This document shows positions 1 through 64,000 of a stretch of 64,000 bases of DNA, in pieces (positions within the stretch are counted from its first letter, which is position 1; each line of letters opens with the position of its first letter). Origin of the DNA: Roseiflexus sp. RS-1 (lineage in GTDB: Bacteria > Chloroflexota > Chloroflexia > Chloroflexales > Roseiflexaceae). Where the stretch lies: positions 4,959,501 through 5,023,500 of the forward strand of contig NC_009523.1 of the NCBI RefSeq assembly GCF_000016665.1, given 5' to 3'. The position numbers were made by a program, and so were the translations under genes. The notes beneath the pieces were generated by a model that saw only the letters and a list, made by a program, of their open reading frames with translations, did not search any database and had not been told where the DNA came from.

Positions 1-635
1 GTGTGGAACAGTTCCGCGTCCGTTATCCTCAGTTTACGGTGTCGATCAAGACGGGTACGACTGCTGAGGTGATCAATCTCCTGACCGAAAGCCAGTGCGA
101 GGCGAGTTTTATCGAAGGCGAACTGGACGGCATTCGTCTGCCGTCGCGCTTCGGGGCGCTGGTGCTGGATACAGTGCAGCAGTACATTGTCGTCGGTCAG
201 GCGCACCCGTGGTGGACGGTCTCATCGCTGAGCATTCAGGCGCTCCATGATCAGCCGGTGATCCTGCGGCAGATCGGCAGCCAGAGTCGGGCGTGGCTCG
301 ATAAACTGCTGAAGGAGCGCCATATTCGCCTGCGATACGTGGGTGAGTTCGACAATCCGGAGACGATCAAACGCGCGCTCCTTGCGGGAAGCGCATTTGC
401 CATCCTGCCCGCCTATGTGGTGCGTCACGAAGTAGACCTGGGGGTGCTGCGTCTGTTGCCGCTGACCGATTGCGAGTTGCAGCGTCAGTTGAAACTGATC
501 TGGAACAAAGAGTGGCCCCTCTCACCGATCACCTACGCCTTTTTGCAGCACCTGACCGATCAGTATCCTGCAATTCACGCTGCGCTCACCATCTCCAGGC
601 GTCATTTGAGGGCGAATAGAACACTTGGGCGATAG
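1..635 (+). CDS. LysR-type transcriptional regulator, C-terminal part (cut by window start)
   Basis: About 210 residues of the effector-binding (periplasmic-binding-protein-like) domain of a LysR-family regulator. The reading frame is open from the first bases, so the N-terminal winged helix lies outside the window. Visible family features are the strand-turn region with TAEVINLL, the hinge segment VGQAHPWW, and GSAFAILPAYVV, which matches the conserved GxGIxxLP turn of these domains. The inducer and target genes cannot be told from this part. The family assignment is fairly safe; the exact subgroup is unknown. Confidence 0.8.
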   Translation, partial: VEQFRVRYPQFTVSIKTGTTAEVINLLTESQCEASFIEGELDGIRLPSRFGALVLDTVQQYIVVGQAHPWWTVSSLSIQALHDQPVILRQIGSQSRAWLDKLLKERHIRLRYVGEFDNPETIKRALLAGSAFAILPAYVVRHEVDLGVLRLLPLTDCELQRQLKLIWNKEWPLSPITYAFLQHLTDQYPAIHAALTISRRHLRANRTLGR

Positions 636-681
636 TGGGAAACCGGCATCGGGGCGCCCCGCTCACAGGAATAGATGTTTT

Positions 682-797
682 GCCCCTGCGTGCCATCTCA
701 CGTTTCAGGCATCAGGACGCTAAAAACCTCCTTCTCCCTGTGTGAGAGAAGGGGCAGGGGGGATGAGGGGCAAAAGGCGCGGGAATGCAGAAAACCA
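682..797. repeat. Dispersed repeat family R1, copy 1
   Basis: A block of about 115 bp built around a CCTTCTCCC / GAGAAGGGG hairpin, preceded by a CCCCTGCGTGCCATCTC-like lead and followed by a GGGGGATGAGG-like tail. Similar blocks occur near 2021-2235 (two in tandem), 23320-23450 and 46345-46555 (two in tandem). It does not code for anything recognisable. It lies between the LysR gene and a convergent DUF3592 gene. Confidence 0.75.
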
Positions 798-844
798 CAT
801 CATCATGCGGGCCCCGGAGTGGCGTCCATCGCCTCTTCCTGGTT

Positions 845-957
845 GAGCAGCCCGCCGGTTGCGTCGAATGCGGGCTGAAAGCCCGCGCACCCTGGCTCTG
901 GCGAGCAGCCCGCCAGTCGTGCCCGATGTGGGCTGGAAACCCGCGCACCCTGGCAAT
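845..957. repeat. Tandem duplication of a GC-rich hairpin unit
   Basis: Two imperfect copies of about 53 bp in direct tandem (about 845-897 and 902-957). Each starts GAGCAGCCCGCC and ends CCCGCGCACCCTGGC, and each contains a GCGGGCTGAAAGCCCGC-type hairpin. The rest of the gap between 636 and 1153 is the R1 copy and a MITE-like end motif at 1062-1080 (see the element at 18538). No gene is seen in the gap. Confidence 0.6.
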
Positions 958-1153
958 TCAGGCAGGATGCTGGGGGAATAGAGAGTAGACCGAAATTCAT
1001 TTCGGTCGCCGTGTGGGGGGCGCGATTCTGGGAGCGTTCAACCTCATCTAATTGACTCAACCTCTATGGGAACTGCTATAGATGCGAGATGGCATCCAGA
1101 TCTGGCATAAGAACGTGCTACGATCGTCTCCGCCGCAGCAGGAGAATGCCGGG

Positions 1154-1621
1154 CTATTTCAGCATCGCTGCCAGCGTGTAGATAAAGCCCATAGCGCCGA
1201 GCATCGTAAAAAAGCCTCCAAATCCAAGTAAGGCATATGGTACCACCCATGCTTCCCACGAATCGATCAATGCCAGCTGTGGCGTTTGCGGGTCGTAACG
1301 TACCTTGACGACATCACCGATGCGGTGTATCGGCGGATTGCCGCCAGACCTGCCCTCGAAGCGAATAACGTCTCCTCTGAACGTGCGAAACTCCACGACC
1401 GGGTAGTAGATCGTTTCTTCTTCGTTATCGTCATCTGAGGTTTCAGTACGTGCGATAAAGTCGACTACCCTGCCCTCCGTTAGAAGCATTGCGGCGATCT
1501 GGTTCTGGGTCGAGTTATACACATACGTTCCCAGGAACAGGAAACCTGATCCAATGACAAGCACAACCAGTCTGACCAGAAGATCGCGGATGCGATTGGT
1601 AGAGCGTGCTTTCGCGTTCAA
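1154..1621 (-). CDS. DUF3592-type membrane protein
   Basis: A 155-residue protein with one transmembrane segment near the N-terminus (residues about 13-30, VRLVVLVIGSGFLFLGTYV) and one near the C-terminus (about 126-150). Between them is a beta-rich domain with the pattern YYPVVEF, then GDVVKVRYDPQTPQLALID, typical of DUF3592. The first strand carries an acidic insert (TSDDDNEEET). Function is unknown; members are small envelope proteins. It stands alone between repeat-rich gaps. Confidence 0.75.
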   Translation of the reverse strand: MNAKARSTNRIRDLLVRLVVLVIGSGFLFLGTYVYNSTQNQIAAMLLTEGRVVDFIARTETSDDDNEEETIYYPVVEFRTFRGDVIRFEGRSGGNPPIHRIGDVVKVRYDPQTPQLALIDSWEAWVVPYALLGFGGFFTMLGAMGFIYTLAAMLK

Positions 1622-1819
1622 TTGCTTTCCTCCGTGCTGTGGTACAGCGGCATCTGGCGCTCACACAAGAAAAGCCTGCGGAAGAAACCGGTAAGGGCGG
1701 GGCGCGGCGGCGCTCTCATTTGTCGGGCGCTCAGGCATCGGTGTCAGGCGTTGTTGAAGATACAACCGGCTTCTGCTCCGATGCGGCTCCGCTACCAATC
1801 GTCGGCAGGAGAACCGATG

Positions 1820-1996
1820 CCGCTCCTCCTTCCTGGATTATTATCGCAATGGCAGGAATACGTGTCAACGCAGATCCGCAGCTCGAGCGCGCCGCGATGG
1901 TGTGTGCTGGCGAGGTGGAGCGTCGGGATCGCGCTGGCGCAGTGCTGTGATTGGCCGGTGTTGTGGCAGCGCTGGCTGTCCATCGGCACAGTGTGA
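1820..1996 (+). pseudogene. Possible N-terminal remnant of an IS transposase
   Basis: The frame reads LLPGLLSQWQEYV and then RWCVLARWSVGIALAQC, which has the flavour of the first helices of IS4/IS701-type transposases common in Chloroflexota. It stops after about 60 residues and runs into repeat R1. No terminal repeats or DDE residues are present. This is a pattern-based guess only. The rest of 1622-2020 shows no gene. Confidence 0.2.
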
Positions 1997-2020
1997 AATC
2001 CCTTCAGGAACAGGTTGTTT

Positions 2021-2235
2021 GAGAAGCCCCTGCGTTCCTTCTCTCGTTTTGGGCTTCAGGACGCCCAACCCTCCCTTCTCCCCTTGTGGAAGAAGGGGGT
2101 AGATGTTTTGGCACGCCCCTGTGTGCCATCTCCCGTTTCAGGCAGCAGGACGCCCAGACTCCCCCTTCTCCCCGCGTGGGAGAAGGGGGCAGGGGGGATG
2201 AGGGGCAAAAGCGCGCGGGAATGCAGCAAACCGCG
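2021..2235. repeat. Repeat family R1, two tandem copies
   Basis: Two copies of the R1 block follow each other, at about 2027-2100 and 2115-2235. Both have the CATCTCCC/TTCTCTCG-like lead, the CAGGACGCCCA motif and the CCCTTCTCCCC / GAAGAAGGGGG hairpin. Only the second has the GGGGGATGAGGGGCAAAAG tail, and it shares the downstream GCGGGAATGCAG with the copy at 682-797. Noncoding. Confidence 0.75.
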
Positions 2236-2285
2236 CATCGCGCCCAAGAACGCTGCCCTTGAGAGCGCACGCGGGGGGCGGGGGG

Positions 2286-2405
2286 GTCTTTGAGTAATTA
2301 TTCCGCTATAGCCCGCGCAGGCGGGCTTCGCCCTGGCTAGCCGAGGGCTTCAGCCCCACGGCCAGCACAGTATAGCGGATTTATTTCTCAATCTTCATCA
2401 GCCCG
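2286..2405. repeat. Dispersed repeat family R2, copy 1
   Basis: A block of about 120 bp that recurs at 18807-18927 with high identity. It begins GTCTTTGA, contains the hairpin GCCCGCGCAGGCGGGC and the motif CCGAGGGCTTCAGCCCCACG, and ends with ATTTCTCAATC-CATCAGCCCG. It is bounded by CGNTATAGC-like sequences in opposite orientation. This copy supplies the stop codon and last codons of the truncated toxin at 2381-2554. Confidence 0.75.
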
Positions 2406-2554
2406 CACTTCAGCCGCGAGCCGGCGAAGTGAGCGAAGCGGTCGGTTGGCAGCATATGTTGGGCGGCTTTGTAAACCTGCCGTGCCCGCTGGCAGATTTT
2501 TGGCGGCAAAGCCTGGTAATGTTGCCAGAATGAGAGGGTGGTTTGCGATTTCAT
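2381..2554 (-). pseudogene. Truncated RelE/ParE-like toxin fragment
   Basis: A 57-residue frame beginning MKSQTTLSFWQHYQALPPKI and then CQRARQVYKA. This matches the N-terminus of a common toxin-like family of about 90 residues (MKS-T--FW--Y-ALP--I---AR--Y). After residue 30 the similarity ends; the rest is encoded by unrelated sequence and the end of repeat R2. The core strands and catalytic part of the toxin are missing, so this should be inactive. Its ATG overlaps the stop of the upstream small gene by an ATGA overlap, as in antitoxin-toxin pairs. Confidence 0.5.
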
Positions 2555-2679
2555 GAATGTTCGATGAAGTTCCCCTGTTCGTCGAACATTGGCACTACTT
2601 TACCCTCATTGATCTCGACTTCGACTGCTGCCACCAGTGCTGCCAGCTTATGATCGTCGGTTGACGCAAATTTGGACAC
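2551..2679 (-). CDS. Small antitoxin-like protein paired with the truncated toxin
   Basis: A GTG-started frame of 42 residues (an in-frame TTG lies at 2688 and a stop just before it), ending EINEGKVVPMFDEQGNFIEHS. Its stop overlaps the start of the toxin-like fragment at 2554. It is short for an antitoxin and may itself be only the C-terminal remnant of one. The assignment rests mainly on its position and overlap. Between 2690 and 2909 nothing else is recognisable. Confidence 0.35.
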   Translation of the reverse strand: MSKFASTDDHKLAALVAAVEVEINEGKVVPMFDEQGNFIEHS

Positions 2680-2909
2680 AACGACCAATCAATCCAAAAC
2701 ACCCTTGCCCACAACACGCCCTTTTTGCATCTCGCAATACTACTGCATTCCATTGTAGCACGACGGCGCCCAAACCTGGACAAACCCCACGCCGCTCACT
2801 GTGGATCGACGCCGGATCAACCCACCCATCCACGCCGTCGCGTTCGCGGTGGTGGTGAGAACCTCGCGCATAGGTGGACTCATCGTCTGCAAGGACCCCG
2901 CAACACCCC

Positions 2910-3728
2910 TCATCGGTCAATCTCCTTCCGCCAGGGGATCGCGCCCGGTCCGACCCCTTCGACGCTCCGTGCGGCGATGCATGCGGCGAAATGCGCCGCT
3001 TCGAGTGGATCGCCGGTTTCATCCAGGCGCACCAGCAGCGCAGCGGCGAAAACATCACCGGCGCCGGTTGGATCGCGCTCAATCGCCGGGCACGCCTCGA
3101 TGTGGTGCGGCTGACCATTGAGAAACAGCGTCGCCCCTGCCGCGCCGCGGGTCAGCGCCACCAGCCGGCAGTGGCGCGCATAGGCGCGTGCGCGTTCCTC
3201 GTCGAACTGGAGATCTTCGATGCTCATGATCAACGCATCGATCCGCTCGAGCAGACGCGGCGACGGCGTCCAGGGTCGGTACGTAATGCGCGCCGGAAGC
3301 GGCGCACGCCAGGCGCGCATCATGCCCTGCGGCGTCATGCCCAGGAGCGCACCAGGGAACGCATCCACCAGTGGTTCGGGAGTCTCCGCCAGGATCGGCG
3401 CAAGATGCACAATGCGCGCCGCACGCCAGGCAGGCGGCACGTGCTCGATCGTCAGCACGCTGGAGACGGCGTGCAGCGTCTGCACTCGCCCCTGCGGGGT
3501 GTAGCGATTCTCGAACACCGGCGTTTCCATCGTCGGAACGAACGCCACCTCGATACCGCCATCCCAATCGCCGGGGATCGTCGCCTGCGCCGAGACGACA
3601 CCCACCCGCCGCCCCAACCGATGCGCCGTGAGGGCGGCGTAGAGCGCGGTGCCACCCGGCGCAAACCCGCCATCAGGCAGCAGGTCGCGGGTCATATGCC
3701 CGATCAGGAGATAGTCTGGCGTTTGCAT
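2910..3728 (-). CDS. PfkB-family sugar/nucleoside kinase
   Basis: A 272-residue ribokinase-fold kinase (start ATG at 3728; a TTG nine codons upstream is possible). It has the N-terminal GGTALYAALTAHRLG glycine-rich region and the diagnostic C-terminal signature DPTGAGDVFAAALL with the catalytic-base Asp and anion hole. It should transfer the ATP gamma-phosphate to a sugar or nucleoside-like alcohol. It is slightly shorter than ribokinase (about 300) because the lid region is reduced. The substrate cannot be inferred. It is co-directional with and about 80 bp downstream of khpB. Confidence 0.85.
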   Translation of the reverse strand: MQTPDYLLIGHMTRDLLPDGGFAPGGTALYAALTAHRLGRRVGVVSAQATIPGDWDGGIEVAFVPTMETPVFENRYTPQGRVQTLHAVSSVLTIEHVPPAWRAARIVHLAPILAETPEPLVDAFPGALLGMTPQGMMRAWRAPLPARITYRPWTPSPRLLERIDALIMSIEDLQFDEERARAYARHCRLVALTRGAAGATLFLNGQPHHIEACPAIERDPTGAGDVFAAALLVRLDETGDPLEAAHFAACIAARSVEGVGPGAIPWRKEIDR

Positions 3729-3804
3729 GGAAAGAAAAAAAGCGGGAAAGCGCAACCGGCGCTGAAACCGGCGCTCGCTCCCGCTCCTCGCTACCGTGTC
3801 ACTG

Positions 3805-4494
3805 TCACGACCGTTTTGCCGGATAGATCACAACCTTGCGGTTCTCCCCCTCGCCACTGCTCTCGGTATACACCGTCGGGTCGGAACGCAGCGCAAGATG
3901 AACAATACGTCGCTCATAAGCGCCCATTGGTTCGAGCATCAACGGGCGTCCACTCTGTCGCACCCGTTCCGCCATGCGCCGCGCCAGCCCTTCGAGCGAC
4001 TCCTGGCGACGCTGACGATAATTCCCCACATCAACAACGATCTGCGGCCATTTTTGCACCCGACGACTGACCAGGAGATTGACCATGAATTGCAGCGACC
4101 GCAGCGTCTCGCCGCGCCGCCCGATGAGCAGGCTCATCGCCTCCTCATCGGCGCCCTCGATGTGGAGCGTAATCGTTTCTTCAGGTTCACCGTGCTGATC
4201 GGGAACAGTGCTGACGACCGCCGTGACGTAGGCATGGATATCCATGCGTTCAAGAATGTCCTCCAGAATCTGGCGGGCGATCTGATCAACCGGACCGGTT
4301 GACGCTCCACGCGACGCTGCCGGCGCCTCATCGGCTTCGTCTTCGACGACGGTCACGCGCACGAGCGCCTCATCGCCATTGCCGCCCGGTTCGAGCACCT
4401 CGATAGCCACCTCATCGCGATCTTTGCCAAGTTGCGCCAGGGCGAGACGAATTGCTTCCGCTACTGTGCGTGCGCTGATTTCGATACGTTTCAT
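3805..4494 (-). CDS. khpB: RNA-binding protein KhpB/Jag (Jag-N, KH, R3H)
   Basis: A 229-residue protein starting MKRIEISARTVAEAI, the Jag N-terminal domain. A KH domain follows at about residues 80-150 (LIGRRGETLRSLQFMVNLL carries the GxxG-type loop), then an R3H domain at about 155-228 (RRQESLEGLARRMAERV, then MGAYERRIVHLAL with the Arg-x3-His pattern). It binds RNA, with KhpA in many bacteria, and is linked to cell division and envelope control. It follows yidC by 57 bp in the conserved rpmH-rnpA-yidC-khpB order. The ATG at 4494 was chosen because the Jag-N domain starts there. Confidence 0.92.
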   Translation of the reverse strand: MKRIEISARTVAEAIRLALAQLGKDRDEVAIEVLEPGGNGDEALVRVTVVEDEADEAPAASRGASTGPVDQIARQILEDILERMDIHAYVTAVVSTVPDQHGEPEETITLHIEGADEEAMSLLIGRRGETLRSLQFMVNLLVSRRVQKWPQIVVDVGNYRQRRQESLEGLARRMAERVRQSGRPLMLEPMGAYERRIVHLALRSDPTVYTESSGEGENRKVVIYPAKRS

Positions 4495-4551
4495 GGAACC
4501 CTCGGTTGGAGTATGGCATCCGCGCGCCAATGCGATCCGACGGATCGAATA

Positions 4552-5544
4552 CTATTTGCGCACTCTCCGGCGTCGCGGCGCCGCCTGTCGCACCTCCGAT
4601 GGTGCAGCGCTTTCAGTCGATTGCGCTGGTGACTCACCTGCCCCGCTGCGCGGCTCGGTCAGCGGACGGAGAACTTCCCAAAAGTCGACTTTTTGCGCTG
4701 GCTCATCTGTCGCAGATGCGCTTCCACTGCCGGTTGAGGACGCTGCCGCCTGCACCGACGGCGGCGGAACAGGCGGAAAGAGACCGCCGTCGGTTGGCAG
4801 GAACTTGAGATAATTGGCGAGCGATCCCCAACCAGAAATAACGTACTGCTGAATGATCGACAGGATGCTGCCGACCACCCAGTAGAGCACGGCGCCACTT
4901 GGGAAGATGAACCCAATATACCCGAACACAATCGGCAGGATCAGCATCGACTGCATCATCGCCTTCTGTTGCGGATCCTGCACCCGCGGCGTCGCCATCA
5001 ACTGCACAATGAGTTGAAAGATGACCGACAGGATCGGCAGGATGTAGTACGGGTCGGTCTTCCCCAGGTCGGGCAACCAGAGGAAACTGCCCGCCAGTTG
5101 CGGTTGACCGAGGGTTGCACTGGCGACACCCACTGCAATCCCCTGCTCATTGAGCACGCGCAGCATGGCGCTGCCGGCATGTTCGGCGGGCGAGACGCGC
5201 GTCAGGTTGATGACTGCCTGATAAACTCCCAGGAAGATAGGCAGTTGCAGCAGCATCGGCAAACACCCGCCGACCGGGTTGACCTTATACTCGCGGTAGA
5301 GACGCATGGTCTCTTCCTGGAGTTTCTGGGGATCTTTGCCATACTTGCGCTGCAGCTCCTTCATATGCGGCTGCAGTTCCTGCATTTTGCGCGACGACTG
5401 GAGCGACTTAATCGTCAGCGGCAGAATGACGATGCGCGCAACAATCGTGAACAGAATGATGGCAAACCCGGCGCTGCCCGTCCAGCGATAGAAGGTCAGC
5501 AGCACCTGCTGAAGGAATTCGACGAATGCAAGCCAGATCGGCAT
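4552..5544 (-). CDS. yidC: Membrane protein insertase YidC/Oxa1
   Basis: A 330-residue inner-membrane insertase of the Gram-positive/Oxa1 type, without the large periplasmic P1 domain of proteobacterial YidC. Five membrane segments are visible: about residues 20-40 (FAIILFTIVARIVILPLTI), 95-115, 150-180, 195-215 and 220-240. The hairpin QSSRKMQELQPHMKELQRKY lies between TM1 and TM2, and the conserved Arg of the hydrophilic groove is in TM1 (VARIVILPL). The tail is rich in Pro/Ser and ends RRRRVRK, a basic ribosome-contacting tail. It inserts membrane proteins alone or with SecYEG-SecDF. Confidence 0.95.
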   Translation of the reverse strand: MPIWLAFVEFLQQVLLTFYRWTGSAGFAIILFTIVARIVILPLTIKSLQSSRKMQELQPHMKELQRKYGKDPQKLQEETMRLYREYKVNPVGGCLPMLLQLPIFLGVYQAVINLTRVSPAEHAGSAMLRVLNEQGIAVGVASATLGQPQLAGSFLWLPDLGKTDPYYILPILSVIFQLIVQLMATPRVQDPQQKAMMQSMLILPIVFGYIGFIFPSGAVLYWVVGSILSIIQQYVISGWGSLANYLKFLPTDGGLFPPVPPPSVQAAASSTGSGSASATDEPAQKVDFWEVLRPLTEPRSGAGESPAQSTESAAPSEVRQAAPRRRRVRK

Positions 5545-5630
5545 AGCGATGTATCCTTACCACACGCAACTGCACGTAACGTGTGTATTCTAGCGCATTT
5601 TTGAAGGTCTGTCAGTAGTGGGCGCGCATG

Positions 5631-5999
5631 TCATCCCATGTCGGACTGACCGCTATCGGACGCCTGCAACACGCCAGCGCGCTGAAGCGCCTGCTGCACC
5701 AGCGCCTGGAGTTGCGGAAAGGCTATCTCTGCAAGCGCGGGTGAGCGTGCGATGAAGACAATATCCCAGCCTGGAACGATCTGCGGATACAGGAGGCGCA
5801 CCGCTTCACGCACCCGACGACGGATCCGGTTGCGTGTCACTGCGCCCCCCAGTCGTTTGGGCGTCACGAAACCGCAGCGTGACAGGCGACGCCGGTTTGG
5901 AGCGGCATTAAGCATCAGCATCCCCGCGTCCCAGGTGCGACCATCGCGGCGTACCCGCTGATACTGTTCCGGCGTGCGAAGGCGATAGGCGCGTTTCAT
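5631..5999 (-). CDS. rnpA: Ribonuclease P protein component
   Basis: A 122-residue basic protein beginning MKRAYRLRTPEQYQRVRRDG. It has the RNase P protein signature NRIRRRVREAVR at about residues 58-69 and CGFVTPKRLGGAVTRN before it. It binds the catalytic RNA and helps 5' processing of pre-tRNA. The ATG at 5999 gives the usual length and start; an upstream in-frame start would overlap rpmH. It lies 64 bp after rpmH. No yidD gene is present between it and yidC, unlike many genomes. Confidence 0.93.
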   Translation of the reverse strand: MKRAYRLRTPEQYQRVRRDGRTWDAGMLMLNAAPNRRRLSRCGFVTPKRLGGAVTRNRIRRRVREAVRLLYPQIVPGWDIVFIARSPALAEIAFPQLQALVQQALQRAGVLQASDSGQSDMG

Positions 6000-6063
6000 C
6001 ACAGGCTGTGGGCGAGTGATTTGGAGAGACGGGGTCATACCCGCTGCCCACAGATCGACGGGA

Positions 6064-6237
6064 CTACCGATGCCCGCGACGGATCTGACGACGCTCATCG
6101 CTGACAGTCAGGCGGTAGCGCCCCTGCAAGCGGCGGCGGCGGAGCACTGCACGACCATCTTTGGTTGCCATGCGCGCCAGAAAGCCGTGCTTTCGGCGGC
6201 GCGGAATGCGTTTGGGTTGCCATGTTCGTTTGGGCAT
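6064..6237 (-). CDS. rpmH: 50S ribosomal protein L34
   Basis: A 57-residue protein, [20 protein letters not shown] and onwards, with the L34 signature ([20 protein letters not shown]). It is somewhat longer than the usual 44-46 residues because of a C-terminal extension ending RRQIRRGHR, as in some deep-branching bacteria. It heads the rpmH-rnpA-yidC-khpB cluster. dnaA is not next to it and no DnaA-box cluster is visible upstream, so this is not an obvious replication origin. Confidence 0.95.
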
Positions 6238-6338
6238 CGGTATCAACCTCACACAATACAACCGCAGTATGCGCATCGATCAGGCATACCGCATTTCCTG
6301 TCATACGCTACTGCCGCGCAGCATGCGGCGCAACACTT

Positions 6339-6365
6339 GACCGGCGCGGCAATGCCGCGCCGGTC
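6339..6365. terminator. Perfect GC-rich hairpin between the S1-domain gene and rpmH
   Basis: GACCGGCGCGGCA is followed, after one base, by its exact reverse complement TGCCGCGCCGGTC, a 13-bp stem. It lies downstream of the S1-domain gene and upstream of rpmH, both on the minus strand. No U-run follows on the minus strand, so it could be a pause or processing site rather than a classical intrinsic terminator. Confidence 0.4.
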
Positions 6366-6402
6366 CTGGCAATTATACCCGCTCAGGAAATGGCATGTCA
6401 AG

Positions 6403-6571
6403 AATGACTTCGCTGCAAACACGCACCGCTGAGACGCCGAGGGCACAGAGAACTCTCCAAACGAACCATGATGGATGCACGGCGCAGCATGCGGGTGCGT
6501 GACTCGCGATGAAAGTCGCCGCTGCAAACGCTGCACCGCAGCGGTGACCTGCCCTTATTTGCAGCGGACTC
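6403..6571 (-). repeat. Dispersed repeat family R3, copy 1
   Basis: About 169 bp that read on the minus strand match 59141-59309 on the plus strand over the whole length. Shared segments include AGGGCAGGTCACC, CGAGTCACGCAC, GGTTCGTTT, CGGCGTCTCAGCGGTGCGT and TTGCAGCGAAGTCATT. Noncoding. With the hairpin at 6339 it fills the 340-bp gap between rpmH and the S1-domain gene. Confidence 0.8.
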
Positions 6572-6578
6572 AAGAATC

Positions 6579-8123
6579 CTACTCATCATCGAGTTGCTGC
6601 AACGTGCGCCGGATGGCATCGCGCTGACGGCGAAGGTGACGATCGTCCATATCATCGTCATCTTCCTGGCGACGACGGCGTTCGTTGCGCCGTGATCCGC
6701 CGAACTTCGACATCAAATCCTCGATGGTTGCATTCCCGCTGAAATCGTCTTCATTATCAGCCGAGCGGTATGTTTCAGGCAGGCGTTCCCCAGTGCGCCG
6801 CGACTGGCGTTCTTCACGCGGCGGACGCCCTTCCCCACGTGGACGCTCCCCGCGTGGACGCTCCTCACGGGGACGTTCCTCGCGGGGACGCTCCTCGCGG
6901 GGACGTTCCTCGCGGGGCGGCAACTCACGCGGCGTATCCTCCAACCGCAGACTCAGGCTGATGCGCTTGCTCTGCGGATCGACGTCGAGCACCCGCACCT
7001 GCACCCTGTCGCCAACCTTGACGACATCCTCCACCCGCGCCACGTGCGTGTTCGACAGTTCAGAGATGTGCACCAGACCGTCGCGCCCGACGCCAATATC
7101 GACGAACGCACCAAACGGCGCCAGACCGCTGATTGTCCCTTCCAGAATCTGCCCCTTCTCCAGTTGCTGGAGTTTCTGCCCGCGCTGCGCCCGCCGCAGG
7201 CTCAGGCTGATCCGCGCGCCGGCTGCATCGACTTCCAGCACCTTGAAGGTGTAGGTCTGCCCGACCTGAACCACATCTTCCGCCTTTTCGACACGCCCTT
7301 CCGCCAGCTCCGAGACATGCACCAGACCGTCTTTGCCGACGCCGATATCGACGAACACGCCAAACGGCGCCATCCCGGTCACCGTCCCTTCAACATTGTC
7401 ACCGACTCGCAGCGCAGCCAGCTTCTCGTAATCGACTTCCGGCTTCTTCTTGCCGCGGCCGCTGCGCGGTTCGGCGCTGCGCTCTTTTGTGCGCATCGTC
7501 AGACTGATACGGCGCCCGTCGGGTTCAACACTTTTGACCCGTACTTTGACCGTATCGCCAATCTTGACCAGGTCGCTGGGTGACTCGATCCGCGTATCGC
7601 TCATTTCTGAAATATGCACCAGACCGTCTCGCCCGACGCCAATATCCACAAAAATGCCATACAATGCAATAGACGTCACCCGTCCTTCCAGTTCCATACC
7701 CGGCGCCAGGTCTTTCACCCGTCGTGGTCGCCCCGGAGTTTCCTCAGCCGGCGCCTGATAACTCGCTTCTTCGGCGGGAGGCGCCGCCGCGCTTGCAGAC
7801 CCGGCGTCGTCCGTCACCGGCGAGGCGTCAGCGTGATCGGTCTCCTCCCCTTCGCTGCCGTCAGACGATGCGACGCCTTCATCCGCTGCATGCCCCCCGG
7901 CGTCACCTGCTGTTTCGGCAGTTGGGGGCGATGACGCGACACCTCCGTCCGCTTTGCGCCCCCCGGCGTCACCTGTCGTTTCGGCGGTCGGGGGCGATGG
8001 CGATTCTATTGCTTGCTGCTGAGGAGGCGCTTCTGCCTCAACCACTGCCACGCCTGGTGCAGCAGCCGGCAGATCCCCCGGCAGTTCATTTCGCTCTTCG
8101 ACGGGGCGCTCCTGATCGGTCAT
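6579..8123 (-). CDS. S1-domain RNA-binding protein (ribosomal protein S1-like) with disordered ends
   Basis: A 514-residue protein (ATG at 8123) with three S1 OB-folds at about residues 140-210, 228-300 and 312-382, each with the pattern G-VT-I--YG-FVDIGVG-DGLVHISE. It binds single-stranded RNA and probably helps mRNA loading or decay. The N-terminal 130 residues are acidic and contain a duplicated AGDAGG-type segment. The C-terminal 120 residues are highly charged with a repeated EERPR pentapeptide encoded by about seven 15-bp units at 6830-6915. Canonical S1 has four to six domains, so calling it rpsA is plausible but not certain. Confidence 0.85.
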   Translation of the reverse strand: MTDQERPVEERNELPGDLPAAAPGVAVVEAEAPPQQQAIESPSPPTAETTGDAGGRKADGGVASSPPTAETAGDAGGHAADEGVASSDGSEGEETDHADASPVTDDAGSASAAAPPAEEASYQAPAEETPGRPRRVKDLAPGMELEGRVTSIALYGIFVDIGVGRDGLVHISEMSDTRIESPSDLVKIGDTVKVRVKSVEPDGRRISLTMRTKERSAEPRSGRGKKKPEVDYEKLAALRVGDNVEGTVTGMAPFGVFVDIGVGKDGLVHVSELAEGRVEKAEDVVQVGQTYTFKVLEVDAAGARISLSLRRAQRGQKLQQLEKGQILEGTISGLAPFGAFVDIGVGRDGLVHISELSNTHVARVEDVVKVGDRVQVRVLDVDPQSKRISLSLRLEDTPRELPPREERPREERPREERPREERPRGERPRGEGRPPREERQSRRTGERLPETYRSADNEDDFSGNATIEDLMSKFGGSRRNERRRRQEDDDDMDDRHLRRQRDAIRRTLQQLDDE

Positions 8124-8178
8124 GACCAACCGTCCTCCTGGTTTAGTTGCCTGTACTTTACCTTATCTCAACCACACA

Positions 8179-9102
8179 CTATCGCGCGTGGTCACGTAAC
8201 TCCGCTCGAACCAGATCGGCGAGACCGCGTTCCTGCACATCTTCGAGCCGGTAGTACCTGCCCTTCAGGTGATGCGCCAGCTGGCGCGCCAGCCCGCGCT
8301 CGAAGATCGGATGCTCGGTATCGATCACGACCGCCGGTATCGACTGAGCTGCAATGAAATCGGCGAGCGCATAACTTTCCGCCTGCGGCGGCAGGTCGCC
8401 CATCGCTACATTCGCCTGCCCATCGGTCAGCAACACCAGCAGCGGCATCACTTCCGGGTCCTGACGGCGCGCACGCTCCAGCACTTCGTACCCCATCAAC
8501 AGACCGCGCGAGAGCGGCGTTTTGCCGCCGGTCGGCATCTGCTGCAACCGGCGCTGCGCCAGTTCGACGCTGTTGGTCAGCGGCAGCAGCAGCGTGGCAT
8601 AATCACGCTGGAACGAGACCAGACCGACCCGGTCGCGCCGCTGATAGGCATCGCGCAACAGTGACAGGACTGCCGCTTTGGTTGCGCGCATCCGCTCTTC
8701 CGCCGCCATGCTCCAGCTGGCATCGACCACGAAACAGACCGCGTTGCGCGTCTTCCGCACCCGCACCTTCTGGCGCAGGTCGCTCCGATGGACAATAATG
8801 CGTCGTTTGCGCTCCGCAGCGCTGCGCTCCTCCCGCCGACGACGTTGATGTGGCGCCGCCTGGCGCAGGGTTGCATCCAGCGCCAGGTCGGTAATGCGAT
8901 CCGCCGGACGACTGGTGATGTAGCGTCCCTGCTTGCGTGTTGTACGGGTGCGTGTACGCCTGCCGGGCGACCGGCGCTGCAATCGGTCGCGTGCGCCTTC
9001 GATCCTGTGCGGCTGGAACATCGGGTCGTTTGCGAATGTCTTGCCGCCCTGCCCCCTGTCACCGCCACCGGAAGCAGCGTCAGCATCGGTCGATGCAGGC
9101 AT
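8179..9102 (-). CDS. VWA half of a ChlD-type chelatase, reached by -1 frameshift
   Basis: A 307-residue frame with a linker rich in Arg and a von Willebrand A domain at about residues 120-300. The MIDAS motif is complete: DASWS (about 128-132), the Thr in GGKTPLS, and the Asp in LLTDGQAN. The frame stays open upstream of the first ATG (9102) for 24 more codons ([16 protein letters not shown]...) up to a run of nine A where the upstream AAA+ gene shifts frame. No Shine-Dalgarno precedes 9102, which favours translation as a fusion. The pair equals one ChlD/BchD subunit, which with ChlI drives ATP-dependent insertion of Mg or Co into a tetrapyrrole. Confidence 0.85.
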   Translation of the reverse strand: MPASTDADAASGGGDRGQGGKTFANDPMFQPHRIEGARDRLQRRSPGRRTRTRTTRKQGRYITSRPADRITDLALDATLRQAAPHQRRRREERSAAERKRRIIVHRSDLRQKVRVRKTRNAVCFVVDASWSMAAEERMRATKAAVLSLLRDAYQRRDRVGLVSFQRDYATLLLPLTNSVELAQRRLQQMPTGGKTPLSRGLLMGYEVLERARRQDPEVMPLLVLLTDGQANVAMGDLPPQAESYALADFIAAQSIPAVVIDTEHPIFERGLARQLAHHLKGRYYRLEDVQERGLADLVRAELRDHAR

Positions 9103-9161
9103 TGCAGGTGGTGCATCGCTCTCCTCGCCAGACCGACGCTCGCCATCCGGTTGACCGTTGT

Positions 9162-10253
9162 TCAGGCTGTCAACTTTTTTTTTACGTTCCCGGCGGATGG
9201 CGCTTCATCGCCCATCTCGCCCTTCACACGCTCCAGGATCTGCCCGACGCGCGCTTCGTCGAGTTTGACCTCGGTAAACGGTTGGCGGCGCATCCGGTGA
9301 GGCAGCGCCAGTTCCGCCGCCAATCGGATATCCTCGACCGTCAGACGGGTGCGCCCCGCCCAGGCAGCGTGCGTGCGTGCCGTTTCAAGGATCGCAAGAT
9401 CGGCGCGATGTCCATCGACGCCCAATTCGAGCGCCAGCGCCGCCACCGCCGCCATATCGCCGCGCGAGATTGTGACTGCCGGCAGCAGGGCGCGCGCCGC
9501 AATGATACGTTGCGCCAGCGCATCTTCTTCATGCTGCCACTGCGTCACAAAGGCGTCGGGGTCGCTCTCATACGCCAGACGACGCTCGATGACCTCCACC
9601 CGCCCGGCAATATCGGTCAGCCCGCTGATTTCGACCACCAACCCGAAACGGTCGAGCAGCTGCGGGCGCAATTCCCCCTCTTCGGGGTTCATGGTGCCAA
9701 CCAGAATGAAGCGCGCCGGATGCGAGACGCTGATGCCCTCGCGTTCGACCGTGTTGACCCCCATTGCAGCAGCATCGAGCAACACATCGACCAGGTGATC
9801 ATCGAGCAGATTCACTTCGTCCACATACAGCAGCCCGCGATTCGCCTGGGCGAGCAATCCTGGTTCAAAACGGCGCTGCCCTTCGGTCAACGCATGCTCA
9901 AGGTCGAGCGAACCGACCACGCGATCTTCCGATGCGGCGACCGGCAACTCAACCAGGCGCGTTGGACGTTCTTCAACCGGCAACTCCTCGCCACGGCGCA
10001 ATCGCGCACTACACGTCTCACACATCATTGCCGGGCGATCCGGCGGACAACTGTACGGGCAATCGGCAACGACGGTAATGTGCGGCAGGAGGCGGGCAAG
10101 CCCGCGCACTGCGGTCGATTTCGCAGTGCCCTTTTCACCACGGATCAGAACGCCGCCGATCCGCGGGTTGATCGCATTCAAGATGAGCGCGCGTTTGAGA
10201 CGTTCCTGACCGACCAGCGCGCTAAACGGGTAGATTGGACGTTCTGATGGCAT
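9162..10253 (-). CDS. AAA+ chelatase subunit (ChlI/BchI-like), zero-frame product
   Basis: A 363-residue AAA+ ATPase starting [20 protein letters not shown]. Walker A is GEKGTAKST (39-47), Walker [11 protein letters not shown] (141-150), and the sensor region [20 protein letters not shown] is at 187-206. A Cys-rich insert (CPYSCP, then CETC) at 65-81 is typical of the chelatase subgroup often labelled putative cobaltochelatase. The frame ends VKKKLTA right after the A-run, so the zero frame gives an I-like subunit. With the -1 frame the product would be about 691 residues, the normal ChlD size. Metal specificity (Mg for bacteriochlorophyll or Co for cobalamin) is open. Confidence 0.88.
9175..9183 (-). 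other. A9 slippery site for -1 frameshifting or transcript slippage
   Basis: On the minus strand nine A stand between AACGT and GTTGAC. In the zero frame they read GTA AAA AAA AAG then TTG ACA GCC TGA. One base back they read AAA AAA AAA GTT GAC and continue open into the VWA domain. GTTGAC right after the run pairs with GTCAAC 13 nt further on, a possible stimulating hairpin (9174-9150). Runs of nine A are known slippage sites, as in dnaX of Thermus. Confidence 0.75.
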
Positions 10254-10473
10254 TCGATATGCGTATCGCTTGCGCAACACAATGCGCTTGCGGTCGTTAT
10301 CGACCGAAGCGCGGTGCTTGCGTTTGTTCTTCTAACGAGCGCACGACCAGTGGCGAGTGACGATCTGTTCGTGTACCGGACGCGGTCATTGTCGCACAAA
10401 CAACCGTAAAAGTCAAACCGTGCCAAACCATCTTTTCACCCTTCTCTTGCGCGCGATGCACCGCGCATGATTG

Positions 10474-10482
10474 TGGTATAAT
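10474..10482 (+). promoter_or_regulatory. Extended -10 promoter of the 10.5-16.5 kb operon
   Basis: TGGTATAAT, an extended -10 element, lies about 80 bp before the first gene of the operon. No good -35 hexamer at 16-18 bp is seen. The divergent chelatase gene starts at 10253, so this gap of about 300 bp should hold promoters for both directions. Nothing else was recognised in it. Confidence 0.5.
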
Positions 10483-10560
10483 GCTCATTCAGCGCAGCAT
10501 CGGCGCTTACGTCGGGCTGCGCATTGCGTGTTTCGATCTCAAACAGTCAGGATCGACGGC

Positions 10561-10719
10561 ATGATGGATGGAAAGAACATCATCTACGGGGAAACCGCGA
10601 TGGACAAACTGGCGCAGCAGGTGCGCGCCACCGGGCAACCGCAAGACCTGCAAAGCCTGACGGAACGTTATCTTGAGATTCTGCGCGAGCTGGTGCTCGC
10701 AGGAGAACAACAGGCATGA
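10561..10719 (+). CDS. Short protein of 52 residues, first gene of operon
   Basis: A frame starting MMDGKNIIYGETAMDKLAQQ with AGGA 8 nt upstream; an alternative ATG lies 13 codons on at 10600. It is mostly helical (SLTERYLEILRELVLAGEQQ). Its stop overlaps the start of the next gene by ATGA, which implies translational coupling. I do not recognise the family. The overlap and good initiation site make it a likely real gene. Confidence 0.6.
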   Translation: MMDGKNIIYGETAMDKLAQQVRATGQPQDLQSLTERYLEILRELVLAGEQQA

Positions 10720-12581
10720 TCGAGCGTCCGACGTTTACCGGCAACGAAGAGCAGCGATCGCTGGCAGAAGAGATCTTTCACCTGATGACGGCGCAGGGGC
10801 GGCTGTTCGCGCTCGATACGCCTATTCATCAGACGTTGCGCAACCTGGCGGATTTTTATGCCCGACAGCGGCAGATCGACCCTGAGGAAGCAGCACGCCT
10901 GATCGACGAGGCGCTGCGCGTGAACAGTCAGGTGTTCACGCGCCAGGAAAACAACGGCGATGTCATTTTCATAACGTCACGGCGCGGACGATACGTTCCA
11001 CCGCAGGTCGATACCGTTCATACGTTCAAGCAACGTCTGCACGAGCCTGAGAATCCGCTTCCTGTGGACGATATCAGCGTCGTGGTGACGACGACGCGCC
11101 CTGCGCTGACGACGGTCGAGCCGGTGTTCATCTCTGAGTACTGGCAGCAACAGGCCGGGTTGATCCCGGTGACCGTCGAGGCGCCCGTCGAAACTCCGGC
11201 GACCGCCGTCGATGAGACGCCGCCGGTGGAAGAACCGGTCGCATCGGGGCCCGTCGCCGGGGAAGAGCAGGTCACCGCTCCGCCGGTTGTTCCGCCAACC
11301 GGGCCTGCCCAGGTCAATACGGTGATCGTCCTGCCCAATGGTCTGCAGATCGATCTGCGCCGTCCGGTCGAAGAGTTGATGGCACAACACGGTCAGACGC
11401 TTATGTCGCAATTGCGCGCAGCAATCGAGAATGATCCGCTCCGCCGACTGGTGCTGTTCGGCAATCAGGCCTTCCCCGAAGCGGCGCTGGTGAGTTTCGG
11501 CAAAAATGACCTGCGGCGGATCAGCGACTATATCAAGGAGGTGGGTGAGCCGCTCCTCGATACGCAGATCATTGCCGACATCTTCTACCACAATCCGCGC
11601 CAGAGCGATTACGAAATCTTCCGCTTCGCGCTCAACTATCGGTTGAGCCGCGAAAAGGATTTCGAGTTCGTCGGTGTGGAAGGCGCGCGCCTCTGGTCGG
11701 TGCGGAACCTGCCGGCTATCGGCACCAGGCGCGTCAAGGCGAGCGAGATGGGGCAACTCGCCGGGTATATCGAAGAAGGGTTCGACGATAGCCTGGCGGA
11801 ACAGAGCGTCGAGGCGATCCGCAAGACCGGGCAGGTCAACCACGTCTTGACATTCTTTGAGTGGGAGTACGGCATCCTGCCGCTGACCCGCGCGCTGTCG
11901 GCGCTTCTGCCGCAACCGCTGCTCGCCGATCAACGCAGCGCCGTGTTGCGCTTCGAGCTGCCGCAGCACTATGTGAGTGCGCTGGTCGAACTGCGCTATC
12001 CGACAGGGAACCGCGGCGGGTGGTTGCAGGGGCTTGAGACACTGTTCCACGATTACCTGGTTCCCGGCGCGCTGATCACGCTGATGCGCACCGATGATCC
12101 ACGCACGTTCGCCATTACCTACGAAGAACAGGCGGAAACGCAGGATCGCCTGCTGGTGCTCGACGAAACCAAGAAGACGCCGAAATTCACCTTCGCCAAT
12201 ATCTCGTTCGCCTGCGTCGTCGATACCGATATGCTGGTGAACCAGCAGCAGTACGGGCGTCTGCGCAATCTCAAAGCCTTCCCGATGAATGAACGACGCA
12301 AAGCCGACCTGATGCTCGAACATGTCTTCGAGGTGATCGGCACGCCGGTCGGCACGCGCACCGAGCCACAGTATGCAGCGCCCTTCGATGCCCTGTTCGT
12401 CGCAATGAATGTCTTGCGCCCGGTGTCGCGCGAGTATCTGACCCACCTCCTGACCGACGGCGACAACTTCACTCCCGATGAGGGTCGTCCGGGATGGTGG
12501 CGCTACACGCCGCCGCCGTCGCTGGCGAAGGAAGACGAGGACGACAAGACGGACGAAGAAGATTTCGACGACGAGGAGTGA
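10716..12581 (+). CDS. 621-residue protein of unknown function
   Basis: A cytoplasmic protein with three parts. An N-terminal helical region (about 1-150) begins MIERPTFTGNEEQRSLAEEI. A Pro/Val/Thr-rich linker follows (about 150-210, APVETPATAVDETPPVEEP). A C-terminal part of about 390 residues contains a segment (DIFYHNPRQSDYEIFRFALN) that could be a winged helix, and the tail is very acidic (KEDEDDKTDEEDFDDEE). No signal peptide, membrane segment or catalytic motif was found. It is coupled to the short gene before it and followed after 12 bp by a HEAT-repeat gene. It looks lineage-specific; I assign no function. Confidence 0.7.
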   Translation: MIERPTFTGNEEQRSLAEEIFHLMTAQGRLFALDTPIHQTLRNLADFYARQRQIDPEEAARLIDEALRVNSQVFTRQENNGDVIFITSRRGRYVPPQVDTVHTFKQRLHEPENPLPVDDISVVVTTTRPALTTVEPVFISEYWQQQAGLIPVTVEAPVETPATAVDETPPVEEPVASGPVAGEEQVTAPPVVPPTGPAQVNTVIVLPNGLQIDLRRPVEELMAQHGQTLMSQLRAAIENDPLRRLVLFGNQAFPEAALVSFGKNDLRRISDYIKEVGEPLLDTQIIADIFYHNPRQSDYEIFRFALNYRLSREKDFEFVGVEGARLWSVRNLPAIGTRRVKASEMGQLAGYIEEGFDDSLAEQSVEAIRKTGQVNHVLTFFEWEYGILPLTRALSALLPQPLLADQRSAVLRFELPQHYVSALVELRYPTGNRGGWLQGLETLFHDYLVPGALITLMRTDDPRTFAITYEEQAETQDRLLVLDETKKTPKFTFANISFACVVDTDMLVNQQQYGRLRNLKAFPMNERRKADLMLEHVFEVIGTPVGTRTEPQYAAPFDALFVAMNVLRPVSREYLTHLLTDGDNFTPDEGRPGWWRYTPPPSLAKEDEDDKTDEEDFDDEE

Positions 12582-12593
12582 GAGACGATAACG

Positions 12594-13523
12594 ATGGATC
12601 TTGCTGCTCACCTGCGCGCCCTTGCGTCGCGCGAGCATCTTTCGATGCGTGAATTGCGCCCGCTCTCCGGGCTTGGTCCTGACGCCTACGATGCGCTGTG
12701 GGAAACATGGCAGCGCATCCCCGTCAGGCGGCGCACCGAAATCGCACATGCGATGGTCGAACTCGCCGAAGACAATATCGACCTCGATTTCACGATGATG
12801 TTTCGGTGGCTGCTTGATGATGCCGACCCGGAGGTTCGCGCCAGCGCCGTGGAAGGATTGTGGGAGTGTACGGACGTGCCGGTCATGCGGCGGTTGCTGG
12901 CGCTCCTGTGCGATCCCGCCGATCAGGTGCGCGCCGCCGCTGCTATGGCGCTCGGTCGCTTCGCCTATATGGCGGAGATCGATGAACTCGATGAGGAATA
13001 CGGGCGACAGGTGCACGATGCGTTGCTGACGCTCATTCACGATGCGTCGCAACCGACGGAAGTGCGCCGTCGCGCTATCGAGAGCGCTGGCTATTTTGCC
13101 GCCAGCAACGATGTGCAGCGACAGATCGAACTGGCATATGCCAGTAGTGATCAGTTGATGCGCGAAAGTGCGCTGGTTGCCATGGGGCGCTCGATGTTGC
13201 CGCGCTGGCTGCCCATCGTCAGCCGTGAACTTGAGAGTCCGTCCCCGGCGCTTCGCTACGAAGCGGCGCGCGCAGCCGGCGAAATGGCGGATATCGCGCG
13301 CTCGCTGGTGGCGCGCGTTGTGCGCCTGTGCAGCGATGCGGATACTGAAGTGGCGCTGGCAGCGATCTGGGCGCTCGGCCAGATCGGCGGCGAAACGGCG
13401 CGGCGCACCCTGCAACATATCAGCGGCAGCGAAGACGAAGCGCGCAGTCAGGCAGCCGCCGAGGCGCTCGACGAATTGACGCTCGAAGAGGGCTTCTTCG
13501 AGAGCGAATGGCGGAACAACTAG
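12594..13523 (+). CDS. HEAT-repeat protein
   Basis: A 309-residue all-helical protein. From about residue 75 on, repeats of 30-35 residues have the HEAT pattern (DPEVRASAVEGLWE, DQVRAAAAMALGRFA, PTEVRRRAIESAGYFA, DTEVALAAIWALGQIG, EDEARSQAAAEALDEL). Such scaffolds bind proteins or, in some cases, nucleic acids or phycobilin-like ligands. No catalytic motif. Its position next to the 621-residue protein suggests that the two work together. Confidence 0.8.
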   Translation: MDLAAHLRALASREHLSMRELRPLSGLGPDAYDALWETWQRIPVRRRTEIAHAMVELAEDNIDLDFTMMFRWLLDDADPEVRASAVEGLWECTDVPVMRRLLALLCDPADQVRAAAAMALGRFAYMAEIDELDEEYGRQVHDALLTLIHDASQPTEVRRRAIESAGYFAASNDVQRQIELAYASSDQLMRESALVAMGRSMLPRWLPIVSRELESPSPALRYEAARAAGEMADIARSLVARVVRLCSDADTEVALAAIWALGQIGGETARRTLQHISGSEDEARSQAAAEALDELTLEEGFFESEWRNN

Positions 13524-13529
13524 AACCAG

Positions 13530-14321
13530 ATGAACACCCGTCCAACCGATCTTGTGAACCGCGTCGATCTGGCACGCTATACGCGGGTGTATCTCTCGCC
13601 GCACCTCGATGATGCGGCGCTCTCGTGCGGCGGAACGATTGCTGCGTCGCCAGACCGGGCGCTGGTCATCACGCTGTGCACAGCGCCCCCCTCTGAAACA
13701 AACTTCAATGCGGTAGCGGTCGAGTTTCACGCTGAGTGGGGGCTGGCGCCTGATGAGGTGCTGCGCGTTCGGCGGGCGGAGGATGCTGAAGCAATGACCA
13801 TCCTCGGCGTCGATTATGTCTATGCCGACTGGCTCGACGCTATCTACCGCATGCCCGAGGCGTACCACAGTCGCGCCACCCTCTATCGCCATCCGCTGTC
13901 CGACGACCCGTTGCTGCCGCAGGTGCGCGACCTGCTTGCCCTGCTGATCGCGCACGCACCGCAGGCGACGATCTACGTGCCACTTGGCGTCGGTCATCAC
14001 GTCGACCACCTGGCGGTCTTCGAGAGCGCGGTCGCCTTTCCGCCTGATCGCCTTGCGTTCTACGAAGATATCAACTATGCCCTGTTGCCTGGGGCTGTTG
14101 AACAGCGGTTGGCGGAGATCGGACCGACCCTTGTCGCCGAATATCTGGCGTTTGGTGCATCCTCATTCCAGAAGAAAATTGCGGCAATCGCCGCCTATCG
14201 CAGCCAGATGGAGGCGCTGTTCGGAGGAACTGTGGCAATGGAAGCGGCAATCGCTGCATACCACGCGATGCTGGCGCAGGAACGCGATGGGTATGCTGAA
14301 CGCATATGGCGGATTGCGTGA
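13530..14321 (+). CDS. PIG-L family zinc deacetylase
   Basis: A 263-residue protein of the LmbE/PIG-L fold. The zinc and catalytic motif SPHLDDAALS is at about residues 25-34 (PHxDD) and the third ligand region GVGHHVDHLAVF at about 153-164 (HxxH). Family members remove acetyl groups from N-acetylglucosamine-type sugars in glycolipids, mycothiol or bacillithiol precursors. The substrate here is unknown. The next gene, a FemAB-like transferase, overlaps its end if the upstream start is used, so both may act on cell-envelope glycoconjugates. Confidence 0.85.
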   Translation: MNTRPTDLVNRVDLARYTRVYLSPHLDDAALSCGGTIAASPDRALVITLCTAPPSETNFNAVAVEFHAEWGLAPDEVLRVRRAEDAEAMTILGVDYVYADWLDAIYRMPEAYHSRATLYRHPLSDDPLLPQVRDLLALLIAHAPQATIYVPLGVGHHVDHLAVFESAVAFPPDRLAFYEDINYALLPGAVEQRLAEIGPTLVAEYLAFGASSFQKKIAAIAAYRSQMEALFGGTVAMEAAIAAYHAMLAQERDGYAERIWRIA

Positions 14322-14359
14322 TCGAGCGACATCCAGAACGCGTATCCCTAACCGTTGCG

Positions 14360-15406
14360 ATGACGGTTGTCACTCCTGATCCGGCAGCCTGGGATGCTTT
14401 CGTGGCGGCGCATCCCGACGGTCATCTGCTGCAATCGTCGCGGTGGGGAGCGCTCAAGGGACGGTTTGGCTGGAAACCGCACCTGCGCGCAGTCGTTGCT
14501 GGCGAAACTATTCAGGCTGGCGCGCTGGCGCTGGAAAAACAGCGACTCGCGTTGAGCGCATTGTACGTCCCGCGCGGTCCGCTCTTCAGCGGCGACCCGT
14601 CCATCGATGCGCTGCTGCTCGACGATATGATCCGGTTGGGACGGCGTCGCCGCGCGGTCTTCGTGCGCATCGAGCCAAACATCACAGAAGACGACCCGCG
14701 CGCCGCTACACTGCATTCCTTCCTGCTAGACCGCGCGCTGCAACCGACGCCTCCCATTCAACCGCGCAGCACCATCCATCTCGACCTGACGCCGGAACCT
14801 GAACGTCTCCTGGCGGGAATGAGCAAAGGGCATCGCGCTGACATCAAACGCGCACTGCGCGAAGGGGTCGAGGTGCGCGAAGGCGGCACACCCGCCGATC
14901 TCGATGCGTTCTATGCCATCATGCAGGCAACGAGCGCACGCGCCGGGTTTGCCATTCACTCGCCCGCCTACTATGCGGCTGTCCTGGAACTCTTTGGCGA
15001 TGCAGTGCGTTTATGGCTGGCGGAATATCGCGGTGCACCGGTGGCGACTGCGATGACGGCGGTATGGGGCGCGATGGCGATCTACCTGTACAGCGGTTCA
15101 ACGACCGACGGGTTACAATGCGGCGCCCAGCATGCCATTCAGTGGCGCGCGATCCAGTGGGCGCGCGCGCGCGGCGCCGCACGGTACGACTTCTGGGGCA
15201 TCCCCGACGCTATCGGGCAGGCTGCTGGAACTGCCGATCCAGCCGCGCGCGCGCGCCTCGACGCAGCAGCGCAGCACGACCCATTGTACGGCGTCTATCG
15301 CTTCAAAAAGGGATTTGGCGGCATCACAACCCGCTATCTGCCAGCATACGATCAGGTGGGCATGCCGCTGCTGTACGCACTCTGGCGACGGCATGCCATA
15401 GGGTAA
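14360..15406 (+). CDS. FemAB/FemX-like aminoacyl transferase (GNAT fold)
   Basis: A 348-residue protein from ATG 14360 (an in-frame ATG at 14306 would overlap the deacetylase gene by 16 bp). It has the two-GNAT-domain pattern of FemABX proteins: HPDGHLLQSSRWGALKGRFG at the N-terminus, MSKGHRADIKRALREGVEV in the middle (the conserved K--R--I--A motif), and GVYRFKKGFGG near the C-terminus. These enzymes transfer amino acids from aminoacyl-tRNA to lipid II or other acceptors. In a lineage with ornithine or glycine in its peptidoglycan a bridge-forming role is possible, but this is inference. Confidence 0.85.
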   Translation: MTVVTPDPAAWDAFVAAHPDGHLLQSSRWGALKGRFGWKPHLRAVVAGETIQAGALALEKQRLALSALYVPRGPLFSGDPSIDALLLDDMIRLGRRRRAVFVRIEPNITEDDPRAATLHSFLLDRALQPTPPIQPRSTIHLDLTPEPERLLAGMSKGHRADIKRALREGVEVREGGTPADLDAFYAIMQATSARAGFAIHSPAYYAAVLELFGDAVRLWLAEYRGAPVATAMTAVWGAMAIYLYSGSTTDGLQCGAQHAIQWRAIQWARARGAARYDFWGIPDAIGQAAGTADPAARARLDAAAQHDPLYGVYRFKKGFGGITTRYLPAYDQVGMPLLYALWRRHAIG

Positions 15407-15411
15407 GGACG

Positions 15412-15681
15412 ATGGAACCGGACGAGAACCTGACACTCGATGAGGCGCGCCGCCTGATTGCCTACCTGCAATCCGAACTGGAACGACAGCGCGCCCTGAA
15501 CGCTGAGATGCGTCGCGCCGTCGCCGATATGGCGCGTGCGTTCCAGGAATCGCTGGCACGCTCGCACCAGGCGGCGATGGATGGCGACCTGGAACGGGTA
15601 CGGCAGATCGTCATCGAAAACCGGCGCGTATGGCAGGACTGGTTACGTCAGATCATCGAAGCGGCGGGGAGGAAGCAATGA
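15412..15681 (+). CDS. Small coiled-coil protein
   Basis: An 89-residue protein (MEPDENLTLDEARRLIAYLQ...) predicted almost entirely helical with heptad character at about residues 10-50 (LQSELERQRALNAEMRRAVA). It begins 5 bp after the FemAB-like gene and its stop overlaps the ATG of the HAD gene (ATGA). No family is recognised. Its place within a tightly coupled operon supports it as real. Confidence 0.65.
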   Translation: MEPDENLTLDEARRLIAYLQSELERQRALNAEMRRAVADMARAFQESLARSHQAAMDGDLERVRQIVIENRRVWQDWLRQIIEAAGRKQ

Positions 15682-16454
15682 TACGGGCAGTCATTTTCGA
15701 TATGGGTGGAACACTGCTGCAATACCCGCGCCCTGGAAACGGCGCCTGGCGCGAGTTCGAGGAACGCGGCATTCGCGGACTGTACCGCTACCTGGTAGCG
15801 CAGGGACATCCAATCGCCGACGGAGAAGAAGCGTTCGTGGCGCGTATGTTCGAGCGCCTGGCGCAGGGATGGGAACAGGCGACCGGCGGACATATCAACC
15901 TGCGCGCGGTTGACTGGATTGCGGCCGGAGCGGCCGATCACGACCTGGATCTTCCGGAGAGCACACTGATCGAGGCAGTCCACCACTATGCCCGCCCCTT
16001 ACGCGATGGCGTCTCCGCTATGCCCGGGGCGGCAATGGCGCTGGCGGAGTTGCGCGCGCGCGGCATTCATACCGGTCTGATCTCCAACACCATCTGGCCC
16101 GGCGACCTGCACCGCGAAGACCTGATGGCGCTGGGGCTGTGGTCATCCATCGAGTACGCCGTTTTTTCGGGCGACCTGGGCATCTGGAAGCCCCGCCCCC
16201 AGATTTTCCTCCATGTCCTCGAACATTTCGGCGTCAGTCCGGCAGAAGCCATCTTCGTCGGCGATAGCCCCAAAGAAGACATTCGCGGCGCACAACAGGC
16301 AGGTATGCGCGCCTTCTGGGTGCGCAGTCCCGAATTTCCGCTCCCGCCAGACATTCATCCTGATGCCATTATCGAAAACCCCGGCGAAATCGTGCCGCTA
16401 CTCGAAGCCTCTGGTCAACTTCCGCCGCGCTCGAGCGTTTCTCGTAAAGGTTGA
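15678..16454 (+). CDS. HAD-superfamily hydrolase
   Basis: A 258-residue protein starting MIRAVIFDMGGTLLQYPRP. Motif I is FDMGGT, where the usual second Asp is Gly, as in some HDHD3/REG-2-like members. Motif II is ISNTIWPG, motif III the Lys in IWKPRPQIF, and motif IV FVGDSPKEDIRGAQQAGM. The cap is of type I (helical). It probably hydrolyses a phosphate ester. The changed motif I Asp, which normally acts as acid/base, could lower or alter activity. It is the last gene of the 10.5-16.5 kb operon. Confidence 0.85.
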   Translation: MIRAVIFDMGGTLLQYPRPGNGAWREFEERGIRGLYRYLVAQGHPIADGEEAFVARMFERLAQGWEQATGGHINLRAVDWIAAGAADHDLDLPESTLIEAVHHYARPLRDGVSAMPGAAMALAELRARGIHTGLISNTIWPGDLHREDLMALGLWSSIEYAVFSGDLGIWKPRPQIFLHVLEHFGVSPAEAIFVGDSPKEDIRGAQQAGMRAFWVRSPEFPLPPDIHPDAIIENPGEIVPLLEASGQLPPRSSVSRKG

Positions 16455-16816
16455 TTCGATGCCAGACGCACCGGAAGCCACAGTTGACAAAAAAGCTGCG
16501 GGCGTCAGCGATGGTGATGCTGGACAACGAGACGCTCACAACCTCGTCCAGTTCCTCGACGCTGCGCGCTCCGGCTTTGCGCCAGCCACGCTTCAACCTG
16601 GCGAAAGCCGGTTCAATCGGCGGGAAGGCCGGCGAATAGCCTGGCAGAAAACGGAGCGTGCAGACGCAGGCCCGTGATCGGTTGCTCCACCCGCTTGCTG
16701 TGATGAGCGCTCAGGTTGTCTATGATCACGATATGACCAGGGCGCAGGATCGGCGCCAGGACGTGCTCGCCAGTCAACGCCGGGCTGGTTTCCCATTGGA
16801 AAGAATGGCTGCGCAC
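16455..16816 (-). pseudogene. IS630-family transposase remnant
   Basis: The minus strand encodes HVLAPILRPGHIVIIDNLSA, the DNLSAH block of IS630 DDE transposases, then in another frame FLPGYSPAFPPIEPAFARLK and RGWRKAGARSVEELDEVV. One frameshift near 16642 breaks the gene, and the N-terminal 150 or so residues including the first catalytic Asp are missing. No inverted repeats were found. It fills the gap between the HAD gene and the convergent carboxypeptidase gene. Confidence 0.75.
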
Positions 16817-16852
16817 ATTTGTGGTTGATGAATTCAGATTATTCTCGTGAAC

Positions 16853-18355
16853 TCATCTCACCTGATGCGCCGCCGTCGGCGCAAGTGACCGTTCGCGCAC
16901 CAGGAATGCCCAGCCCAGCGGTTCGAGCGCGATGCTGCCGTCGTCGTTTTGGGTGAATACTGCGCGTTCGAAAACCTGACGCATACGCCGTCGTTCACCG
17001 GCGGCGGCAAACTCGTCGCTGATCGGGAAGCCAAAGGTCTGCAATCCGCCGTTGCGTTCCCAGAAGGCGGCGAATGATCCACGGATGGCGTGGGGCGTTT
17101 CTGCGAAACGACGACATCCAGGCGGAGCGCAGTCGTCGGTTGGCGCTGCGCCGCCCGGCGGCGTCCAGGTACGTCCAAGCGGCGCCACCTGCACCAGGTA
17201 GGGCGTGTCCGCCTGATCGGGGTGGAGTTCCAGTACCGCACGCTCGAAGACCTGGCGCGTGATGCCCCCCTCGACAACCGCTGGCGCCAGCGGCGCGCCG
17301 AACAGATCGTTCCCGCCATGCATCTTCCAGTAACGCCAGAGGAGCGCCGGTACAACCACCTCGTTTTCGCGCCGGTCTTCCGGGGCTGGCAGGAGTTCCT
17401 CTGCGGCTGCCAGCACTGCCCGGATGCCTGCCAGATTTTCGTCGAACTCCGGTTCGTCGCCGGTGACCAGTTCGGGGACGATCGCGGCAATCCCCAGACT
17501 CGCCGCCCAATCGTGCATGCCGCCGGTAATGGTGTATGCGTCCCAGAAGCGCGTGTAGCGATAGCCTGCGCCGGTCGCATACGTCTGCGCCAGTTCTATC
17601 GATGGCGCGTGTTCACAGAAAGCGGGGAAAACGTTGCCAGCGGCAGAGTGCAGGAACATAGCACCCCAGGCATCGAGCAGGAAACTGCGCAGCACCCGAC
17701 TTTCGACCTCTGAGTCGGGGTATGGTCCGCCGGTGTCGGAAATGATGCCGTATGCGCCGAACACCCTGGTGCGCCAGTCATTTTCGGGGCAAACGTCAAG
17801 GTTGGTATTCATGTTGCGGTTGAGATCGATGCCGCGTGCGTTGAAGCGTGTGCCAAGCGCCAGTCCATCGGGGTTGATCGTGGGGATGATATAGAGGCGC
17901 ACGGCGGATGGAACCTCGTGCGGATTGGCGCGAAAATGGTCGGCGAGCATGGCAGCCAGGGTGTAGGTGTTGGCTTCTGGGGCGCCGTGGGTGTTGCCGA
18001 CAATCACCAGTTTCATCGGTCCGTCGCCGATGCGCAGCGCGGTGATCGGGCGCCCCTGGGTGGAGAGACCAATCGTGAGGTCCTGCACGGTCGATTGGCG
18101 TGAGGGTGCAGCATGGAGCGGCGCTGCGAGGAGTAGAAACAGGATCAGGAGGATCAGGGGTTGAAGGTTGAAGGTTATAAGGTTGAAGGTTGAAGGTGGT
18201 TTTGTATTTGCGCTTTTGCGCCTGCTACCTTCGCACTTGCCACCTTCGCACCTGCCTCCTTTCACGTTTGCATCTTGCTGCGCTGCTCGGAAGAAGCGCC
18301 TGAAACCCTGGACGCCCTGGCGCCTGCCGCCTTTCACCTTTGCACCTCGCTGCAT
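16853..18355 (-). CDS. Secreted M14-type zinc carboxypeptidase
   Basis: The mature part begins after a hydrophobic signal (LILLILFLLLAAPLHAAP). Zinc-site motifs are NTHGAPEANT (His and Glu, with one extra residue between them compared with HxxE), the conserved TINPDG and NRNMN blocks, and the third His in MFLHSAAGN. The catalytic Glu is likely in IVPELVTGDEPEF. A C-terminal domain of about 180 residues has two FGAPL/FGFPISDEF repeats resembling LGFP-like modules. The start is uncertain: upstream codons lie in GGTTGAA-type and GCAAAGGTGAAAGG-type repeats. ATG 18355 is given, but its first 70 residues (AKVKGGR-like) are repeat-derived. Confidence 0.75.
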   Translation of the reverse strand: MQRGAKVKGGRRQGVQGFRRFFRAAQQDANVKGGRCEGGKCEGSRRKSANTKPPSTFNLITFNLQPLILLILFLLLAAPLHAAPSRQSTVQDLTIGLSTQGRPITALRIGDGPMKLVIVGNTHGAPEANTYTLAAMLADHFRANPHEVPSAVRLYIIPTINPDGLALGTRFNARGIDLNRNMNTNLDVCPENDWRTRVFGAYGIISDTGGPYPDSEVESRVLRSFLLDAWGAMFLHSAAGNVFPAFCEHAPSIELAQTYATGAGYRYTRFWDAYTITGGMHDWAASLGIAAIVPELVTGDEPEFDENLAGIRAVLAAAEELLPAPEDRRENEVVVPALLWRYWKMHGGNDLFGAPLAPAVVEGGITRQVFERAVLELHPDQADTPYLVQVAPLGRTWTPPGGAAPTDDCAPPGCRRFAETPHAIRGSFAAFWERNGGLQTFGFPISDEFAAAGERRRMRQVFERAVFTQNDDGSIALEPLGWAFLVRERSLAPTAAHQVR

Positions 18356-18430
18356 GCTCACGCCTGTGGCGGTGCAGGCATCCGGCGATGTGCACCTGCC
18401 GCCTTTCACCTTTGCACCTTGCCGCCTTCG
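18160..18430. repeat. Short-period repeats at the 5' end of the carboxypeptidase gene
   Basis: 18160-18200 holds units of 7 bp (GGTTGAA with variants, AAGGTTGAAGGTTATAAGG). 18225-18430 holds looser units of CACCTGCCGCCTTTCACC and TTTGCACCTTGC type with a basic period near 7 or multiples. Read on the minus strand they give AKVKGGRR-like peptides. They probably expanded at the gene's 5' edge and obscure the native start. Confidence 0.65.
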
Positions 18431-18537
18431 CACCTGCTATCCTACCACAGAGCCGCAGAAGACACAGAGAGATGCGCGATTGCATCTTCACGTTTGTAAC
18501 GTTTCTTTCCGCGAGACTTTTGAGGATGCGCTGCGTT

Positions 18538-18991
18538 TATAGCAGTTCTCATAGAGATTAAACCTCCTCGGACAAACGCAGTCACGCTCACGCTCCCAGT
18601 GCGGCGACCGCCTTGCGTGGCGGTCGGAAAGAAGCCATCCGCAATCGTCCGTCGTCAGGCGCGCGACTCCGCTCGTGCGGGCTCAAGCCCTCCCTGAGCG
18701 CACGGAAGCCCCTGCGGGGCTGGCGTATCCGTCACCCTTCCCTCTGCCGGGGGGCGCCGGGTTGATCCAGCCCGCAGGGCTTGCCTGACCTCAGATAGGG
18801 CTTATGGTCTTTGAACAATTACTCCGGTATAGCCCGCGCAGGCGGGCTTTGCCCTGGTTAGCCGAGGGCTTCAGCCCCACGGCTAGCGCGGTATAGCGGA
18901 ATAAATTCTCAATCTCCATCAGCCCGTCAGAGATGCATGGCGATGGAACGCTCCAGCCAGGCAAGGGTCAGCGTGTCTGAGAACTGCTATA
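18538..18991. mobile_element. MITE-like element with 14-bp inverted ends
   Basis: TATAGCAGTTCTCA at 18538-18551 is the exact reverse complement of TGAGAACTGCTATA at 18978-18991. The 19-base end also recurs at 1062-1080 (CTCTATGGGAACTGCTATA, one mismatch). The 454-bp interior has no coding capacity and includes repeat R2. Ends like this are typical of nonautonomous derivatives of IS630/IS5-type elements. The rest of 18434-19145 shows no gene. Confidence 0.5.
18807..18927. repeat. Repeat family R2, copy 2
   Basis: Near-identical to 2286-2405, including GTCTTTGA, the GCCCGCGCAGGCGGGC hairpin, the CCGAGGGCTTCAGCCCCACG motif and the CATCAGCCCG end. Here the flanks are CCGGTATAGCC and GCGGTATAGCGG, pointing in opposite directions. 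It lies inside the MITE-like element. Confidence 0.75.
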
Positions 18992-19145
18992 ATTTCATCA
19001 GGCGCTGCGGTTGCGCTGACGCTGAGAAGCCCAACGCGCCTGTGGGTGGTCGGGTTGCACGGCTGCATACCGCGGACGCGCCCGTGGGTGCGCGGTCCAC
19101 GTGTCTCTCCCACCTGCGACTTTCAACCTTCCCACTCTTCTCACC

Positions 19146-22100
19146 TCACCCAAACAGCGCCTCGACATCTTCGCGTGTGAGCGCTTTGAGCATGCTGGCG
19201 TCCGCAGTGATGAGTTGTTCAACAAGTTCACGTTTGCGATTCTGGAGATGCAGAATCTTCTCTTCAACCGAGTCGCGGGTCACGAGTTTATAGACAAAGA
19301 CCGGTTTTTCCTGACCGATGCGGTGGGTGCGGTCGGTTGCCTGCATCTCGACTGCCGGGTTCCACCAGGGATCGACGTGGATGACATAATCGGCAGCGGT
19401 CAGATTCAGCCCGACGCCGCCAGCTTTCAGGCTGATCAGAAAGAAAGGGAGGGTTTCATCGCTCTGGAAGCGGTCGACCTCCTGCTGACGCTGGCGGGTC
19501 TGCCCGTCGAGATAGGCATACGGAATGCGGCGTGCGTCGAGCGCCTCGCGGATGAGGGTGAGCATCTGAACGAACTGGGAGAAGACCAGCGCCTTGCGCC
19601 CTTCGGCAGCCAGCGTTTCGAGCGTTTCGATGAGCAGTTCGAACTTGCCCGACGATCCGCGAAAATCTGGCTCGATGAGGCGGGGATGGTTGCAGATCTG
19701 GCGCAGGCGCAGCAATCCTTCGAGCACCTGCATGCGAGCGTTGTCGATCCCGGCGTTATCGATCAGCCCCAGCAGCAGTGCGCGATAGTAGTCGCGCTGT
19801 TTGATGTACAGGCGGCGCTGCGCCGGTTCCATCTCGACTTCGATCACCCGTTCGCTGCGCGGCGGCAATTCCGGCGCCACCTGGTCTTTCGTGCGGCGCA
19901 GAATAAACGGGTAGACCAGTTTGCGCAGGAACTGGGCGGCATCGGCGCTCTGCTTCTTTTCGATGGGAGTCACGAACGTTTCACGAAAATAATCCAGGTT
20001 GCCGAGCAGTCCGGGATTGAGAAAGGCGAACTGGCTCCAGAGTTCGAGCGTCGAGTTTTCGACCGGGGTGCCGGTGAGCGCCAGGCGGCGTTGGGCGTTC
20101 AGCAGGCGCGCCGCTTTTGCAGTTTCCGCCAGCGGATTCTTGATCGCCTGCGATTCGTCGAGGATGACGTAGCGAAAGCGATAACGACGCAGCAGTTCGA
20201 TGTCGCGCAGCATCGTGCCGTAGGTCGTCAACACCAGGTCGTACCTGTCGAACTGCGCCGGGTTGAGGGACCGCACGGCGCTGTGATGGACGGCAACGCG
20301 CAGATCGGGCGTGAAGGTCGCAGCTTCACGTTCCCAGTTGAACAGCAGCGAGCGCGGCATAACGATCAGACTGGCAGGACCGTCGGGATCGCGCTCTTCG
20401 AGCGATTGCAGGAACGCCAGGGTGCAGACCGTCTTGCCGGTGCCCATGTCGTCCGCCAGGCATCCGCCAAAGCCGTATTCGTTGAGGAAGTGGAGCCAGT
20501 TGTACGCTGCGCGCTGGTAATGACGCAGTTCGCCGCGGAATCCGCGCGGCAGCGGTTGATCCTGGATGCGCTCAAAGGATCGCAGGCGCTCCCGCTGGCG
20601 CTCAAACTCCTCATCGGTCTGGACATGGTCGGATTCGGCGAGGAGTTGGTCGAGCAATGTCAGGTGCCCTCTGGTCAGGCGGACACCCGTTTCGGTATCT
20701 TCCCCCAGTTCAAACAGGTGACGGTAGCGTTCGATCCACTCATCGGGAATGACGCCGATCGCGCCATCCGCCAGGCGCACATAGTTCTGGCGGCGGCGAA
20801 TGGCGCGGCGCACCTCTTTGAGCGACGCTTCGAGATCGCCAAAGCGAACCACCGCTTCCAGGTCGAACCAGTCGATGCCGGAACTAACACGGAACGAGAT
20901 CTGCGGTTGGTTGCGGTTGACCCGCGCCGCTTTGATCTGATCCTCGCCAAAGACCTCTACACCCTGCCGGGTGAGCATCGGAATGCGATGGATCAGAAAA
21001 TCGAGCGGATGCACCGCCTTGCGCAGTTCGAACCGACCGATCTCTGCGCCTTTCTTCAAACCATATGTCGGACTGCCGATGTCGCGCAGCAATGCGGCTT
21101 CTTCTTCAGGGCGGCGCCGGATGCGTATCAGGGTGAACGTGTTTGCCTGCCGGCGAACGACATACGGCGGCGGGTTCACTTCAGCCGGTACTTCGAACTC
21201 GCCGTAGGCAAAGCGCAGGTCTGCCAGAAGCGCGCCGTTCGTTTCGCTCAGATACAGGCGCGGGGTTGGCGAGACATCGATCTCTTCCCAGCGCAACAGA
21301 TCGCCACAGAGCGTCATCCGCTCAGCCAGCGGCAGCAGATACTGATCGAAGAACTCGTCCTGCTCATGCGCAGGGATCGTCAGGTCGGGGTGATTGATAA
21401 GCAGAGCGGCGACGCCGTGAGGGTCGCTCACCGGGATCAATCGGTCATCCACTATCAGCCAGAGCGGACTGTTGCTGAATACATAGGTTGTGCGCGGATC
21501 GAGCGGGATCGATTCACCGGCGACGTTCAGGTGCAGTCGCATACGGATCGCATCCCGGTCGTTCTGCTCGATCCGGAGTTCGACCGACGCCGGATCGGTC
21601 ATGATGCGGATGCGATGTTGCAACGGATCGCCCTCATCGCCAAGGTACGCCAGTTGCCCCGCAAGGAGCAGTAACAGCGGATCGTACACTGCACCTGACT
21701 CATCATCGCTGGTATAGTGGTACAGGAACCCTTCAGCAGTGGCGAGCGCCATATTGACGGCGATAATCGTCTCGAAGGATGCGTGGGGATACGTCTGCCG
21801 GGAGATGCGTGAGCGGATCAGGCGCGCCTCGTGCGACAGGTTCAGCGCAGCAATGGCAGCGGCGAGTTCTTCCTGATCACCCAGGGCTTCCGGTGGCAGG
21901 CGCCGCAGCGGGATCGCATATGGAACGATTGTCCAGGCGGTCGAAGCGTATTGCAGACTGAAGACGATGCATGCTGGCTGCGCAGTCGGCTTGCGTTGGG
22001 GTTGCGCTCTGACCGCCTCGCCGATCACGGCGCGCCAGATGCTGGGGGGATGGGCTATCAGGTAATCACGGAGCGCCAGAATCGCAGCGACGCGATGACG

Positions 22101-22352
22101 GCAGAACGTCCAGTAATGCCGCTGCGGGCAGGTGCAACTGACGAAGATCTGGCGGTTGTGCAGACGAAGAACGACCTGATGCGCCACTCCCGGCGATTCG
22201 AAGACATTGATCAGCGCGCTATCGGTATCGACGCGCTCGACTTCCACCTGCCCTCGTTCGTAATAACGCCGACCCTGTTGAACAACCGTTTGTGAGGTCG
22301 ATAGCAGAATGTGATCGATGTCCAATATGTCAGCCGAGAGAATATTCCACAT
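19146..22352 (-). CDS. SWIM-domain SNF2/Rad54-like helicase
   Basis: A 1068-residue protein. A SWIM zinc finger sits at about residues 72-92 (SCTCPQRHYWTFCRHRVAAI, CxC...CxH). The SNF2 helicase core starts at about 600: LADDMGTGKTVCTLAFLQ (Walker A), LILDESQ-type DEAH-like motif II (VILDESQAIKNP), TGTPVENS (motif III), then GLNLTAADYVIHVDPWWNP and DRTHRIGQEKPV (motifs V and VI). It is an ATP-driven DNA translocase of the HepA/RapA-like group that may remodel DNA-protein complexes. It is a single gene between repeats and the dsbA-like gene. Starting ATG at 22352. Confidence 0.92.
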   Translation of the reverse strand: MWNILSADILDIDHILLSTSQTVVQQGRRYYERGQVEVERVDTDSALINVFESPGVAHQVVLRLHNRQIFVSCTCPQRHYWTFCRHRVAAILALRDYLIAHPPSIWRAVIGEAVRAQPQRKPTAQPACIVFSLQYASTAWTIVPYAIPLRRLPPEALGDQEELAAAIAALNLSHEARLIRSRISRQTYPHASFETIIAVNMALATAEGFLYHYTSDDESGAVYDPLLLLLAGQLAYLGDEGDPLQHRIRIMTDPASVELRIEQNDRDAIRMRLHLNVAGESIPLDPRTTYVFSNSPLWLIVDDRLIPVSDPHGVAALLINHPDLTIPAHEQDEFFDQYLLPLAERMTLCGDLLRWEEIDVSPTPRLYLSETNGALLADLRFAYGEFEVPAEVNPPPYVVRRQANTFTLIRIRRRPEEEAALLRDIGSPTYGLKKGAEIGRFELRKAVHPLDFLIHRIPMLTRQGVEVFGEDQIKAARVNRNQPQISFRVSSGIDWFDLEAVVRFGDLEASLKEVRRAIRRRQNYVRLADGAIGVIPDEWIERYRHLFELGEDTETGVRLTRGHLTLLDQLLAESDHVQTDEEFERQRERLRSFERIQDQPLPRGFRGELRHYQRAAYNWLHFLNEYGFGGCLADDMGTGKTVCTLAFLQSLEERDPDGPASLIVMPRSLLFNWEREAATFTPDLRVAVHHSAVRSLNPAQFDRYDLVLTTYGTMLRDIELLRRYRFRYVILDESQAIKNPLAETAKAARLLNAQRRLALTGTPVENSTLELWSQFAFLNPGLLGNLDYFRETFVTPIEKKQSADAAQFLRKLVYPFILRRTKDQVAPELPPRSERVIEVEMEPAQRRLYIKQRDYYRALLLGLIDNAGIDNARMQVLEGLLRLRQICNHPRLIEPDFRGSSGKFELLIETLETLAAEGRKALVFSQFVQMLTLIREALDARRIPYAYLDGQTRQRQQEVDRFQSDETLPFFLISLKAGGVGLNLTAADYVIHVDPWWNPAVEMQATDRTHRIGQEKPVFVYKLVTRDSVEEKILHLQNRKRELVEQLITADASMLKALTREDVEALFG

Positions 22353-22470
22353 ATGTGCATATCTAGTATCGATACATGCTATTCCGCACCGGCGCCCGGT
22401 TCGTCGTGTTCCTGAGGCGCCTGTTGCCGGGAGCGCAGGATTTCTGTGAAGACGGGTGCATTGTGAGGAT

Positions 22471-22494
22471 TATACCATGCGCTTTTGGTATAAT
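22471..22494 (+). promoter_or_regulatory. Extended -10 promoter overlapped by a palindrome
   Basis: TGGTATAAT is an extended -10 ending at 22494, 43 bp before the DsbA-like gene. The sequence TATACCA, 8 bp, TGGTATA (7-bp arms, 22471-22492) overlaps it and looks like an operator for a dimeric repressor. The -35 TTGTGA is 22 bp away, too far to pair well. Confidence 0.45.
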
Positions 22495-22537
22495 GGGGGA
22501 ATAGTTGAACCAGACAGTCGCCTGACAGGAGCACGCT

Positions 22538-23299
22538 ATGAGTACACGTTCGCAGCGCGGTCGAGCGGTTCAGACAAAGAAGAGCGGCGGCGCTTCCCGC
22601 GCACTCTATCTGGTGATGGGCGCTGCTGTGCTGCTGGTCATTGCAGTTGCCGCAACGATTGCGCTGCAAAACCGGCAGTCCGCCGCTACTGCCACACCGG
22701 GGCGCGACCCCGCGCGACCGGCAACCGGAGTTGCGACAGGGGTCGGCGCCGATGGTTTCTTCTTCAAAGGGAATGCCGATGCGCCGGTAACCGTCACCGA
22801 GTTTTCGGATTATCAGTGTCCTGGATGCGCCTACTACGCGACGATACTGGCGGCGCAGTTTGAGCAGGAGTACGTTGCGACCGGCAAGGTCCGGTTTGTC
22901 TACCACGAGTACCCCTTGAACGGGCATATCAACGGCGTGCCGGCTGCAATCGCCGCGCGTTGTGCAGGTGAACAGGGGGCGGATAACTACTGGGCGATGC
23001 ACGACTATCTCTTCACCAACCAGCGTCAGTGGAGCGGTCAACCCAATCCGCAGGCGCAGTTCGTCGCCTATGCGCGGCAGATCGGTCTCGATACTGCTGC
23101 CTTCGAGCGTTGCTACACCAGCAACCGCTTCCGTGATGCGATCAATCAGGCGAAGGCATCCGGCGATGCGCTGCGCATCCCTGGCACTCCGTCGTTTGCC
23201 GTGAATGGGCAACTGGTCGATACGACCGGTGCGAGCAGTGTGGAGGAGATCTACGTGCGTATGCGCCAGGCGGTGGATCGAGCGCTTGCGGGGCAGTAG
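22538..23299 (+). CDS. Membrane-anchored DsbA-like thiol-disulfide oxidoreductase
   Basis: A 253-residue protein: basic N-terminus, one membrane anchor (about residues 25-43, LYLVMGAAVLLVIAVAATIA), a Pro/Thr/Ala linker, then a thioredoxin_4/DsbA domain. The active site CPGC lies in FSDYQCPGCAYY (about 88-99), and the cis-Pro loop is IPGTPSFAVNG near 215-225. The active site faces the cell exterior and should oxidise or reshuffle disulfides of exported proteins. It is a single gene with its own promoter. The ATG follows CAGGAGCACGCT. Confidence 0.9.
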   Translation: MSTRSQRGRAVQTKKSGGASRALYLVMGAAVLLVIAVAATIALQNRQSAATATPGRDPARPATGVATGVGADGFFFKGNADAPVTVTEFSDYQCPGCAYYATILAAQFEQEYVATGKVRFVYHEYPLNGHINGVPAAIAARCAGEQGADNYWAMHDYLFTNQRQWSGQPNPQAQFVAYARQIGLDTAAFERCYTSNRFRDAINQAKASGDALRIPGTPSFAVNGQLVDTTGASSVEEIYVRMRQAVDRALAGQ

Positions 23300-23319
23300 G
23301 GTCATTGCAGGGGTGGGTT

Positions 23320-23450
23320 TTTTTGGAAAACTCCTGTGCGTCATCTCCTGTTTCAGGCATCAGGATGCCCAAACTCCCCCTTCTCCCACAAGGGGAGAAG
23401 GGGGTTGGGGGGATGAGAGGCAAAGGCACGCGAGAATGCAGAGAATCTCT
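23320..23450. repeat. Repeat family R1, copy 4
   Basis: CATCTCCTGTTTCAGGCATC, AGGATGCCCAAACTCC, the CCCTTCTCCC-ACAAG-GGGAGAAGGG hairpin and GGGGGGATGAGAGGCAAA are all present. This is the cleanest hairpin of the family (arms of about 10 bp, loop ACAAG). It lies between the dsbA-like gene and the IS5 remnant. Confidence 0.75.
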
Positions 23451-23487
23451 CATCTCTCCTGAGAAATCTACCCTTGAGAGGGAGAGA

Positions 23488-23627
23488 AAGCCGGGGAGAT
23501 TGCACACGGCGCCGGGTGGTCGTGTGCAGCCAGCGCTGGCTGAATTTGGAAGCCTGAGCATGCTCGTACCTTTCTCCGTGTCACCTGCAGCGTGATTGCC
23601 CTGTGCGCCGCCGGGTTGTTCGAGCAG
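23488..23627 (+). pseudogene. IS5-type transposase C-terminal remnant
   Basis: This stretch resembles 44725-44888 block by block (GCCGGGGAGATYGCAC, CGGGTGGTC, and near the end GCGTGATYGCC-TG-GYGCCGCCGGGTT). The latter codes for the end of an IS5-like transposase. Here the gene is reduced to about 140 bp with several indels. It ends 8 bp before the -35 box of the secDF promoter. Confidence 0.55.
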
Positions 23628-23634
23628 GCACTCA

Positions 23635-23663
23635 TTGACAGCCCTTTGCCGCATGGCTATAAT
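23635..23663 (+). promoter_or_regulatory. Consensus sigma-70-type promoter of secDF
   Basis: TTGACA at 23635-23640 and TATAAT at 23658-23663, 17 bp apart, an exact match to the housekeeping consensus. Transcription would begin near 23670, leaving a leader of about 85 bp before the GTG of secD. Confidence 0.85.
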
Positions 23664-23753
23664 GCCACAGTCTGACGCGCCTGCTGCGTCGATGCGGATA
23701 TTCGTCCTGCATCATCATAGATTATCGTTGCACGAATAAAGAGAGATGGCGTC

Positions 23754-25160
23754 GTGCGTAGTCGAGATATTTACTCGTTGATCTTCATTCTGCTGATTGC
23801 TGGCATTGCGCTGTCAATCGTCTTCGCCCCGGAAGGGCGCTGGTTGTTCAACCGCGACGTCAGCGTTCGCCTGGGGCTGGACTTGCGTGGCGGCATCCAG
23901 GTGCTGCTGCGCGCTGCAGAGCCGGTTGAACGCAGCGTGATGCAAACAGCAGCTGGTGTCATCGAGCGCCGTATCAACGGTTTAGGGGTTGCCGAGTCGG
24001 TGGTTCAGCTGTCGGGGAATGACCGGATCATCGTCGAGATACCCGGTATTGATAACCCCGAACAGGCGATTGAAACCCTGCGCGGCACCGGTAAACTGGA
24101 GTTCATCGACACCAAAGGCGAGTTTCTGGCGCCAGGCACGATTGTGCGCACAACCGGCAGCCCCAATCCGGTTGCGCTGCGTCCTACCGCCACGGTGACC
24201 GGCACAGAGGAGATAACGCCGACCGTGCCGGAGGGTCCGATCTACGAGAGCATTACCGACGGCAAAGATCTGGATCTGAACGCGGTGCAACCGCCGCAGA
24301 TCGCCGGTCAGAGTCTGACGAACCAGTTTGCTGTGCCGTTCGCCTTTACCGGAGAATCGGCGCGTCGTCTGGAGCAGTTCACCGCCGCCAACATTCAGCG
24401 CCCGATGTGTATCGTGCTCGACAATCAGGTCTTCAGTTGTCCGGTTGTTCAGGCGGCGCTGATCGGCGGGCGCGGCGAAATTACGACCAGCACGCGCCAG
24501 GACGCAGAGCAGATCTACACCCAGCTCAAGTATGGCGCACTGCCAGTTCCGTTGCAGGTCGAATCGAGCCGGACGGTCTCGGCGTCGCTTGGGCAGGGGT
24601 CGGTCGATGCCAGCATTGTGGCGGGTCTGGTCGGGTTGCTCACAGTGGCGTTGTTCATGATCCTGTTCTATCGCCTGCCCGGTTTTCTGGCGACTGTGGC
24701 GCTTCTGCTCTATACGGTGATCAGTTTTGCGCTGTATCAGTTGATCCCGGTGACGCTGACGCTACCAGGTATTGCCGGTTTCATTCTGTCGATCGGGGTG
24801 GCGGTTGATGCGAATGTGCTCATTTTTGCGCGACTGAAAGAAGAGTTGCGGCACGGCAGATCGCTGAATGCGTCGATTGACGCTGCTTTCGTGGAAGCAT
24901 GGCCCGCCATCCGCGACTCGAGCGTGGCAACGTTGATCACCTGCACCATCCTGTTCATGTTCGGCAATACCTTTGGCGTGAGCCTGATCAAGGGGTTCGC
25001 GCTGACGCTTGGGCTTGGCATTTTGCTGAGCCTGTTTACAGCGATGGTCGTTACGCGCACATTCCTGCATGTGATCAACCCATTGCCGTTTGCGCAGAAC
25101 CCCTGGCTGTACGAACTGAGGGATGCGCCGGGGATGCGTCACGCGCGCGAGGCGGCATAA
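23754..25160 (+). CDS. secD: Protein translocase subunit SecD
   Basis: A 468-residue RND-fold protein from GTG 23754. TM1 is residues 6-24; the signature LGLDLRGGIQVLL is at about 40-52. A periplasmic P1 region follows, shorter than in E. coli and with an extra Pro/Thr-rich insert (TGTEEITPTVPEG). TM2-TM6 span about 285-455, with IGVAVDANVLIFARLKEEL, the conserved proton-path segment, at about 345. With SecF it uses the proton motive force to help late steps of Sec export. It is followed after 13 bp by secF. Confidence 0.95.
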   Translation: MRSRDIYSLIFILLIAGIALSIVFAPEGRWLFNRDVSVRLGLDLRGGIQVLLRAAEPVERSVMQTAAGVIERRINGLGVAESVVQLSGNDRIIVEIPGIDNPEQAIETLRGTGKLEFIDTKGEFLAPGTIVRTTGSPNPVALRPTATVTGTEEITPTVPEGPIYESITDGKDLDLNAVQPPQIAGQSLTNQFAVPFAFTGESARRLEQFTAANIQRPMCIVLDNQVFSCPVVQAALIGGRGEITTSTRQDAEQIYTQLKYGALPVPLQVESSRTVSASLGQGSVDASIVAGLVGLLTVALFMILFYRLPGFLATVALLLYTVISFALYQLIPVTLTLPGIAGFILSIGVAVDANVLIFARLKEELRHGRSLNASIDAAFVEAWPAIRDSSVATLITCTILFMFGNTFGVSLIKGFALTLGLGILLSLFTAMVVTRTFLHVINPLPFAQNPWLYELRDAPGMRHAREAA

Positions 25161-25173
25161 TCAAGAGAAACGT

Positions 25174-26148
25174 ATGGATAAACTCGTCAAACTCCGCTAC
25201 TGGTGGTTTGCGCTCTCGCTGGTGATTATTATTCCTGGATTGGTGTCGCTGGCGATCTTCGGGTTGCGCCTGGGCATCGATTTCAGTGGAGGCGCGTTAT
25301 GGGATATCCAGTTCGTCGAACGCGCGCCGGGTCAACTCGATACTGAGCGGATTCGCGCCATCTTTGCAGCGCAAGGGTTCGAGGGCGCCCTGGTGCAGTT
25401 GACCGAGTCGCAGGTTGATGGGCGTACGGTCGCCAGCGCTGTGGTGCGCACCCGTTCGCTGAGCGAAACCGATCCGGAAACGCAGCGGCAGCGCGTGCTC
25501 AGTGCGCTCAGCGCAGAGTATGGGACGGTCAATCAGCAGGCGCTGCAATCTGTCGGTGCTACGGTGAGCGCCGAATCGACCCGCAGTGCAGTGATTGCGG
25601 TGATCGCAGCGTGTGTGGCGATTCTGGTCTATCTGACGCTGGCTTTCCGCCGCGCGCCGCATCCGGTGCGTTATGGCATCTGCGCCATCCTGGCGATGAT
25701 CCACGATGTGCTGCTGGTGCTGGGTGTTGCGTCGATCCTGGGGGTGGTGATCGGCATGGAGGTGGATGCGCTGTTTCTGACGGCGCTCCTGACGGTGATC
25801 AGTTTCTCGGTGCACGACACGATCGTGGTGTTTGACCGCATCCGCGAGAATCTGGTAAATCGCCGCCCAACCGAAACCTTCGACGATATTGTCAATCACA
25901 GTATTGTTCAAACACTGCCGCGTTCGGTCAATACGCAGTTGACGACATTCTTTACACTGATGGCGCTGATCCTCTTTGGTGGCGAGTCGATCCGCAATCT
26001 GGTGCTGATCCTGCTGATCGGGCTGGTCAGTGGCACCTACTCGTCGATCTTCAACGCGGCGCAGTTGCTTGTGGTGTGGGAGAACCGCGAGTGGAGCCGC
26101 TGGTTCCGCCGGAGCGCTCCGCCAGGCGCGGAAGCGCCAGCGGCGTAG
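25174..26148 (+). CDS. secF: Protein translocase subunit SecF
   Basis: A 324-residue protein starting MDKLVKLRYWWFAL. It has the signature LGIDFSGGALWDIQF (about 32-46), a short P1 domain, and six membrane segments with ISFSVHDTIVVFDRIRENL at about 208-226. The C-terminus is Pro/Ala-rich. It forms the SecDF complex with the preceding gene and is probably cotranscribed from 23670. A hairpin terminator follows at 26182. Confidence 0.95.
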   Translation: MDKLVKLRYWWFALSLVIIIPGLVSLAIFGLRLGIDFSGGALWDIQFVERAPGQLDTERIRAIFAAQGFEGALVQLTESQVDGRTVASAVVRTRSLSETDPETQRQRVLSALSAEYGTVNQQALQSVGATVSAESTRSAVIAVIAACVAILVYLTLAFRRAPHPVRYGICAILAMIHDVLLVLGVASILGVVIGMEVDALFLTALLTVISFSVHDTIVVFDRIRENLVNRRPTETFDDIVNHSIVQTLPRSVNTQLTTFFTLMALILFGGESIRNLVLILLIGLVSGTYSSIFNAAQLLVVWENREWSRWFRRSAPPGAEAPAA

Positions 26149-26181
26149 CTGCTGTGCCGCTTCGCATTCCGGTTGATCTCT

Positions 26182-26214
26182 GCCCTCTCGCGGCGAACGA
26201 TGCTGCGGGAGGGC
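26182..26214. terminator. Hairpin terminator between secF and a convergent methyltransferase gene
   Basis: GCCCTCTCGC pairs with GCGGGAGGGC (10 bp, one G-U) across a 13-nt loop; GTTATTAT follows on the plus strand. It probably ends the secDF transcript and may also act on the converging gene. Confidence 0.6.
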
Positions 26215-26243
26215 GTTATTATCTGCGCAATGCTGGTTGCGCG

Positions 26244-26981
26244 CTACTTTGTTACATAGTATGTCTGCCACTGGTGGGGGGCGGATGGCGGTGAGTCCTT
26301 CTGGACGTGCAGAATGCGCGCTCCAGAGTCCTGCATACGCTCAAGAACGTATGTTTCAGGCAGGGCATGCACTTCGTGAGGATAGAGCTTGAGGCGATGG
26401 TACAGGATTGCGGGCGGGACGCCAACAGTGCGCAGCAGTGCGTAGGCTCGACGACGTGGCTGCAAACGGTACAACGGCTTGATCGTGTCCAGCGTGCTGA
26501 AGATCAGGAGACCATCTGGCTTCATTACCCGAACAAATTCGGCGATGTAGCGTAGCGCTCGTGCGCGATTCCGGACATGCTGGAGCACGCCCCAGCAATA
26601 GACCATATCGCAACTGTTTGATGCGATGGGAAGCGTATCACTGGCGCTGACGATAAAATCGGCGCATGTGAGCGTCGCGTGAATCTGGCGGGCTTTGACA
26701 ATCAGGCTTTCCGAGATGTCCAGACCGACATAGTGTTCGAATCGCCTGCGGAACGCTGCGGCGAGCCGACCGACGCCGCAGCCGAAATCGAGCACCGTTG
26801 ACCAGTGCGATGGTCGATCCCAGTGCTCAATCTGCTGCATGACCTGAGCAACCTGCTCCTCTCCTGTCTGGAGAAAGGCTTCAACATCCCATCCGCCGAA
26901 CCGGTTTGTGCCGGTCATGCCCCAGAACGGATCAACCTGACCGAGATCTTCCCATTGACGCTTGTTCGTTTGCAGGCTCAT
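26244..26981 (-). CDS. SAM-dependent class I methyltransferase
   Basis: A 245-residue protein starting MSLQTNKRQWEDLG (ATG 26981, GAG upstream). Motif I is VLDFGCGVGRLAAAF (about 63-77), the acidic end of strand 2 is in YVGLDISESL, and motif IV is DMVYCWGVLQHV. The N-terminal WEDLGQVDPFWGM is typical of small-molecule or lipid/sugar O-methyltransferases of the Methyltransf_11 group. The substrate is unknown. It converges on secF. Confidence 0.82.
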   Translation of the reverse strand: MSLQTNKRQWEDLGQVDPFWGMTGTNRFGGWDVEAFLQTGEEQVAQVMQQIEHWDRPSHWSTVLDFGCGVGRLAAAFRRRFEHYVGLDISESLIVKARQIHATLTCADFIVSASDTLPIASNSCDMVYCWGVLQHVRNRARALRYIAEFVRVMKPDGLLIFSTLDTIKPLYRLQPRRRAYALLRTVGVPPAILYHRLKLYPHEVHALPETYVLERMQDSGARILHVQKDSPPSAPHQWQTYYVTK

Positions 26982-27141
26982 ATATTGCTCTTTTGAAACG
27001 GGCTGGCAACGCGATCTGGATCTTTCGCCAGGCAATGTACACCCAAAGATATACATTGCATAAGGGGAAAGCATCCCTGGCAGTATGGGAAGCAGTTCCT
27101 CTGATGACGACTGTCAGTCGGGGAGAGATGGCGCGAGGTAT

Positions 27142-28257
27142 CTACCCATCCAGGGCAAGGTTCGGCTGGACATCCAGGTCCCATCCGTGCTGAATGCCGG
27201 CATCGAAGCGATAGAAGGCGGCAGCGCCGATCATCGCAGCATTATCGGTACACAGGGCGACCGGTGGGACGCGCACAGGAACCGGGGCGCGCCGGTTGAG
27301 TTCCTCGCGCAGGCGAAGATTTGCCGCCACGCCCCCGGCCAGCAGAATCTCGGCAGCGCCGAATGCGCGCGCTGCTTCGACCGTCTTCGTGACCAGCACA
27401 TCGACGACGGACTCCTGGAAGGCGCGGGCAAGACGCGCCACGACTGTTGGCGGCAGGTGGGGCGTAGCGGTCGCTTCAGGCGGCGTGCTGGGGGCGCCGA
27501 CGCCGCGTTTGCCAGCGCTCTTCCCCGTGCCGGGTTGCAACGCTGCTTCACGCGCCTGATAGTCGCGGATCTGATGGAGGACCGCCGTCTTCAGCCCACT
27601 GAACGAAAAATCGTAACTGTCGCGCAACCAGGCGCGCGGCAGCACCACCCCGCCCGGTGCGCCTTCCGCCGCACGCTGAATGGCAGGTCCGCCAGGAAAG
27701 CCAAGCCCCAGCAAACGCGCAACTTTGTCGAACGCCTCGCCAGCAGCATCATCGCGCGTCTGTCCGAGCAACCGGTAGCGTCCGTGCCCTTCGAGCAGCG
27801 CCAGCAGCGTATGCCCGCCGCTGACCACCAGCGCAACGACGGGGAATTGCGGCGCTGGCGCTTCTGGTTGTGCATCGGTCAACAACCAGTTTGCGTAGAT
27901 GTGCGCCTCGATATGGTTGACTCCGACAAACGGTAATTCGCGGATCCAGGCGATTGCCTTGGCGACATTCAGCCCGGTCATCAGCGCGCCTGCCAGCCCC
28001 GGTCCATACGTCGCCGCGACCGCATGGATGTCGTTCCATCCGCTGGGCAGCGGGCGTAACGCTTCGTGCAGCACAGCATCAATCGTCAGGATGTGCTGGC
28101 GTGACGCGACTTCAGGGACGATGCCGCCGTAGCGCCGATGCTCATCGATCTGCGATGCCACGACATTGGAGATGATCGTGCGCCCGCCGCGAATAACCGC
28201 CGCTGCCGTCTCGTCGCAGGACGTCTCGATTGCCAGAATGGTGACTTGCCTGTTCAT
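27142..28257 (-). CDS. tsaD: tRNA N6-threonylcarbamoyladenosine transferase TsaD
   Basis: A 371-residue ASKHA-fold metalloprotein. It starts TILAIETSCDETAAAVI, has the metal motif HIEAH (about 119-123) and VSGGHTLLALLEG (about 148-160). It transfers the threonylcarbamoyl group to A37 of ANN-decoding tRNAs together with TsaB and TsaE. A Gly/Ala/Pro-rich insert at about residues 240-262 (GTGKSAGKRGVGAPSTPPEA) is unusual. It diverges from the dtxR-like gene; a TACAAT -10-like element lies just before the start. Confidence 0.95.
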   Translation of the reverse strand: MNRQVTILAIETSCDETAAAVIRGGRTIISNVVASQIDEHRRYGGIVPEVASRQHILTIDAVLHEALRPLPSGWNDIHAVAATYGPGLAGALMTGLNVAKAIAWIRELPFVGVNHIEAHIYANWLLTDAQPEAPAPQFPVVALVVSGGHTLLALLEGHGRYRLLGQTRDDAAGEAFDKVARLLGLGFPGGPAIQRAAEGAPGGVVLPRAWLRDSYDFSFSGLKTAVLHQIRDYQAREAALQPGTGKSAGKRGVGAPSTPPEATATPHLPPTVVARLARAFQESVVDVLVTKTVEAARAFGAAEILLAGGVAANLRLREELNRRAPVPVRVPPVALCTDNAAMIGAAAFYRFDAGIQHGWDLDVQPNLALDG

Positions 28258-28278
28258 AGCGCGTATTGTACCATTTCC

Positions 28279-28308
28279 TTGACGCGCTCGTTGCCGGGCG
28301 GGTATAAT
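28279..28308 (+). promoter_or_regulatory. Promoter of the DtxR-type regulator gene
   Basis: TTGACG at 28279-28284 and TATAAT at 28303-28308 with 18 bp between. Transcription should begin about 28314, directly before the palindrome at 28318, so a protein bound there would block initiation or clearance. Confidence 0.7.
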
Positions 28309-28317
28309 GTCAATGGT

Positions 28318-28333
28318 TTTAGGTCTACCTAAA
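28318..28333. promoter_or_regulatory. DtxR/MntR-type operator palindrome
   Basis: TTTAGGTCTACCTAAA is a perfect 16-bp palindrome. It fits the core TTAGG-N-CCTAA shape of sites bound by DtxR, IdeR and MntR proteins. It lies between the -10 box and the start of the DtxR-type gene, so autorepression by metal-loaded regulator is the simple reading. Confidence 0.75.
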
Positions 28334-28344
28334 TTATCTGAACC

Positions 28345-29058
28345 ATGCCACTTTCAGAGCACACCGAGTCCGTCCAGGACTACCTGAAAACCATCTTTGA
28401 CATCCAGCGCGAGCAGGGGCGGGTTTCCACCACGGTGCTTGCCGAGCGTTTGAGGAATTCGCCGGCTTCGGTCACCGGTATGCTCAAAAAACTCGCTTCA
28501 CTCAACCTGATCGACTACGAACCCTACCAGGGAGCGGTGCTGACGCCAGCCGGCGAGAAGATCGCGCTGGAAGTCATCCGCCACCACCGCCTGATCGAGC
28601 GTTACCTGGCGGAGGCGCTGGGTGTCCCGTGGGACCGGGTGCACGATGAGGCGGAAAAGTGGGAACATGTGTTGTCAGAAGACCTGGAGGACCGGATCGA
28701 TGCAGTGCTTGGCTACCCGACGACCGATCCGCACGGGGCGCCGATCCCGACGCGCGACGGCGCGCTGCCGCCGCCACATGCCACCCGCCTGAGCGATCTG
28801 CAAACCGGCCAGTCGGCAACGGTTGCCGAAGTGAGCGACCACGACCCGGCGATGCTGCGCTATTTCGCCGAGTTGGGGCTGCGCCCCGGTGTTGATGTGA
28901 CCGTCGTCGCCGTTGCACCCTTCGGCGGCCCGCTGACCGTGCGGCTGGAAGATGTTGAGCATGCGCTGGGACGCGAGGTGGCGGGGTATATCGCCGTGTG
29001 TGATGTGACGCAGGCTGAGGCGGGGGAGGAAGCGGACAGGGCAGGTCGTGTGACTTAA
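28345..29058 (+). CDS. DtxR-family metal-dependent repressor with FeoA/SH3 domain
   Basis: A 237-residue protein. The winged helix is at residues 1-65 (VQDYLKTIFDIQREQGRVST, then PASVTGMLKKLASLNLIDYE), and the dimerisation/metal domain at 66-145 includes HHRLIERYLAEALG and WEHVLSEDLEDRID with typical His/Glu ligands. A FeoA-like SH3 domain is at about 150-220 (LRPGVDVTVVAVAPFGGPLT). It should sense Fe or Mn and repress uptake genes. No metal transporter gene is next to it. Its stop converges with the CARF-nuclease gene, overlapping by 4 bp. Confidence 0.9.
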   Translation: MPLSEHTESVQDYLKTIFDIQREQGRVSTTVLAERLRNSPASVTGMLKKLASLNLIDYEPYQGAVLTPAGEKIALEVIRHHRLIERYLAEALGVPWDRVHDEAEKWEHVLSEDLEDRIDAVLGYPTTDPHGAPIPTRDGALPPPHATRLSDLQTGQSATVAEVSDHDPAMLRYFAELGLRPGVDVTVVAVAPFGGPLTVRLEDVEHALGREVAGYIAVCDVTQAEAGEEADRAGRVT

Positions 29059-30215
29059 CCTCGCGGAAATGTCGGCCTGGTCGCCTCGCGCGTCAAAATA
29101 TCCGGCAACTGATTCAGTTGATCGCCTGTGACCACCACAATCTGGCGCGCCTGTGCCTGCGCACGGAAGGCAGCGAGCGCCTGTGCATCAGCTTTGTGCT
29201 GGCTGCGCGCTGTGATGAACAATGCGCCCACGAATGAGCCACCAATCATGCTGGTGATCGCGCGCAGTTGATCGAGATGCTCGGTGCGAAACGGTCGCGC
29301 CTCTGTCTTGCATTCGGCGATCAGGAGCGAGGCGGCATGGGTGGCCGCGAGATCGATCTGATTCATCGGCGAAAGCCCGCCCTGCGCAGGTATTTCGATG
29401 CCAGGACAACAGTCATCGAAGCAACCGGCGCGTTGCGCTGCATCCCAGGCGTAGATCTCCAGCCATGCGCCGTTGACGAAATCCCAGAATGCGCCATCTG
29501 CCTGAAGTATCTCGTGATGGTTCGAGTGCTGGTGTATGGCGGAGATGAAACCGGCAGCCTGCGCCTGTTCGCACCACTGAACCATTGTCGGCGTCAGGGA
29601 GAGCACTGCAAGACGGCGCGGTTGTGTGAATCTGGCGTCGGCGTTCGCACGGCGTAGTATCTCACGAAATTCAATCGCGTCATCAGGCGCCTGCGCCATC
29701 TGTCGTGCAAGTGCCACCCACGACACCGGTGGAGGTGGCGTCGGTTGAGCCGCACGATTGTATATCTGGAGATAGTTCTCCACCGAAAGCCGGTATGGAT
29801 CGCCGTCCGGCGGTTGACCGGCCAGCGTCACAACGCGCCTTCCGGCTGTGTCGAAATACCAGACGCTGGCGTTGCGCATCCGTCCCACCTCATATGCGCC
29901 AATGCTCATGATCGTGGTGGCGCAGGTGATATTGCACACCCAACGGACATCGGGAAAGCGATCCATCGCCGCAGCGCATTGCTCGCGAATATCGTTCAGA
30001 TCGAACGCATCGACGGTGTGCGGGTCAAGCACCCGTGGACTGAGTTGCTCAAGGACGCGCCTGACCTTCTCCCATGCTTCGCCTGGACGCATCGCCTCGC
30101 GTGAAGCAATCGGCGCAATAATGTCGGGGCGCAGGAACTGGGCGCTGAGCACATTTGGCGTCTGCCTGCCGCCGATCAAGATCAGTAAGGCGACGGGTAT
30201 TTTGACGGATGCCAT
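29055..30215 (-). CDS. CARF-like/PD-(D/E)XK nuclease of the Card1/Can2 (DUF1887) type
   Basis: A 386-residue protein from ATG 30215, which has AAGGAG 10 nt upstream. The N-terminal Rossmann/CARF-like domain (1-150) has GGRQTPNVLSAQFLRPD, like the GGxPLPN--P--Y-PD start of Card1/Can2, and NITCATTIMSIGAYEVG (95-111), which aligns with their NITGGTK-M--GAY loop. The C-terminal nuclease has GAWLEIYAW (249-257), NQIDLA (D288) and the active-site AECKTE (300-305). In type III CRISPR systems such proteins are activated by cyclic oligoadenylate to cut nucleic acid. No CRISPR genes are nearby. The changed GGTK loop may mean another ligand. It is third in an operon after a protease and an I9-like gene. 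Confidence 0.75.
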   Translation of the reverse strand: MASVKIPVALLILIGGRQTPNVLSAQFLRPDIIAPIASREAMRPGEAWEKVRRVLEQLSPRVLDPHTVDAFDLNDIREQCAAAMDRFPDVRWVCNITCATTIMSIGAYEVGRMRNASVWYFDTAGRRVVTLAGQPPDGDPYRLSVENYLQIYNRAAQPTPPPPVSWVALARQMAQAPDDAIEFREILRRANADARFTQPRRLAVLSLTPTMVQWCEQAQAAGFISAIHQHSNHHEILQADGAFWDFVNGAWLEIYAWDAAQRAGCFDDCCPGIEIPAQGGLSPMNQIDLAATHAASLLIAECKTEARPFRTEHLDQLRAITSMIGGSFVGALFITARSQHKADAQALAAFRAQAQARQIVVVTGDQLNQLPDILTREATRPTFPRG

Positions 30216-30260
30216 ACCCTGGCTCTCCTTACCCGGCAAGCGCAGCATTGTGTGTCTGTC

Positions 30261-30629
30261 TCACTCCGCCGCTTCCGGTCGTGGCAGATCGGTGGTGATG
30301 TCGCCATCTTCGGCGACCTGGACAACGCCGGGCGCCTGGGAGAGTTCGTCGAGGGCGTGTCGGGTGGCGACAACAAAGAGCGTGTTGAATGCGGTCGGCT
30401 CGCTCACCTGGAGCACTTCTTCACTGAGACCGTGCTCGTCGATCCAGTTCAGGAGTTGGGTGCGCATCTGCCCGTTATGTTCCCGCAACCGGCGATATTT
30501 CTCTGCGCGATTGCAATGCGCCAGCGCTTTGGCATCCGGGCGCTCGATGGTCACAACCGAACGGACGAGGCGCTTCAGTCGATTCTTCAGTTCCGGCTCA
30601 GACTTCTTGTTATTCTGTTGCTCACTCAT
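30261..30629 (-). CDS. Small I9-propeptide-like protein coupled to a subtilase
   Basis: A 122-residue protein (MSEQQNNKKSEPELKNRL...) with a basic helical N-terminal half and a C-terminal segment NTLFVVATRHALDELSQA, then PGVVQVAEDGD. The latter has the shape of the inhibitor I9 / subtilisin prodomain (LP-L-V-A----L--L---PGV--V--D). Its ATG overlaps the protease stop by ATGA, so it is made in step with the protease. It may act as a trans-acting inhibitor or folding partner. The fold assignment is inference from a short pattern. Starts 45 bp upstream of the nuclease gene. Confidence 0.6.
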   Translation of the reverse strand: MSEQQNNKKSEPELKNRLKRLVRSVVTIERPDAKALAHCNRAEKYRRLREHNGQMRTQLLNWIDEHGLSEEVLQVSEPTAFNTLFVVATRHALDELSQAPGVVQVAEDGDITTDLPRPEAAE

Positions 30630-31915
30630 ACAACAAACCTCGCCAGCCCGGCGCCGACCCGTTCGGCGGGCGCCGATAACGGCAGCGCCGTTTCCAGCAA
30701 TCGCTGACGCAGCGCCGCTCCCTGCAATCCGGGATTTGCCGAAGCAATCAGCGCTGCGATGCCCGCCACGTATGGCGCTGCCATGCTCGTGCCGCTCATC
30801 CTGGCGTATAGACTGCGACGTTGAAGATCTCGTTCCAGGCTCGACAGAATGTTGACGCCAAAACCGACAATATCCGGCTTGTGGCGTCCGTCGGGCGTCT
30901 GCCCGCTGCTGCTGCCGGGCCAGGGGTTGAGATCGAAATCGACTGCGCCGACCCCCAGCGCTTCGGCATACGATCCGGGTGCGCGAATGACGCCGGGACC
31001 GTCGTTGCCAATGGCGACGATCGGCAGCACGTCGAAATCCTCCACCAGCGTGCGCAGCAACAGTCGCATCCCATCGGTCACCGTTTTGAACGCCGGTGCG
31101 CTGATCCATTCCGGGCGGAAACCGAGCGACATGCTGATGATCATCGGTTTGTGCTGGTTTTCCGCCAGACTGAAATGGGACAGCATCCAGTCCAGCGCGA
31201 CGACGATCCGTTCCAGACTGGTTTTGACCGTCTCGCTTTCGATCACCGCCGCTGCCAGCAGTTCGACACCCGGCGCGACGCCGACGTTGCGCCCGGCGAT
31301 AATGCCGCACACGTGGGTGCCGTGACCATGGGTGTCGAACCCGTTGACTGCGCGCATACTTTCGGGCGTTGGCACGAATGGCACATACCGGAACTCGATC
31401 CGTTTCCCGGCAAACTCGTTGTGGTCGGCGTCACAACCGGTATCGAGTATGCCGACAATCACCTGTTCGCCGGTAATCCCTCTGCGATGCGCTTCCTGGA
31501 TCCCGCTCACGTCGGGCCACTCCGGTGCGCGCGGACGGCGAAACCTGGTTTCGGCGCCGGTGCGCGCAACCGGCAGTGAGAGCGGCACATCGGGAACGAT
31601 CAGGTAGTCGTCTGCGAGTATCTCGCGCGCCTGTTCAGCCTGTCGATCGGTTGGCGCGTTGACGATGTAACAACTCACGTGTCCCAGCCGCTCGAACCCA
31701 TGACCGACCGGTTTCCGCTGACCCGGCAGGTGGGGCCTTAATCCGAGACGGATCAACTCCATCATGCGGCGCGATGTCTGCGCATCGCGCATGATCTCCG
31801 AGCGCTTTTCCGCAGTTGCGACATTGTGCAGCGCAAATGCTGCGGTTCGTGTTCGCTTGCGGACGGCAATAAATTTTTCCACGACTGACGAATGCCTGCT
31901 TCGGCGTAATACCAC
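30626..31915 (-). CDS. Subtilisin-like serine protease (S8), apparently cytoplasmic
   Basis: A 429-residue protein (GTG 31915; an ATG at codon 42 is an alternative). The catalytic triad is complete: D158 in GILDTG, H198 in HGHGTHVCG, S377 in MSGTSMAAPYVAG, with oxyanion Asn N304 in AIGNDGP. A prodomain-like segment (GHVSCYIVNAPTDRQAEQA) precedes the catalytic domain. There is no signal peptide or membrane segment, unusual for subtilases, so it probably works inside the cell. It is first in the operon with the I9-like protein and the CARF-like nuclease, which suggests a regulated intracellular effector. Confidence 0.85.
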   Translation of the reverse strand: MVLRRSRHSSVVEKFIAVRKRTRTAAFALHNVATAEKRSEIMRDAQTSRRMMELIRLGLRPHLPGQRKPVGHGFERLGHVSCYIVNAPTDRQAEQAREILADDYLIVPDVPLSLPVARTGAETRFRRPRAPEWPDVSGIQEAHRRGITGEQVIVGILDTGCDADHNEFAGKRIEFRYVPFVPTPESMRAVNGFDTHGHGTHVCGIIAGRNVGVAPGVELLAAAVIESETVKTSLERIVVALDWMLSHFSLAENQHKPMIISMSLGFRPEWISAPAFKTVTDGMRLLLRTLVEDFDVLPIVAIGNDGPGVIRAPGSYAEALGVGAVDFDLNPWPGSSSGQTPDGRHKPDIVGFGVNILSSLERDLQRRSLYARMSGTSMAAPYVAGIAALIASANPGLQGAALRQRLLETALPLSAPAERVGAGLARFVV

Positions 31916-32026
31916 GTCTCGAATGATGTTCCCGGTACTGCACAGTATAGCACAGGGTGGAGCGACGCGCAGCGCCGACGCATAGAGTGACCGCGCTGCC
32001 TGCTGGTGAGCCTGTGACGGCGCTTG

Positions 32027-32938
32027 CTACCCCCCTTCGTCCCATACGCCGATTTCGATTCCTGCCAGGTTTTCCAACGCCTTGATCAGGGCATGGTTCC
32101 CTTCGTGACCAAGACCACGCGCCTGCAATGTGCGGTAGAGTTGGTGGATCAGCGCTGTTCCCGGCAACGGTACGCCGAGGCGGTCGGCTTCCTGCAACAC
32201 CAGACGGAGGTCTTTCTGCTGAAGGTCGATGGTAAAGCCGGGGCGCCAGTCGCGCACCAGGATCTGCGGTCCGCGGTTGCTCAACATCCAGCTGCCCGCC
32301 GCTCCGCCCGACACTGCTTCCAGCGCTTTGCGCAGATCAACGCCGCCAGCCTGAGCGAACAGCAGCGCCTCGCTCATCGCCAGTGCGTGCCCCACCACCA
32401 GAATCTGATTGACCAGTTTGGTTGTCTGTCCGGCGCCAATCGGTCCGAGGTGCGTGATGGTTGTTCCCATTGCCTGGAAAACCGGCAGCGCCCGCTCAAA
32501 CTGGGTGACATCGCCGCCGACCATAATGCTGAGGGTCCCGCGTGCCGCGCCCTCCGATCCACCGCTCACCGGCGCATCGAGCATATGAATGTGACGTTCT
32601 GCCAGGTGCGCCGCGATCCGCTGTGTCGCCCGCGGGCTGATCGTGCTCATGTCGATCACCAGCGAACCGGGGCGTGCGCCATGAATGACGCCGCCTTCGC
32701 CGAGAAGCACCTGTTCGACATCGGGAGTATCGCTGACGCAGGTGATAATGATGTCGCTGTGGAATGCCAGATCGCCGGGACTGCTGGCGGGTCCTGCCCC
32801 TTCCGCCGCCAGTTCGTCCATGCGGCTGGCAGTGCGATTCCATACCCGCAATGGGAACCCTGCCTTCAAGATATTGCGCGCCATGCCGCGCCCCATGATG
32901 CCGAGACCAATGAATCCAACACGTTCACGCTGATCCAT
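32027..32938 (-). CDS. 3-hydroxyisobutyrate dehydrogenase-like NAD(P) enzyme
   Basis: A 303-residue beta-hydroxyacid dehydrogenase from ATG 32938 (MDQRERVGFIGLGIMG). The dinucleotide motif GFIGLGIMGRGMA is at 8-20, the substrate loop DAPVSGGSEGAARGTL at about 120-135, and the catalytic-Lys helix GAGQTTKLVNQILV at about 166-179. It may oxidise or reduce a 3-hydroxy acid such as hydroxyisobutyrate, tartronate semialdehyde or succinate semialdehyde; the substrate is not fixed by sequence. It is a single gene, convergent with nothing closer than 110 bp. Confidence 0.88.
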   Translation of the reverse strand: MDQRERVGFIGLGIMGRGMARNILKAGFPLRVWNRTASRMDELAAEGAGPASSPGDLAFHSDIIITCVSDTPDVEQVLLGEGGVIHGARPGSLVIDMSTISPRATQRIAAHLAERHIHMLDAPVSGGSEGAARGTLSIMVGGDVTQFERALPVFQAMGTTITHLGPIGAGQTTKLVNQILVVGHALAMSEALLFAQAGGVDLRKALEAVSGGAAGSWMLSNRGPQILVRDWRPGFTIDLQQKDLRLVLQEADRLGVPLPGTALIHQLYRTLQARGLGHEGNHALIKALENLAGIEIGVWDEGG

Positions 32939-33116
32939 ACGCCTGTCTCTCCCCACATTTCAGTACGGAACCATTGGCGCTCATTGTATCACGCACGTCT
33001 CAGGCATCTGCCATGTTTGCGTAACGGTTGCGTTATCTGCGGGGATTGTCCGCACACTGATGAGAGATTACAGTGACAGTAGTCGTTCATCGTTTCGTGT
33101 GCGCAGGAGGAGTGGC

Positions 33117-34460
33117 ATGGGTACGCGCTTCACCATCATTGCAATCCTGATCTCATCACTGCTGGCGGCATGTGTCGCAACCCCGGCGTTTGTGACGGCG
33201 CCGCCGCCAGATGGTGCAATGCCGACTGCGGCTGTGCGTGCGCCGACGCTCGCGTCGTTGCAGGTGACGCCTGCTGGCATGCCAGCGTTTTCGCAAGCAA
33301 ATGTGACTCCATCACCAACGCTGCAACCGGTTCCCACGACGCTCCCAACACCCATTCCGCCAACCATGCAACCGCTTGGTCCGGGCGGTCTGCCGCATCC
33401 GTTGCGCGTCCGTCGGTTGCAGTTCGGCGTTCATGCCCATCTATTCTGGACTGATCGCGCTACGCCGTTGCGCCTGGCGCGGGATGCAGGGTTTGGCTGG
33501 ATTCGCCAGCAGATCCACTGGAAGGACCAGGAGGGTCCTCCTGGCTTCTATGCCTGGGGCGCGGAACTCGACGCGCTGATTGCCGATGTCAATGCGTACG
33601 GGCTGAAACTGATGATCTCGGTCGTCCGGTCGCCGCACTTCTACGGGCGCGGCGGCAGCGATGGGTTGCCGGAGAATCCCGAAACGCTGGGGAACTTCGT
33701 GGCGGCGCTGGCGCAGCGGTACAAGGGGCGCATTCACGCCATTCAGATCTGGAACGAGCAGAACCTGGCGTATGAGAATGGCGGATATGTCTCAACCGAA
33801 GACGCACAGCGCTATGTCGAAATCCTCAAAGTGGCGTACACCCGTATCAAAGCGATCGATCCGACGATCATCGTTGTGAGCGGCGCGCCAGCATCAACAG
33901 CGGTTGACAGTCCTGGGATTGCCATTTCCGACATTCGCTACTACAGTGCAATGTTCTCCTATGAGAACGGCATCATTCGCAACTATGTCGATGCGCTTGG
34001 CGTGCATCCTGGCGGCTCCGCCAACCCGCCGGAGACATTCTGGCCCGACGCGCCGAGTCCGGCGCAGGGGTGGACCGACCATCCAACGTTCTACTTCCGC
34101 AATGTGGAACGTATTCGTCGGTTGATGGAGGAGTATGGTCTGGCGGACCTGCCGGTGTGGATTACGGAGTTCGGTTGGGCGACGCGCAACAATACGCCCG
34201 GATTCGAGTTCGGCAATCAGGTATCATATGAGCAGCAGGCGCAGTATATCGTCGGAGCGATGGAATGGACTGCCGAACGGTACCCGTGGGTCGATGCCAT
34301 GTTTCTGTGGAACCTGAACTTCGCTCCCCTGCGTGCGCGCAACGGCGAACCCTGGCACGAACAGGCGTCGTTCAGCATCATCAACGCCGATTACTCGCCG
34401 CGCCCGGCGTATCGGGCGGTTCAGCAGTACATCATGCAGTATCATGCCCGTCGTGAATGA
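33117..34460 (+). CDS. Secreted lipoprotein glycoside hydrolase (clan A-like)
   Basis: A 447-residue protein from ATG 33117, preceded by AGGAGG. The lipobox is LLAAC (residues 14-18), followed by a Pro/Thr linker. The TIM-barrel domain starts near residue 100. Acid/base Glu is in IQIWNEQNLAYENGG, and the nucleophile Glu in PVWITEFGWATRNN, the arrangement of clan GH-A enzymes (GH5/GH39-like). The substrate is unknown. The next gene starts 17 bp before its stop, so both are probably cotranscribed. Confidence 0.8.
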   Translation: MGTRFTIIAILISSLLAACVATPAFVTAPPPDGAMPTAAVRAPTLASLQVTPAGMPAFSQANVTPSPTLQPVPTTLPTPIPPTMQPLGPGGLPHPLRVRRLQFGVHAHLFWTDRATPLRLARDAGFGWIRQQIHWKDQEGPPGFYAWGAELDALIADVNAYGLKLMISVVRSPHFYGRGGSDGLPENPETLGNFVAALAQRYKGRIHAIQIWNEQNLAYENGGYVSTEDAQRYVEILKVAYTRIKAIDPTIIVVSGAPASTAVDSPGIAISDIRYYSAMFSYENGIIRNYVDALGVHPGGSANPPETFWPDAPSPAQGWTDHPTFYFRNVERIRRLMEEYGLADLPVWITEFGWATRNNTPGFEFGNQVSYEQQAQYIVGAMEWTAERYPWVDAMFLWNLNFAPLRARNGEPWHEQASFSIINADYSPRPAYRAVQQYIMQYHARRE

Positions 34461-36408
34461 TCAGATGCAATCGACCTTTTCGCCGGATACCTCACGGATT
34501 GCGGAGAGAGCGGCGCATCGGCGCACGCCGCTCGCCGCTTTTTTGTTTCTGCTCGCGCTCTACCTGCTGACGGCGAGCGGTCATCTCTATTCGCCCGACG
34601 AAGAGGCGATGTACTATGTGACACGCGGACTGGCGACACGCGGCGACATCGCTATCGAGGGGGACGATCTCGTGCCGATGCCGTTGCGGGAAGGGCGCGA
34701 TGGACGCATGGTTTCGCCGTATGGCATCCTTCCTTCGCTGGCGGCGTTGCCATTCTTCGCCCTCGGCGCGCTGCTGGCTGGCGGTGCGTCGGTCGAGGTC
34801 TACGAGTACCTCACCCGTTTCACGGTCAGTCTGCTGAATGCACCGGTGACTGCTGCTACCGGTGCGGTTCTGTTCTCATGTGTGGTATCTCTGGGGTATG
34901 GCAGGCGGGCAGCATGGCTGGCAGCGGGTGCGTTCGGCGTGGCGAGCCTGGCGTGGCCCTATGCCCGCACCTTCTTCTCCGAGCCACTGGCGGGACTCCT
35001 GCTGATCCTGGCGGTCGAACGGGCGTACAGCGCGTCCGTGCGTCACAACCGACGAGCGCTGCTGATCTCCGGCGTTGCGACCGGTTTGCTGCTCGTCACG
35101 CGCATCGCTGCGCTGGTTGCTGTGCCGTTTTTGATGTTGTATGTGGCGGCAGCAACGGTTTCCTGCCCGGGTGCGTCGCGTGGAATGGTGGAGCGACTCC
35201 GTGTGATGGCGGCGCACCTGGGTCTGTGGAGTTTGGGGTTGGTTCCCGGTGTGGCGCTGGTTATCGGCTACAATCTGGCGCGCTTTGGTGTACCGCTGGC
35301 GAGCGGCTATGGCGATGAAGCGAGCGCTTTTACCACACCGCTGCTGACTGGATTGACCGGGTTGTTGCTCAGTCCTGGCAAAAGCCTGTTCCTGTACGCG
35401 CCGGTTGCGGCGCTGGCGCTGGCGGGCGCGCCGTTGCTGTGGCAGCGCTGGCGTCTGGAAACAGCGCTGCTGCTGCTGCTGGTCATTGTGCATGTGGTGC
35501 TGTATGCGCGCTGGCATGCCTGGGATGGCGGCGGGGTTTGGGGACCCCGATTGCTGCTGCCGATCGTGCCGTTGTTGGCGGTGCTGGCAACGCCGGTGTT
35601 CGAGCGCGCAGCCGCAGGTGGCGGCATCGGGATACGCCTTATCGTCAGCGCGATCCTGGTGTTTGGAACAATCAATGCACTGGCAGGCGTTCTCGTCAAC
35701 CCGGCGATCTACCTCAATATGGAGATTCCGCACCGCCGGATCTATTTCGAGGCGGCACACTCGCCATTGCTGGCGCACTGGCGCATTGCGGCGGAACGCT
35801 GGCAGGCGCGGTATGGCGGCGGGCAATGCGTGATCGGCGACGGGTTTTACTTCCCGGAGATGCGCGATGCGCTACTGCCGCGCATGACCGGCGCATACGG
35901 AACACTATCCTGCCGGAGCGACAGACCGACACTGCTCACACTCCGCATCAACGATGATCGTCCGACCGGCGCGCCGCCGGGTAACCCGACGCTCGACATC
36001 GCCGGTCGTCAGGTTGCGTTGCGTGATGGCCAGGGAAGCCTGTTCTATGTGCTTGCACCGCCGGGCGCACTGCTGGTACTGCGGGCGCAGCCGTTTGTGC
36101 AGACGATACCGGGAACGGAGCGGCAGCGAATGGTCGGGTTGCGGATCGATGCGATCACCGCCGTCGATGACCGTGGCATTCGATTGCCGCTCTCTGATGC
36201 AGCCATCGAACCGCCGCCGGCAAGTCCGCGCTACCGCTGGGGGTGGTATTTCGTTCCAACCGTTCGCCACACGACCGACCTGTGGATCGGGTATCTGCTG
36301 CGCAGCGAGATCGGTTTCATTCGTGCGCTGGCTGTCGCCGGGTTGCTGGTCAGTACGGCGCTGGCGGCAGGTGTGGCGGGGGGGAGGAGGTTGGGCGTTG
36401 AACGTTGA
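34444..36408 (+). CDS. Polytopic membrane protein, glycosyltransferase-like (PMT/ArnT type)
   Basis: A 654-residue protein (ATG 34444; ATG 34465 also possible) with about ten to eleven hydrophobic segments up to residue 420, then a soluble region, then one last segment near 625-650. The first extracytoplasmic loop has the acidic motif YSPDEEAMYYVTRGLA, like the Asp-Glu motif of lipid-carrier-dependent GT-C transferases. It probably transfers a sugar from a polyprenyl carrier to a protein or glycan outside the membrane. Its last codons run into GTTGAAC heptamer repeats, which encode the stop. Confidence 0.65.
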   Translation: MPVVNDQMQSTFSPDTSRIAERAAHRRTPLAAFLFLLALYLLTASGHLYSPDEEAMYYVTRGLATRGDIAIEGDDLVPMPLREGRDGRMVSPYGILPSLAALPFFALGALLAGGASVEVYEYLTRFTVSLLNAPVTAATGAVLFSCVVSLGYGRRAAWLAAGAFGVASLAWPYARTFFSEPLAGLLLILAVERAYSASVRHNRRALLISGVATGLLLVTRIAALVAVPFLMLYVAAATVSCPGASRGMVERLRVMAAHLGLWSLGLVPGVALVIGYNLARFGVPLASGYGDEASAFTTPLLTGLTGLLLSPGKSLFLYAPVAALALAGAPLLWQRWRLETALLLLLVIVHVVLYARWHAWDGGGVWGPRLLLPIVPLLAVLATPVFERAAAGGGIGIRLIVSAILVFGTINALAGVLVNPAIYLNMEIPHRRIYFEAAHSPLLAHWRIAAERWQARYGGGQCVIGDGFYFPEMRDALLPRMTGAYGTLSCRSDRPTLLTLRINDDRPTGAPPGNPTLDIAGRQVALRDGQGSLFYVLAPPGALLVLRAQPFVQTIPGTERQRMVGLRIDAITAVDDRGIRLPLSDAAIEPPPASPRYRWGWYFVPTVRHTTDLWIGYLLRSEIGFIRALAVAGLLVSTALAAGVAGGRRLGVER

Positions 36409-36507
36409 ACGTTGAACGTTGAACGTTGTAATGTTGGGCGTTGAACGTTGAACGTTGAACGTTGAACGTTGTAATGTTGGGCGTTGAACGTTGAACGTTG
36501 AACGTTG
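36396..36507. repeat. GTTGAAC heptamer repeats with a 35-bp supra-period
   Basis: Runs of GTTGAAC (about 3-4 units each) are separated by GTTGTAATGTTGGGC, giving a higher-order unit repeated three times. It starts inside the last codons of the membrane protein gene and ends 45 bp before the metzincin gene. Similar 7-bp arrays with other variants are at 18160-18200 and 57359-57490. Confidence 0.85.
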
Positions 36508-36551
36508 TGATACTGAGAGAAGCGGCACACTATCCGTAAGGAGCAAATACC

Positions 36552-38600
36552 ATGCATCACCATACTATGCTGGCGCTGATCCTGGTGCTGCTGCCCGTAT
36601 TCCTGGCAACGCACGACTATCCGGCAGCGCGCGCCGATCTGTCGTCTCCTTCGTCGGACAGGCGAGTCTATCTGCCGCTGATTACGCGCCCTGCGACGAT
36701 CGATCTCGTTCTCAATCAGGTCGAGATAACCCAGTCGGTGCAGAATAGCAGCAACACTGTGCCGATGGTTGCGGGTCGTCCAACAGTAGCGCGCGTGTAT
36801 GTAACCGTATCCGGCGTTACGGAAGCGTCTAACGTGATTGTTGAAGCTTCAGCATCGCGCAACGGCATTCCCCTGCCCGGCTCGCCGCGCCGCTCGGATC
36901 CACGCACGGTGACAACCGGTGTGTCGCGTGGAAACTATGCCAGCAGTTTCAACCTGGCTTTGCCCGCTGAATGGTTGTCGGGCAATGTGCGACTCAGCAT
37001 CGTCGTTGATCCCGACAATCGGATCACCGAAGTGAACGAGACCAACAATAGTCTGACGCAGACGCTGGAGTTTCTCGCCGTACCGCGCCTCGATCTCACG
37101 ATTGTGCCGGTTCAGTACACCCACACCCCCAACGGGCGCACCTACCCGGCGCCGACCCGCGACACTGTGAGCGATTGGGTGATGCGCGCCTATCCCATCC
37201 CTGGCATCAACGTTCGACTGCGTGCGCCGATTTCCTTCACCGGTGATTTGCGGAGCGGCAATGAATGGGAACGTCTGCTCGATCTGATAACGGATGTCAA
37301 ATTGAGCGACGGTGCACCGTCTTCGCGGGTCTACTACGGCTTGATACCGATCGCAAATGGGAGTGATCGCTGGTTCAGCAGCGGGATCGCCGGGATCGGG
37401 TGGGTCGGGTTGCGTGCATCGGTGGGGTTGGATCTGACGGGTTCCACCGATGCCGCCGGTCGCCTTGCCGCCCATGAGATCGGGCACAATCTGGGTCGCT
37501 TCCATGCGCCGTGCGGCGTCAGTGGCGATCCACGTCAACCTTTTCCATACTCGAATGCTTCGATCGGTCCGGATGTCTATGGTCTCGACATCAGCCGGGC
37601 GCGCGTCTGGAGTCCGGTTGCACCGGACAATACGAAGGACCTGATGAGTTATTGTCAACCGCAGTGGGTTTCGGATTTTACGTATCAGGGATTGCTGAAT
37701 AATCAGCGCATCTATGGCGCCAGCGTGATGCAGAGCGGCGCCGGGTATCTGGTGCGCGCCGTGCTGACGGACGACGGCACCACACTGGAACCGGTGTATG
37801 CGCTCGATGGCGTGACGCCGGATGCTCCACAGCGCGGCGAATACACGGTCGAACTGCGGGACGCTGCCGGAGCGTTGCTCGCTTCCCATACGGTCGCTGC
37901 TGTCGAAGCGGAAGGACCATACCGCTATGGCGAAGAGTCTGTCGCACATGATCATGATCATGGGCATATCTATCGTCGCATTACCACAGTTGTGCCGACG
38001 CCTGCTGGACCGGTTGCCAGTTTCCGTTTGATCCGCAATGGGGTGGTCATTGCGGAACGGGCAACTGACGCTGTGCCGCCAGCAGTCGCAGCCTCCGCAA
38101 CCATCGCCCGTAACAATGCGACATGGACGCTCTCCTGGTCGAATACATCTGTTCCGGCGCTGGTGCGTTACACCCACGACGGCAGACGCTGGACGACGCT
38201 GGGAGTCGATCTGGTCGGCGGACGTCTGTCGCTCAATCCGCAGATGCTTCCCGGCGGCGGGCATGGCAGGTTCGAGATCGTTCTGGCTGACAGCCGTGGC
38301 ATCATCGTTGTTGACGGAACACCGGCGGCTGCCGATGACGCCCAACCACAGGCGTGGATCGATGGTCCTGCGACGCTGCCGGTTGGTGCGCCGCTGCTGC
38401 TCTATGGAAGGGCGTCGGATCGCGATGATGGCGCGCTCGACGATCCTGCCTGGCAGGTCAATGGCGTATCGGTAGGAACGGGACAGACAGTATTTCTCGA
38501 CAATCTCGCGCCGGGCGAGTACCATGTTCGTCTGACGGCGCGCGATAGCGCAGGGAACGTGGGGTACGCCGATCATCTGGTTCGAGTCGAACAGCGTTGA
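36552..38600 (+). CDS. Secreted metzincin-type metalloprotease with CARDB and Ig-like domains
   Basis: A 682-residue protein with a signal peptide (MLALILVLLPVFLATHD). A CARDB-type beta domain follows at about 50-175 (the VDPDNRITEVNETNNSL motif is diagnostic). The zinc site HEIGHNLGRFHAP (HExxHxxGxxH) is at about 309-321, and the Met-turn is probably KDLMSYCQP near 360. The C-terminal region has two beta-sandwich domains, the last PKD-like (residues about 590-680). It should be a secreted protease. A His-rich stretch EESVAHDHDHGHIYRR near 463-478 could bind metal. Confidence 0.82.
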   Translation: MHHHTMLALILVLLPVFLATHDYPAARADLSSPSSDRRVYLPLITRPATIDLVLNQVEITQSVQNSSNTVPMVAGRPTVARVYVTVSGVTEASNVIVEASASRNGIPLPGSPRRSDPRTVTTGVSRGNYASSFNLALPAEWLSGNVRLSIVVDPDNRITEVNETNNSLTQTLEFLAVPRLDLTIVPVQYTHTPNGRTYPAPTRDTVSDWVMRAYPIPGINVRLRAPISFTGDLRSGNEWERLLDLITDVKLSDGAPSSRVYYGLIPIANGSDRWFSSGIAGIGWVGLRASVGLDLTGSTDAAGRLAAHEIGHNLGRFHAPCGVSGDPRQPFPYSNASIGPDVYGLDISRARVWSPVAPDNTKDLMSYCQPQWVSDFTYQGLLNNQRIYGASVMQSGAGYLVRAVLTDDGTTLEPVYALDGVTPDAPQRGEYTVELRDAAGALLASHTVAAVEAEGPYRYGEESVAHDHDHGHIYRRITTVVPTPAGPVASFRLIRNGVVIAERATDAVPPAVAASATIARNNATWTLSWSNTSVPALVRYTHDGRRWTTLGVDLVGGRLSLNPQMLPGGGHGRFEIVLADSRGIIVVDGTPAAADDAQPQAWIDGPATLPVGAPLLLYGRASDRDDGALDDPAWQVNGVSVGTGQTVFLDNLAPGEYHVRLTARDSAGNVGYADHLVRVEQR

Positions 38601-38632
38601 GGATGGTGGCGTAACCGGCAAAGGTCTTTCCA

Positions 38633-40678
38633 ATGTCTGCAACCTCCTTCGAGCAAGCGCTGGAACAGTACGGTGATGACCTGTACCGTCTGGCGGTGTT
38701 GTTGTCCCCCGATCAGGCGGCAGCGAATGCGCTGCTGGTGCGTACTGCCCGGCAGTTTCGCAATCACGTCGCTGCAGATGTGCTCACGATTGCAATCGCG
38801 CTGTACGAGCAATTGCCTGTGGAACGCGGTCTGTTCAGGCGAAGAGGCGTTCCTGCCTGGGTGACGGCAGGAATGGTGCGAACCGAAGATGCGCCGCTGG
38901 TTACAGCGATCGCACGCCTGCCGCGCGCGCAGCGGTTGGCGTTGGGGCTGGCAGCGCTGCACGCTTTCACGACCGACAATCTGGCGCCGATCGGGCAGGA
39001 GTGGCGTGTTCGGGTGCGAGACGCGATCAGGGCGCTGTTGCCAGTTCTCGATCCCGACCTTGATCCGACATTGTTCGATCCGGATCAGGCGCCGGAGGAG
39101 TGTCGTATGGCGCGGATGGCGTTGCTTCTCGATCCGACCGTCGCACAGACCAGTTCCGATGTGCGCGGGCATCTGGCGCTCTGCGAAACATGCCGTGCTG
39201 CGCTGCGCGAGTGGCGCCGCCTGACGGTGCAGGTGAACGAGGTGCTGCGCGATGCGTTGCGCCCGGTACGTCTGCCAGCGGACGTTGCAGCGCAAACAGT
39301 TGCAGCAGCGCACCCGGATACACGACCGCCGCTGCGTCGCCTGATGGAGAGTCAATGGACGCATCGCGCGATTCTGCCGCTGGCGGTGCTGCTTCTGACG
39401 ATGCTGATCGTCTGGCCCCGCGCGCGCGACGAACCTCCGCCGCCAGCCGTCTCGCCCTACTCGCTCCGCGAACTGGTCGAGCGTGCCGGAGAAACCCTGT
39501 ACACTCCCCCGCCGGGTGAAGGCGTCTGGCGGGGAAGCTACCTTATTCGCTGGACCTTCGCTGATCAGACCTATGCGAATCTACGGGGTGATCTCTGGAT
39601 CGATCGGGAGAATGGTCAGCATCGTATCCAGTTCGTGCATCAGCAGGGAGGCGGTCCCTACGAGTTTCAACTTGCTGATCGGCGTGGCCAGGCCTGGTAT
39701 GCGATAACGCCCGCCTATAGCGCGACAATAGGAGTTCCGCTTGATCGTGAGGATGTGTCCGGGGTTCGCTTTCCTGCTGATGCCGATCGGCGACATCGTT
39801 TGCTAAAGGCGCGACTGGAAAGCGGGGCATGGGCGTTGCCCCGACGTTACCTGGCACAGGCACGTGCTGCCGAATTGCAAAGTTGGGGACAACGCCAGAT
39901 GGATGATGGAACACAGGTGGAAGTTGTTGGGTTTCGCGGTGTCAGCCTGCCTGGCTTTCCACCCGATGCGCCGGATGCAGGCGACGCCGATGCCACGATC
40001 CTTCTCGCCATCGATAGTGCGACCGGACTGCTGCGCGAAATTCGTGAGTTGATCGGTCCCGTCGAAGGCGAACAGGTGAGTCGCACCGTCTGGGCATTCG
40101 ATGGCGGGCGTGAAGTCGATCCACGTGAAGAGACGCGAACGTTTGGCATCGCATTTGCCTGGAATGGTCAGGGAACCTTTCTCAGCCTGGACGACATTGC
40201 CACGCCGCATATCCCGCTGATCCCGTCCGAATCGGTCATTCCGCTTGATGATGCGATCGGCTCGTCCATCCTGTTGCCCGATCCGCCACCCGGTACGGTC
40301 GAGGCAGTTTTGGTGCGCGATGGGGAGACAGCCGGAGGGTACGTGGCGCTCTACCATGCGCCGGGGCGTCGATTAACGGTCAGATTGGTCCCGTTGTCCG
40401 ATGCGCAGGCGGACAGAACGTCCGATGACCCTGATGAAGAACGGATTATTGTGAAAAACTACGCTGTCGTGCTGCATCCCGGTCTCCAATGGCGCTACCG
40501 GGCGATTGTCGATCTTTCACCATACCAGGCGCGCTATGCGCTCCGGGTTGAGTCGCAGGGGTACACGCGCGCTGAATTGGTAGATGTGCTGACGTCGATC
40601 GATGTTGTGACGCCGGAGCGGTACGAGGAGCAGGCAACAATGTTTATTGCACAGGTGGACGGCGCAAAGCGTCGCTAA
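38633..40678 (+). CDS. Membrane protein joining sigma-like helices to an anti-sigma zinc finger
   Basis: A 681-residue protein. Residues 5-45 resemble a weak sigma-70 region 2 (FEQALEQYGDDLYRLAVLL), residues 88-120 a region-4-like stretch (IARLPRAQRLALGLAALHAF), then a zf-HC2/ZAS motif HLALCETC (H180, C184, C187). One membrane segment lies at 246-261, and about 400 residues lie outside, with MucB/RsiM-like beta structure (RWTFADQTYANLRGDLWIDR). It may be a fused, partly degenerate sigma/anti-sigma pair that senses envelope state. No separate ECF sigma gene is adjacent. Confidence 0.65.
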   Translation: MSATSFEQALEQYGDDLYRLAVLLSPDQAAANALLVRTARQFRNHVAADVLTIAIALYEQLPVERGLFRRRGVPAWVTAGMVRTEDAPLVTAIARLPRAQRLALGLAALHAFTTDNLAPIGQEWRVRVRDAIRALLPVLDPDLDPTLFDPDQAPEECRMARMALLLDPTVAQTSSDVRGHLALCETCRAALREWRRLTVQVNEVLRDALRPVRLPADVAAQTVAAAHPDTRPPLRRLMESQWTHRAILPLAVLLLTMLIVWPRARDEPPPPAVSPYSLRELVERAGETLYTPPPGEGVWRGSYLIRWTFADQTYANLRGDLWIDRENGQHRIQFVHQQGGGPYEFQLADRRGQAWYAITPAYSATIGVPLDREDVSGVRFPADADRRHRLLKARLESGAWALPRRYLAQARAAELQSWGQRQMDDGTQVEVVGFRGVSLPGFPPDAPDAGDADATILLAIDSATGLLREIRELIGPVEGEQVSRTVWAFDGGREVDPREETRTFGIAFAWNGQGTFLSLDDIATPHIPLIPSESVIPLDDAIGSSILLPDPPPGTVEAVLVRDGETAGGYVALYHAPGRRLTVRLVPLSDAQADRTSDDPDEERIIVKNYAVVLHPGLQWRYRAIVDLSPYQARYALRVESQGYTRAELVDVLTSIDVVTPERYEEQATMFIAQVDGAKRR

Positions 40679-40713
40679 AGATTGGGGAGAGGAACGGCGG
40701 CGTGGGAAGACCC

Positions 40714-41202
40714 TCACCGGTTCTCTTCGCGGCGCTGGAGTTGTTCGGCGCTCTGACGCTGAACCCAGAGCGGCGGTATGCCGTAGAAAGCGCGTTCGGC
40801 ATCGGTAACATTCGGATCCACAGCTCCGACCGTCCAGCGCCCGTTTTCGCGCACAAACTGTGTGCCGAAACGTTGCGGCAAGCCACGCGCAAGCAGCGCA
40901 CGATCCCACGCCGCAGCGATGATCGACCAGGCGCGCGGGTCTCCCAGACTGGCAGCGCGACGGGCAAGGGTACGCGCCAGTTCCCAATGCGCCAGTTCTT
41001 CGCCGTAGAGCATCACCAGCGCCGCGTGGTAGAAGTCGCGCGAACTCTGGAGTTTCCCCTGAGCGTACAACGTTGCCACGCGAGCGCGACGCTGCCGTCC
41101 TCGACGAACACGATCCGTCGCGTCAGAGTCGAGGTCGGTGATCTGCTCTTCAGCCAAACGCTCCAGCTCGGCGCTGATGTCGTCTGGTGTGGGTGAATCC
41201 AT
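40714..41202 (-). CDS. DUF6624-like protein
   Basis: A 162-residue soluble protein rich in helices. The segment RDFYHAALVMLYGEELAHWE and later LLARGLPQRFGTQFV match the pattern of DUF6624 proteins (bystander-repeat plus PQ-FGTQ block), of unknown function. The Arg-rich stretch RVRRGRQRRARV near residue 31 is not part of that pattern. It is a single gene convergent with the sigma-like membrane protein. Confidence 0.6.
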   Translation of the reverse strand: MDSPTPDDISAELERLAEEQITDLDSDATDRVRRGRQRRARVATLYAQGKLQSSRDFYHAALVMLYGEELAHWELARTLARRAASLGDPRAWSIIAAAWDRALLARGLPQRFGTQFVRENGRWTVGAVDPNVTDAERAFYGIPPLWVQRQSAEQLQRREENR

Positions 41203-41313
41203 ACCACGCTCCTGCGATGTGATGCTGCAAAGTGCATTATACCACGTTCACCTGCAGGGCGCAGGGTATGCAGCGATACGCGCAGGGCTTTTAAACACGA
41301 CGTGGGACATTCG

Positions 41314-41874
41314 TTATCCGAAAATGTGGGTGACCTGGAGGGTAATACCGGGCGCTGCCACAGACGTGATGCTGTCGCCCCGTCGATATTCCCGCCTGGT
41401 CAGATACTGGCACCCTATCGCCTGCGTGTATTGTACGACGATTTCCGCTTCCACATCCACGATCCAGGCTTCGCGAATACCGGCCTCCGCATACCGTGGG
41501 AGTTTTTCGTCCCGATCATAGTCAAGCGACGTATCTGCCACTTCTATCACGAAGAGGACCGCCTCTGGCGTGGGATGGTGCTGCGCGTAATAACTCGCGT
41601 CGTACCGCAGAATCGCAATGTCCGGTTCGGGTTCACTAACGTCATTGAGTTGGATCGGATCCTGGACACTGATCAGCATCAAGGTGCCCATATGGGGCAT
41701 CAACAAGGTGTTGAGGCGTTTCACGATCGCGGCATGCAATGGGACAACAGGACTCATACGCCGCACCTCTCCGTCGATCAGTTCCACCCGGTCATCTTCG
41801 GTCAGGATGCCCGCTTCCCGCATCCGATGATAGTCATCAACCGTGAACTGCCGACGCGCGATATGGATGGCCAT
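41314..41874 (-). CDS. Uma2-family (DUF820) PD-(D/E)XK protein
   Basis: A 186-residue protein with the Uma2 pattern: FTVDDYHRMREAGILTEDDR, VELIDGEVRRMSP, EPEPDIAIL (Asp), VLFVIEVADTSLDYD (the ExxD/S region) and KLPRYAEAGIREAWIVDV. The putative nuclease triad is D in EPDIA, E in VIEV and the following Lys KLPRYA. Members are abundant in Chloroflexota and cyanobacteria and are thought to be endonuclease-like, with no firm role. Confidence 0.88.
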   Translation of the reverse strand: MAIHIARRQFTVDDYHRMREAGILTEDDRVELIDGEVRRMSPVVPLHAAIVKRLNTLLMPHMGTLMLISVQDPIQLNDVSEPEPDIAILRYDASYYAQHHPTPEAVLFVIEVADTSLDYDRDEKLPRYAEAGIREAWIVDVEAEIVVQYTQAIGCQYLTRREYRRGDSITSVAAPGITLQVTHIFG

Positions 41875-42034
41875 TGTCGCGCTTCCTTTCTACGGGTCCT
41901 ATCTGGCCAGTCACGTTGATCATACCATACAGAATAAGAATGCGACAGCATATGTGTCAGAAACGATGTCCTGCTTTGGTCGCGACAACCGTGTGTGATC
42001 AATGCCCCAACGTGAGCATGACCCGCGCGACGGG

Positions 42035-42403
42035 TCAAGGTCGAGTCGCCTGCTCTGCCAGCATCGATGCGACCAGGACTCGCCGGAATTGCGAGGCGGA
42101 AGCTGCGTCGGGCGGATGCAGTGTCAGACGGCGCTTGACGGGTGAGGGAACACTCTTTGTCAGGGTGTCAAGGTCGATGAGGCAACTGAGTACTGCTTCA
42201 AAGGCACGGGCATCGCCGAGAGCACCCAGCGCCTCCACGCCTGCGTCACGGATTAATGGGTCAGGGTCGGTAAGGCTGGTGAGGAGAAGGTCAGGGTGAG
42301 CGAGACCTGTCCAGGCAGACCAGATCACTTTGCGCCACTTCTGTAAACTCTCCCTACTGACGCAATGGGTTTCCGCACCGCCGCTCAATGGCTTGCGCAT
42401 CAC
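42035..42403 (-). CDS. HEAT-repeat fragment
   Basis: A 122-residue frame with one clear HEAT unit (DPLIRDAGVEALGALGDARA) followed by a second partial one. Start and end are not supported by family length and no good ribosome site is seen, so it may be a decayed gene. Between 42404 and 42696 nothing is recognised. Confidence 0.35.
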   Translation of the reverse strand: MMRKPLSGGAETHCVSRESLQKWRKVIWSAWTGLAHPDLLLTSLTDPDPLIRDAGVEALGALGDARAFEAVLSCLIDLDTLTKSVPSPVKRRLTLHPPDAASASQFRRVLVASMLAEQATRP

Positions 42404-42696
42404 CCGCGCCAGGCGCAGCGAAACGGCGTCCGCTGCGGCAAAAGGTTGGACGGCTTATCTGACCCCGTAAACACGCACTGACAAACTTGTCGAACAGCCG
42501 GGGGCATTTCGTCAACACCTGAACAGGGCTAAGGAGAAGCGTAGAAAGGCAGGAAGGGGAGTTGCAGTCCGGCGGCTCGGCAAGCTGCGCTGCGACCTGG
42601 CTGAACCTCCCTCGCCTCAAGACACATTACGACAATGAAACCCACACCAATCCAGGGTCACAATAGCGACGTCGGTCTCACCCGATGTTGGGCAGC

Positions 42697-43059
42697 TTAC
42701 TCAAAATACTCACCGTGAGATGCAAACCAGTACAGAATGTAGGCTGCTATTGCTAATCCAAATACTGCCACGATAAGAACAAGTCCCGAGGAGTTATTGG
42801 GTAGCTGGGACAGAATGCCCAATACGCTTAAGACTTGCAGAACAATGACGACGATGCGCGCCCAGTTTCTCAGCAACCAGAGTCCTCTGGCAATCACGAA
42901 ATACAAGGCGGCTATCACGGCGGCGAACACTATGGAGGACAAACCCTGTATCCCGTCCCTGCTGTTGGCAAGTAAAAAAAAGCCAGCCATGCAACTTACT
43001 ACGGCGGCGATGCCAAGAAGGATAGCATAGGCGGTCACGCAACCGGGCCGTTCATACAC
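42697..43059 (-). CDS. Small four-helix membrane protein
   Basis: A 120-residue protein (GTG 43059 after AGGAG) with four membrane segments at about 10-30, 38-56, 60-80 and 88-108. The end is WFASHGEYFE. It overlaps the preceding CPBP gene by 25 bp, so the two are coupled. The block is AT-richer than its surroundings. No family is recognised; a DUF2127-like or general integral protein is possible. Confidence 0.65.
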   Translation of the reverse strand: MYERPGCVTAYAILLGIAAVVSCMAGFFLLANSRDGIQGLSSIVFAAVIAALYFVIARGLWLLRNWARIVVIVLQVLSVLGILSQLPNNSSGLVLIVAVFGLAIAAYILYWFASHGEYFE

Positions 43060-43796
43060 GGCTTCTCTCCTTTCACCTTTCGCCAGACCCAAACCACCGT
43101 TGCTAAAATGGCAACCGCAAGATACAAGGTGCGTATTTCCGGGTACAAAATAGGTGAAACCTCTTGCGATTGGATAAGAACATCATAGGTTCCACCAACT
43201 CCCAGAAAAAACGGAAAAATCAACAAAGCGCTGTTACCTAGCCGATATGTGGTAGCGTAAAGCAAACCAACGAAAATCAATTTGCCATATTCTGGTTGGA
43301 ATCCTATATGATGAAAAGCGTAAAACAACGCCGTCATGATAATCGCAGGCACGATGCCAAAAGCTTGCTCGAAGAAAGTCCGCAGAAAAGCGTAGAAGAA
43401 AACCAATTCAAAACATAAGGCCAGCATGACGTAAGCTGCTGACCATACAGTTGACGCACTGAGACGGAAATCTGCCGGAGGCGGACTCCCAGACAGAAAC
43501 GAGAAGAACAAAAGCACTCCAAGGACAAGGTTGATTAGAAGAAAGACAGGCCACTTCTTTGAGCTAAAGCCAAACTCGGCCCAGTCTTTGCCAGAACGTT
43601 GAATGTATGCTAGAGGGAGAAGAATACCCACGAGGAAGATCTGCCCGACATCGCGAATCGCAATCCTTACCCAGGGCCAGTTCTCGAAAAGTAGCATTGC
43701 TGCTGACAAACCAACAACAACCGCCCCAGCAACCAGTACTATAAGCGTCTCACGGGAAGGTTGCCAGCGAAAGAGCTTTGGAATGACGTTTTTCAT
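43035..43796 (-). CDS. CPBP-family (Abi) intramembrane protein with altered active site
   Basis: A 253-residue polytopic protein (MKNVIPKLFRWQP...; a TTG eight codons upstream is possible) with about eight membrane segments. The CPBP motif 1, normally EExxxR, reads CFELVFFYAFLRTFFE with one Glu of the pair replaced; motif 2 is present as FYAFHH (FxxxH). Family members are prenyl-protein or bacteriocin-immunity-type intramembrane proteases. The changed motif may mean weak or no protease activity. Low GC compared with neighbours suggests recent transfer. Coupled with the four-helix protein downstream and a small frame upstream. Confidence 0.7.
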   Translation of the reverse strand: MKNVIPKLFRWQPSRETLIVLVAGAVVVGLSAAMLLFENWPWVRIAIRDVGQIFLVGILLPLAYIQRSGKDWAEFGFSSKKWPVFLLINLVLGVLLFFSFLSGSPPPADFRLSASTVWSAAYVMLALCFELVFFYAFLRTFFEQAFGIVPAIIMTALFYAFHHIGFQPEYGKLIFVGLLYATTYRLGNSALLIFPFFLGVGGTYDVLIQSQEVSPILYPEIRTLYLAVAILATVVWVWRKVKGEKPCMNGPVA

Positions 43797-43947
43797 TAGA
43801 CTCGACGGCTTCTTGTACAACGGGCAGATGTATACCGCTCGGCATTAAGTCACTCCGGCTTATCGGGTCTCTGGTATACCAGTCAAGGACTTCTTTCGTT
43901 TTCTCAACAATACTTTCTGGAGAGACTACAGAAACTTTTTTACACAC
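43750..43947 (-). CDS. Small frame upstream of the CPBP gene
   Basis: A 65-residue frame (MCKKVSVVSPESIVEKTKEV...) that overlaps the start of the CPBP gene by 47 bp. It is soluble, with a helix EKTKEVLDWYTRD. It could be a real small gene translated with the CPBP gene, or a frameshifted leftover of a longer gene. I recognise no family. Upstream to 44063 is AT-rich and empty. Confidence 0.3.
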   Translation of the reverse strand: MCKKVSVVSPESIVEKTKEVLDWYTRDPISRSDLMPSGIHLPVVQEAVESNEKRHSKALSLATFP

Positions 43948-44063
43948 ATGTCAAGAAAAACGTTCCGAGAATCAGCCACTTTAGGCTTAATATATACTTA
44001 AATCTCTAACCTTTACGGATATTGTACCACAAAAAAACATTGTCAGCAAGGGGAGAGCAATAG

Positions 44064-44459
44064 CAATATGCGCAGGAGAAAATCACCGATCGCCTCTGCA
44101 AAAACGTCTGCCTGCGCGGCTATTCCATCCGCACTGAGAAAGCCTCTTTCTACCGGTGCGTGCACTTCGTCTGCTTCTACAGCCATGACGAATGCTTGTA
44201 CGTCCTCGCTAAACCTGGCAGCGCGCTTTACCTTGTCACCTGCCTTCTCTGCGGCAGCGGCCTGCTGCTCGAAGCACTGCGCCTGCGTATCCAGGACTTC
44301 GACTTCGAGAACTCCCTCATCACTGTCTGCGACACCAGGTTCAACTGCGACTGCCTGACCTGCCTGCCCGACGACCAGGAGTTCCTCCAACGCCTCCACA
44401 CCCACCTTGGTCAGGTCCCCCGTCTCTACGAGTGTACGAACAGTTGTCATGCCGTATAG
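44064..44459 (+). pseudogene. Tyrosine recombinase (integron-integrase-like) remnant
   Basis: The plus strand reads LRGYSIRTEKASFYRCVHFV, the start of the core-binding domain (Y-S-RTE--Y----), then with a large internal loss YLVTCLLCGSGLLLEALRLR and IQDFDFENSLITV, the first catalytic-Arg region of integron-type integrases (LLYGSGLRL-E-LRLRVKD-D). The box II HxxR and the Tyr nucleophile are absent. No attC-like array was noted nearby. The overlapping minus-strand frame is a shadow. Confidence 0.6.
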
Positions 44460-44629
44460 CGGGTACGATGTGAATCCACACCCACCTCGGTCAGATCTCC
44501 GTCTCTACGAGTCTCACCTCGATGTCTTCAAGAGTGGACAGAAAACATGTGCGATATACATTTCGAGCAGCATCAGAACGTCCTGGCAGGCGGGTTTGGA
44601 ACCCGCCCCTACCGATGCAGTGCGCAGGG

Positions 44630-44888
44630 TATGTGCCTGGACAAAGGCTACGATGATAAAGACGTGCGTGCAACCTTGCGCGAATGTGGCTGTACCGCGC
44701 CCATGCACAGTCGCAACGAGGAAGCCGGGGAGATCGCACGCACAGCGTCGGGTGGTCAGGCGCGGTCAGAGCTGGCTCAATCGGTTTCGCCGCTTGCTGG
44801 TGCGCTGGAAGAAGAAACCCAGGCAGTATCTTGCCTTCCTTCGCTTCGTCTGTAGCGTGATCGCCTTGCGTGCCGCCGGGTTATTCGG
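44630..44888 (+). pseudogene. IS5-family transposase remnant
   Basis: In one frame CLDKGYDDKDVRATLRECGC, then after a frameshift SWLNRFRRLLVRWKKKPRQY and LAFLRFVCSVIALRAAGLFG, the C-terminal blocks of IS5-type transposases (LDKGYD, NRFRRLLVRWEKK, YLAFL--AC--I). The N-terminal half and DDE Asp residues are missing. Its end touches the 3' end of the relE-like gene. A second shorter remnant is at 23488. Confidence 0.75.
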
Positions 44889-45150
44889 ATCGGCTCTTAT
44901 AAACTTCACGACGATGCCTGACAAAGCGCACAATAATCTTTTGCTTCTCCAAATCGCTGGTGTACAGCACTCGATAATCTCCAACACGCAATTTGAATAC
45001 GCCTTGCCACTGACCTATGAGTGCTTCCGGGGTGACAACTTCAAGATTTTCCGCCAACCAACGCAACTTTTTCAGCACTCGTTGCGCTATAGGCTTGTCA
45101 AGGCGGGCCAGATCACTTTGCGCCGATTCCGTAAACTCTACCTGAGCCAT
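44881..45150 (-). CDS. RelE/ParE-family toxin
   Basis: An 89-residue protein, MAQVEFTESAQSDLARLDKP, with the RelE fold pattern: helix LARLDKPIAQRVLKKLRWLA, the strand block GVFKLRVGDYRVLYT and the end KIIVRFVRHRREVYK with basic catalytic residues. It probably cleaves mRNA on the ribosome when free of its antitoxin. It starts 3 bp after the antitoxin stop. It is complete, and its end abuts an IS5 remnant. Confidence 0.88.
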   Translation of the reverse strand: MAQVEFTESAQSDLARLDKPIAQRVLKKLRWLAENLEVVTPEALIGQWQGVFKLRVGDYRVLYTSDLEKQKIIVRFVRHRREVYKSRSE

Positions 45151-45153
45151 GTT

Positions 45154-45375
45154 TCACCACGTCAGACCAAGTCTGGCGGCAACCTCCTGAGCAGAAATTG
45201 TTTTACCTGCTTCATTTGTAGCCAGAGCACGTTGAAGTTCGAGCTTAAACTCATCTCTGAGTTCGAGACCTTCGTCAGGATCGCCCAGCATTTCAGACAA
45301 TGTCTGAATAACTGTTTCGCGGATGAGCTTTCTCAAGTCGTCCACAGTCATGTCGGCAATTGTTGTATGCGCCAT
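45154..45375 (-). CDS. Antitoxin of the RelE-type pair
   Basis: A 73-residue protein starting MAHTTIADMTVDDLRKLIRE from ATG 45375, with TAAGGAGAG upstream. The helix DDLRKLIRETVIQTLSEMLG and the following acidic GDPDEGLELRDE match small antitoxins found with RelE toxins in cyanobacteria and Chloroflexota. The C-terminus KTISAQEVAARLGLTW binds the toxin or may form a short helix. It is expected to neutralise the toxin and repress the operon. Confidence 0.75.
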   Translation of the reverse strand: MAHTTIADMTVDDLRKLIRETVIQTLSEMLGDPDEGLELRDEFKLELQRALATNEAGKTISAQEVAARLGLTW

Positions 45376-45582
45376 GTTTCTCTCCTTAATTTGCGAAGAC
45401 ATATCACACAATGCGCTGGCTAACAGCTTGCGCTTCAACCGCGCCGGACAAGCGGTGCGAGCGTTGCGGGTCGGCTTGATGCGTGTGCTCGCTGGCCCGT
45501 TCGTGGGAGAATAAACCTGCCCTGCCTGAAAAGGTTGACATGGTGGCTGAAACCCGGCGCCTTCTTGCCTTTTCAGTTACGG

Positions 45583-45813
45583 TTACCATTCAATTTCTCC
45601 GCGTGCCAGACGATTTTCATAGTCTTCAAGTCCGGCCAGGTAATCGGAGAAACCCGACTCGGAAAGTTCCAGTGCTTCCGTAAACTGATTCCACAGTTGC
45701 CAGCGAGTAGCGTCTTGTCTCATCAGTAAGAAATCTACGAAATCGCTCACTTCCTGGATAAGCGATTCGGGCAACTGACGAATCTTGGTTACAGTCATAT
45801 CATAGACACTCAT
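45583..45813 (-). CDS. DUF2281-like antitoxin, no intact partner
   Basis: A 76-residue protein from ATG 45813 (MSVYDMTVTKIRQLPESLIQ) with the DUF2281 pattern of an N-terminal helix (LPESLIQEVSDFVDFLL) and a C-terminal tail ending YENRLARGEIEW. Such proteins usually precede a PIN or RelE toxin. Downstream, a frame starting at 45589 (MVTVTEKARRRRV) overlaps its stop but soon loses any family likeness, so the toxin seems lost. Confidence 0.65.
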   Translation of the reverse strand: MSVYDMTVTKIRQLPESLIQEVSDFVDFLLMRQDATRWQLWNQFTEALELSESGFSDYLAGLEDYENRLARGEIEW

Positions 45814-45918
45814 GCGTTTGCCCCTTCTTGACGCTGCGCCCAACTTTATACAGATTCCGCTTTCTCCCCTCCAGGGCGCCTTACACAGATTCCGTATCAT
45901 CCGCCTCCAGGGGTGCAT

Positions 45919-46339
45919 GTGCAGAGATCATCCTGTATCGTAACCCCTGGCAACGGCTATGCTCATCCATACGCACAATACTCCACCATGTTACAACACA
46001 AGAATTGCCATCTGTCAAGGAGTCAGGAATGCGCCTGTTCTCTCGTGTGCAGCCCATCCCTGACGCGCGTTCACATCATTCATTTTGGCGGCTGTGCATG
46101 GCGAGACCTCCCTGCGCAGGATGGGGCAACGGGGAAGCGGCGCGCGGCGCTGCTGATGAACGATGCGCTGTTCGGCTGCCGGGCGCATGTGCGCGTTCCG
46201 ATGCCGTTCGCCTGCCGGTGCGTGGTGAGCGCACTCCCGCCGGGGAGCGTGGAGGAGTGCGCTGCGCCTTCGCTGTTAGGATGACGACGGGGCGCCAGGC
46301 TCACAGATAGAGCGTTTTCTGGCGCCTTCTGGTCTCGCA
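45919..46339. other. Intergenic stretch without recognised gene
   Basis: About 420 bp between the DUF2281 gene and R1 repeats. Open frames exist on the plus strand, but their codon use and sequence give no family likeness. CGCGCGGCGCTGCTG-type GC-rich sequence at 46140-46260 looks like coding-style DNA without an identifiable product. Confidence 0.4.
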
Positions 46340-46344
46340 CTCCT

Positions 46345-46555
46345 TATGTGGAGCATCAGGAAGCCCAATTCCCCCCTTCTCCCGCGCGCAGGAGGAAGGG
46401 GGTCGGGGGATCTCTCAGGGGTAGATGTTTTGGCAAGCCCCTGCGCGCCATCTCCCGTTTCAGCCATCAGAACGCTCAAACTCCCCCCTTCTCCCACAAG
46501 GGGAGAAGGGGGGAGGGGGGATGAGGGAAAAAGGGCGTCGGGATGTGGCAGCATG
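46345..46555. repeat. Repeat family R1, two tandem copies
   Basis: Copies at about 46345-46425 and 46430-46545. The second has GCCATCTCCCGTTTCAGCCA, the hairpin CCCTTCTCCC-ACAAG-GGGAGAAGGG and GGGGGGATGAGG. The linker GGGGTAGATGTTTTGGCA between the copies is the same as the one between the tandem copies at 2095-2115, so the tandem arrangement itself is duplicated. Confidence 0.75.
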
Positions 46556-46559
46556 CTCC

Positions 46560-46862
46560 TCACATGCCGGTGCGATCATCACTCCGGAACGGGCGCTCCT
46601 GATCCGTCCCCAGCGCTTCGAGCAGCAGATCGGCTTCCTCTGGCGTGATCCGCCCATCGGCGACCATGCGCAGAATGGCGGCGCGCTGATCTTCGAGCGT
46701 CGCACCGGAGGACGGCGCAGCCTGCTCAGGCGCCGTCGCCTGCGCCGGTTCATCGGCGGGTGCAGAGGCATCGGGCGCCTGCGTGACGTTGATCCGGATC
46801 GTTGCGCCGGTCGCCGCTTCGGGCGGGTGCGGCGGTCCGGGCGGATGGGGCGGGTCATTCAC
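46560..46862 (-). CDS. Small protein with a SHOCT-like C-terminal helix pair
   Basis: A 100-residue protein from GTG 46862 (MNDPPHPPGPPHPPEAATGA when read as Met). A Pro/Ala-rich N-terminal half is followed by LEDQRAAILRMVADGRITPE and EADLLLEALG, the SHOCT-type module found at the ends of DUF4097/YvlB-like and PspC proteins. Function is unknown. It is divergent from the gene at 47004, sharing a palindrome-bearing promoter gap. Confidence 0.55.
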   Translation of the reverse strand: MNDPPHPPGPPHPPEAATGATIRINVTQAPDASAPADEPAQATAPEQAAPSSGATLEDQRAAILRMVADGRITPEEADLLLEALGTDQERPFRSDDRTGM

Positions 46863-46865
46863 GAT

Positions 46866-46894
46866 TTGTTTACTTTTCACACGTGTGATATACT
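46866..46894 (+). promoter_or_regulatory. Promoter with a 12-bp palindrome in the spacer
   Basis: TTGTTT (46866-46871) and TATACT (46889-46894) with 17 bp between. The spacer holds TCACACGTGTGA (46877-46888), a perfect palindrome that could be an operator. It reads toward the gene at 47004. The divergent SHOCT-like gene starts at 46862, so one site could control both. Confidence 0.5.
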
Positions 46895-47003
46895 GTGAGC
46901 AAGCAGTATCCCACGACACTATCCCGACTACGCCACGCTCGCACCGTCTCTGCGGCATCAGCCTGCCAGTTGTGCTGGCGTCGCACTCGCCAGGAGGCCA
47001 CCC

Positions 47004-47384
47004 GTGGAACATCGCCCCAAAATGCCCGATTTTGAACGGATGGCGCGTGATGCCGGATATCGAGTTGTGGAGATCGAGCGCCTCCGCAGCAATCGCTGGT
47101 TAGTCACGCTGGTGGACGGGGATGGTCACCCAGTGCTTGTGCTGGCGCAGGCGCGTCCGTTGATCGGTTCTGCCGATGTGCAGGACCTGGCGGAATTCGT
47201 GCGTTTGCGGAACCCGACGATGGGGATTTTGCTCGCCATCGGCGGCATGTTCAGCGCCAGCGCACAGCATACCTGCGCCGAACTGCGCGACCGGCGCCTG
47301 CACCTCTGTACCGCGCTGCCGCCAGCGCCCGCCGCAGTTGCCGAAGAACCTGCCGTGCGCAATGCACTGGCATCACCGCGCTGA
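47004..47384 (+). CDS. 126-residue protein of unknown function
   Basis: GTG start at 47004 after AGGAGGCCACCC. The protein begins MEHRPKMPDFERMARDAGYR; the middle VVEIERLRSNRWLVTLVDGD and VLVLAQARPLIGSADVQDLA has an alternating beta pattern that recalls the restriction-endonuclease-like (Mrr) fold without its clear D/ExK residues. The tail is Ala/Pro-rich. No neighbour supports a role. Good ribosome site and codon use suggest that it is real. Confidence 0.55.
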   Translation: MEHRPKMPDFERMARDAGYRVVEIERLRSNRWLVTLVDGDGHPVLVLAQARPLIGSADVQDLAEFVRLRNPTMGILLAIGGMFSASAQHTCAELRDRRLHLCTALPPAPAAVAEEPAVRNALASPR

Positions 47385-47413
47385 TCGCCGCTTTCCTCAC
47401 GAGCAGCACGCGG

Positions 47414-48175
47414 TCAGTGCGACAGCACCTGTGACAGGAAAAGTTTCGTGCGCGCTTCACGTGGATCGCCGAAGATCTGCTCTGGTGTTCCGCTCTCAAC
47501 GATTTGTCCCTGATCGAAAAAGTACATTGTATCGGCGACGGCGCGCGCAAACCCCATTTCGTGCGTCACGACGATCATGGTCATGCCGCTCTCAGCCAGT
47601 TCGACCATCACATCCAGCACTTCTTTGATCATCTCCGGGTCGAGGGCGGATGTCGGTTCGTCGAAGAGCATGATCTTCGGCTGCATCGCCAGGGCGCGCG
47701 CAATGGCGACGCGCTGCTGTTGACCGCCGCTCAACTGCCCCGGATATTTGCGCGCCTGTTCGGGGATGCCCACTCGCTTCAGCAACTGCATCGCCACTTC
47801 TTCCGCCTGCGCTTTCGTCCATCCACGCACCCAGATTGGTGCAAGCGTGATATTGTCGATCACCGTCAGATGTGGGAAGAGATTGAACTGCTGAAAGACC
47901 ATGCCGGTCTCCATGCGGATGCGTTCGATGTTGCGCACATCATGGGTCAGTTCGATGCCATCGACGATGATCTGTCCGCGCTGATGATCTTCCAGGCGAT
48001 TGATGGTGCGGATAAAGGTCGATTTCCCCGATCCGGATGGACCAAACACAACCACGACTTCGCCGCGACGCACTTCCATGGTGATCCCGCGCAGGGCGTG
48101 GTAGTTGCCGTACCATTTGTGAACATCGCGACAGATAATTATTGGGTCGGCTGTTGACGGTACGTTCGTGCCCAT
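47414..48175 (-). CDS. aapP: General L-amino acid ABC transporter, ATP-binding subunit AapP
   Basis: A 253-residue ABC ATPase of the polar amino acid (GlnQ/AapP) group. Walker A is GPSGSGKST (about 45-53), Q-loop [12 protein letters not shown], signature LSGGQQQR (about 147-154), Walker [21 protein letters not shown], and the His switch VTHEMGF. It energises uptake with the two permeases upstream. Last gene of aapJQMP, 16 bp after aapM. Confidence 0.95.
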
Positions 48176-48191
48176 ACGCTCGCTTCGCGCT

Positions 48192-49403
48192 TCAGCGTCC
48201 GGTGTGCAGTTTTGCTTCCAGGCGCTGACTGAACGCCGACATCAGGTAACAGAAGATGCCATAGATGAATGCGACGAATGTGTACACTTCCGCCTGCAAT
48301 CCAAGGAAATCGGGCTGTGCCAGGACAGTTCTGGCAATGCCCATGAGGTCGAGCAGACCAACGATCACCACCAGCGAGGTATCCTTAAAGAGCGCGATGA
48401 ACTGCCCGACCAGGATGGGAATGACCGCTCGGAGCGCCTGTGGCAGAATGATGAGCAGTGTCATCTTCCACGGGTTCAACCCCAGCGCGCGCGCCGCTTC
48501 GTACTGACCGCGCGGGATCGACTGCAAGCCGCCGCGCACATTCTCGGCGAGATAGGCGGCGCTGAAAATGACCACGCCCGCCATCGCGCGCACGACCCGG
48601 TCGATGGTGATGCCGGGAAGAAAGAGTGGCAGCATCAACTGCGCCATGAACAGGACGCTGATGAACGGCACTCCGCGAATGAGTTCGATGTACGCCACGC
48701 AGAGCCATCGCACCACCGGCAGACTCGACTGCCGCCCCAGTGCCAGCAGGACGCCAAGCGGAAAGGAGAAGACGATGCCAACTACCGAGAGCAACAGCGT
48801 GAGCAACAATCCGCCCCACAGATTGGTCGGTACCGGTGGAATGGGGCTATCGTCGGCGCCGACCCCGCTGACCAGCACGAAGAGTATGGGAAAGTAGAGG
48901 ATCCAGCCGACGATGCTGATCCGTCGCAGTGCGGCGCTCCATCGCCAGCTCAGCGCATACCCGACGACACCGGCAATCCCGGTGATCAGCAGCGCCAGGC
49001 GCGCTGTTTCGTCGGACGTGATGATTGCCAGGATAAACGGCAGCGCCCCAAACGCAATCGCCCCGCCGCGCTGCGCTCCGCCCCAGATACTCCACGACAT
49101 CCCGATCAGCAGCGCCAGCAGCGCAACACATGCCCAGATGCGCCAGAGCGCCGCAACCGGATACTGCCCGACCATAAACAGGCGCAGGTTGGCGGTGATC
49201 ACCTCCCAGCGCGCCTGGGTGAATGCCCACTCCAGCACGCCACGCACGATCAGCGCCGCCAGAAACAGCATCACCACCGTCAGCAGCGCGTTGTACCAGG
49301 TGCTGAACAGGTTCTTGTGCAGCCAGCGAACAATGCTGGAGCGTTCGGTTGGCGGCGGCAGCGCCTCCGCCGTTTTAGAAACTGTTGGCGTATTGGCACC
49401 CAT
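48192..49403 (-). CDS. aapM: General L-amino acid ABC transporter, permease AapM
   Basis: A 403-residue permease with about eight membrane segments and the HisM-type inner-membrane domain near the C-terminus. The EAA loop is [20 protein letters not shown], and [19 protein letters not shown] precedes it. The N-terminal extension with extra helices is typical of AapM compared with short HisM permeases. It starts 3 bp after the aapQ stop and pairs with AapQ. Confidence 0.93.
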
Positions 49404-49406
49404 GCA

Positions 49407-50597
49407 TCAACGCTCCACCAGACGTACACGACGGTTGTACCAGTTCATCACCAGCGACGTGATCAGACTCAGCATGAGATACACCGCCATGACCACTGCA
49501 ATCATCTCAACAGCGCGCCCGGTCTGATTGATGATCGTTCCCGATATTGCGAACAGATCAGGGTATCCGATGGCGACCGCCAGCGTCGAGTTTTTGGTGA
49601 GGTTCAGGTACTGATTGGTGACCGGCGGAATGATCACGCGCAACGCCTGCGGAAACACGACCAGCCGCAGCGTGCGCGATGGGTTGAGACCCAGCGCCCG
49701 CGCCGCTTCGACCTGACCTTTCGGCACCGCCTGAATGCCGGCTCGCACCACTTCGCCGATAAATGCTGCGGTGTAGATAACGAGACCGATCAGGAGCGCC
49801 ATAAATTCGGGTGAGAGCACCTGACCACCGCGAAAGTTGAAGCCGGCGATCTCCGGCAGTGAAAGCGCAAGCGGCGGTTGCGGCAGGGCGAACCATCCGA
49901 TCAGCGCAATCAGCGTCATCGTCAGCAGTGATGGCACAACCTGCGGACGCGGACGACCACTCCGGTTCTGCCACCAGCGCATTGCCAGACCCACCACTGC
50001 ACCGGCGATCAGGGCGCCGATCAGAACCGAAACATAGAGCGACCAGGTGTCGGTCGGCTCGCCCCAGGGTATCGCCACCCCACGATTGCTCAGGTAGATC
50101 GGACCGAGGCTCACCGCCTGCCGCGCGCGGGGAAGTTTCAGAAAGAATGCCGTGTAAATGAACACGAGCAGCACCAGCAGCGGCACATTGCGCATCACCT
50201 CGACAAACACCCACGCCATGCGGTTGACGAGCCAGTTGCTCGAAAGACGCGCCACCCCAACCACAATGCCGAGCAGCGTTGACAGAACGATGCCGAGCAC
50301 ACTCACCAGGATCGTGTTGAGTAACCCGACCTGAAGGGCGCGAGCGAACGTATCGGTGCTGCTGTACGGGATTGGAGCATCACTGATATCGAACCCGGCG
50401 CCGCTGTTCAAAAAGTCGAACCCCAGCACCAAACCCTGCTGCTGCAACGACGTCAGCATGTTGCGCAGCGCAATCGATCCCACCCAGATAACCAGCGCCA
50501 GAAACAGGATCTGGGCAGCGACCTGGATGACGCGCTCATCACGCCAGAAAGCGCGACTCAACCGCATTGGGGATGTCGAACGCGGAGGGTGTTCCAT
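49407..50597 (-). CDS. aapQ: General L-amino acid ABC transporter, permease AapQ
   Basis: A 396-residue permease with the AapQ layout: an N-terminal segment, a periplasmic insert (LVLGFDFLNSGAGFDISDAP, conserved in AapQ), then a HisM-type core with the loop [20 protein letters not shown]. It forms the channel with AapM. It lies 69 bp after aapJ; a strong hairpin occupies that gap. Confidence 0.93.
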   Translation of the reverse strand: MEHPPRSTSPMRLSRAFWRDERVIQVAAQILFLALVIWVGSIALRNMLTSLQQQGLVLGFDFLNSGAGFDISDAPIPYSSTDTFARALQVGLLNTILVSVLGIVLSTLLGIVVGVARLSSNWLVNRMAWVFVEVMRNVPLLVLLVFIYTAFFLKLPRARQAVSLGPIYLSNRGVAIPWGEPTDTWSLYVSVLIGALIAGAVVGLAMRWWQNRSGRPRPQVVPSLLTMTLIALIGWFALPQPPLALSLPEIAGFNFRGGQVLSPEFMALLIGLVIYTAAFIGEVVRAGIQAVPKGQVEAARALGLNPSRTLRLVVFPQALRVIIPPVTNQYLNLTKNSTLAVAIGYPDLFAISGTIINQTGRAVEMIAVVMAVYLMLSLITSLVMNWYNRRVRLVER

Positions 50598-50623
50598 GGC
50601 TCTGTGTGTATGTGCTGGAAGAC

Positions 50624-50654
50624 GATCTCGCAGGCAGGAAAAACCTGCGAGATC
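50624..50654 (-). terminator. Hairpin between aapJ and aapQ (partial terminator or mRNA stabiliser)
   Basis: GATCTCGCAGG and CCTGCGAGATC form an 11-bp perfect stem with a 9-nt loop. It has no long U-run. In binding-protein ABC operons such hairpins often let the binding protein be made in excess of the permeases, and the position fits this. Confidence 0.6.
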
Positions 50655-50666
50655 GCATCGTTCGGC

Positions 50667-51836
50667 TTACCGGAACGGCGGCGCGTAGAGCAACCCGCCC
50701 TGCGTGTACAGGTTATTAATACCGCGCGGAATCGCCGTCTTCGTATTCGGTCCCAGGTTGCGGTCGTAGATTTCGGCATAGTTGCCGACCGACTTGATCA
50801 CATTCGCAGCCCAATCCTTGCTCAAGCCCAGTTTGGCGCCCAGGTCCACATTCGGATCGGCGCCGAGCAACCGCCGCACTTCGGGGCGCGTATCGCTCTC
50901 CTTCGCCTGATCGACATTCCGTGACGTGATGCCGAACTCCTCGGCGGCGAAGGTGGCAAACACCGTCCACTGCACAATGTCGAACCATTGATCATCACCC
51001 TGGCGCACCATTGGACCGAGCGGCTCCTTCGACAGGGTGACATCGAGGATGACGTGATCATCCGGGTTCGGCAGCACCGACCGGCGCGATACCAGACCGG
51101 ATTTATCGGTTGTCACCGCATCGCAGCGCTCTTCTGCATATGCGGCGAAGGTGCTGTTGGCGTCTTCAAAGACGGCAGGGGTGTACTGAAGTTTACGCGC
51201 CGCCATCTGATCCGCCAGGTTCAACTCTGTCGTGGTCCCCTTCTGCACACAGATGGTCGCACCGTTCAGATCTTCGAGTTTCGTGATGTTCGAGGCTTTC
51301 GGTACCATGATGCCCTGACCATCGTAGAACGTGGTAGCGACAAAGTTGCCGCCGTTATCGGTATCACGGGTGAGCGTCCAGGTGGTGTTGCGGATGAGCA
51401 CATCGATTTCACCGCTCTGGAGTGCGGCAAAACGCTGCTCGGCAGTCAGCGGGCGATACTCCACTTTGCTGACATCGTTGAAGATCGCTGCTGCCAGCGC
51501 CTTGCAGTAGTCGATGTCGAACCCGCTAAACGCACCGGTCGGGTCAACGAAACCAAAACCGGGCACCTGGCTGTTGACGCCGCAGATCAGTTTGCCGCGC
51601 GCCTGGATCGCCTTGAGCGTCTCACCGAAACCGGCTGGCGCGGCAGGCGCCGGAGCGGGAGCGGGGGTTGCTGCCGGTTGAACCAGAGCCGCTCCGCCTG
51701 CAGGGGTGACTTCAACGACGCGGGTGACTTCGACAATGCGGGTGACTTCGACGGGTTGCCCCGTCTGTGCTGCCTGCTGACCGCATGCTGCCAGCAACAG
51801 CGGAATAACAAGCAGCCATCCGAGCGCACGTTTCAT
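50667..51836 (-). CDS. aapJ: General L-amino acid ABC transporter, binding lipoprotein AapJ
   Basis: A 389-residue lipoprotein: lipobox LLAACG at about residues 15-20, a low-complexity linker (PAATPAPAPAPAAPAG), then a type II periplasmic-binding domain. It begins LKAIQARGKLICGVNSQVPG and has GFDIDYCKALAAAIF and LDVTLSKEPLGPMVRQGDDQ, all typical of AapJ/BztA. It captures amino acids outside the membrane. First gene of the operon. Confidence 0.95.
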   Translation of the reverse strand: MKRALGWLLVIPLLLAACGQQAAQTGQPVEVTRIVEVTRVVEVTPAGGAALVQPAATPAPAPAPAAPAGFGETLKAIQARGKLICGVNSQVPGFGFVDPTGAFSGFDIDYCKALAAAIFNDVSKVEYRPLTAEQRFAALQSGEIDVLIRNTTWTLTRDTDNGGNFVATTFYDGQGIMVPKASNITKLEDLNGATICVQKGTTTELNLADQMAARKLQYTPAVFEDANSTFAAYAEERCDAVTTDKSGLVSRRSVLPNPDDHVILDVTLSKEPLGPMVRQGDDQWFDIVQWTVFATFAAEEFGITSRNVDQAKESDTRPEVRRLLGADPNVDLGAKLGLSKDWAANVIKSVGNYAEIYDRNLGPNTKTAIPRGINNLYTQGGLLYAPPFR

Positions 51837-51886
51837 GGCTCACGTCCTTTCCTGTCCTCTGGAGAATCTGTTTGCGGATTTTGCAT

Positions 51887-51915
51887 GATATACCATCTTT
51901 TTCGCTCTTTGTAAA
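51887..51915 (-). promoter_or_regulatory. Promoter of the aapJQMP operon
   Basis: On the minus strand TTTACA and TATATC with 17 bp between, preceded by TGG (extended -10). The start of transcription would be about 45 bp before aapJ. GGACAGGAAAGGACGTGAGCC before the ATG holds the ribosome site. Confidence 0.6.
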
Positions 51916-52136
51916 ACGGCGCGTGCCGGAGTGAAAAGCGTCCGAACATGTCACAGATTCGCCTCGCCCTGTCCCTTCAGTCCCATGCGCCTCCCACCCG
52001 TTTGACGCGCTGCAATTGGATACAATGACCTCTTTTATGGCAGGGGGATGCATGCTATCCTGCTCTCCGCAAGGAACGGCGCCTGTCCGCTTCTGAGTTC
52101 CGCGTCAAACAGTTCGCCAGAAACAGGGGAAGACCA

Positions 52137-52547
52137 ATGAGATCTGCCAGCAGTGAGACGTCCGATTCGTTGATTGCTGCGCTGCTGCGCGCGCTGGAAC
52201 CGGCATCCGCGAGTGACCCGCCAGACGATGACAGCACCGGCGCACCCAAAAATGTTCCTCAAACCTTATCGGTCGAGCGGCTGGCGGCGATTGCTACAAT
52301 GCTGGCAACGGCGCCATCGATTGTGGCAGTCGTTCCGCCCGGTGTCACCAAAGGGCGCATCGCAGCGCTGTTACCGCCAGATGAACGGCGCTACGCCGGG
52401 ACGGTGATGGAAGCGCTCGACCGCGCCGGAGTGCTGGTTGAGCCACGCGCCGAAGCGTTGCGCTGGCGGGAGCCGCGCCCGTTTTGCCGGGACGACTGTG
52501 ACTGGATCGTAGCGCAGGTGCGTTCGAGCCGCATGGAGGACCAATGA
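52137..52547 (+). CDS. 136-residue protein upstream of the TraD-like ATPase
   Basis: Starts MRSASSETSDSLIAALLRAL. The C-terminal half reads TKGRIAALLPPDERRYAGTV and MEALDRAGVLVEPR, which looks like a small winged-helix domain. The stop overlaps the ATG of the ATPase (ATGA), so it is coupled. It may be a regulator or DNA-binding partner of the ATPase. No family is recognised. Confidence 0.6.
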   Translation: MRSASSETSDSLIAALLRALEPASASDPPDDDSTGAPKNVPQTLSVERLAAIATMLATAPSIVAVVPPGVTKGRIAALLPPDERRYAGTVMEALDRAGVLVEPRAEALRWREPRPFCRDDCDWIVAQVRSSRMEDQ

Positions 52548-55474
52548 GCCGCGTTGCACTCCGTCCCTCGCCTTCAAACCCGCCGCCGGCGACCCGTCCG
52601 CCGCGTCCCGACCTGCCGTTCCATCTCGTGCGCGCGCTGGCGTTGATCTGCATTGTGCTGGCGCTTGTCCAACCGCTGGCGCTGCCGCAGGTTGCCGACT
52701 CGCCTTCATTCCAGGCGATCCTGTTACCCCGTGTCTTGCACGAGCCAGGAGTCGTTGCGCCAGCATTGCTGCGGCGTGCATTCGAGCCGCCGCTGTTCCC
52801 GATGATCAGCGCCGTGGCAGTGGCGTCGCTGTGCATCCTTGCGGGGGAACTCAGCGTGGCGCTGATCGCGGCGATCCTGGCGCGCCACGCTGCACGTCGC
52901 GCTACGCGCTCGACGATCTGCCTGCGGGTTCGCCCCGCGCATACCCTCGCCGGGACGAGCGCATCGGTCGCCAGACCAGGCGCGCTTATGCGTATGATTC
53001 ATGGCGGCATGGCGAAGCGTTTCTGGATGCATCCTGCTCCACCGTATACCCTGATCATCAGCGGCGCGCCAGATCTCCCCGCAGAACTGGGGGCGCTGAT
53101 CAGCGGCACGCCAGACGATCAACAACGCGCTATGGGTGTGCTGGACGGCGCAGTACGCAGCAGCGCTCCGGGCGCACAGATCGATGCCACCGATGATCCG
53201 CTCATTGCAGCGGCAACTCCTGGACGCTGGATCGCCTGGCAGCGCTTCGGTCTGGCGCTGCCGCCAGCCTATCCGCTCCATACACCGGCGCTCGTTGTTG
53301 AACATGAACTGGCAGGAGTATTGCTGGCGGCAGTCCGACCCCACGGCAGCGTAGTGCACGCCGGGCTGGAGATCGCCCTGCGCCCGCAGGGTGGCATGAC
53401 CGGATGGGCGCTGGGGAGGCAATGGCGCGCACGTGCGATGGCGTTGAAACTGACGCTTGAACAGCGCCAGGATTATGCGCTTGCGCCGGATATTGCCGCC
53501 ATCGAGGCAAAACTGGGCGATGCCGCATTCGAGGCGACCATCGTGGCAACCGCCGTCGCCGGGCAGCGTGATGACGCAATCACTGCGCTCCGCGCCATCG
53601 GTGATGCGCTTGGCGCATTCCAGCAACGCACCGCAAGCCGCTTGCAGCGTCTCGTCCCGCTTGCCCGTGCGTCGGTCCGTCAGATAACCGTGGGTCAGGA
53701 GATGCAGATCGTATCGCACCTGCGCACGCCGCCGGTCTCACATCCCCCCACGCTGCTACTGCCGTTCCGTCTCTGGCGTGGACCGGACATTTTGAGCGCC
53801 GGAGAAGTGGGGTATCTGTGGAATCTTTCCAATCCTCAGTCGAACGGATTGATGCGCTGTGATCCGTGCCGCCGGATTGCAGCGCCGCCTCACGCCTTCT
53901 GCGCCGACGATCCGGAGCGTATCATCGTCGGATACGCCGCGCATACCGATGGACACAGCGCACCGGTTGGACCGACGCTGCGCGATCTGCGTCAGATTCT
54001 GCACCTGACCGCCGGTATGGGCGCCGGAAAGAGTCGTTTGCTGGCGAACCTGTGTCAGCAACTGATCCCACACGGATTCATGCTCATCGACGGCAAAGGC
54101 GATGATCGTGGCGGTAGTCTGGTTGATGTCGTGCGTCAACTGATTCCGACGGTGGACGAAGGACGGTTCATCCTGCTCGATCCGCTCGACACGGCATGGC
54201 CCATCGGACTGAACCCGCTCGCGGGCGCCGATGTCACGCAACCGGGCGGCGCCGATCTGGCGCTGGGGCAAATCCTGGCAACCTTCGCGCGCATCGATCC
54301 TGATACGTGGGCGCGATCGCCGGGCATGCAGCAGTTCGCGCGTATGGCAGCGCTGCTGGTGCTGGAGGGCGAAACGCATCCCACACTGGCGCACGTCAAA
54401 CAGGCGCTGATCGACGAAGCGTACCGCCAGGAACTGCTCCGGTCGGCGCGGAACATCGAGGTCGCCAGTTTCTGGCTTGAGACATACCCGCGCCTGGGTG
54501 AGGGGCAGCGATCCAGTTGCGACGCGCTGTTGAGGCGTTTCGATGCGCTGTTGACCGCTGAAACGACGCGCTATCTGGTGGCGCAGGCACGCCCCACGCT
54601 CGATCTGGCGCAGATGATTGCCGACCGGATGATCGTGCTGGTTCCGCTTCCCGATGTGGCGCTTGGCGGGCTGGCAGGCGCGGTCGGCATGCTGATCGCC
54701 CAGGCATTTGTGCGTGCCGCCTTCAGCCGTAGCGGCAGCGACCGCACCCGCCACGATTATCCGTTGATCATCGATGAACTCCAGGTGCTGATCGGCAACA
54801 GCGACACAACCGATATAGCGACTGCCATCACGCGCCTGCGGTCGCTCGGCATTCCGACGATCTACGCCCATCAGGCGCTGGCGCAGTTGGGTGATCTCCG
54901 CGACCTGATGCTGATCAATGCCGGGAACCGCATCATGCTGCAAACCCAGGAACCCGATGCCAGCATCTATGCGCGCGCCTACGGCGCCAGCGGTCTCACC
55001 GCCGCCGATCTGAGCGGGCAACCGCCGAACGACCATCAGTACGCCGTCCTGCGCTGCCGGGGCGTGGTGGCCGGACCTTTTTCGATGCAACCGCTCCCCT
55101 GGCCCGCTGTGCACGACGAGTCGCCGCCGCCATACCAGGGACCGGCGTGGCGCGACGTTCTGCCCGACGACGCCGATCCGGCGGACCGGTTCATTGCGCG
55201 CGTCGTCTACGATGCCGGTACAGGCGCAACTGCCGCCAATGAACTGGCGCACCTCAGCGACGCCGACTGGCAGCGACTTCTGCGGCGGTGGGAGCGGATC
55301 AGGCACGTTCAACGGCAGCACATCCTTGCGCATCCCGGTTGTATCGCCGACCGACTGGAACGTCAACGCTGGCTATCGCGTCTCTATGCGGCGCGTCCGC
55401 GGGTGCTGGCTGCCGCCGAATACCTGCGCGGGCGTCAGAAAAGATCGCATCAGCACGCCTTAAACTCGACGTGA
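52544..55474 (+). CDS. VirD4/TraD/HerA-like membrane-anchored ATPase
   Basis: A 976-residue protein. Two membrane segments lie near the N-terminus (about 30-50 and 95-120). The motor domain has Walker A AGMGAGKSRLLAN (about 493-505), the segment MLIDGKGDDRGGSLVDV, Walker B YPLIIDELQVLIG (about 740-752) and TIYAHQALAQLGDLRD with the conserved Gln of coupling proteins. These are features of T4CP/TraD or FtsK-HerA ATPases that pump DNA. No relaxase or mating-pair genes are near, so it may be an orphan from a lost conjugative element or a housekeeping DNA pump. Confidence 0.75.
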   Translation: MSRVALRPSPSNPPPATRPPRPDLPFHLVRALALICIVLALVQPLALPQVADSPSFQAILLPRVLHEPGVVAPALLRRAFEPPLFPMISAVAVASLCILAGELSVALIAAILARHAARRATRSTICLRVRPAHTLAGTSASVARPGALMRMIHGGMAKRFWMHPAPPYTLIISGAPDLPAELGALISGTPDDQQRAMGVLDGAVRSSAPGAQIDATDDPLIAAATPGRWIAWQRFGLALPPAYPLHTPALVVEHELAGVLLAAVRPHGSVVHAGLEIALRPQGGMTGWALGRQWRARAMALKLTLEQRQDYALAPDIAAIEAKLGDAAFEATIVATAVAGQRDDAITALRAIGDALGAFQQRTASRLQRLVPLARASVRQITVGQEMQIVSHLRTPPVSHPPTLLLPFRLWRGPDILSAGEVGYLWNLSNPQSNGLMRCDPCRRIAAPPHAFCADDPERIIVGYAAHTDGHSAPVGPTLRDLRQILHLTAGMGAGKSRLLANLCQQLIPHGFMLIDGKGDDRGGSLVDVVRQLIPTVDEGRFILLDPLDTAWPIGLNPLAGADVTQPGGADLALGQILATFARIDPDTWARSPGMQQFARMAALLVLEGETHPTLAHVKQALIDEAYRQELLRSARNIEVASFWLETYPRLGEGQRSSCDALLRRFDALLTAETTRYLVAQARPTLDLAQMIADRMIVLVPLPDVALGGLAGAVGMLIAQAFVRAAFSRSGSDRTRHDYPLIIDELQVLIGNSDTTDIATAITRLRSLGIPTIYAHQALAQLGDLRDLMLINAGNRIMLQTQEPDASIYARAYGASGLTAADLSGQPPNDHQYAVLRCRGVVAGPFSMQPLPWPAVHDESPPPYQGPAWRDVLPDDADPADRFIARVVYDAGTGATAANELAHLSDADWQRLLRRWERIRHVQRQHILAHPGCIADRLERQRWLSRLYAARPRVLAAAEYLRGRQKRSHQHALNST

Positions 55475-55518
55475 AAAAGTTCAGAGGCATTTTGCAGCGT
55501 CCTGATGAGGAACCCCAC

Positions 55519-55546
55519 TTGACAAACGCAGTATACTGCATATTGA
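55519..55546 (+). promoter_or_regulatory. Promoter region of the HU gene with a palindrome
   Basis: TTGACA at 55519-55524; a weak -10 TATTGA lies 16 bp on. Between them is GCAGTATACTGC (55529-55540), a perfect 12-bp palindrome that could bind HU itself or another regulator. The start codon is about 45 bp further on. Confidence 0.5.
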
Positions 55547-55592
55547 AGAGGAAAACGCTTCATCATCCTCTGGAGGAAAGGATAGAACCGGT

Positions 55593-55871
55593 ATGCAAAA
55601 GACTGACTTCATCAAAGCGGTCGCCGAGCGGGCGAACCGGTCGCAGAAGGAAACCAAGGAGATCGTCGATGCGGCGCTGGAAGTCATCACCGAAGCGCTG
55701 AAGCGCGGCGAGAAAGTCACCCTGACCGGCTTCGGCACATTCGAAGTGCGGCAGCGTCAGGCGCGCGAAGGGGTGAACCCGCAGACCCGCTCAAAAATCC
55801 AGATCCCGGCGACCAAAACCCCTGGCTTCAGCGCCAGCAGCACGTTGAAGAACGCGGTGAAGGATAGTTGA
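55593..55871 (+). CDS. hup: DNA-binding protein HU
   Basis: A 92-residue protein starting MQKTDFIKAVAERANRSQKE, with GGAGGAAAGG upstream. It has the HU signature GFGTFEVRQRQAREGVNPQT (about 46-65) in the beta arm, with the Pro intercalation site in the loop NPQTRSKIQIPA. It bends and compacts DNA. It is a single gene with its own promoter. Confidence 0.96.
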   Translation: MQKTDFIKAVAERANRSQKETKEIVDAALEVITEALKRGEKVTLTGFGTFEVRQRQAREGVNPQTRSKIQIPATKTPGFSASSTLKNAVKDS

Positions 55872-56034
55872 GTCGCACAGTTCTGACCACGAATGCACAC
55901 TGTGCCGGCGAGGCATTCGCCGGCATCATCATTTGCAAAGGAGTTTTGTCACGCGCGAGCCGCATGGGGTTGCACGTCCGGGAGACTCAACGTATGATGG
56001 CCGGGTACAGTCGCCTGCTATCCGTTCATGATCG

Positions 56035-57588
56035 GTGCATGCAGAACATATGATACAACATTCTTTCATCTTCGAAGACCAGGAGGATGTCGTGATCTTC
56101 CGTGATCCGGCATTCGAGCAGAACAAGCGGCATGCCATTCATCGTTGGGTTCCGTGGATTGCCGGGTTTTCCGCTGATTTCGTCGTCGATGCCTTGCGGC
56201 GCTATCTTCCGGATGGAGCCGGAAGAAACACGTGCGTCCTCGATCCATTCGCTGGAGTAGGAACAACCCTGGTCGAAAGCATCCGTCACGGACACAACGC
56301 GATTGGATTCGAGATTAACCCCTTCGCAGCGCTTGCCGCTCGCGTGAAATGCACAGCGTTTCTGCTCGATCCCGCGTCGGTACGAGCGCATATCGTGGCA
56401 TTTGAACAGCGCGCCAGGCGCATAACAGAAGCGATTGATCAAGCGTGGGCGTGCGGCGATGACCTCGCACGGCTTCTCCCTGCGCCTGCGTCCCGTCCAC
56501 CGGCCGCTTTTCGATCCCGTGTTCCCTTCTTCAGTCCGGCAGTCGAACGCAAAGTCCTGCATTGTCTCGATCTCATTCACGCCGTACCCGATCCGCAGGT
56601 GCGTGATCTGATGCTGCTTGCATTCGGTTCCATCCTGGTTCACGTATCGAACTACTCATACGAGCCGAGTCTCGGATCACGCTCTGCCGTTGGGAAAGCT
56701 GATGTCCTGAACGCAGACGTGGCCGGTCTGCTCAGCGCCCGGCTTTACGACATGGAACACGATATTATCGTCTATCGCCGCGACATGATGCAATTTCAAC
56801 CGTTTCCCGAGGGAAAGGTCATCAACGACGACTCACGACAGGTGCGTCATATACTGCCTGATTCGAGCATTGATATCGTTATCACATCACCTCCGTATCT
56901 TAATCCTCTCGAAAAAATAAATCTTGCAAAAAGCATCGTACAAGAACTTTTGTCACAGAATATCCATCCGCTACCGCCTCCTATCTTTGAAGGAGCGGGA
57001 GTATATGCCCTATACTATAGTGGAAGTCATGACTTGTATGCATCTCTGGCTCTATCTTCTGGAAAGGAAGAGAAACCCATCTATGTAGGAAAAGCCGTGC
57101 CCCCTGGCGCCAGGATCGGCGGATATGGGCTTAACACTCCACCGGGTGCTGTTCTCTTCAATCGCCTGAGAGAGCACGCTCTCTCAATTGAACAGGCGCA
57201 AGACCTCGATCTGACAGACTTCCGATGTCGATATCTGGTTGTTGATGATATCTGGATTCCGCTGGCCGAGACGTTGCTCATCGAAATGTACCAGCCGGTA
57301 TGGAATACGATTGTCCCCGGCTTCGGCAATCATGCCCCCGGAAAAGGGAGACATAAGCAACCTGCAACCTGCAACCTGCAACCTGCAACCTGCAACCTGC
57401 AACCTGTAACGTGCAACCTGCAACCTGTAACGTGCAACCTGCAACCTGCAACCTGTAACGTACAACCTCCAACCTGCAACCTGCAACCTTCCCGCTCCCT
57501 CTCCATTTCCTGCGCCACACTTGCATATCTAAACGTTATCAAGTATACTTCTCACATCCCCCTCTTAATGGTCAACAGATGGTTCTGA
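56035..57588 (+). CDS. Fusion of a DNA methyltransferase N-part with an Eco29kI-like GIY-YIG endonuclease
   Basis: A 517-residue frame (GTG 56035 or ATG 56050). Residues 60-290 are a DNA N4/N6-methyltransferase part: motif [15 protein letters not shown] (69-82) and motif [10 protein letters not shown] (284-291). The methyltransferase stops there, its remaining motifs missing. From about residue 295 ([12 protein letters not shown]) the protein matches Eco29kI-type endonucleases: [51 protein letters not shown] and [11 protein letters not shown]. The usual C-terminal end is replaced by a tail of repeated PATCNLQ from heptamer repeats. GIY-YIG residues (GVY, YVG, the Arg and Glu) are present; methylation activity is doubtful. 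Confidence 0.75.
57359..57490. repeat. CCTGCAA heptamer array
   Basis: About 18 units of 7 bp (CCTGCAA with CCTGTAA and CGTGCAA variants) in frame with the upstream nuclease, giving the peptide repeat QPATCNL. The array starts right after the Eco29kI-like GKGR motif. The same kind of 7-bp array is at 36396-36507 and 18160-18200, with related consensus (GTTG-A-G on the other strand). Confidence 0.9.
57521..57549 (+). promoter_or_regulatory. Promoter of the TRAP binding-protein gene
   Basis: TTGCAT (57521-57526) and TATACT (57544-57549) with 17 bp between, 58 bp before the start codon. It overlaps the last codons of the fusion gene. AAGGAG sits 12 nt before the ATG at 57608. Confidence 0.6.
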
Positions 57589-57607
57589 AGCAAGGAGCAA
57601 CGAAAGC

Positions 57608-58819
57608 ATGCGACGACGAGTGTTTCTTCGCAGCGTCGCGGCGGGCAGCGCAGCCCTGACAGCAGCCACACTGGCAGCGTGTGGTCAGGCGCCGCAGACG
57701 CCAGTTCAGCAGGCGACGACCGCCCCGGCACAGCAGGCGACGACCGCCCCGGTACAGCAGGCAACGCAGGCGCCGGTCGCCACTGCGCCACAACCGCAGG
57801 CGCCAGCGCAAACGAGCGAGATGCCCTCTCTTGAGTGGGATATGGCTACCAGCTGGCCCGTGGCGCTCGACACGATTTTCGGCGGAGCGAAGACAGTTGC
57901 TGACCGTGTGGCGGCATTGACAGACGGTAAGTTTAAAATCACGCCACGCGCTGCGGGCGAACTGGCGCCTGCCTTGCAGGTGCTTGATGTGGTGCAGCAG
58001 GATGCCGTGCCGATCGGTCACACCGCATCGTACTACTATGTCGGCAAGAGTCCGGTGACCGCGTTTGGCACTACGGTGCCCTTCGGTCTCAACGCACAGC
58101 AGCAAAATGCCTGGTTGTACGACGGCGGCGGGCTGGAAAAATTGCAGGCGGTGTACGCCAAACTGTTCAATGTTATTCAGTTCCCGGCGGGCAATACCGG
58201 CGTCCAGATGGGTGGGTGGTTCCGCAAGGAGATCAACACCGTCGCCGACCTTCAGGGTCTCAAGATGCGCATCCCCGGTCTCGGCGGGCAGGTGTTGACC
58301 AAACTGGGAGTCACCGTTCAGGTCATTCCGGGTGGTGAGATCTTCCAGGCGTTGCAGACCGGCGCGGTCGACGCGGCGGAATGGGTCGGGCCGTATGACG
58401 ATGAGAAACTCGGACTGAACAAGGCGGCGAAGTTCTACTACTATCCGGGCTGGTGGGAGCCGGGTCCTACACTCGAGGTGCAGGTCAACCTCGACAGGTG
58501 GAACGAACTGCCAAAAGTCTACCAGGAGGCGATTAAGACCGCATCCGCCGAGGCGAATATCACGATGCTGGCGCGGTACGATGCGCGCAACCGTGAAGCG
58601 CTCAAGCGCCTGGTGGACGGCGGCGCGCAACTGCGCCCGTACAGCAAGGAAATCCTTGCCGCAGCCGAGAAAGCCGCCTTCGAACTGTACGATGAGTTCG
58701 CCGCGAAAGACGCCGACTTCAAGGAAATCTACGAGGAGTGGAAGGCGTTCCGCGAGGCCATCTATGAGTGGAACAAGGTGAACGAAGCCGGGTACACCAA
58801 CTACGCCTACAATAAGTGA
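57608..58819 (+). CDS. TRAP transporter solute-binding protein (DctP type)
   Basis: A 403-residue protein with a Tat-like start ([17 protein letters not shown]) and lipobox LAACG. A linker of repeated QATTAPVQQ-type sequence follows, then the DctP domain: [59 protein letters not shown] (the conserved R--G carboxylate-binding Arg) and [14 protein letters not shown]. The mannitol/oxo-acid-like subgroup is likely. No DctQ/DctM membrane genes are within the window on either side; a terminator hairpin follows directly. Confidence 0.9.
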
Positions 58820-58853
58820 CACGCTCCCCACAACCAGCAGCAGGAGAGATCAC

Positions 58854-58883
58854 AACAGGGACGCGGCGTGCCGCGTCCCTGTT
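58854..58883 (+). terminator. Terminator hairpin after the TRAP binding-protein gene
   Basis: AACAGGGACGCGGC and GCCGCGTCCCTGTT are perfect 14-bp arms with a 2-bp centre (in practice a 4-6 nt loop), 35 bp after the stop codon. GTTGAGG follows, without a long U-run. It isolates the gene from anything downstream. Confidence 0.75.
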
Positions 58884-58901
58884 GTTGAGGGCGTGATGCC
58901 T

Positions 58902-59058
58902 TGCTCCTGTGATGCGTCACAGCGCGGCTCGCACGCGCGACGCTCGCGCACACAGGTGGTGCAGGAACGCGCACTTCCGCCCCTTGCTTCTGTGATGAGG
59001 CGCAGCGCGGCTCGCACGCGCGACGCTCGCGCACACAGGCGGTTCGGGGACGCGCATC
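58902..59058. repeat. Tandem duplication, two copies of about 75 bp
   Basis: Both copies (about 58902-58975 and 58977-59058) contain CTTGCTYCTGTGATG, CAGCGCGGCTCGCACGCGCG and ACGCTCGCGCACACAGG. Noncoding. With repeat R3 it fills the gap 58884-59326. Confidence 0.75.
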
Positions 59059-59140
59059 GTTCCAGCGCGCCAGGAACATTCCAGAACGACCATGGGGCGT
59101 CCTGGCAGGAATGTATCCTATCGATCACGTTTGATATTAT

Positions 59141-59309
59141 GAGTCCACTGCAAAAAGGGCAGGTCACCACTGAGGCGCAGCGTTCGCAGAGGCGGACTCC
59201 AGAGCGAGTCACGCACACGCATGCTTCGCCATCCATTCATCACGGTTCGTTTTTAGGGTTCTCTGCGCCCCCGGCGTCTCAGCGGTGCGTTTTTGCAGCG
59301 AAGTCATTA
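59141..59309 (+). repeat. Dispersed repeat family R3, copy 2
   Basis: Matches 6403-6571 in inverted orientation over about 169 bp, with roughly 80-85 percent identity by eye. Starts GAGTCCACTGCAAAAAGGGC and ends TTGCAGCGAAGTCATTAT. Noncoding. Confidence 0.8.
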
Positions 59310-59326
59310 TTCGTTTCGCCATCGCA

Positions 59327-60409
59327 TCACTGCATGACGTCCGAGAGTTTTCGCACCTCGAAGCCCATCGCCGCAAAGCGGTCCAGGATGTCCGGCAGCG
59401 CATCGGCGGTTGCATCACTGCCGCAGTGCGCCAGAATAATTGCGCCGCGCAGGTCGTCGGGGCTGAGTTTTTGCGTCACCCGCGCGATGAGGAACTCTGG
59501 CGTCTTCGGTTCCCCAACCGAATCCAGACTATCGAGCGACCAGTAGACCGGCAGGTATCCTTCTGATAGCGCCACACGCAGGACCCGCTCGTTGTACGCG
59601 CCATACGGCGGTCGAAAGAAGGGGCGTATGACGGCATCCGGCGCGATGTCGTGCAGGATCGCCTCGGTTTCGCTCAGTTCGCGGCGAATCGCCTCGTCGT
59701 CCAGGGTTGTCAGATCAGGATGGTTCATCGTATGGTTGGCGAGTTCGTGCCCATCTGCCACCATGCGGCGAACCAGACCGGGATTGTCACGTATCCAGCG
59801 CCCGGTCAGGAAGAAGGTGATAGTGATCCCGCGCACGCGCAACGCATCAAGGATGCGCGGCGTTGGCGCTGCACCTGCGCCAGCGTCGAGGGTCAGCGCA
59901 ACCCACGGGCGCATCGGATTGCCACGCTGGACCAGCAGCGCTTCGCCAGCATCGCCCGGTTCGATCAGCGGCACGACGAGTTCTCTCCCGGTGCGCAGCG
60001 GCGCATTGATCATATTGTACGCTTTGATCAGTGCCGGGGAGGTGCGGTAGCGCGCTGCGATCTGTTCCAGGGTTTCACCAGCAGCAGCGCGATGCCCCAC
60101 GTAGCCAATGACCTGCGGTTGGGGGGATGCGGTAGGAATTGGCGGGATGGCGGTCGCCAGCAGAGGCGTCGCCGCAGGTGGCGGTGAAGGGACCGGCGAT
60201 TGGGGTGCGATTGTTGACGATGGAACCGGTGCGGTTAGTACAGATGTTGCACGAGCGGTCGCCGTCGGCGCTTGCGTCGGGGCAACCGCCAGCGGCGCTG
60301 GCGGTTGCCGCATCAGGTCGTTGAGCAACCATCCCAGCGCAATACCTGTCAGCAGGGTGAGAAGAATGAGTGGAAGGCTTGTACTGTTCTTTTCCATTCC
60401 CCCGTCCAT
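59327..60409 (-). CDS. LysM-polysaccharide deacetylase (NodB domain), membrane anchored
   Basis: A 360-residue protein with an N-terminal anchor (LPLILLTLLTGIALGWLL), a Pro/Thr/Ala linker, a LysM module at about residues 100-147 (YVGHRAAAGETLEQIAARYR) and a NodB deacetylase domain at about 165-358. The motif ALTLDAG has Asp-Ala where TFDDG is standard, as in the FDAGA subgroup. HTMNHPD gives the HxxxH metal ligands, and RPPYGAYN is motif 3. It probably deacetylates peptidoglycan or another GlcNAc polymer. Start ATG 60409 or 60397. Confidence 0.88.
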   Translation of the reverse strand: MDGGMEKNSTSLPLILLTLLTGIALGWLLNDLMRQPPAPLAVAPTQAPTATARATSVLTAPVPSSTIAPQSPVPSPPPAATPLLATAIPPIPTASPQPQVIGYVGHRAAAGETLEQIAARYRTSPALIKAYNMINAPLRTGRELVVPLIEPGDAGEALLVQRGNPMRPWVALTLDAGAGAAPTPRILDALRVRGITITFFLTGRWIRDNPGLVRRMVADGHELANHTMNHPDLTTLDDEAIRRELSETEAILHDIAPDAVIRPFFRPPYGAYNERVLRVALSEGYLPVYWSLDSLDSVGEPKTPEFLIARVTQKLSPDDLRGAIILAHCGSDATADALPDILDRFAAMGFEVRKLSDVMQ

Positions 60410-60481
60410 GGTTGCGCTGCGCGCGGATGTTTCTTCACCGGCGCAGGCAAGCGTTGCCAGCAGCGCAGTCGCGCGCGTCTT

Positions 60482-60997
60482 TTACCTGTTCTGCGTCGAT
60501 GGACGAATCTTCGCCCGCAGAAGTTCCCGAAATGCGTCGATTGCCTGCGGACTGGCAAAGGCGCGCTTCGGCACGACTGAATACGCCCAGCGACCGTGGA
60601 TCAGAACAAAGACGCGATCACTCTCGACAAACGACAGGTATCGATCCCACGGGCGACTGACGCGCTCCGTACCGAAACGAAAGTGGGCGCCGCGCTGGTC
60701 GAACATGGCTTCAACGGTCTGGCGCAGGGGCGGGCTGCTGCGGAACGTGGACCAGACGATGAGCAGCGGCACAGGATCGAACCAGGTGAACAACCCCAGT
60801 GCCAGCAGCAACAGCGCTTGCGGGTTAACGCCGGACGTTATTGCAATCCAGACGCCGCCAAAAATCGCCAGAAAACCGATACTGCGGTAGATCAGATGCT
60901 TACGGGTCGAACGCTGGTAGAGCCGGCACGCATGGAGTTGTTCGTCCAGCGTGTGGGTATAGTTCAGCGTGAAACTGCTTGCAGTCGTCGCCGTCAT
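60482..60997 (-). CDS. YcxB-like membrane protein
   Basis: A 171-residue protein. Two close membrane segments lie at about 38-58 and 62-82 (LIYRSIGFLAIFGGVWIAIT), followed by a C-terminal YcxB-like domain (RVSRPWDRYLSFVESDRVFV, VVPKRAF). Function is unknown; members are often near envelope genes. Its ATG overlaps the stop of the LysM gene (ATGA), and the deacetylase follows after 72 bp, so the three may form one operon with mutS2. Confidence 0.75.
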   Translation of the reverse strand: MTATTASSFTLNYTHTLDEQLHACRLYQRSTRKHLIYRSIGFLAIFGGVWIAITSGVNPQALLLLALGLFTWFDPVPLLIVWSTFRSSPPLRQTVEAMFDQRGAHFRFGTERVSRPWDRYLSFVESDRVFVLIHGRWAYSVVPKRAFASPQAIDAFRELLRAKIRPSTQNR

Positions 60998-61605
60998 GGA
61001 ATGATCAACTCCTGTCCAACACGCAGATTATCGGCAGCGGCTGGCGTCAGATTGTTGGCGCGCAGAAGCGCCTCAACTGTCACGCCGTTGCGCTCGGCGA
61101 TTGCGCGCAACGTGTCTCCCGGTTGCACCACATACCGTCGTGAACCCGACTGTGGCGCCAGCGTCGCGGTCGGTTCTGGCGTCACCGTCGGTTCCGGCGT
61201 CACTGTCGGTTCCGGCGTCACCGTCGGTTCCAGCGTTGCCGTCGGTTCCAGCGTTGCTGTCGGTTCCGGCGTCACTGTCGATTCCAGCGTCACTGTCGGT
61301 TCCAGCGTCGCGGTTGGAGTCACCGGTGGAACATTCACCGTCGGGGCGATTGCCGGCGGTTGCGACGCGGGGGCGACAGGCGGTGCGATCGGTTGCATAA
61401 CCGTCAGACCGGCAATACGCAGGCTGGATATATCGCTGCGCGCCAGGACGAACACTGCACCGAACGCTGCACCGAACACAATGATTGCCAGCGCGAGACG
61501 CTCCCGCTCCTCCAGGCGTTGCCGTGTTAACCGTAGCGCAATTGCGCCAATGAATGGCAGGATAAGCGCAACAACGATCAGCGCAAACAGCATCCACTGT
61601 GGCAT
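60994..61605 (-). CDS. LysM-domain membrane protein with TPEP repeats
   Basis: A 203-residue protein. Two membrane segments are at 5-25 and 37-56. A long extracellular linker has TVTPEP/TATLEP hexapeptides (18-bp DNA repeats, about 12 units, at 61150-61320), then a LysM module at about 158-203 (YVVQPGDTLRAIAERNGVTV). It is likely anchored in the membrane and binds peptidoglycan. It lies 5 bp downstream of mutS2. Confidence 0.85.
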   Translation of the reverse strand: MPQWMLFALIVVALILPFIGAIALRLTRQRLEERERLALAIIVFGAAFGAVFVLARSDISSLRIAGLTVMQPIAPPVAPASQPPAIAPTVNVPPVTPTATLEPTVTLESTVTPEPTATLEPTATLEPTVTPEPTVTPEPTVTPEPTATLAPQSGSRRYVVQPGDTLRAIAERNGVTVEALLRANNLTPAAADNLRVGQELIIP

Positions 61606-61610
61606 TCAGG

Positions 61611-64000
61611 TCACCGTTCCTGCAGGCGCACAATCGTAACGCCCTCACCGCCTTCTGTGGCGCTTGCGCTGCTGAACGACGCGACCAGTTTGTGGTCTTT
61701 GAGCGTATCGCGTACTGCCTGACGCAGCGCGCCGGTGCCTTTACCGTGAATGATACGAACCCACGGCAGGCCAGCCAGGTAAGCGTCGTTCAAATACCGG
61801 TCGAGTCGTTCGCCGACATCAGCCGCGCGCCATCCCCGCATATCGAGTTCGAGCGACACGTCACGCGGCGCCGGAAGCGATGTGCCACGCGACTCATAGG
61901 CGGGACGGGCAGGTTGACCGCCACCGTTCCCGGCCGCACGCTTTTCGCGCGTCAGTTCGGCGAGATCGGCCTGCATCCGAAAGCCTCCAACCTGCACCTC
62001 GGCTGTCTGATCTTCTTCGTTGATCGAGAGGATTTCTCCGGTTAACCCGACCGATCGCACGCGGACGACATCACCGGGTTGCAGACGCGCGACCTGTTCA
62101 GCAGCGGGCGCCGGGTGTCCGGCGGGTTTACCGGGCGGAACAGCAGGCAGGCTTGCACGCGCTTCCTGCAAACGCCGTTCCGCCTCTTCGAGCCATCGGC
62201 GCGACGCCGCTACCGAGCGAGACTCGTCGCGCAACCGGCGCACCTCGTTGCGCACCTGGCGCAGTTCTGCCTCGATCGCTTCACGCGCAGCCTGCCAGGC
62301 CTCATCACGCTGCTCCTCAAATGCGCGCAACTCAGCGGCAAGTCGGTCACGATACTTCTCGGCATCGGCGCGCACTTCCATTGCTCGCTGCAACTCTGCC
62401 GCCGCAGCATCGCGCTCACGATGGATACCCGCCAGCAGATCTTCGACCTGCACATCCTCTCGCGCCATTGTTGCACGGGCGCGCTCAACCAGGTCGGGGG
62501 CGAGTCCCAGGCGCGCCGCAATCGCCAGTGCATTCGAGCGCCCTGGTAAACCGATCGTCAGTTTGTAGGTTGGTGCAAGTGTTTCGACGTCGAACTCGAC
62601 CGACGCATTCTCAACGCCGGGTGTGGCATAGGCGAACGCCTTCAATTCAGCGTAGTGCGTCGTTGCCACACCCAGCACACCGAGTTCGAGCAGTCGCTCG
62701 ATGATCGCGCGCGCCAGCGCCGCACCCTCGACCGGATCGGTGCCGGCGCCGAGTTCATCGAGCAGCACCAGCGCTGGCATGCGCCCCAAGCGCTGCGTGT
62801 CAGGAGGCATTGTTTGGGTTGAGCCGGAGACGGATGTTTCGGCAGGCGCCACGTCCGGTGCGTCTTCAAGCGCACGCAGAATGCGGATGATATTCGTCAT
62901 ATGCGACGAGAAGGTCGAAAGGCTCTGCTCGATGCTCTGCTCATCGCCAATGTCGGCGAAGATTTGCGCGAACACCGGCAGGCGCGACGGTTGGGATGCA
63001 GGGATGTGCATCCCCGCCTGCGCCATTAGCGCCAGCAGACCGGTTGTTTTCAGCGCCACGGTCTTGCCGCCGGTATTGGGACCGGTGATCAGCAGCAGGC
63101 GAAACCGACCGCCGAGGCGCATATCGATCGGGACGACCTTTTGCGGATCGAGGAGCGGATGGCGCGCAGCGGTCAGCAGCAGCAACGGTTCATCAGGCGG
63201 CAGCGGCGGATCGACAATCTCCGGCATTACGCAGCGCATCGCCGCCGCATACTGCGCCATTGCGAACGCCAGATCGAGCGTCGCCAGCGCCTCGACGCCA
63301 GCAGTGATCGCACCGGCATGATCGCCGACGAGCGCAGAAAGTTCCGCCAGAATGCGTTCGACCTCTGCCTGTTCGGCGAGTTGCAGTTCCCGCCAGGCAT
63401 TGTTCAGTTCCACGATCGTCAGCGGCTCGATGTACAGCGTCGCGCCGCTGGCCGACTGGTCGTGCACCAGACCGCGAATGGCGCGGCGGTGTGTGGCTTT
63501 CACCGGCACAACATATCGCCCGTTGCGCACAGTGATGATCGGTTCCTGCAACACATCACCGTGCGTCATGATCAGGTTGTGCAGTTTTTCCTGGAGGCGG
63601 TTGAACGCCGTGCGCACCTCAGAGCGCAATCGCGCCAGTTTCGGACTGGCGCTGTCGAGCACCTGACCGTCCTCGCCAATTGCGCGGGCGACGGCATCCT
63701 CAACCTCCGGCAGCAGCGGCAGATCGACGGCAGTCTCGTGCAGCAGCGGGAAGGATGCTGCGTCGAGTTTCCGCAACGTGGCGCGCAGACGGCGGGCGCT
63801 TGCAAGTGTGGCGGCGATTTCGATCAGCGCCTCCGGATCACACACCCCGCCGCGTCGCGCCAGACCAACCGCTGGACGCACATCTCGCGCCCCGCCAATA
63901 CTCACATCAGGCATCGCGTCGAGCAGCCGACGCGCCTCATCGGTCAGGCGCAGACGACGACGCACCTCGAAGGGATCGACCGACGGCGTCAGATTGAGTG
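61611..64000 (-). CDS. mutS2: Endonuclease MutS2 (5' end outside the window)
   Basis: The frame is open to the window edge; about 796 residues are visible. The MutS-type ATPase has Walker A TGPNTGGKTVALKTTG, Walker B LVLLDELGAGTDPVEG and HYAELKAFA. A long coiled coil of about 130 residues (RERDAAAAELQRAMEVRADA) follows, a KOW-like region (LQPGDVVRVRSVGLTGEIL), and the C-terminal Smr nuclease domain (LDMRGWRAADVGERLDRYLN, IIHGKGTGALRQAVRDTL). It suppresses homologous recombination or acts on collided ribosomes. An extra 25-residue insert (SGSTQTMPPDTQRLGR) lies near Walker B. Confidence 0.96.
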   Translation of the reverse strand, partial: LNLTPSVDPFEVRRRLRLTDEARRLLDAMPDVSIGGARDVRPAVGLARRGGVCDPEALIEIAATLASARRLRATLRKLDAASFPLLHETAVDLPLLPEVEDAVARAIGEDGQVLDSASPKLARLRSEVRTAFNRLQEKLHNLIMTHGDVLQEPIITVRNGRYVVPVKATHRRAIRGLVHDQSASGATLYIEPLTIVELNNAWRELQLAEQAEVERILAELSALVGDHAGAITAGVEALATLDLAFAMAQYAAAMRCVMPEIVDPPLPPDEPLLLLTAARHPLLDPQKVVPIDMRLGGRFRLLLITGPNTGGKTVALKTTGLLALMAQAGMHIPASQPSRLPVFAQIFADIGDEQSIEQSLSTFSSHMTNIIRILRALEDAPDVAPAETSVSGSTQTMPPDTQRLGRMPALVLLDELGAGTDPVEGAALARAIIERLLELGVLGVATTHYAELKAFAYATPGVENASVEFDVETLAPTYKLTIGLPGRSNALAIAARLGLAPDLVERARATMAREDVQVEDLLAGIHRERDAAAAELQRAMEVRADAEKYRDRLAAELRAFEEQRDEAWQAAREAIEAELRQVRNEVRRLRDESRSVAASRRWLEEAERRLQEARASLPAVPPGKPAGHPAPAAEQVARLQPGDVVRVRSVGLTGEILSINEEDQTAEVQVGGFRMQADLAELTREKRAAGNGGGQPARPAYESRGTSLPAPRDVSLELDMRGWRAADVGERLDRYLNDAYLAGLPWVRIIHGKGTGALRQAVRDTLKDHKLVASFSSASATEGGEGVTIVRLQER

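Follow-up and report, generated by a model that had tools for sequence, protein, structure and literature searches.

The question raised by this locus is how a single membrane protein came to contain both sigma-like helices and an anti-sigma zinc finger, and what the sigma-like part could be doing there. The gene lies in a 64,000-nucleotide stretch of the genome of Roseiflexus sp. RS-1 (NC_009523.1, positions 4,959,501 to 5,023,500, forward strand), which we call the window and to whose first letter all coordinates refer. A preliminary description of this DNA offered two readings, namely a fusion whose sigma part is degenerate and acts as a decoy, or an anti-sigma factor whose N-terminus mimics sigma in order to bind RNA polymerase.

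Arrangement and distribution of the fusion protein

The gene and its parts, together with its upstream neighbor, are as follows.

36552..38600, + strand: upstream gene whose product matches Peptidase M66, with 32 bp between its end and the fusion gene
38633..40678, + strand: fusion gene encoding a 681-aa protein, open reading frame uninterrupted from the ATG at 38633 to the stop codon at 40676-40678
38645..38812, + strand: sigma2-like part, about aa 5-60, in which D, Q, E and F of region 2.2 are not retained
38882..39052, + strand: sigma4-like part, aa 84-140, with the LPxxQR motif retained and a less basic recognition helix
39101..39196, + strand: zinc anti-sigma core (class I ASD, ZAS), aa 157-188, C157-x22-H180-x3-C184-x2-C187
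39368..39424, + strand: single membrane segment predicted from hydropathy, aa 246-264
39425..40675, + strand: outer domain, aa 265-681, without a convincing known family or solved relative

That one 681-aa chain holds a region-2-like stretch, a region-4-like stretch, the motif HLALCETC (aa 180-187), a membrane segment and a large outer domain had been noticed in the preliminary description, and this is borne out by the open reading frame, the family profiles and hydropathy. The parts follow one another in the order sigma2-like, sigma4-like, zinc anti-sigma, membrane segment and outer domain, and C157 supplies the fourth zinc ligand. The membrane segment is found at the equivalent position in all 21 members of an alignment made from 21 of 30 loci, four of which show a weaker second candidate. 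Against Pfam the outer domain gave only two single-member matches, both unconvincing (E 0.086 and 0.27), and it matched no solved structure. Searches of Pfam and NCBIfam found no response regulator receiver domain in the 681-aa protein, and scans for promoters and terminators stayed at chance level.

By whole-protein search the fusion protein is present as a single copy in its own genome (a single contig of 5,801,598 bp), relatives were found in 42 of the 82 genomes of the order Chloroflexales at E <= 0.001, and viral contigs yielded none. The main alignment holds 25 members taken from 30 loci of these 42 genomes; five loci (L008, L011, L013, L017 and L020) were omitted as shortened, frame-broken, masked or missing the N-terminus. 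When a profile built from the first 200 aa of the 25 members was run against 400 Chloroflexota genomes, with up to seven candidates scored in each, at least 266 had a match, and among the matches listed those outside the order are mostly open frames of the size of a stand-alone sigma factor (ten loci read). The outer domain, with up to four candidates scored in each genome, occurs in at least 27 of the 400, every one of them within the same order. Mean pairwise identity is 0.47 in the anti-sigma part and 0.48 in the first part of the outer domain, 0.38 and 0.40 in the two sigma parts, and 0.35 in the last part of the outer domain.

Homology of the two cytoplasmic halves

For the sigma-like part, the single protein and its family give different results. 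The whole 681-aa protein has zero matches in Pfam or NCBIfam. The N-terminal 206 aa gave only a chance-level chorismate lyase match in Pfam (0.036) and weak matches in NCBIfam to the SigE family (0.0042) and antisigmaE (0.075), and a profile built from 11 ECF sigma factors of the same genome assigned the protein just 2.5 bits. An HMM search with sigma models was among the checks proposed for the sigma likeness, with background scores together with a different predicted fold counting against it; this single sequence does score nearly at background, but its family does not. Pfam Sigma70_r4_2 matches 10 of the 25 members (best 1.9e-5) and NCBIfam SigE-fam matches 13 (best 4.7e-6), whereas Pfam Sigma70_r2 matches none.

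When the profile of the 25 members was searched against the PDB, ECF sigma factors ranked first: the top match was a SigE chain (9m9d, E 2.3e-6, profile positions 7-139), followed by SigL (3.7e-6) and SigH (4.4e-5), and both sigma regions were covered in 8 of the best 10 rows. Two of the 27 rows up to E 10 were plainly unrelated (E 0.13 and 0.16). The matches include the sigma-like domain of PhyR (2lfw, E 0.017) and a response-regulator chain that is probably of the PhyR type (9cb6, positions 7-142, E 7.1e-5). Profile-profile alignment with hhalign between the family and the 11 ECF sigma factors of the same genome gave a probability of 96.9 and a score of 67.6 over 134 collinear columns, as against scores of 12.3 and 12.5 for reversed controls and at most 18.9 for 60 shuffles. 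Both the PDB profile search and hhalign thus show that the family is homologous to sigma region 2 and, after it, to sigma region 4. Structure prediction was of low confidence, with AlphaFold2 models built from five sequences only (whole protein, mean pLDDT 44 and pTM 0.31; aa 1-218, mean pLDDT 60 and pTM 0.51). With the low-confidence model of aa 1-218, Foldseek found nothing at E <= 0.001, and neither Foldseek nor VIA-align had a sigma chain among the matches listed.

The anti-sigma half is also recognized in the family. The four zinc ligands C157, H180, C184 and C187 are invariant in all 25 aligned members, which gives the Hx3Cx2C motif with an upstream cysteine that defines class I zinc anti-sigma factors (ASDI/ZAS). 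NCBIfam antisigmaE matches every one of the 25 (best 6.6e-6) and Pfam zf-HC2 matches 12 (best 1.7e-5). Aligned by hhalign with six ZAS domains, those among ten loci whose sequence has the C-H-C-C pattern, a motif-based choice that favors a match, the anti-sigma part reached a probability of 95.6 and a score of 44.6, with 60 shuffles at or below 17.2.

Degeneracy and constraint of the sigma-like part

For comparison we used 11 of the 18 places in the genome that match Sigma70_r2, omitting six long ones of the primary type (L035-L039 and L048) and one that missed the cut-off (L052). The family does not show the conserved region 2.2 pattern DxxQExF: its D, Q, E and F are present in 0, 2, 0 and 0 of the 25 members, as against 8, 9, 7 and 11 of the 11 ECF sigma factors of the same genome. 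E116, found in 10 of these 11, is found in a single family member. At position 129 the basic character is retained, with K in 10 of the 11 ECF sigma factors and R in 19 of the 25 members. The last sigma4 helix has on average 1.9 K/R residues in the family versus 3.7 in the ECF sigma factors, and 1.8 D/E residues versus 0.6. The tryptophan of FxxWL, present in all 11, has by eye no counterpart in the aligned LLARL-like helix of the family; a W occurs within residues 43-62 in six of the 25 members and, also judged by eye, never in that helix. The LPxxQR motif and the hydrophobic core are retained.

In sigma70, Q406 and E407 are core-binding residues. PMC7406223 places the contact with the beta' clamp helices in regions 2.1 and 2.2, so that changed positions of the family lie in the polymerase face; it also states that helix 4 of class I anti-sigma factors binds this face and that helix 1 binds sigma4. 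Conserved residues of the polymerase face are thus missing from the sigma-like domain, a feature of PhyR-type sigma mimics, judged here from the residues of the family alone. The loss of conserved ECF residues in a region that binds the beta' clamp disfavors the suggestion of an N-terminus that imitates sigma in order to engage RNA polymerase. Fusion and degeneracy, as proposed in the other suggestion, gain support from the family profiles, from hhalign and from this same loss of region 2.2 residues.

Across nine pairs of family members, not all of them independent, dN/dS ranged from 0.09 to 0.72 in the sigma2-like part, from 0 to 0.56 in the sigma4-like part and from 0.10 to 0.34 in the anti-sigma part. 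For the sigma parts the values were mostly 0.1-0.4, similar to those of the anti-sigma part, and below 0.45 in all but one of the nine pairs; the high pair, L016-L021, had 0.72 in the sigma2-like part and 0.56 in the sigma4-like part. A partial pair with few changes, L001-L008, had 0.20 and 0.80, respectively. As dN/dS is mostly low in these pairs, we conclude with moderate confidence that the sigma part is mostly under purifying selection and is not simply decaying.

Probable origin by fusion of an ECF sigma gene and an anti-sigma gene

Some of the phylum-wide matches of the N-terminal profile ran across a stop codon. Among 17 loci that we read, four (L091, L095, L103 and L105) have an ECF gene and, next after it, a zinc-motif gene, with a gap of at most 10 bp or an overlap of a few bases; in L093 and L094, which belong to the Chloroflexales, the sigma gene is overlapped by a long open reading frame without a zinc motif. 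Further long fused proteins of this order have a zinc motif in L098 and L100, and there are others with a sigma-like N-terminus and without HxxxCxxC in L096, L097 and L101. A 505-aa protein from the Chloroflexota (L092:1629-3143) fuses a normal-looking ECF sigma factor to a zinc anti-sigma domain and scores above the Pfam cut-offs of Sigma70_r2, r4_2 and zf-HC2, and L104 also appears by eye to be a fusion with a normal-looking sigma part. As L092 and L104 keep a normal-looking sigma factor, fusion alone does not imply a dead one. In L107:1761-3999, from another family, a sigma-like gene overlaps an open reading frame whose predicted membrane protein has a von-Willebrand-like (VWA-like) part, and L099, from a different genus of the same family as L107, has a similar pair in one chain, whose region 2.2 also looks altered by eye.

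The order of the parts, the homology of both halves, the loss of residues that ECF sigma factors conserve in the regions binding polymerase and promoter, the intact zinc site and the mostly purifying selection can all be read from the sequence, and together they argue for descent from a fused pair. The safest statement is that the protein is a fused descendant of an ECF sigma/class I anti-sigma pair whose sigma half is without the signature of transcription.

Gene neighborhood and the search for a partner sigma factor

The protein encoded at 36552-38600 matches Peptidase M66 (4.4e-8) and has CARDB and PKD-like matches, and this gene is possibly co-transcribed with the fusion gene. A homologue of the M66 protein is also found upstream in three regions of the same family (L110, L111 and L112); L113 and L114 have other upstream neighbors, and the L109 region ends too early to show the upstream gene. 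The window also has, at 36390-36507, a tandem 7-mer, CGTTGAA, with 15.7 copies at 36396-36507, which is also readable as a 43-bp unit. Downstream of the fusion gene, at 41314-41874 on the minus strand, a 186-aa protein matches the PADLOC candidate defense family PDC-S03 (1.2e-18); we take it to resemble a Uma2-type protein.

The search for a partner sigma gene, which the preliminary description had proposed, came back empty in the neighborhoods. An ECF profile found no stand-alone ECF gene among 357 called open reading frames in 21 neighborhoods, in one of which (L115) the target frame itself was uncalled, and its matches there were four of the fusion proteins themselves. The adjacent cognate ECF gene that is typical of class I anti-sigma factors, if not universal, was thus not detected in these 21 neighborhoods, and the partner sigma factor, if there is one, is therefore encoded elsewhere. 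Among the 11 ECF sigma factors of the same genome that were compared, five have no zinc-motif gene just downstream, in a search for zinc anti-sigma factors only. Beyond these neighborhoods, one genus has in five of its genomes (G006, G007, G009, G011 and G013) an ECF gene on the same strand as the fusion gene and 11-16 kb ahead of it (L163, L164, L165, L166 and L167), followed, as read by eye, by a non-zinc anti-sigma-like frame and a large response-regulator frame. We considered this gene as the missing partner and rejected it, as it has its own non-zinc anti-sigma-like frame directly after it in all five genomes.

A gene for a MoxR-like AAA+ ATPase is located on the same strand, at most two called frames upstream, in 10 of 13 regions of the other main family and in 10 of 20 neighborhoods overall with a called target (L116, L118, L120, L121, L122, L123, L125, L126, L127 and L128). 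In L116, L118, L127 and L128 it overlaps the fusion gene or comes to within about 15 bp of it, depending on the start codons chosen, and one MoxR-like gene was confirmed in Pfam (AAA_3, 1.7e-67). None of the seven neighborhoods of the window's own family has MoxR as a neighbor, and the closest MoxR relative in the window genome is at another locus. As the link is missing beside the gene in the window's own family, we demoted it as a key to function.

Proposed role of the pseudo-sigma and alternative explanations

A decoy role for the sigma part would fit the anatomy of the protein, and we suggest that an outer signal may switch the partner of the anti-sigma domain, for which the pseudo-sigma would serve as an internal ligand, an explanation to which we give a little less than an even chance. 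An ECF sigma gene and an adjacent class I (zinc) anti-sigma gene would have merged into one reading frame, and the sigma part, now a pseudo-sigma, would have ceased to drive transcription. It would be bound by the anti-sigma domain on the inner side of the membrane, much as the sigma-like domain of PhyR is bound by NepR. A change perceived through the outer domain could then loosen this clasp or lead to its proteolysis, upon which the anti-sigma domain would gain or lose a real sigma factor from elsewhere in the genome, so that partner switching would take place in one chain. The high dN/dS of some pairs, the related fusions of the order without HxxxCxxC, the fusions with a normal-looking sigma part (L092 and L104) and the empty search for a partner sigma factor count against the internal-ligand model, as does the fact that the structural models, all of low confidence, do not credibly place the sigma part against the anti-sigma domain.

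Could the sigma part instead still be a working, very divergent ECF sigma factor, which its own anti-sigma domain keeps at the membrane until it is freed by regulated proteolysis like IutY or, as has been proposed, SCO4117? The part order is that of ECF48, ECF52, ECF53 and IutY (PMC8999054, PMC5826349), and both the mostly purifying selection on the sigma parts and the retained LPxxQR motif and hydrophobic core would be expected of such a factor. We consider it unlikely nevertheless, with the region 2.2 residues gone, no tryptophan in the helix aligned with FxxWL, a less basic recognition helix and not one member matched by Pfam Sigma70_r2. That the sigma likeness arose by chance in an alanine-rich helical region would agree with the lack of a Pfam sigma match and the mere 2.5 bits obtained for the single protein, but ECF sigma factors lead the PDB matches of the family profile, and the reversed and shuffled controls fall far below the profile-profile score, so that we regard chance as hardly credible.

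Another explanation keeps the protein as a membrane anti-sigma factor for a sigma factor encoded elsewhere, with the sigma-like part as an inherited structural or dimerisation element and not an internal ligand. It draws on the invariant zinc site, on the five ECF sigma factors without a zinc-motif gene just downstream, and on the higher identity of the anti-sigma part and the early outer domain compared with the sigma parts. We find it rather doubtful, as the sigma parts are still mostly constrained and as, to our knowledge, ordinary anti-sigma factors carry no such sigma-like part. If no link to transcription were left at all, both cytoplasmic halves could have been recruited to another membrane function, for example together with the adjoining MoxR ATPase, which is nearly touching or overlapping in four of the ten neighborhoods that have it upstream; the related fusions without a zinc motif would also fit. 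Set against the invariant zinc ligands and the absence of a MoxR neighbor throughout the window's own family, this seems quite improbable to us.

Returning to the pseudo-sigma as an internal ligand, we extend the explanation to the order only tentatively, as a possibility that we would not rely upon: the Chloroflexales would have a class of single-chain membrane receptors that carry a dead sigma factor as an internal ligand for the anti-sigma domain of the same chain, and the outer domain would set whether the anti-sigma domain is taken up by this mimic or is free for a real sigma factor. Such a class would amount to a PhyR-like partner switch within one transmembrane protein, born from the fusion of an ECF/anti-sigma gene pair. 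If this is true, a sigma factor can be retired from transcription and yet live on within its former inhibitor as a regulatory ligand that is conserved across a large part of a bacterial order. The family would then offer a compact, testable system for following how the sigma/anti-sigma contact evolves once the constraint from polymerase is gone, and a warning that domain order by itself does not make a fused ECF protein a sigma factor.

Comparison with known systems

An ECF sigma factor and its anti-sigma factor are normally two genes, as the preliminary description stated correctly; fused forms are, however, already known. Section 3.5 of PMC8999054 lists ECF48, ECF52 and ECF53 of the Actinobacteria and IutY (ECF243) as combining sigma, anti-sigma and membrane parts. 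The protein described here has this same layout of sigma part, anti-sigma part and membrane segment in a single chain. Our search of an open-access library found no report of a fused ECF/anti-sigma protein combined with a non-transcribing sigma mimic, and nothing on Roseiflexus ECF or anti-sigma factors, degenerate or pseudo-sigma factors, core binding by Q406/E407 or the conserved residues of region 2.2.

Like the fusion protein, ordinary class I (ASDI) zinc anti-sigma factors of the zf-HC2 type have the C-x22-H-x3-C-x2-C site, a membrane segment and an outer part; the fusion protein differs in having a sigma-like N-terminus of its own. ECF48, ECF52 and ECF53 come closer, as they have sigma part, zinc finger, membrane segment(s) and a large outer part in one chain (PMC8999054, PMC5826349); SCO4117 (PMC5826349) has a zinc finger, a membrane segment and a carbohydrate-binding part and acts as an activator. 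Their sigma part is recognizable as ECF, whereas the Chloroflexota fusion has lost the residues of region 2.2 and of the recognition helix; they belong to the Actinobacteria, and the protein described here belongs to the Chloroflexota and has an outer domain without a convincing known family. IutY of Pseudomonas putida (ECF243) likewise combines a sigma factor and a membrane anti-sigma factor in a single polypeptide (PMC8999054, PMC5411451). It becomes an active sigma factor after proteolysis, whereas the sigma part of the Chloroflexota protein looks inactive, judging by its residues, and its anti-sigma part belongs to the zinc class.

PhyR, of the general stress response of the Alphaproteobacteria, provides the other half of the comparison: its sigma-like domain antagonizes an anti-sigma factor instead of driving transcription. 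The fused ECF/anti-sigma layout and a non-transcribing sigma mimic are each already known separately, and the protein described here would join the two. PhyR is a soluble response regulator with a separate anti-sigma factor, whereas the candidate mimic of the Chloroflexota is fused to a zinc anti-sigma factor in the membrane.

Follow-up and report, generated by a model that had tools for sequence, protein, structure and literature searches.

The fused reading frame between the HU and DctP genes

The window analyzed here (i.e., the whole stretch of 64,000 nucleotides from the Roseiflexus sp. RS-1 genome) contains, between the genes encoding an HU-type DNA-binding protein (55593-55871, + strand) and a DctP family solute-binding protein (57608-58819, +), which represent the upstream and downstream syntenic markers, an open reading frame of 517 aa (56035-57588, +) with a GTG start and an alternative ATG at 56050. 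In this frame, sequence of an m4C-type DNA methyltransferase (M) is followed, on the same strand, by an Eco29kI-like GIY-YIG endonuclease (R) and a repeat-encoded tail. The N-terminal 290 residues (56035-56904, +) represent M and carry motif I and then motif IV. The SAM-binding motif I (residues 69-78; 56239-56268, +), recognized from the sequence and conserved in the M family alignment, includes FAGVG, the FxGxG of this motif, at residues 72-76. The catalytic motif IV, with SPPY at residues 285-288, was identified from the sequence and the alignment as TSPPYLN (residues 284-290; 56884-56904, +), which are the final M residues kept. The R sequence starts at residue 290, directly after TSPPYLN, and the R domain (56902-57360, +) lacks, at its N-terminus, only the first ~4 residues.

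Pfam matches to the fused ORF were found for N6_N4_Mtase (PF01555) at residues 37-98 (E 1.1e-8) and for RE_Eco29kI (PF09517) at residues 318-442 (E 2.6e-46), and the R part matched the R.Eco29kI structures (3mx4) at E 1e-33 in a phmmer search of the PDB. The preliminary description of M motifs I and IV followed by an Eco29kI-like endonuclease in one open frame was thus confirmed by the ORF, Pfam and phmmer. As the RE_Eco29kI profile was matched only at positions 3-128 of 164, the C-terminus of R is missing from the fused ORF; in its place lies an in-frame heptamer array, (GCAACCT)x19 (57357-57489, +). This loss of the R tail, a second lesion of the same gene, had gone unnoticed in the earlier description.

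Heptamer tandem arrays recur in this genome, with CGTTGAA (window 36390-36507), GGTTGAA (18159-18197) and GCAACCT (57357-57489) as the repeated words; the 21-base word of the GCAACCT array is found at five other places in the same genome, and the GCAACCT word is also present in congeners. An interspersed repeat (GGGCTGAAGCCCTCGGCTA...), assigned to CRISPR-DR28 by Rfam, is found in two copies in the window (2309-2356 and 18830-18877, -). As each copy stands alone, outside any array, this repeat is probably not CRISPR.

An intact pair in a congener and the origin of the junction

The DctP gene downstream of the ORF was found in all five congeners (G001 to G005), and both sides of the locus were readable in four of them. 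In G005 (Chloroflexota MAG BF4.bins.103, contig JAUQOW010000002.1), the HU and DctP genes enclose a separate intact M gene encoding 479 aa (L005 1417-2856) and a separate intact R gene encoding 204 aa (L005 2877-3491), with protein identities to the window of 66% and 70%, respectively. The preliminary description had named a sister genome with two separate intact genes, coupled with an assembly error at the junction, as evidence against the fusion; of these two, G005 provides the former, with its pair in the same HU-[RM]-DctP place. In the G005 pair, the word TCAAT is found in M, in the L-N codons after SPPY, and again near the start of R, in F-N codons; the two copies share their codon phase and are separated by 563 bases, and the join in the window reads TTAAT (56900-56904, +, located by comparison with G005). 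A deletion of ~563 bp between such short direct repeats would have joined the start of R to residue 290 of M, with loss of the stretches corresponding to residues 305-479 of M and 1-4 of R, and the shared codon phase of the repeats would explain both the fusion and the kept frame. The intact syntenic pair and the repeated junction word together lend good support to the idea, put forward in the preliminary description, that a deletion joined two genes of a restriction-modification (R-M) locus in frame. No further locus with the same junction was found in 400 genomes from the phylum or in 80 loci taken from genome contigs.

Further comparison of the congeners showed that the system has been lost in four of the five readable genomes of the genus (the window included), each time differently. 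In G004 (L025:4100-4755, G004:C5), in-frame deletions were found within both M (52 codons left) and R (161 left). In G001, the closest genome by flanking genes, an R fragment with stops is all that remains, and in G003 the HU and DctP genes are separated by ~360 bases without R-M genes. These congener MAGs may carry assembly errors, and the individual lesions in G001 to G005 are therefore less certain than the overall picture. By flanking-gene distances, the RS-1 genome (G000) groups with G001, and G003, G004 and G005 group together; R distances agree with this grouping. M and R diverge more than the flanking genes, with dS between the window and G005 reaching 3.4 for M and 4.2 for R (NG86) as compared to 0.7-0.8 for the flanks. 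A replacement of the R-M genes by horizontal transfer was rejected as the cause of this divergence, since the R distances, by which G004 and G005 are closer to each other than either is to the window, match the grouping of the flanking genes; faster synonymous change in the R-M genes, which have a lower GC3, suffices to account for the divergence. On these sequence comparisons, the simplest history would be one in which the M-R pair was inherited vertically and then lost several times.

Cloning hosts do not always maintain R-M genes stably, and the two intact genes of the congener could also be taken to indicate that RS-1 in reality carries two intact genes, misjoined during assembly, or that its R-M DNA was rearranged in a cloning host. 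Such an artefact is, however, extremely unlikely, taking into consideration that the same gene carries a second, separate lesion (the heptamer array), that damage to the locus is the rule in the genus, with the system damaged or absent in three of the four other readable genomes, and that the RS-1 genome is assembled as one contig of 5,801,598 bases.

Parts kept and lost, and the age of the lesions

By alignment, the equivalents of residues 305-479 of the intact G005 M (175 of 479) are absent from the fused ORF. The preliminary description had put the normal extension of methyltransferases after SPPY at 50-100 residues, which is too low, as intact relatives run ~175 residues further. The near-invariant motifs that follow SPPY in the alignment (i.e., NNYHYxRNTRP, YGGxGWANY, GNSIxQG and RVGxSI) have all been lost. 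In an AlphaFold2 model of the intact G005 M (mean pLDDT 83.8), the main strands are formed by residues 81-84, 102-106, 274-277, 293-298, 402-413, 437-446 and 471-478; three of these seven predicted catalytic-sheet strands (402-413, 437-446 and 471-478) are lost, and the window protein can have the first four only. With these strands and the conserved C-terminal motifs gone, the M part would be unable to methylate, and methylation by the fusion is, on this model, very unlikely. A Foldseek search of the PDB with the G005 M model gave weak matches alone, to SAM-methyltransferases in general. A model of the fusion itself (AlphaFold2; mean pLDDT 81, pTM 0.64) was rejected as evidence of folding, since its alignment was built from the two separate parents. 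In alpha-class enzymes, the target-recognition domain sits between motifs I and IV. The fused ORF retains ~170 mostly helical residues between these motifs, and the order of motif I then motif IV suggests that the target-recognition region of M has been kept.

In the R part, none of the six active-site residues of Eco29kI is missing, with Y324, Y350, R377, H381, E412 and N424 corresponding to Y49, Y76, R104, H108, E142 and N154 of Eco29kI. The G005 R extends 44 residues past the GRHKQ position, and the window R lacks these C-terminal 44 residues and has the array instead. Hence the W-D..HPGR.WA tail of Eco29kI-like endonucleases is absent, including residues that are near-invariant in the R family alignment (W165, D166, H169, G171, R172 and A175); the HPGR.WA motif was found in 72 of 80 homologues. 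G001 carries R-tail sequence between an AAGCAAC word and a short heptad array ~235 bases downstream, which indicates that the tail is ancestral. Given the shared GCAAC word, a further deletion between short repeats is suggested, with growth of the array before or after it. Because the conserved tail has been lost and the host would have unprotected sites, the R part probably does not cut in the cell. An ancestral two-gene M-R pair would thus have undergone, by deletion, an in-frame fusion as well as replacement of the R tail by the heptamer array, and the product, if made, would be inert, as its M part would be unable to methylate and its R part would not cut.

The retained parts are nevertheless clean, given that 49 of 49 family-invariant columns in M and 32 of 32 in R are kept. 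Since dS is saturated between the window and G005, changes were counted in a 64-codon R segment common to the window and G001, with G005 used for polarisation. Since the split from G001, the window branch has accumulated 5 polarised changes at the nucleotide level and 0 at the amino-acid level, as compared to 21 nucleotide and 15 amino-acid changes as well as stops on the G001 branch, with 4 amino-acid sites ambiguous. If the changes in G001 measure neutral drift, ~15 amino-acid changes would be expected in the window segment, and the deficit stays marked even when all four ambiguous sites are counted against the window. This deficit indicates that constraint on the window lineage lasted until late in its history. 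Together with the clean invariant sites, it implies either that the lesions are recent or that the fusion is still under selection, and it does not fit an old neutral relic.

Ongoing selection would be expected if the product had gained a new role, as a GIY-YIG nuclease or a DNA-binding protein that uses the N-terminal/recognition region of M and has been under purifying selection after the fusion. The apparent retention of the recognition region, the intact catalytic residues of R and the absence of polarised amino-acid changes in the R segment would all be consistent with such a role. However, the R tail is gone, R activity without M would be directed at the host's own DNA (the window alone has 10 CCGCGG sites, if the target is the one shared by Eco29kI and DraR1), the junction was not seen in the other genomes searched and recency explains the clean sequence equally well, so that a new role appears very unlikely. 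Recency is preferred over ongoing selection as the cause of the clean sequence, because cleavage of the host DNA would follow if R were active in the absence of M, and because no task is evident for a product that is without the R tail and much of M. That the frame is open and the sequence clean would then point to a young lesion and not to a new function. Two outcomes had been offered in the preliminary description, a dead relic and a nuclease with a methyltransferase-derived recognition arm. The former is favored, since three of the seven predicted sheet strands are missing from M, the near-invariant tail of R is gone and the system is disappearing from the genus; beyond the fact that the I-IV region is kept, nothing was found to support the latter. 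The 10 CCGCGG sites in the window compare with 23.6 expected under a maximal-order model; this shortage was dropped as a sign of past restriction, as the palindromes GCCGGC and CCCGGG are also short.

Comparison with known systems

The locus very likely represents a Type II R-M system of the Eco29kI/DraR1 kind that has recently become inactive and that paired an m4C-type methyltransferase with a GIY-YIG endonuclease and, by analogy, probably targeted CCGCGG. A 2024 report listed Roseiflexus sp. RS-1 as having a putative m4C R-M system with the REase and MTase in one ORF and gave the number of putative m4C systems for CCGCGG as three, RS-1 included (PMC10855626). The fused ORF was therefore already known, but the data presented here argue against reading it as a working system. 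What is added is that, in this natural fusion, much of each protein is missing, and that its source was a gene pair of which a congener still has an intact copy.

A functional m4C R-M enzyme in a single chain (type IIC-like), as the 2024 DraR1 report implies by listing RS-1 as a putative fused m4C system (PMC10855626), would be in line with the conservation of both retained halves at invariant sites and with the finding that both activities are retained when full-length R and M of Eco29kI are joined by engineering as R::M (PMC3039593). The engineered fusion, however, joins two complete proteins, whereas the window ORF lacks 175 of 479 M residues as well as the R tail, and the intact relative in G005 is a two-gene pair. 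By alignment with intact homologues, the ORF does not contain the complete R and M in one polypeptide that characterize type IIC enzymes. A working enzyme is thus highly improbable, and recent inactivation of a two-gene system remains the preferred reading.

At least eight pairs of an intact-looking Eco29kI-like R with an SPPY-type (m4C-like) M were found across several phyla (L072, L074, L075, L081, L089, L046, L051 and L055), which would make such systems less rare than stated in PMC10855626 if the target is common to all. A distant paralogue of the SPPY-type methyltransferase (450 aa, 31% identity) is encoded elsewhere in the RS-1 genome (L002:1399-2751; G000:C1 2820304), and no evident nuclease gene was seen in the stretch around it. 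A search of the RS-1 genome, run without a positive control, gave no m5C methyltransferase like that of Eco29kI.

Two other fusions were found at damaged Eco29kI-type loci from the same taxonomic order as the window genome. In G026 (L031:6147-7490, -, G026:C119), a 447-aa ORF is made up of the N-terminal part of an Eco29kI-like R and, in the same frame, an m5C methyltransferase, joined immediately after the PCQPFS position, in the gene order R-M, opposite to that of the window. In G257 (L066:1495-1990, -, G257:C1), an M piece (residues ~33-158) continues in frame into an R piece (residues ~157-197), and a frameshift lies close to motif I. That all five deletions noted (one in the window, two in G004 and one each in G026 and G257) are in frame may be due to chance, as few events were sampled and those that keep the frame are more readily noticed.

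Among characterized systems, DraR1 (DraI) of Deinococcus radiodurans, which targets CCGCGG, resembles the window in combining an SPPY-type m4C methyltransferase, the alpha-class M.DraR1, with an Eco29kI-like GIY-YIG R (PMC10855626), but its two genes are separate, active and ten ORFs apart, whereas the window has one fused, truncated frame. Eco29kI (PDB 3mx4/3nic; CCGC^GG) has an R that is homologous to the window R and shares the six active-site residues; its partner is, however, an m5C methyltransferase, R precedes M and the C-terminal tail that the window has lost is kept. The engineered RM.Eco29kI and type IIC enzymes share with the window the presence of endonuclease and methyltransferase in one polypeptide (PMC3039593); in RM.Eco29kI both partners are complete and in the order R-M, whereas in the window both are truncated and in the order M-R. 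The G005 pair occupies the same syntenic place as the window ORF but, unlike it, consists of two complete genes. The genus provides, at a single chromosomal site, a short natural series of stages in R-M loss that range from an intact pair to an empty site, and the window illustrates that a frame that is open and looks conserved may nevertheless be a young pseudogene, which is the most likely outcome here, rather than a new kind of system.
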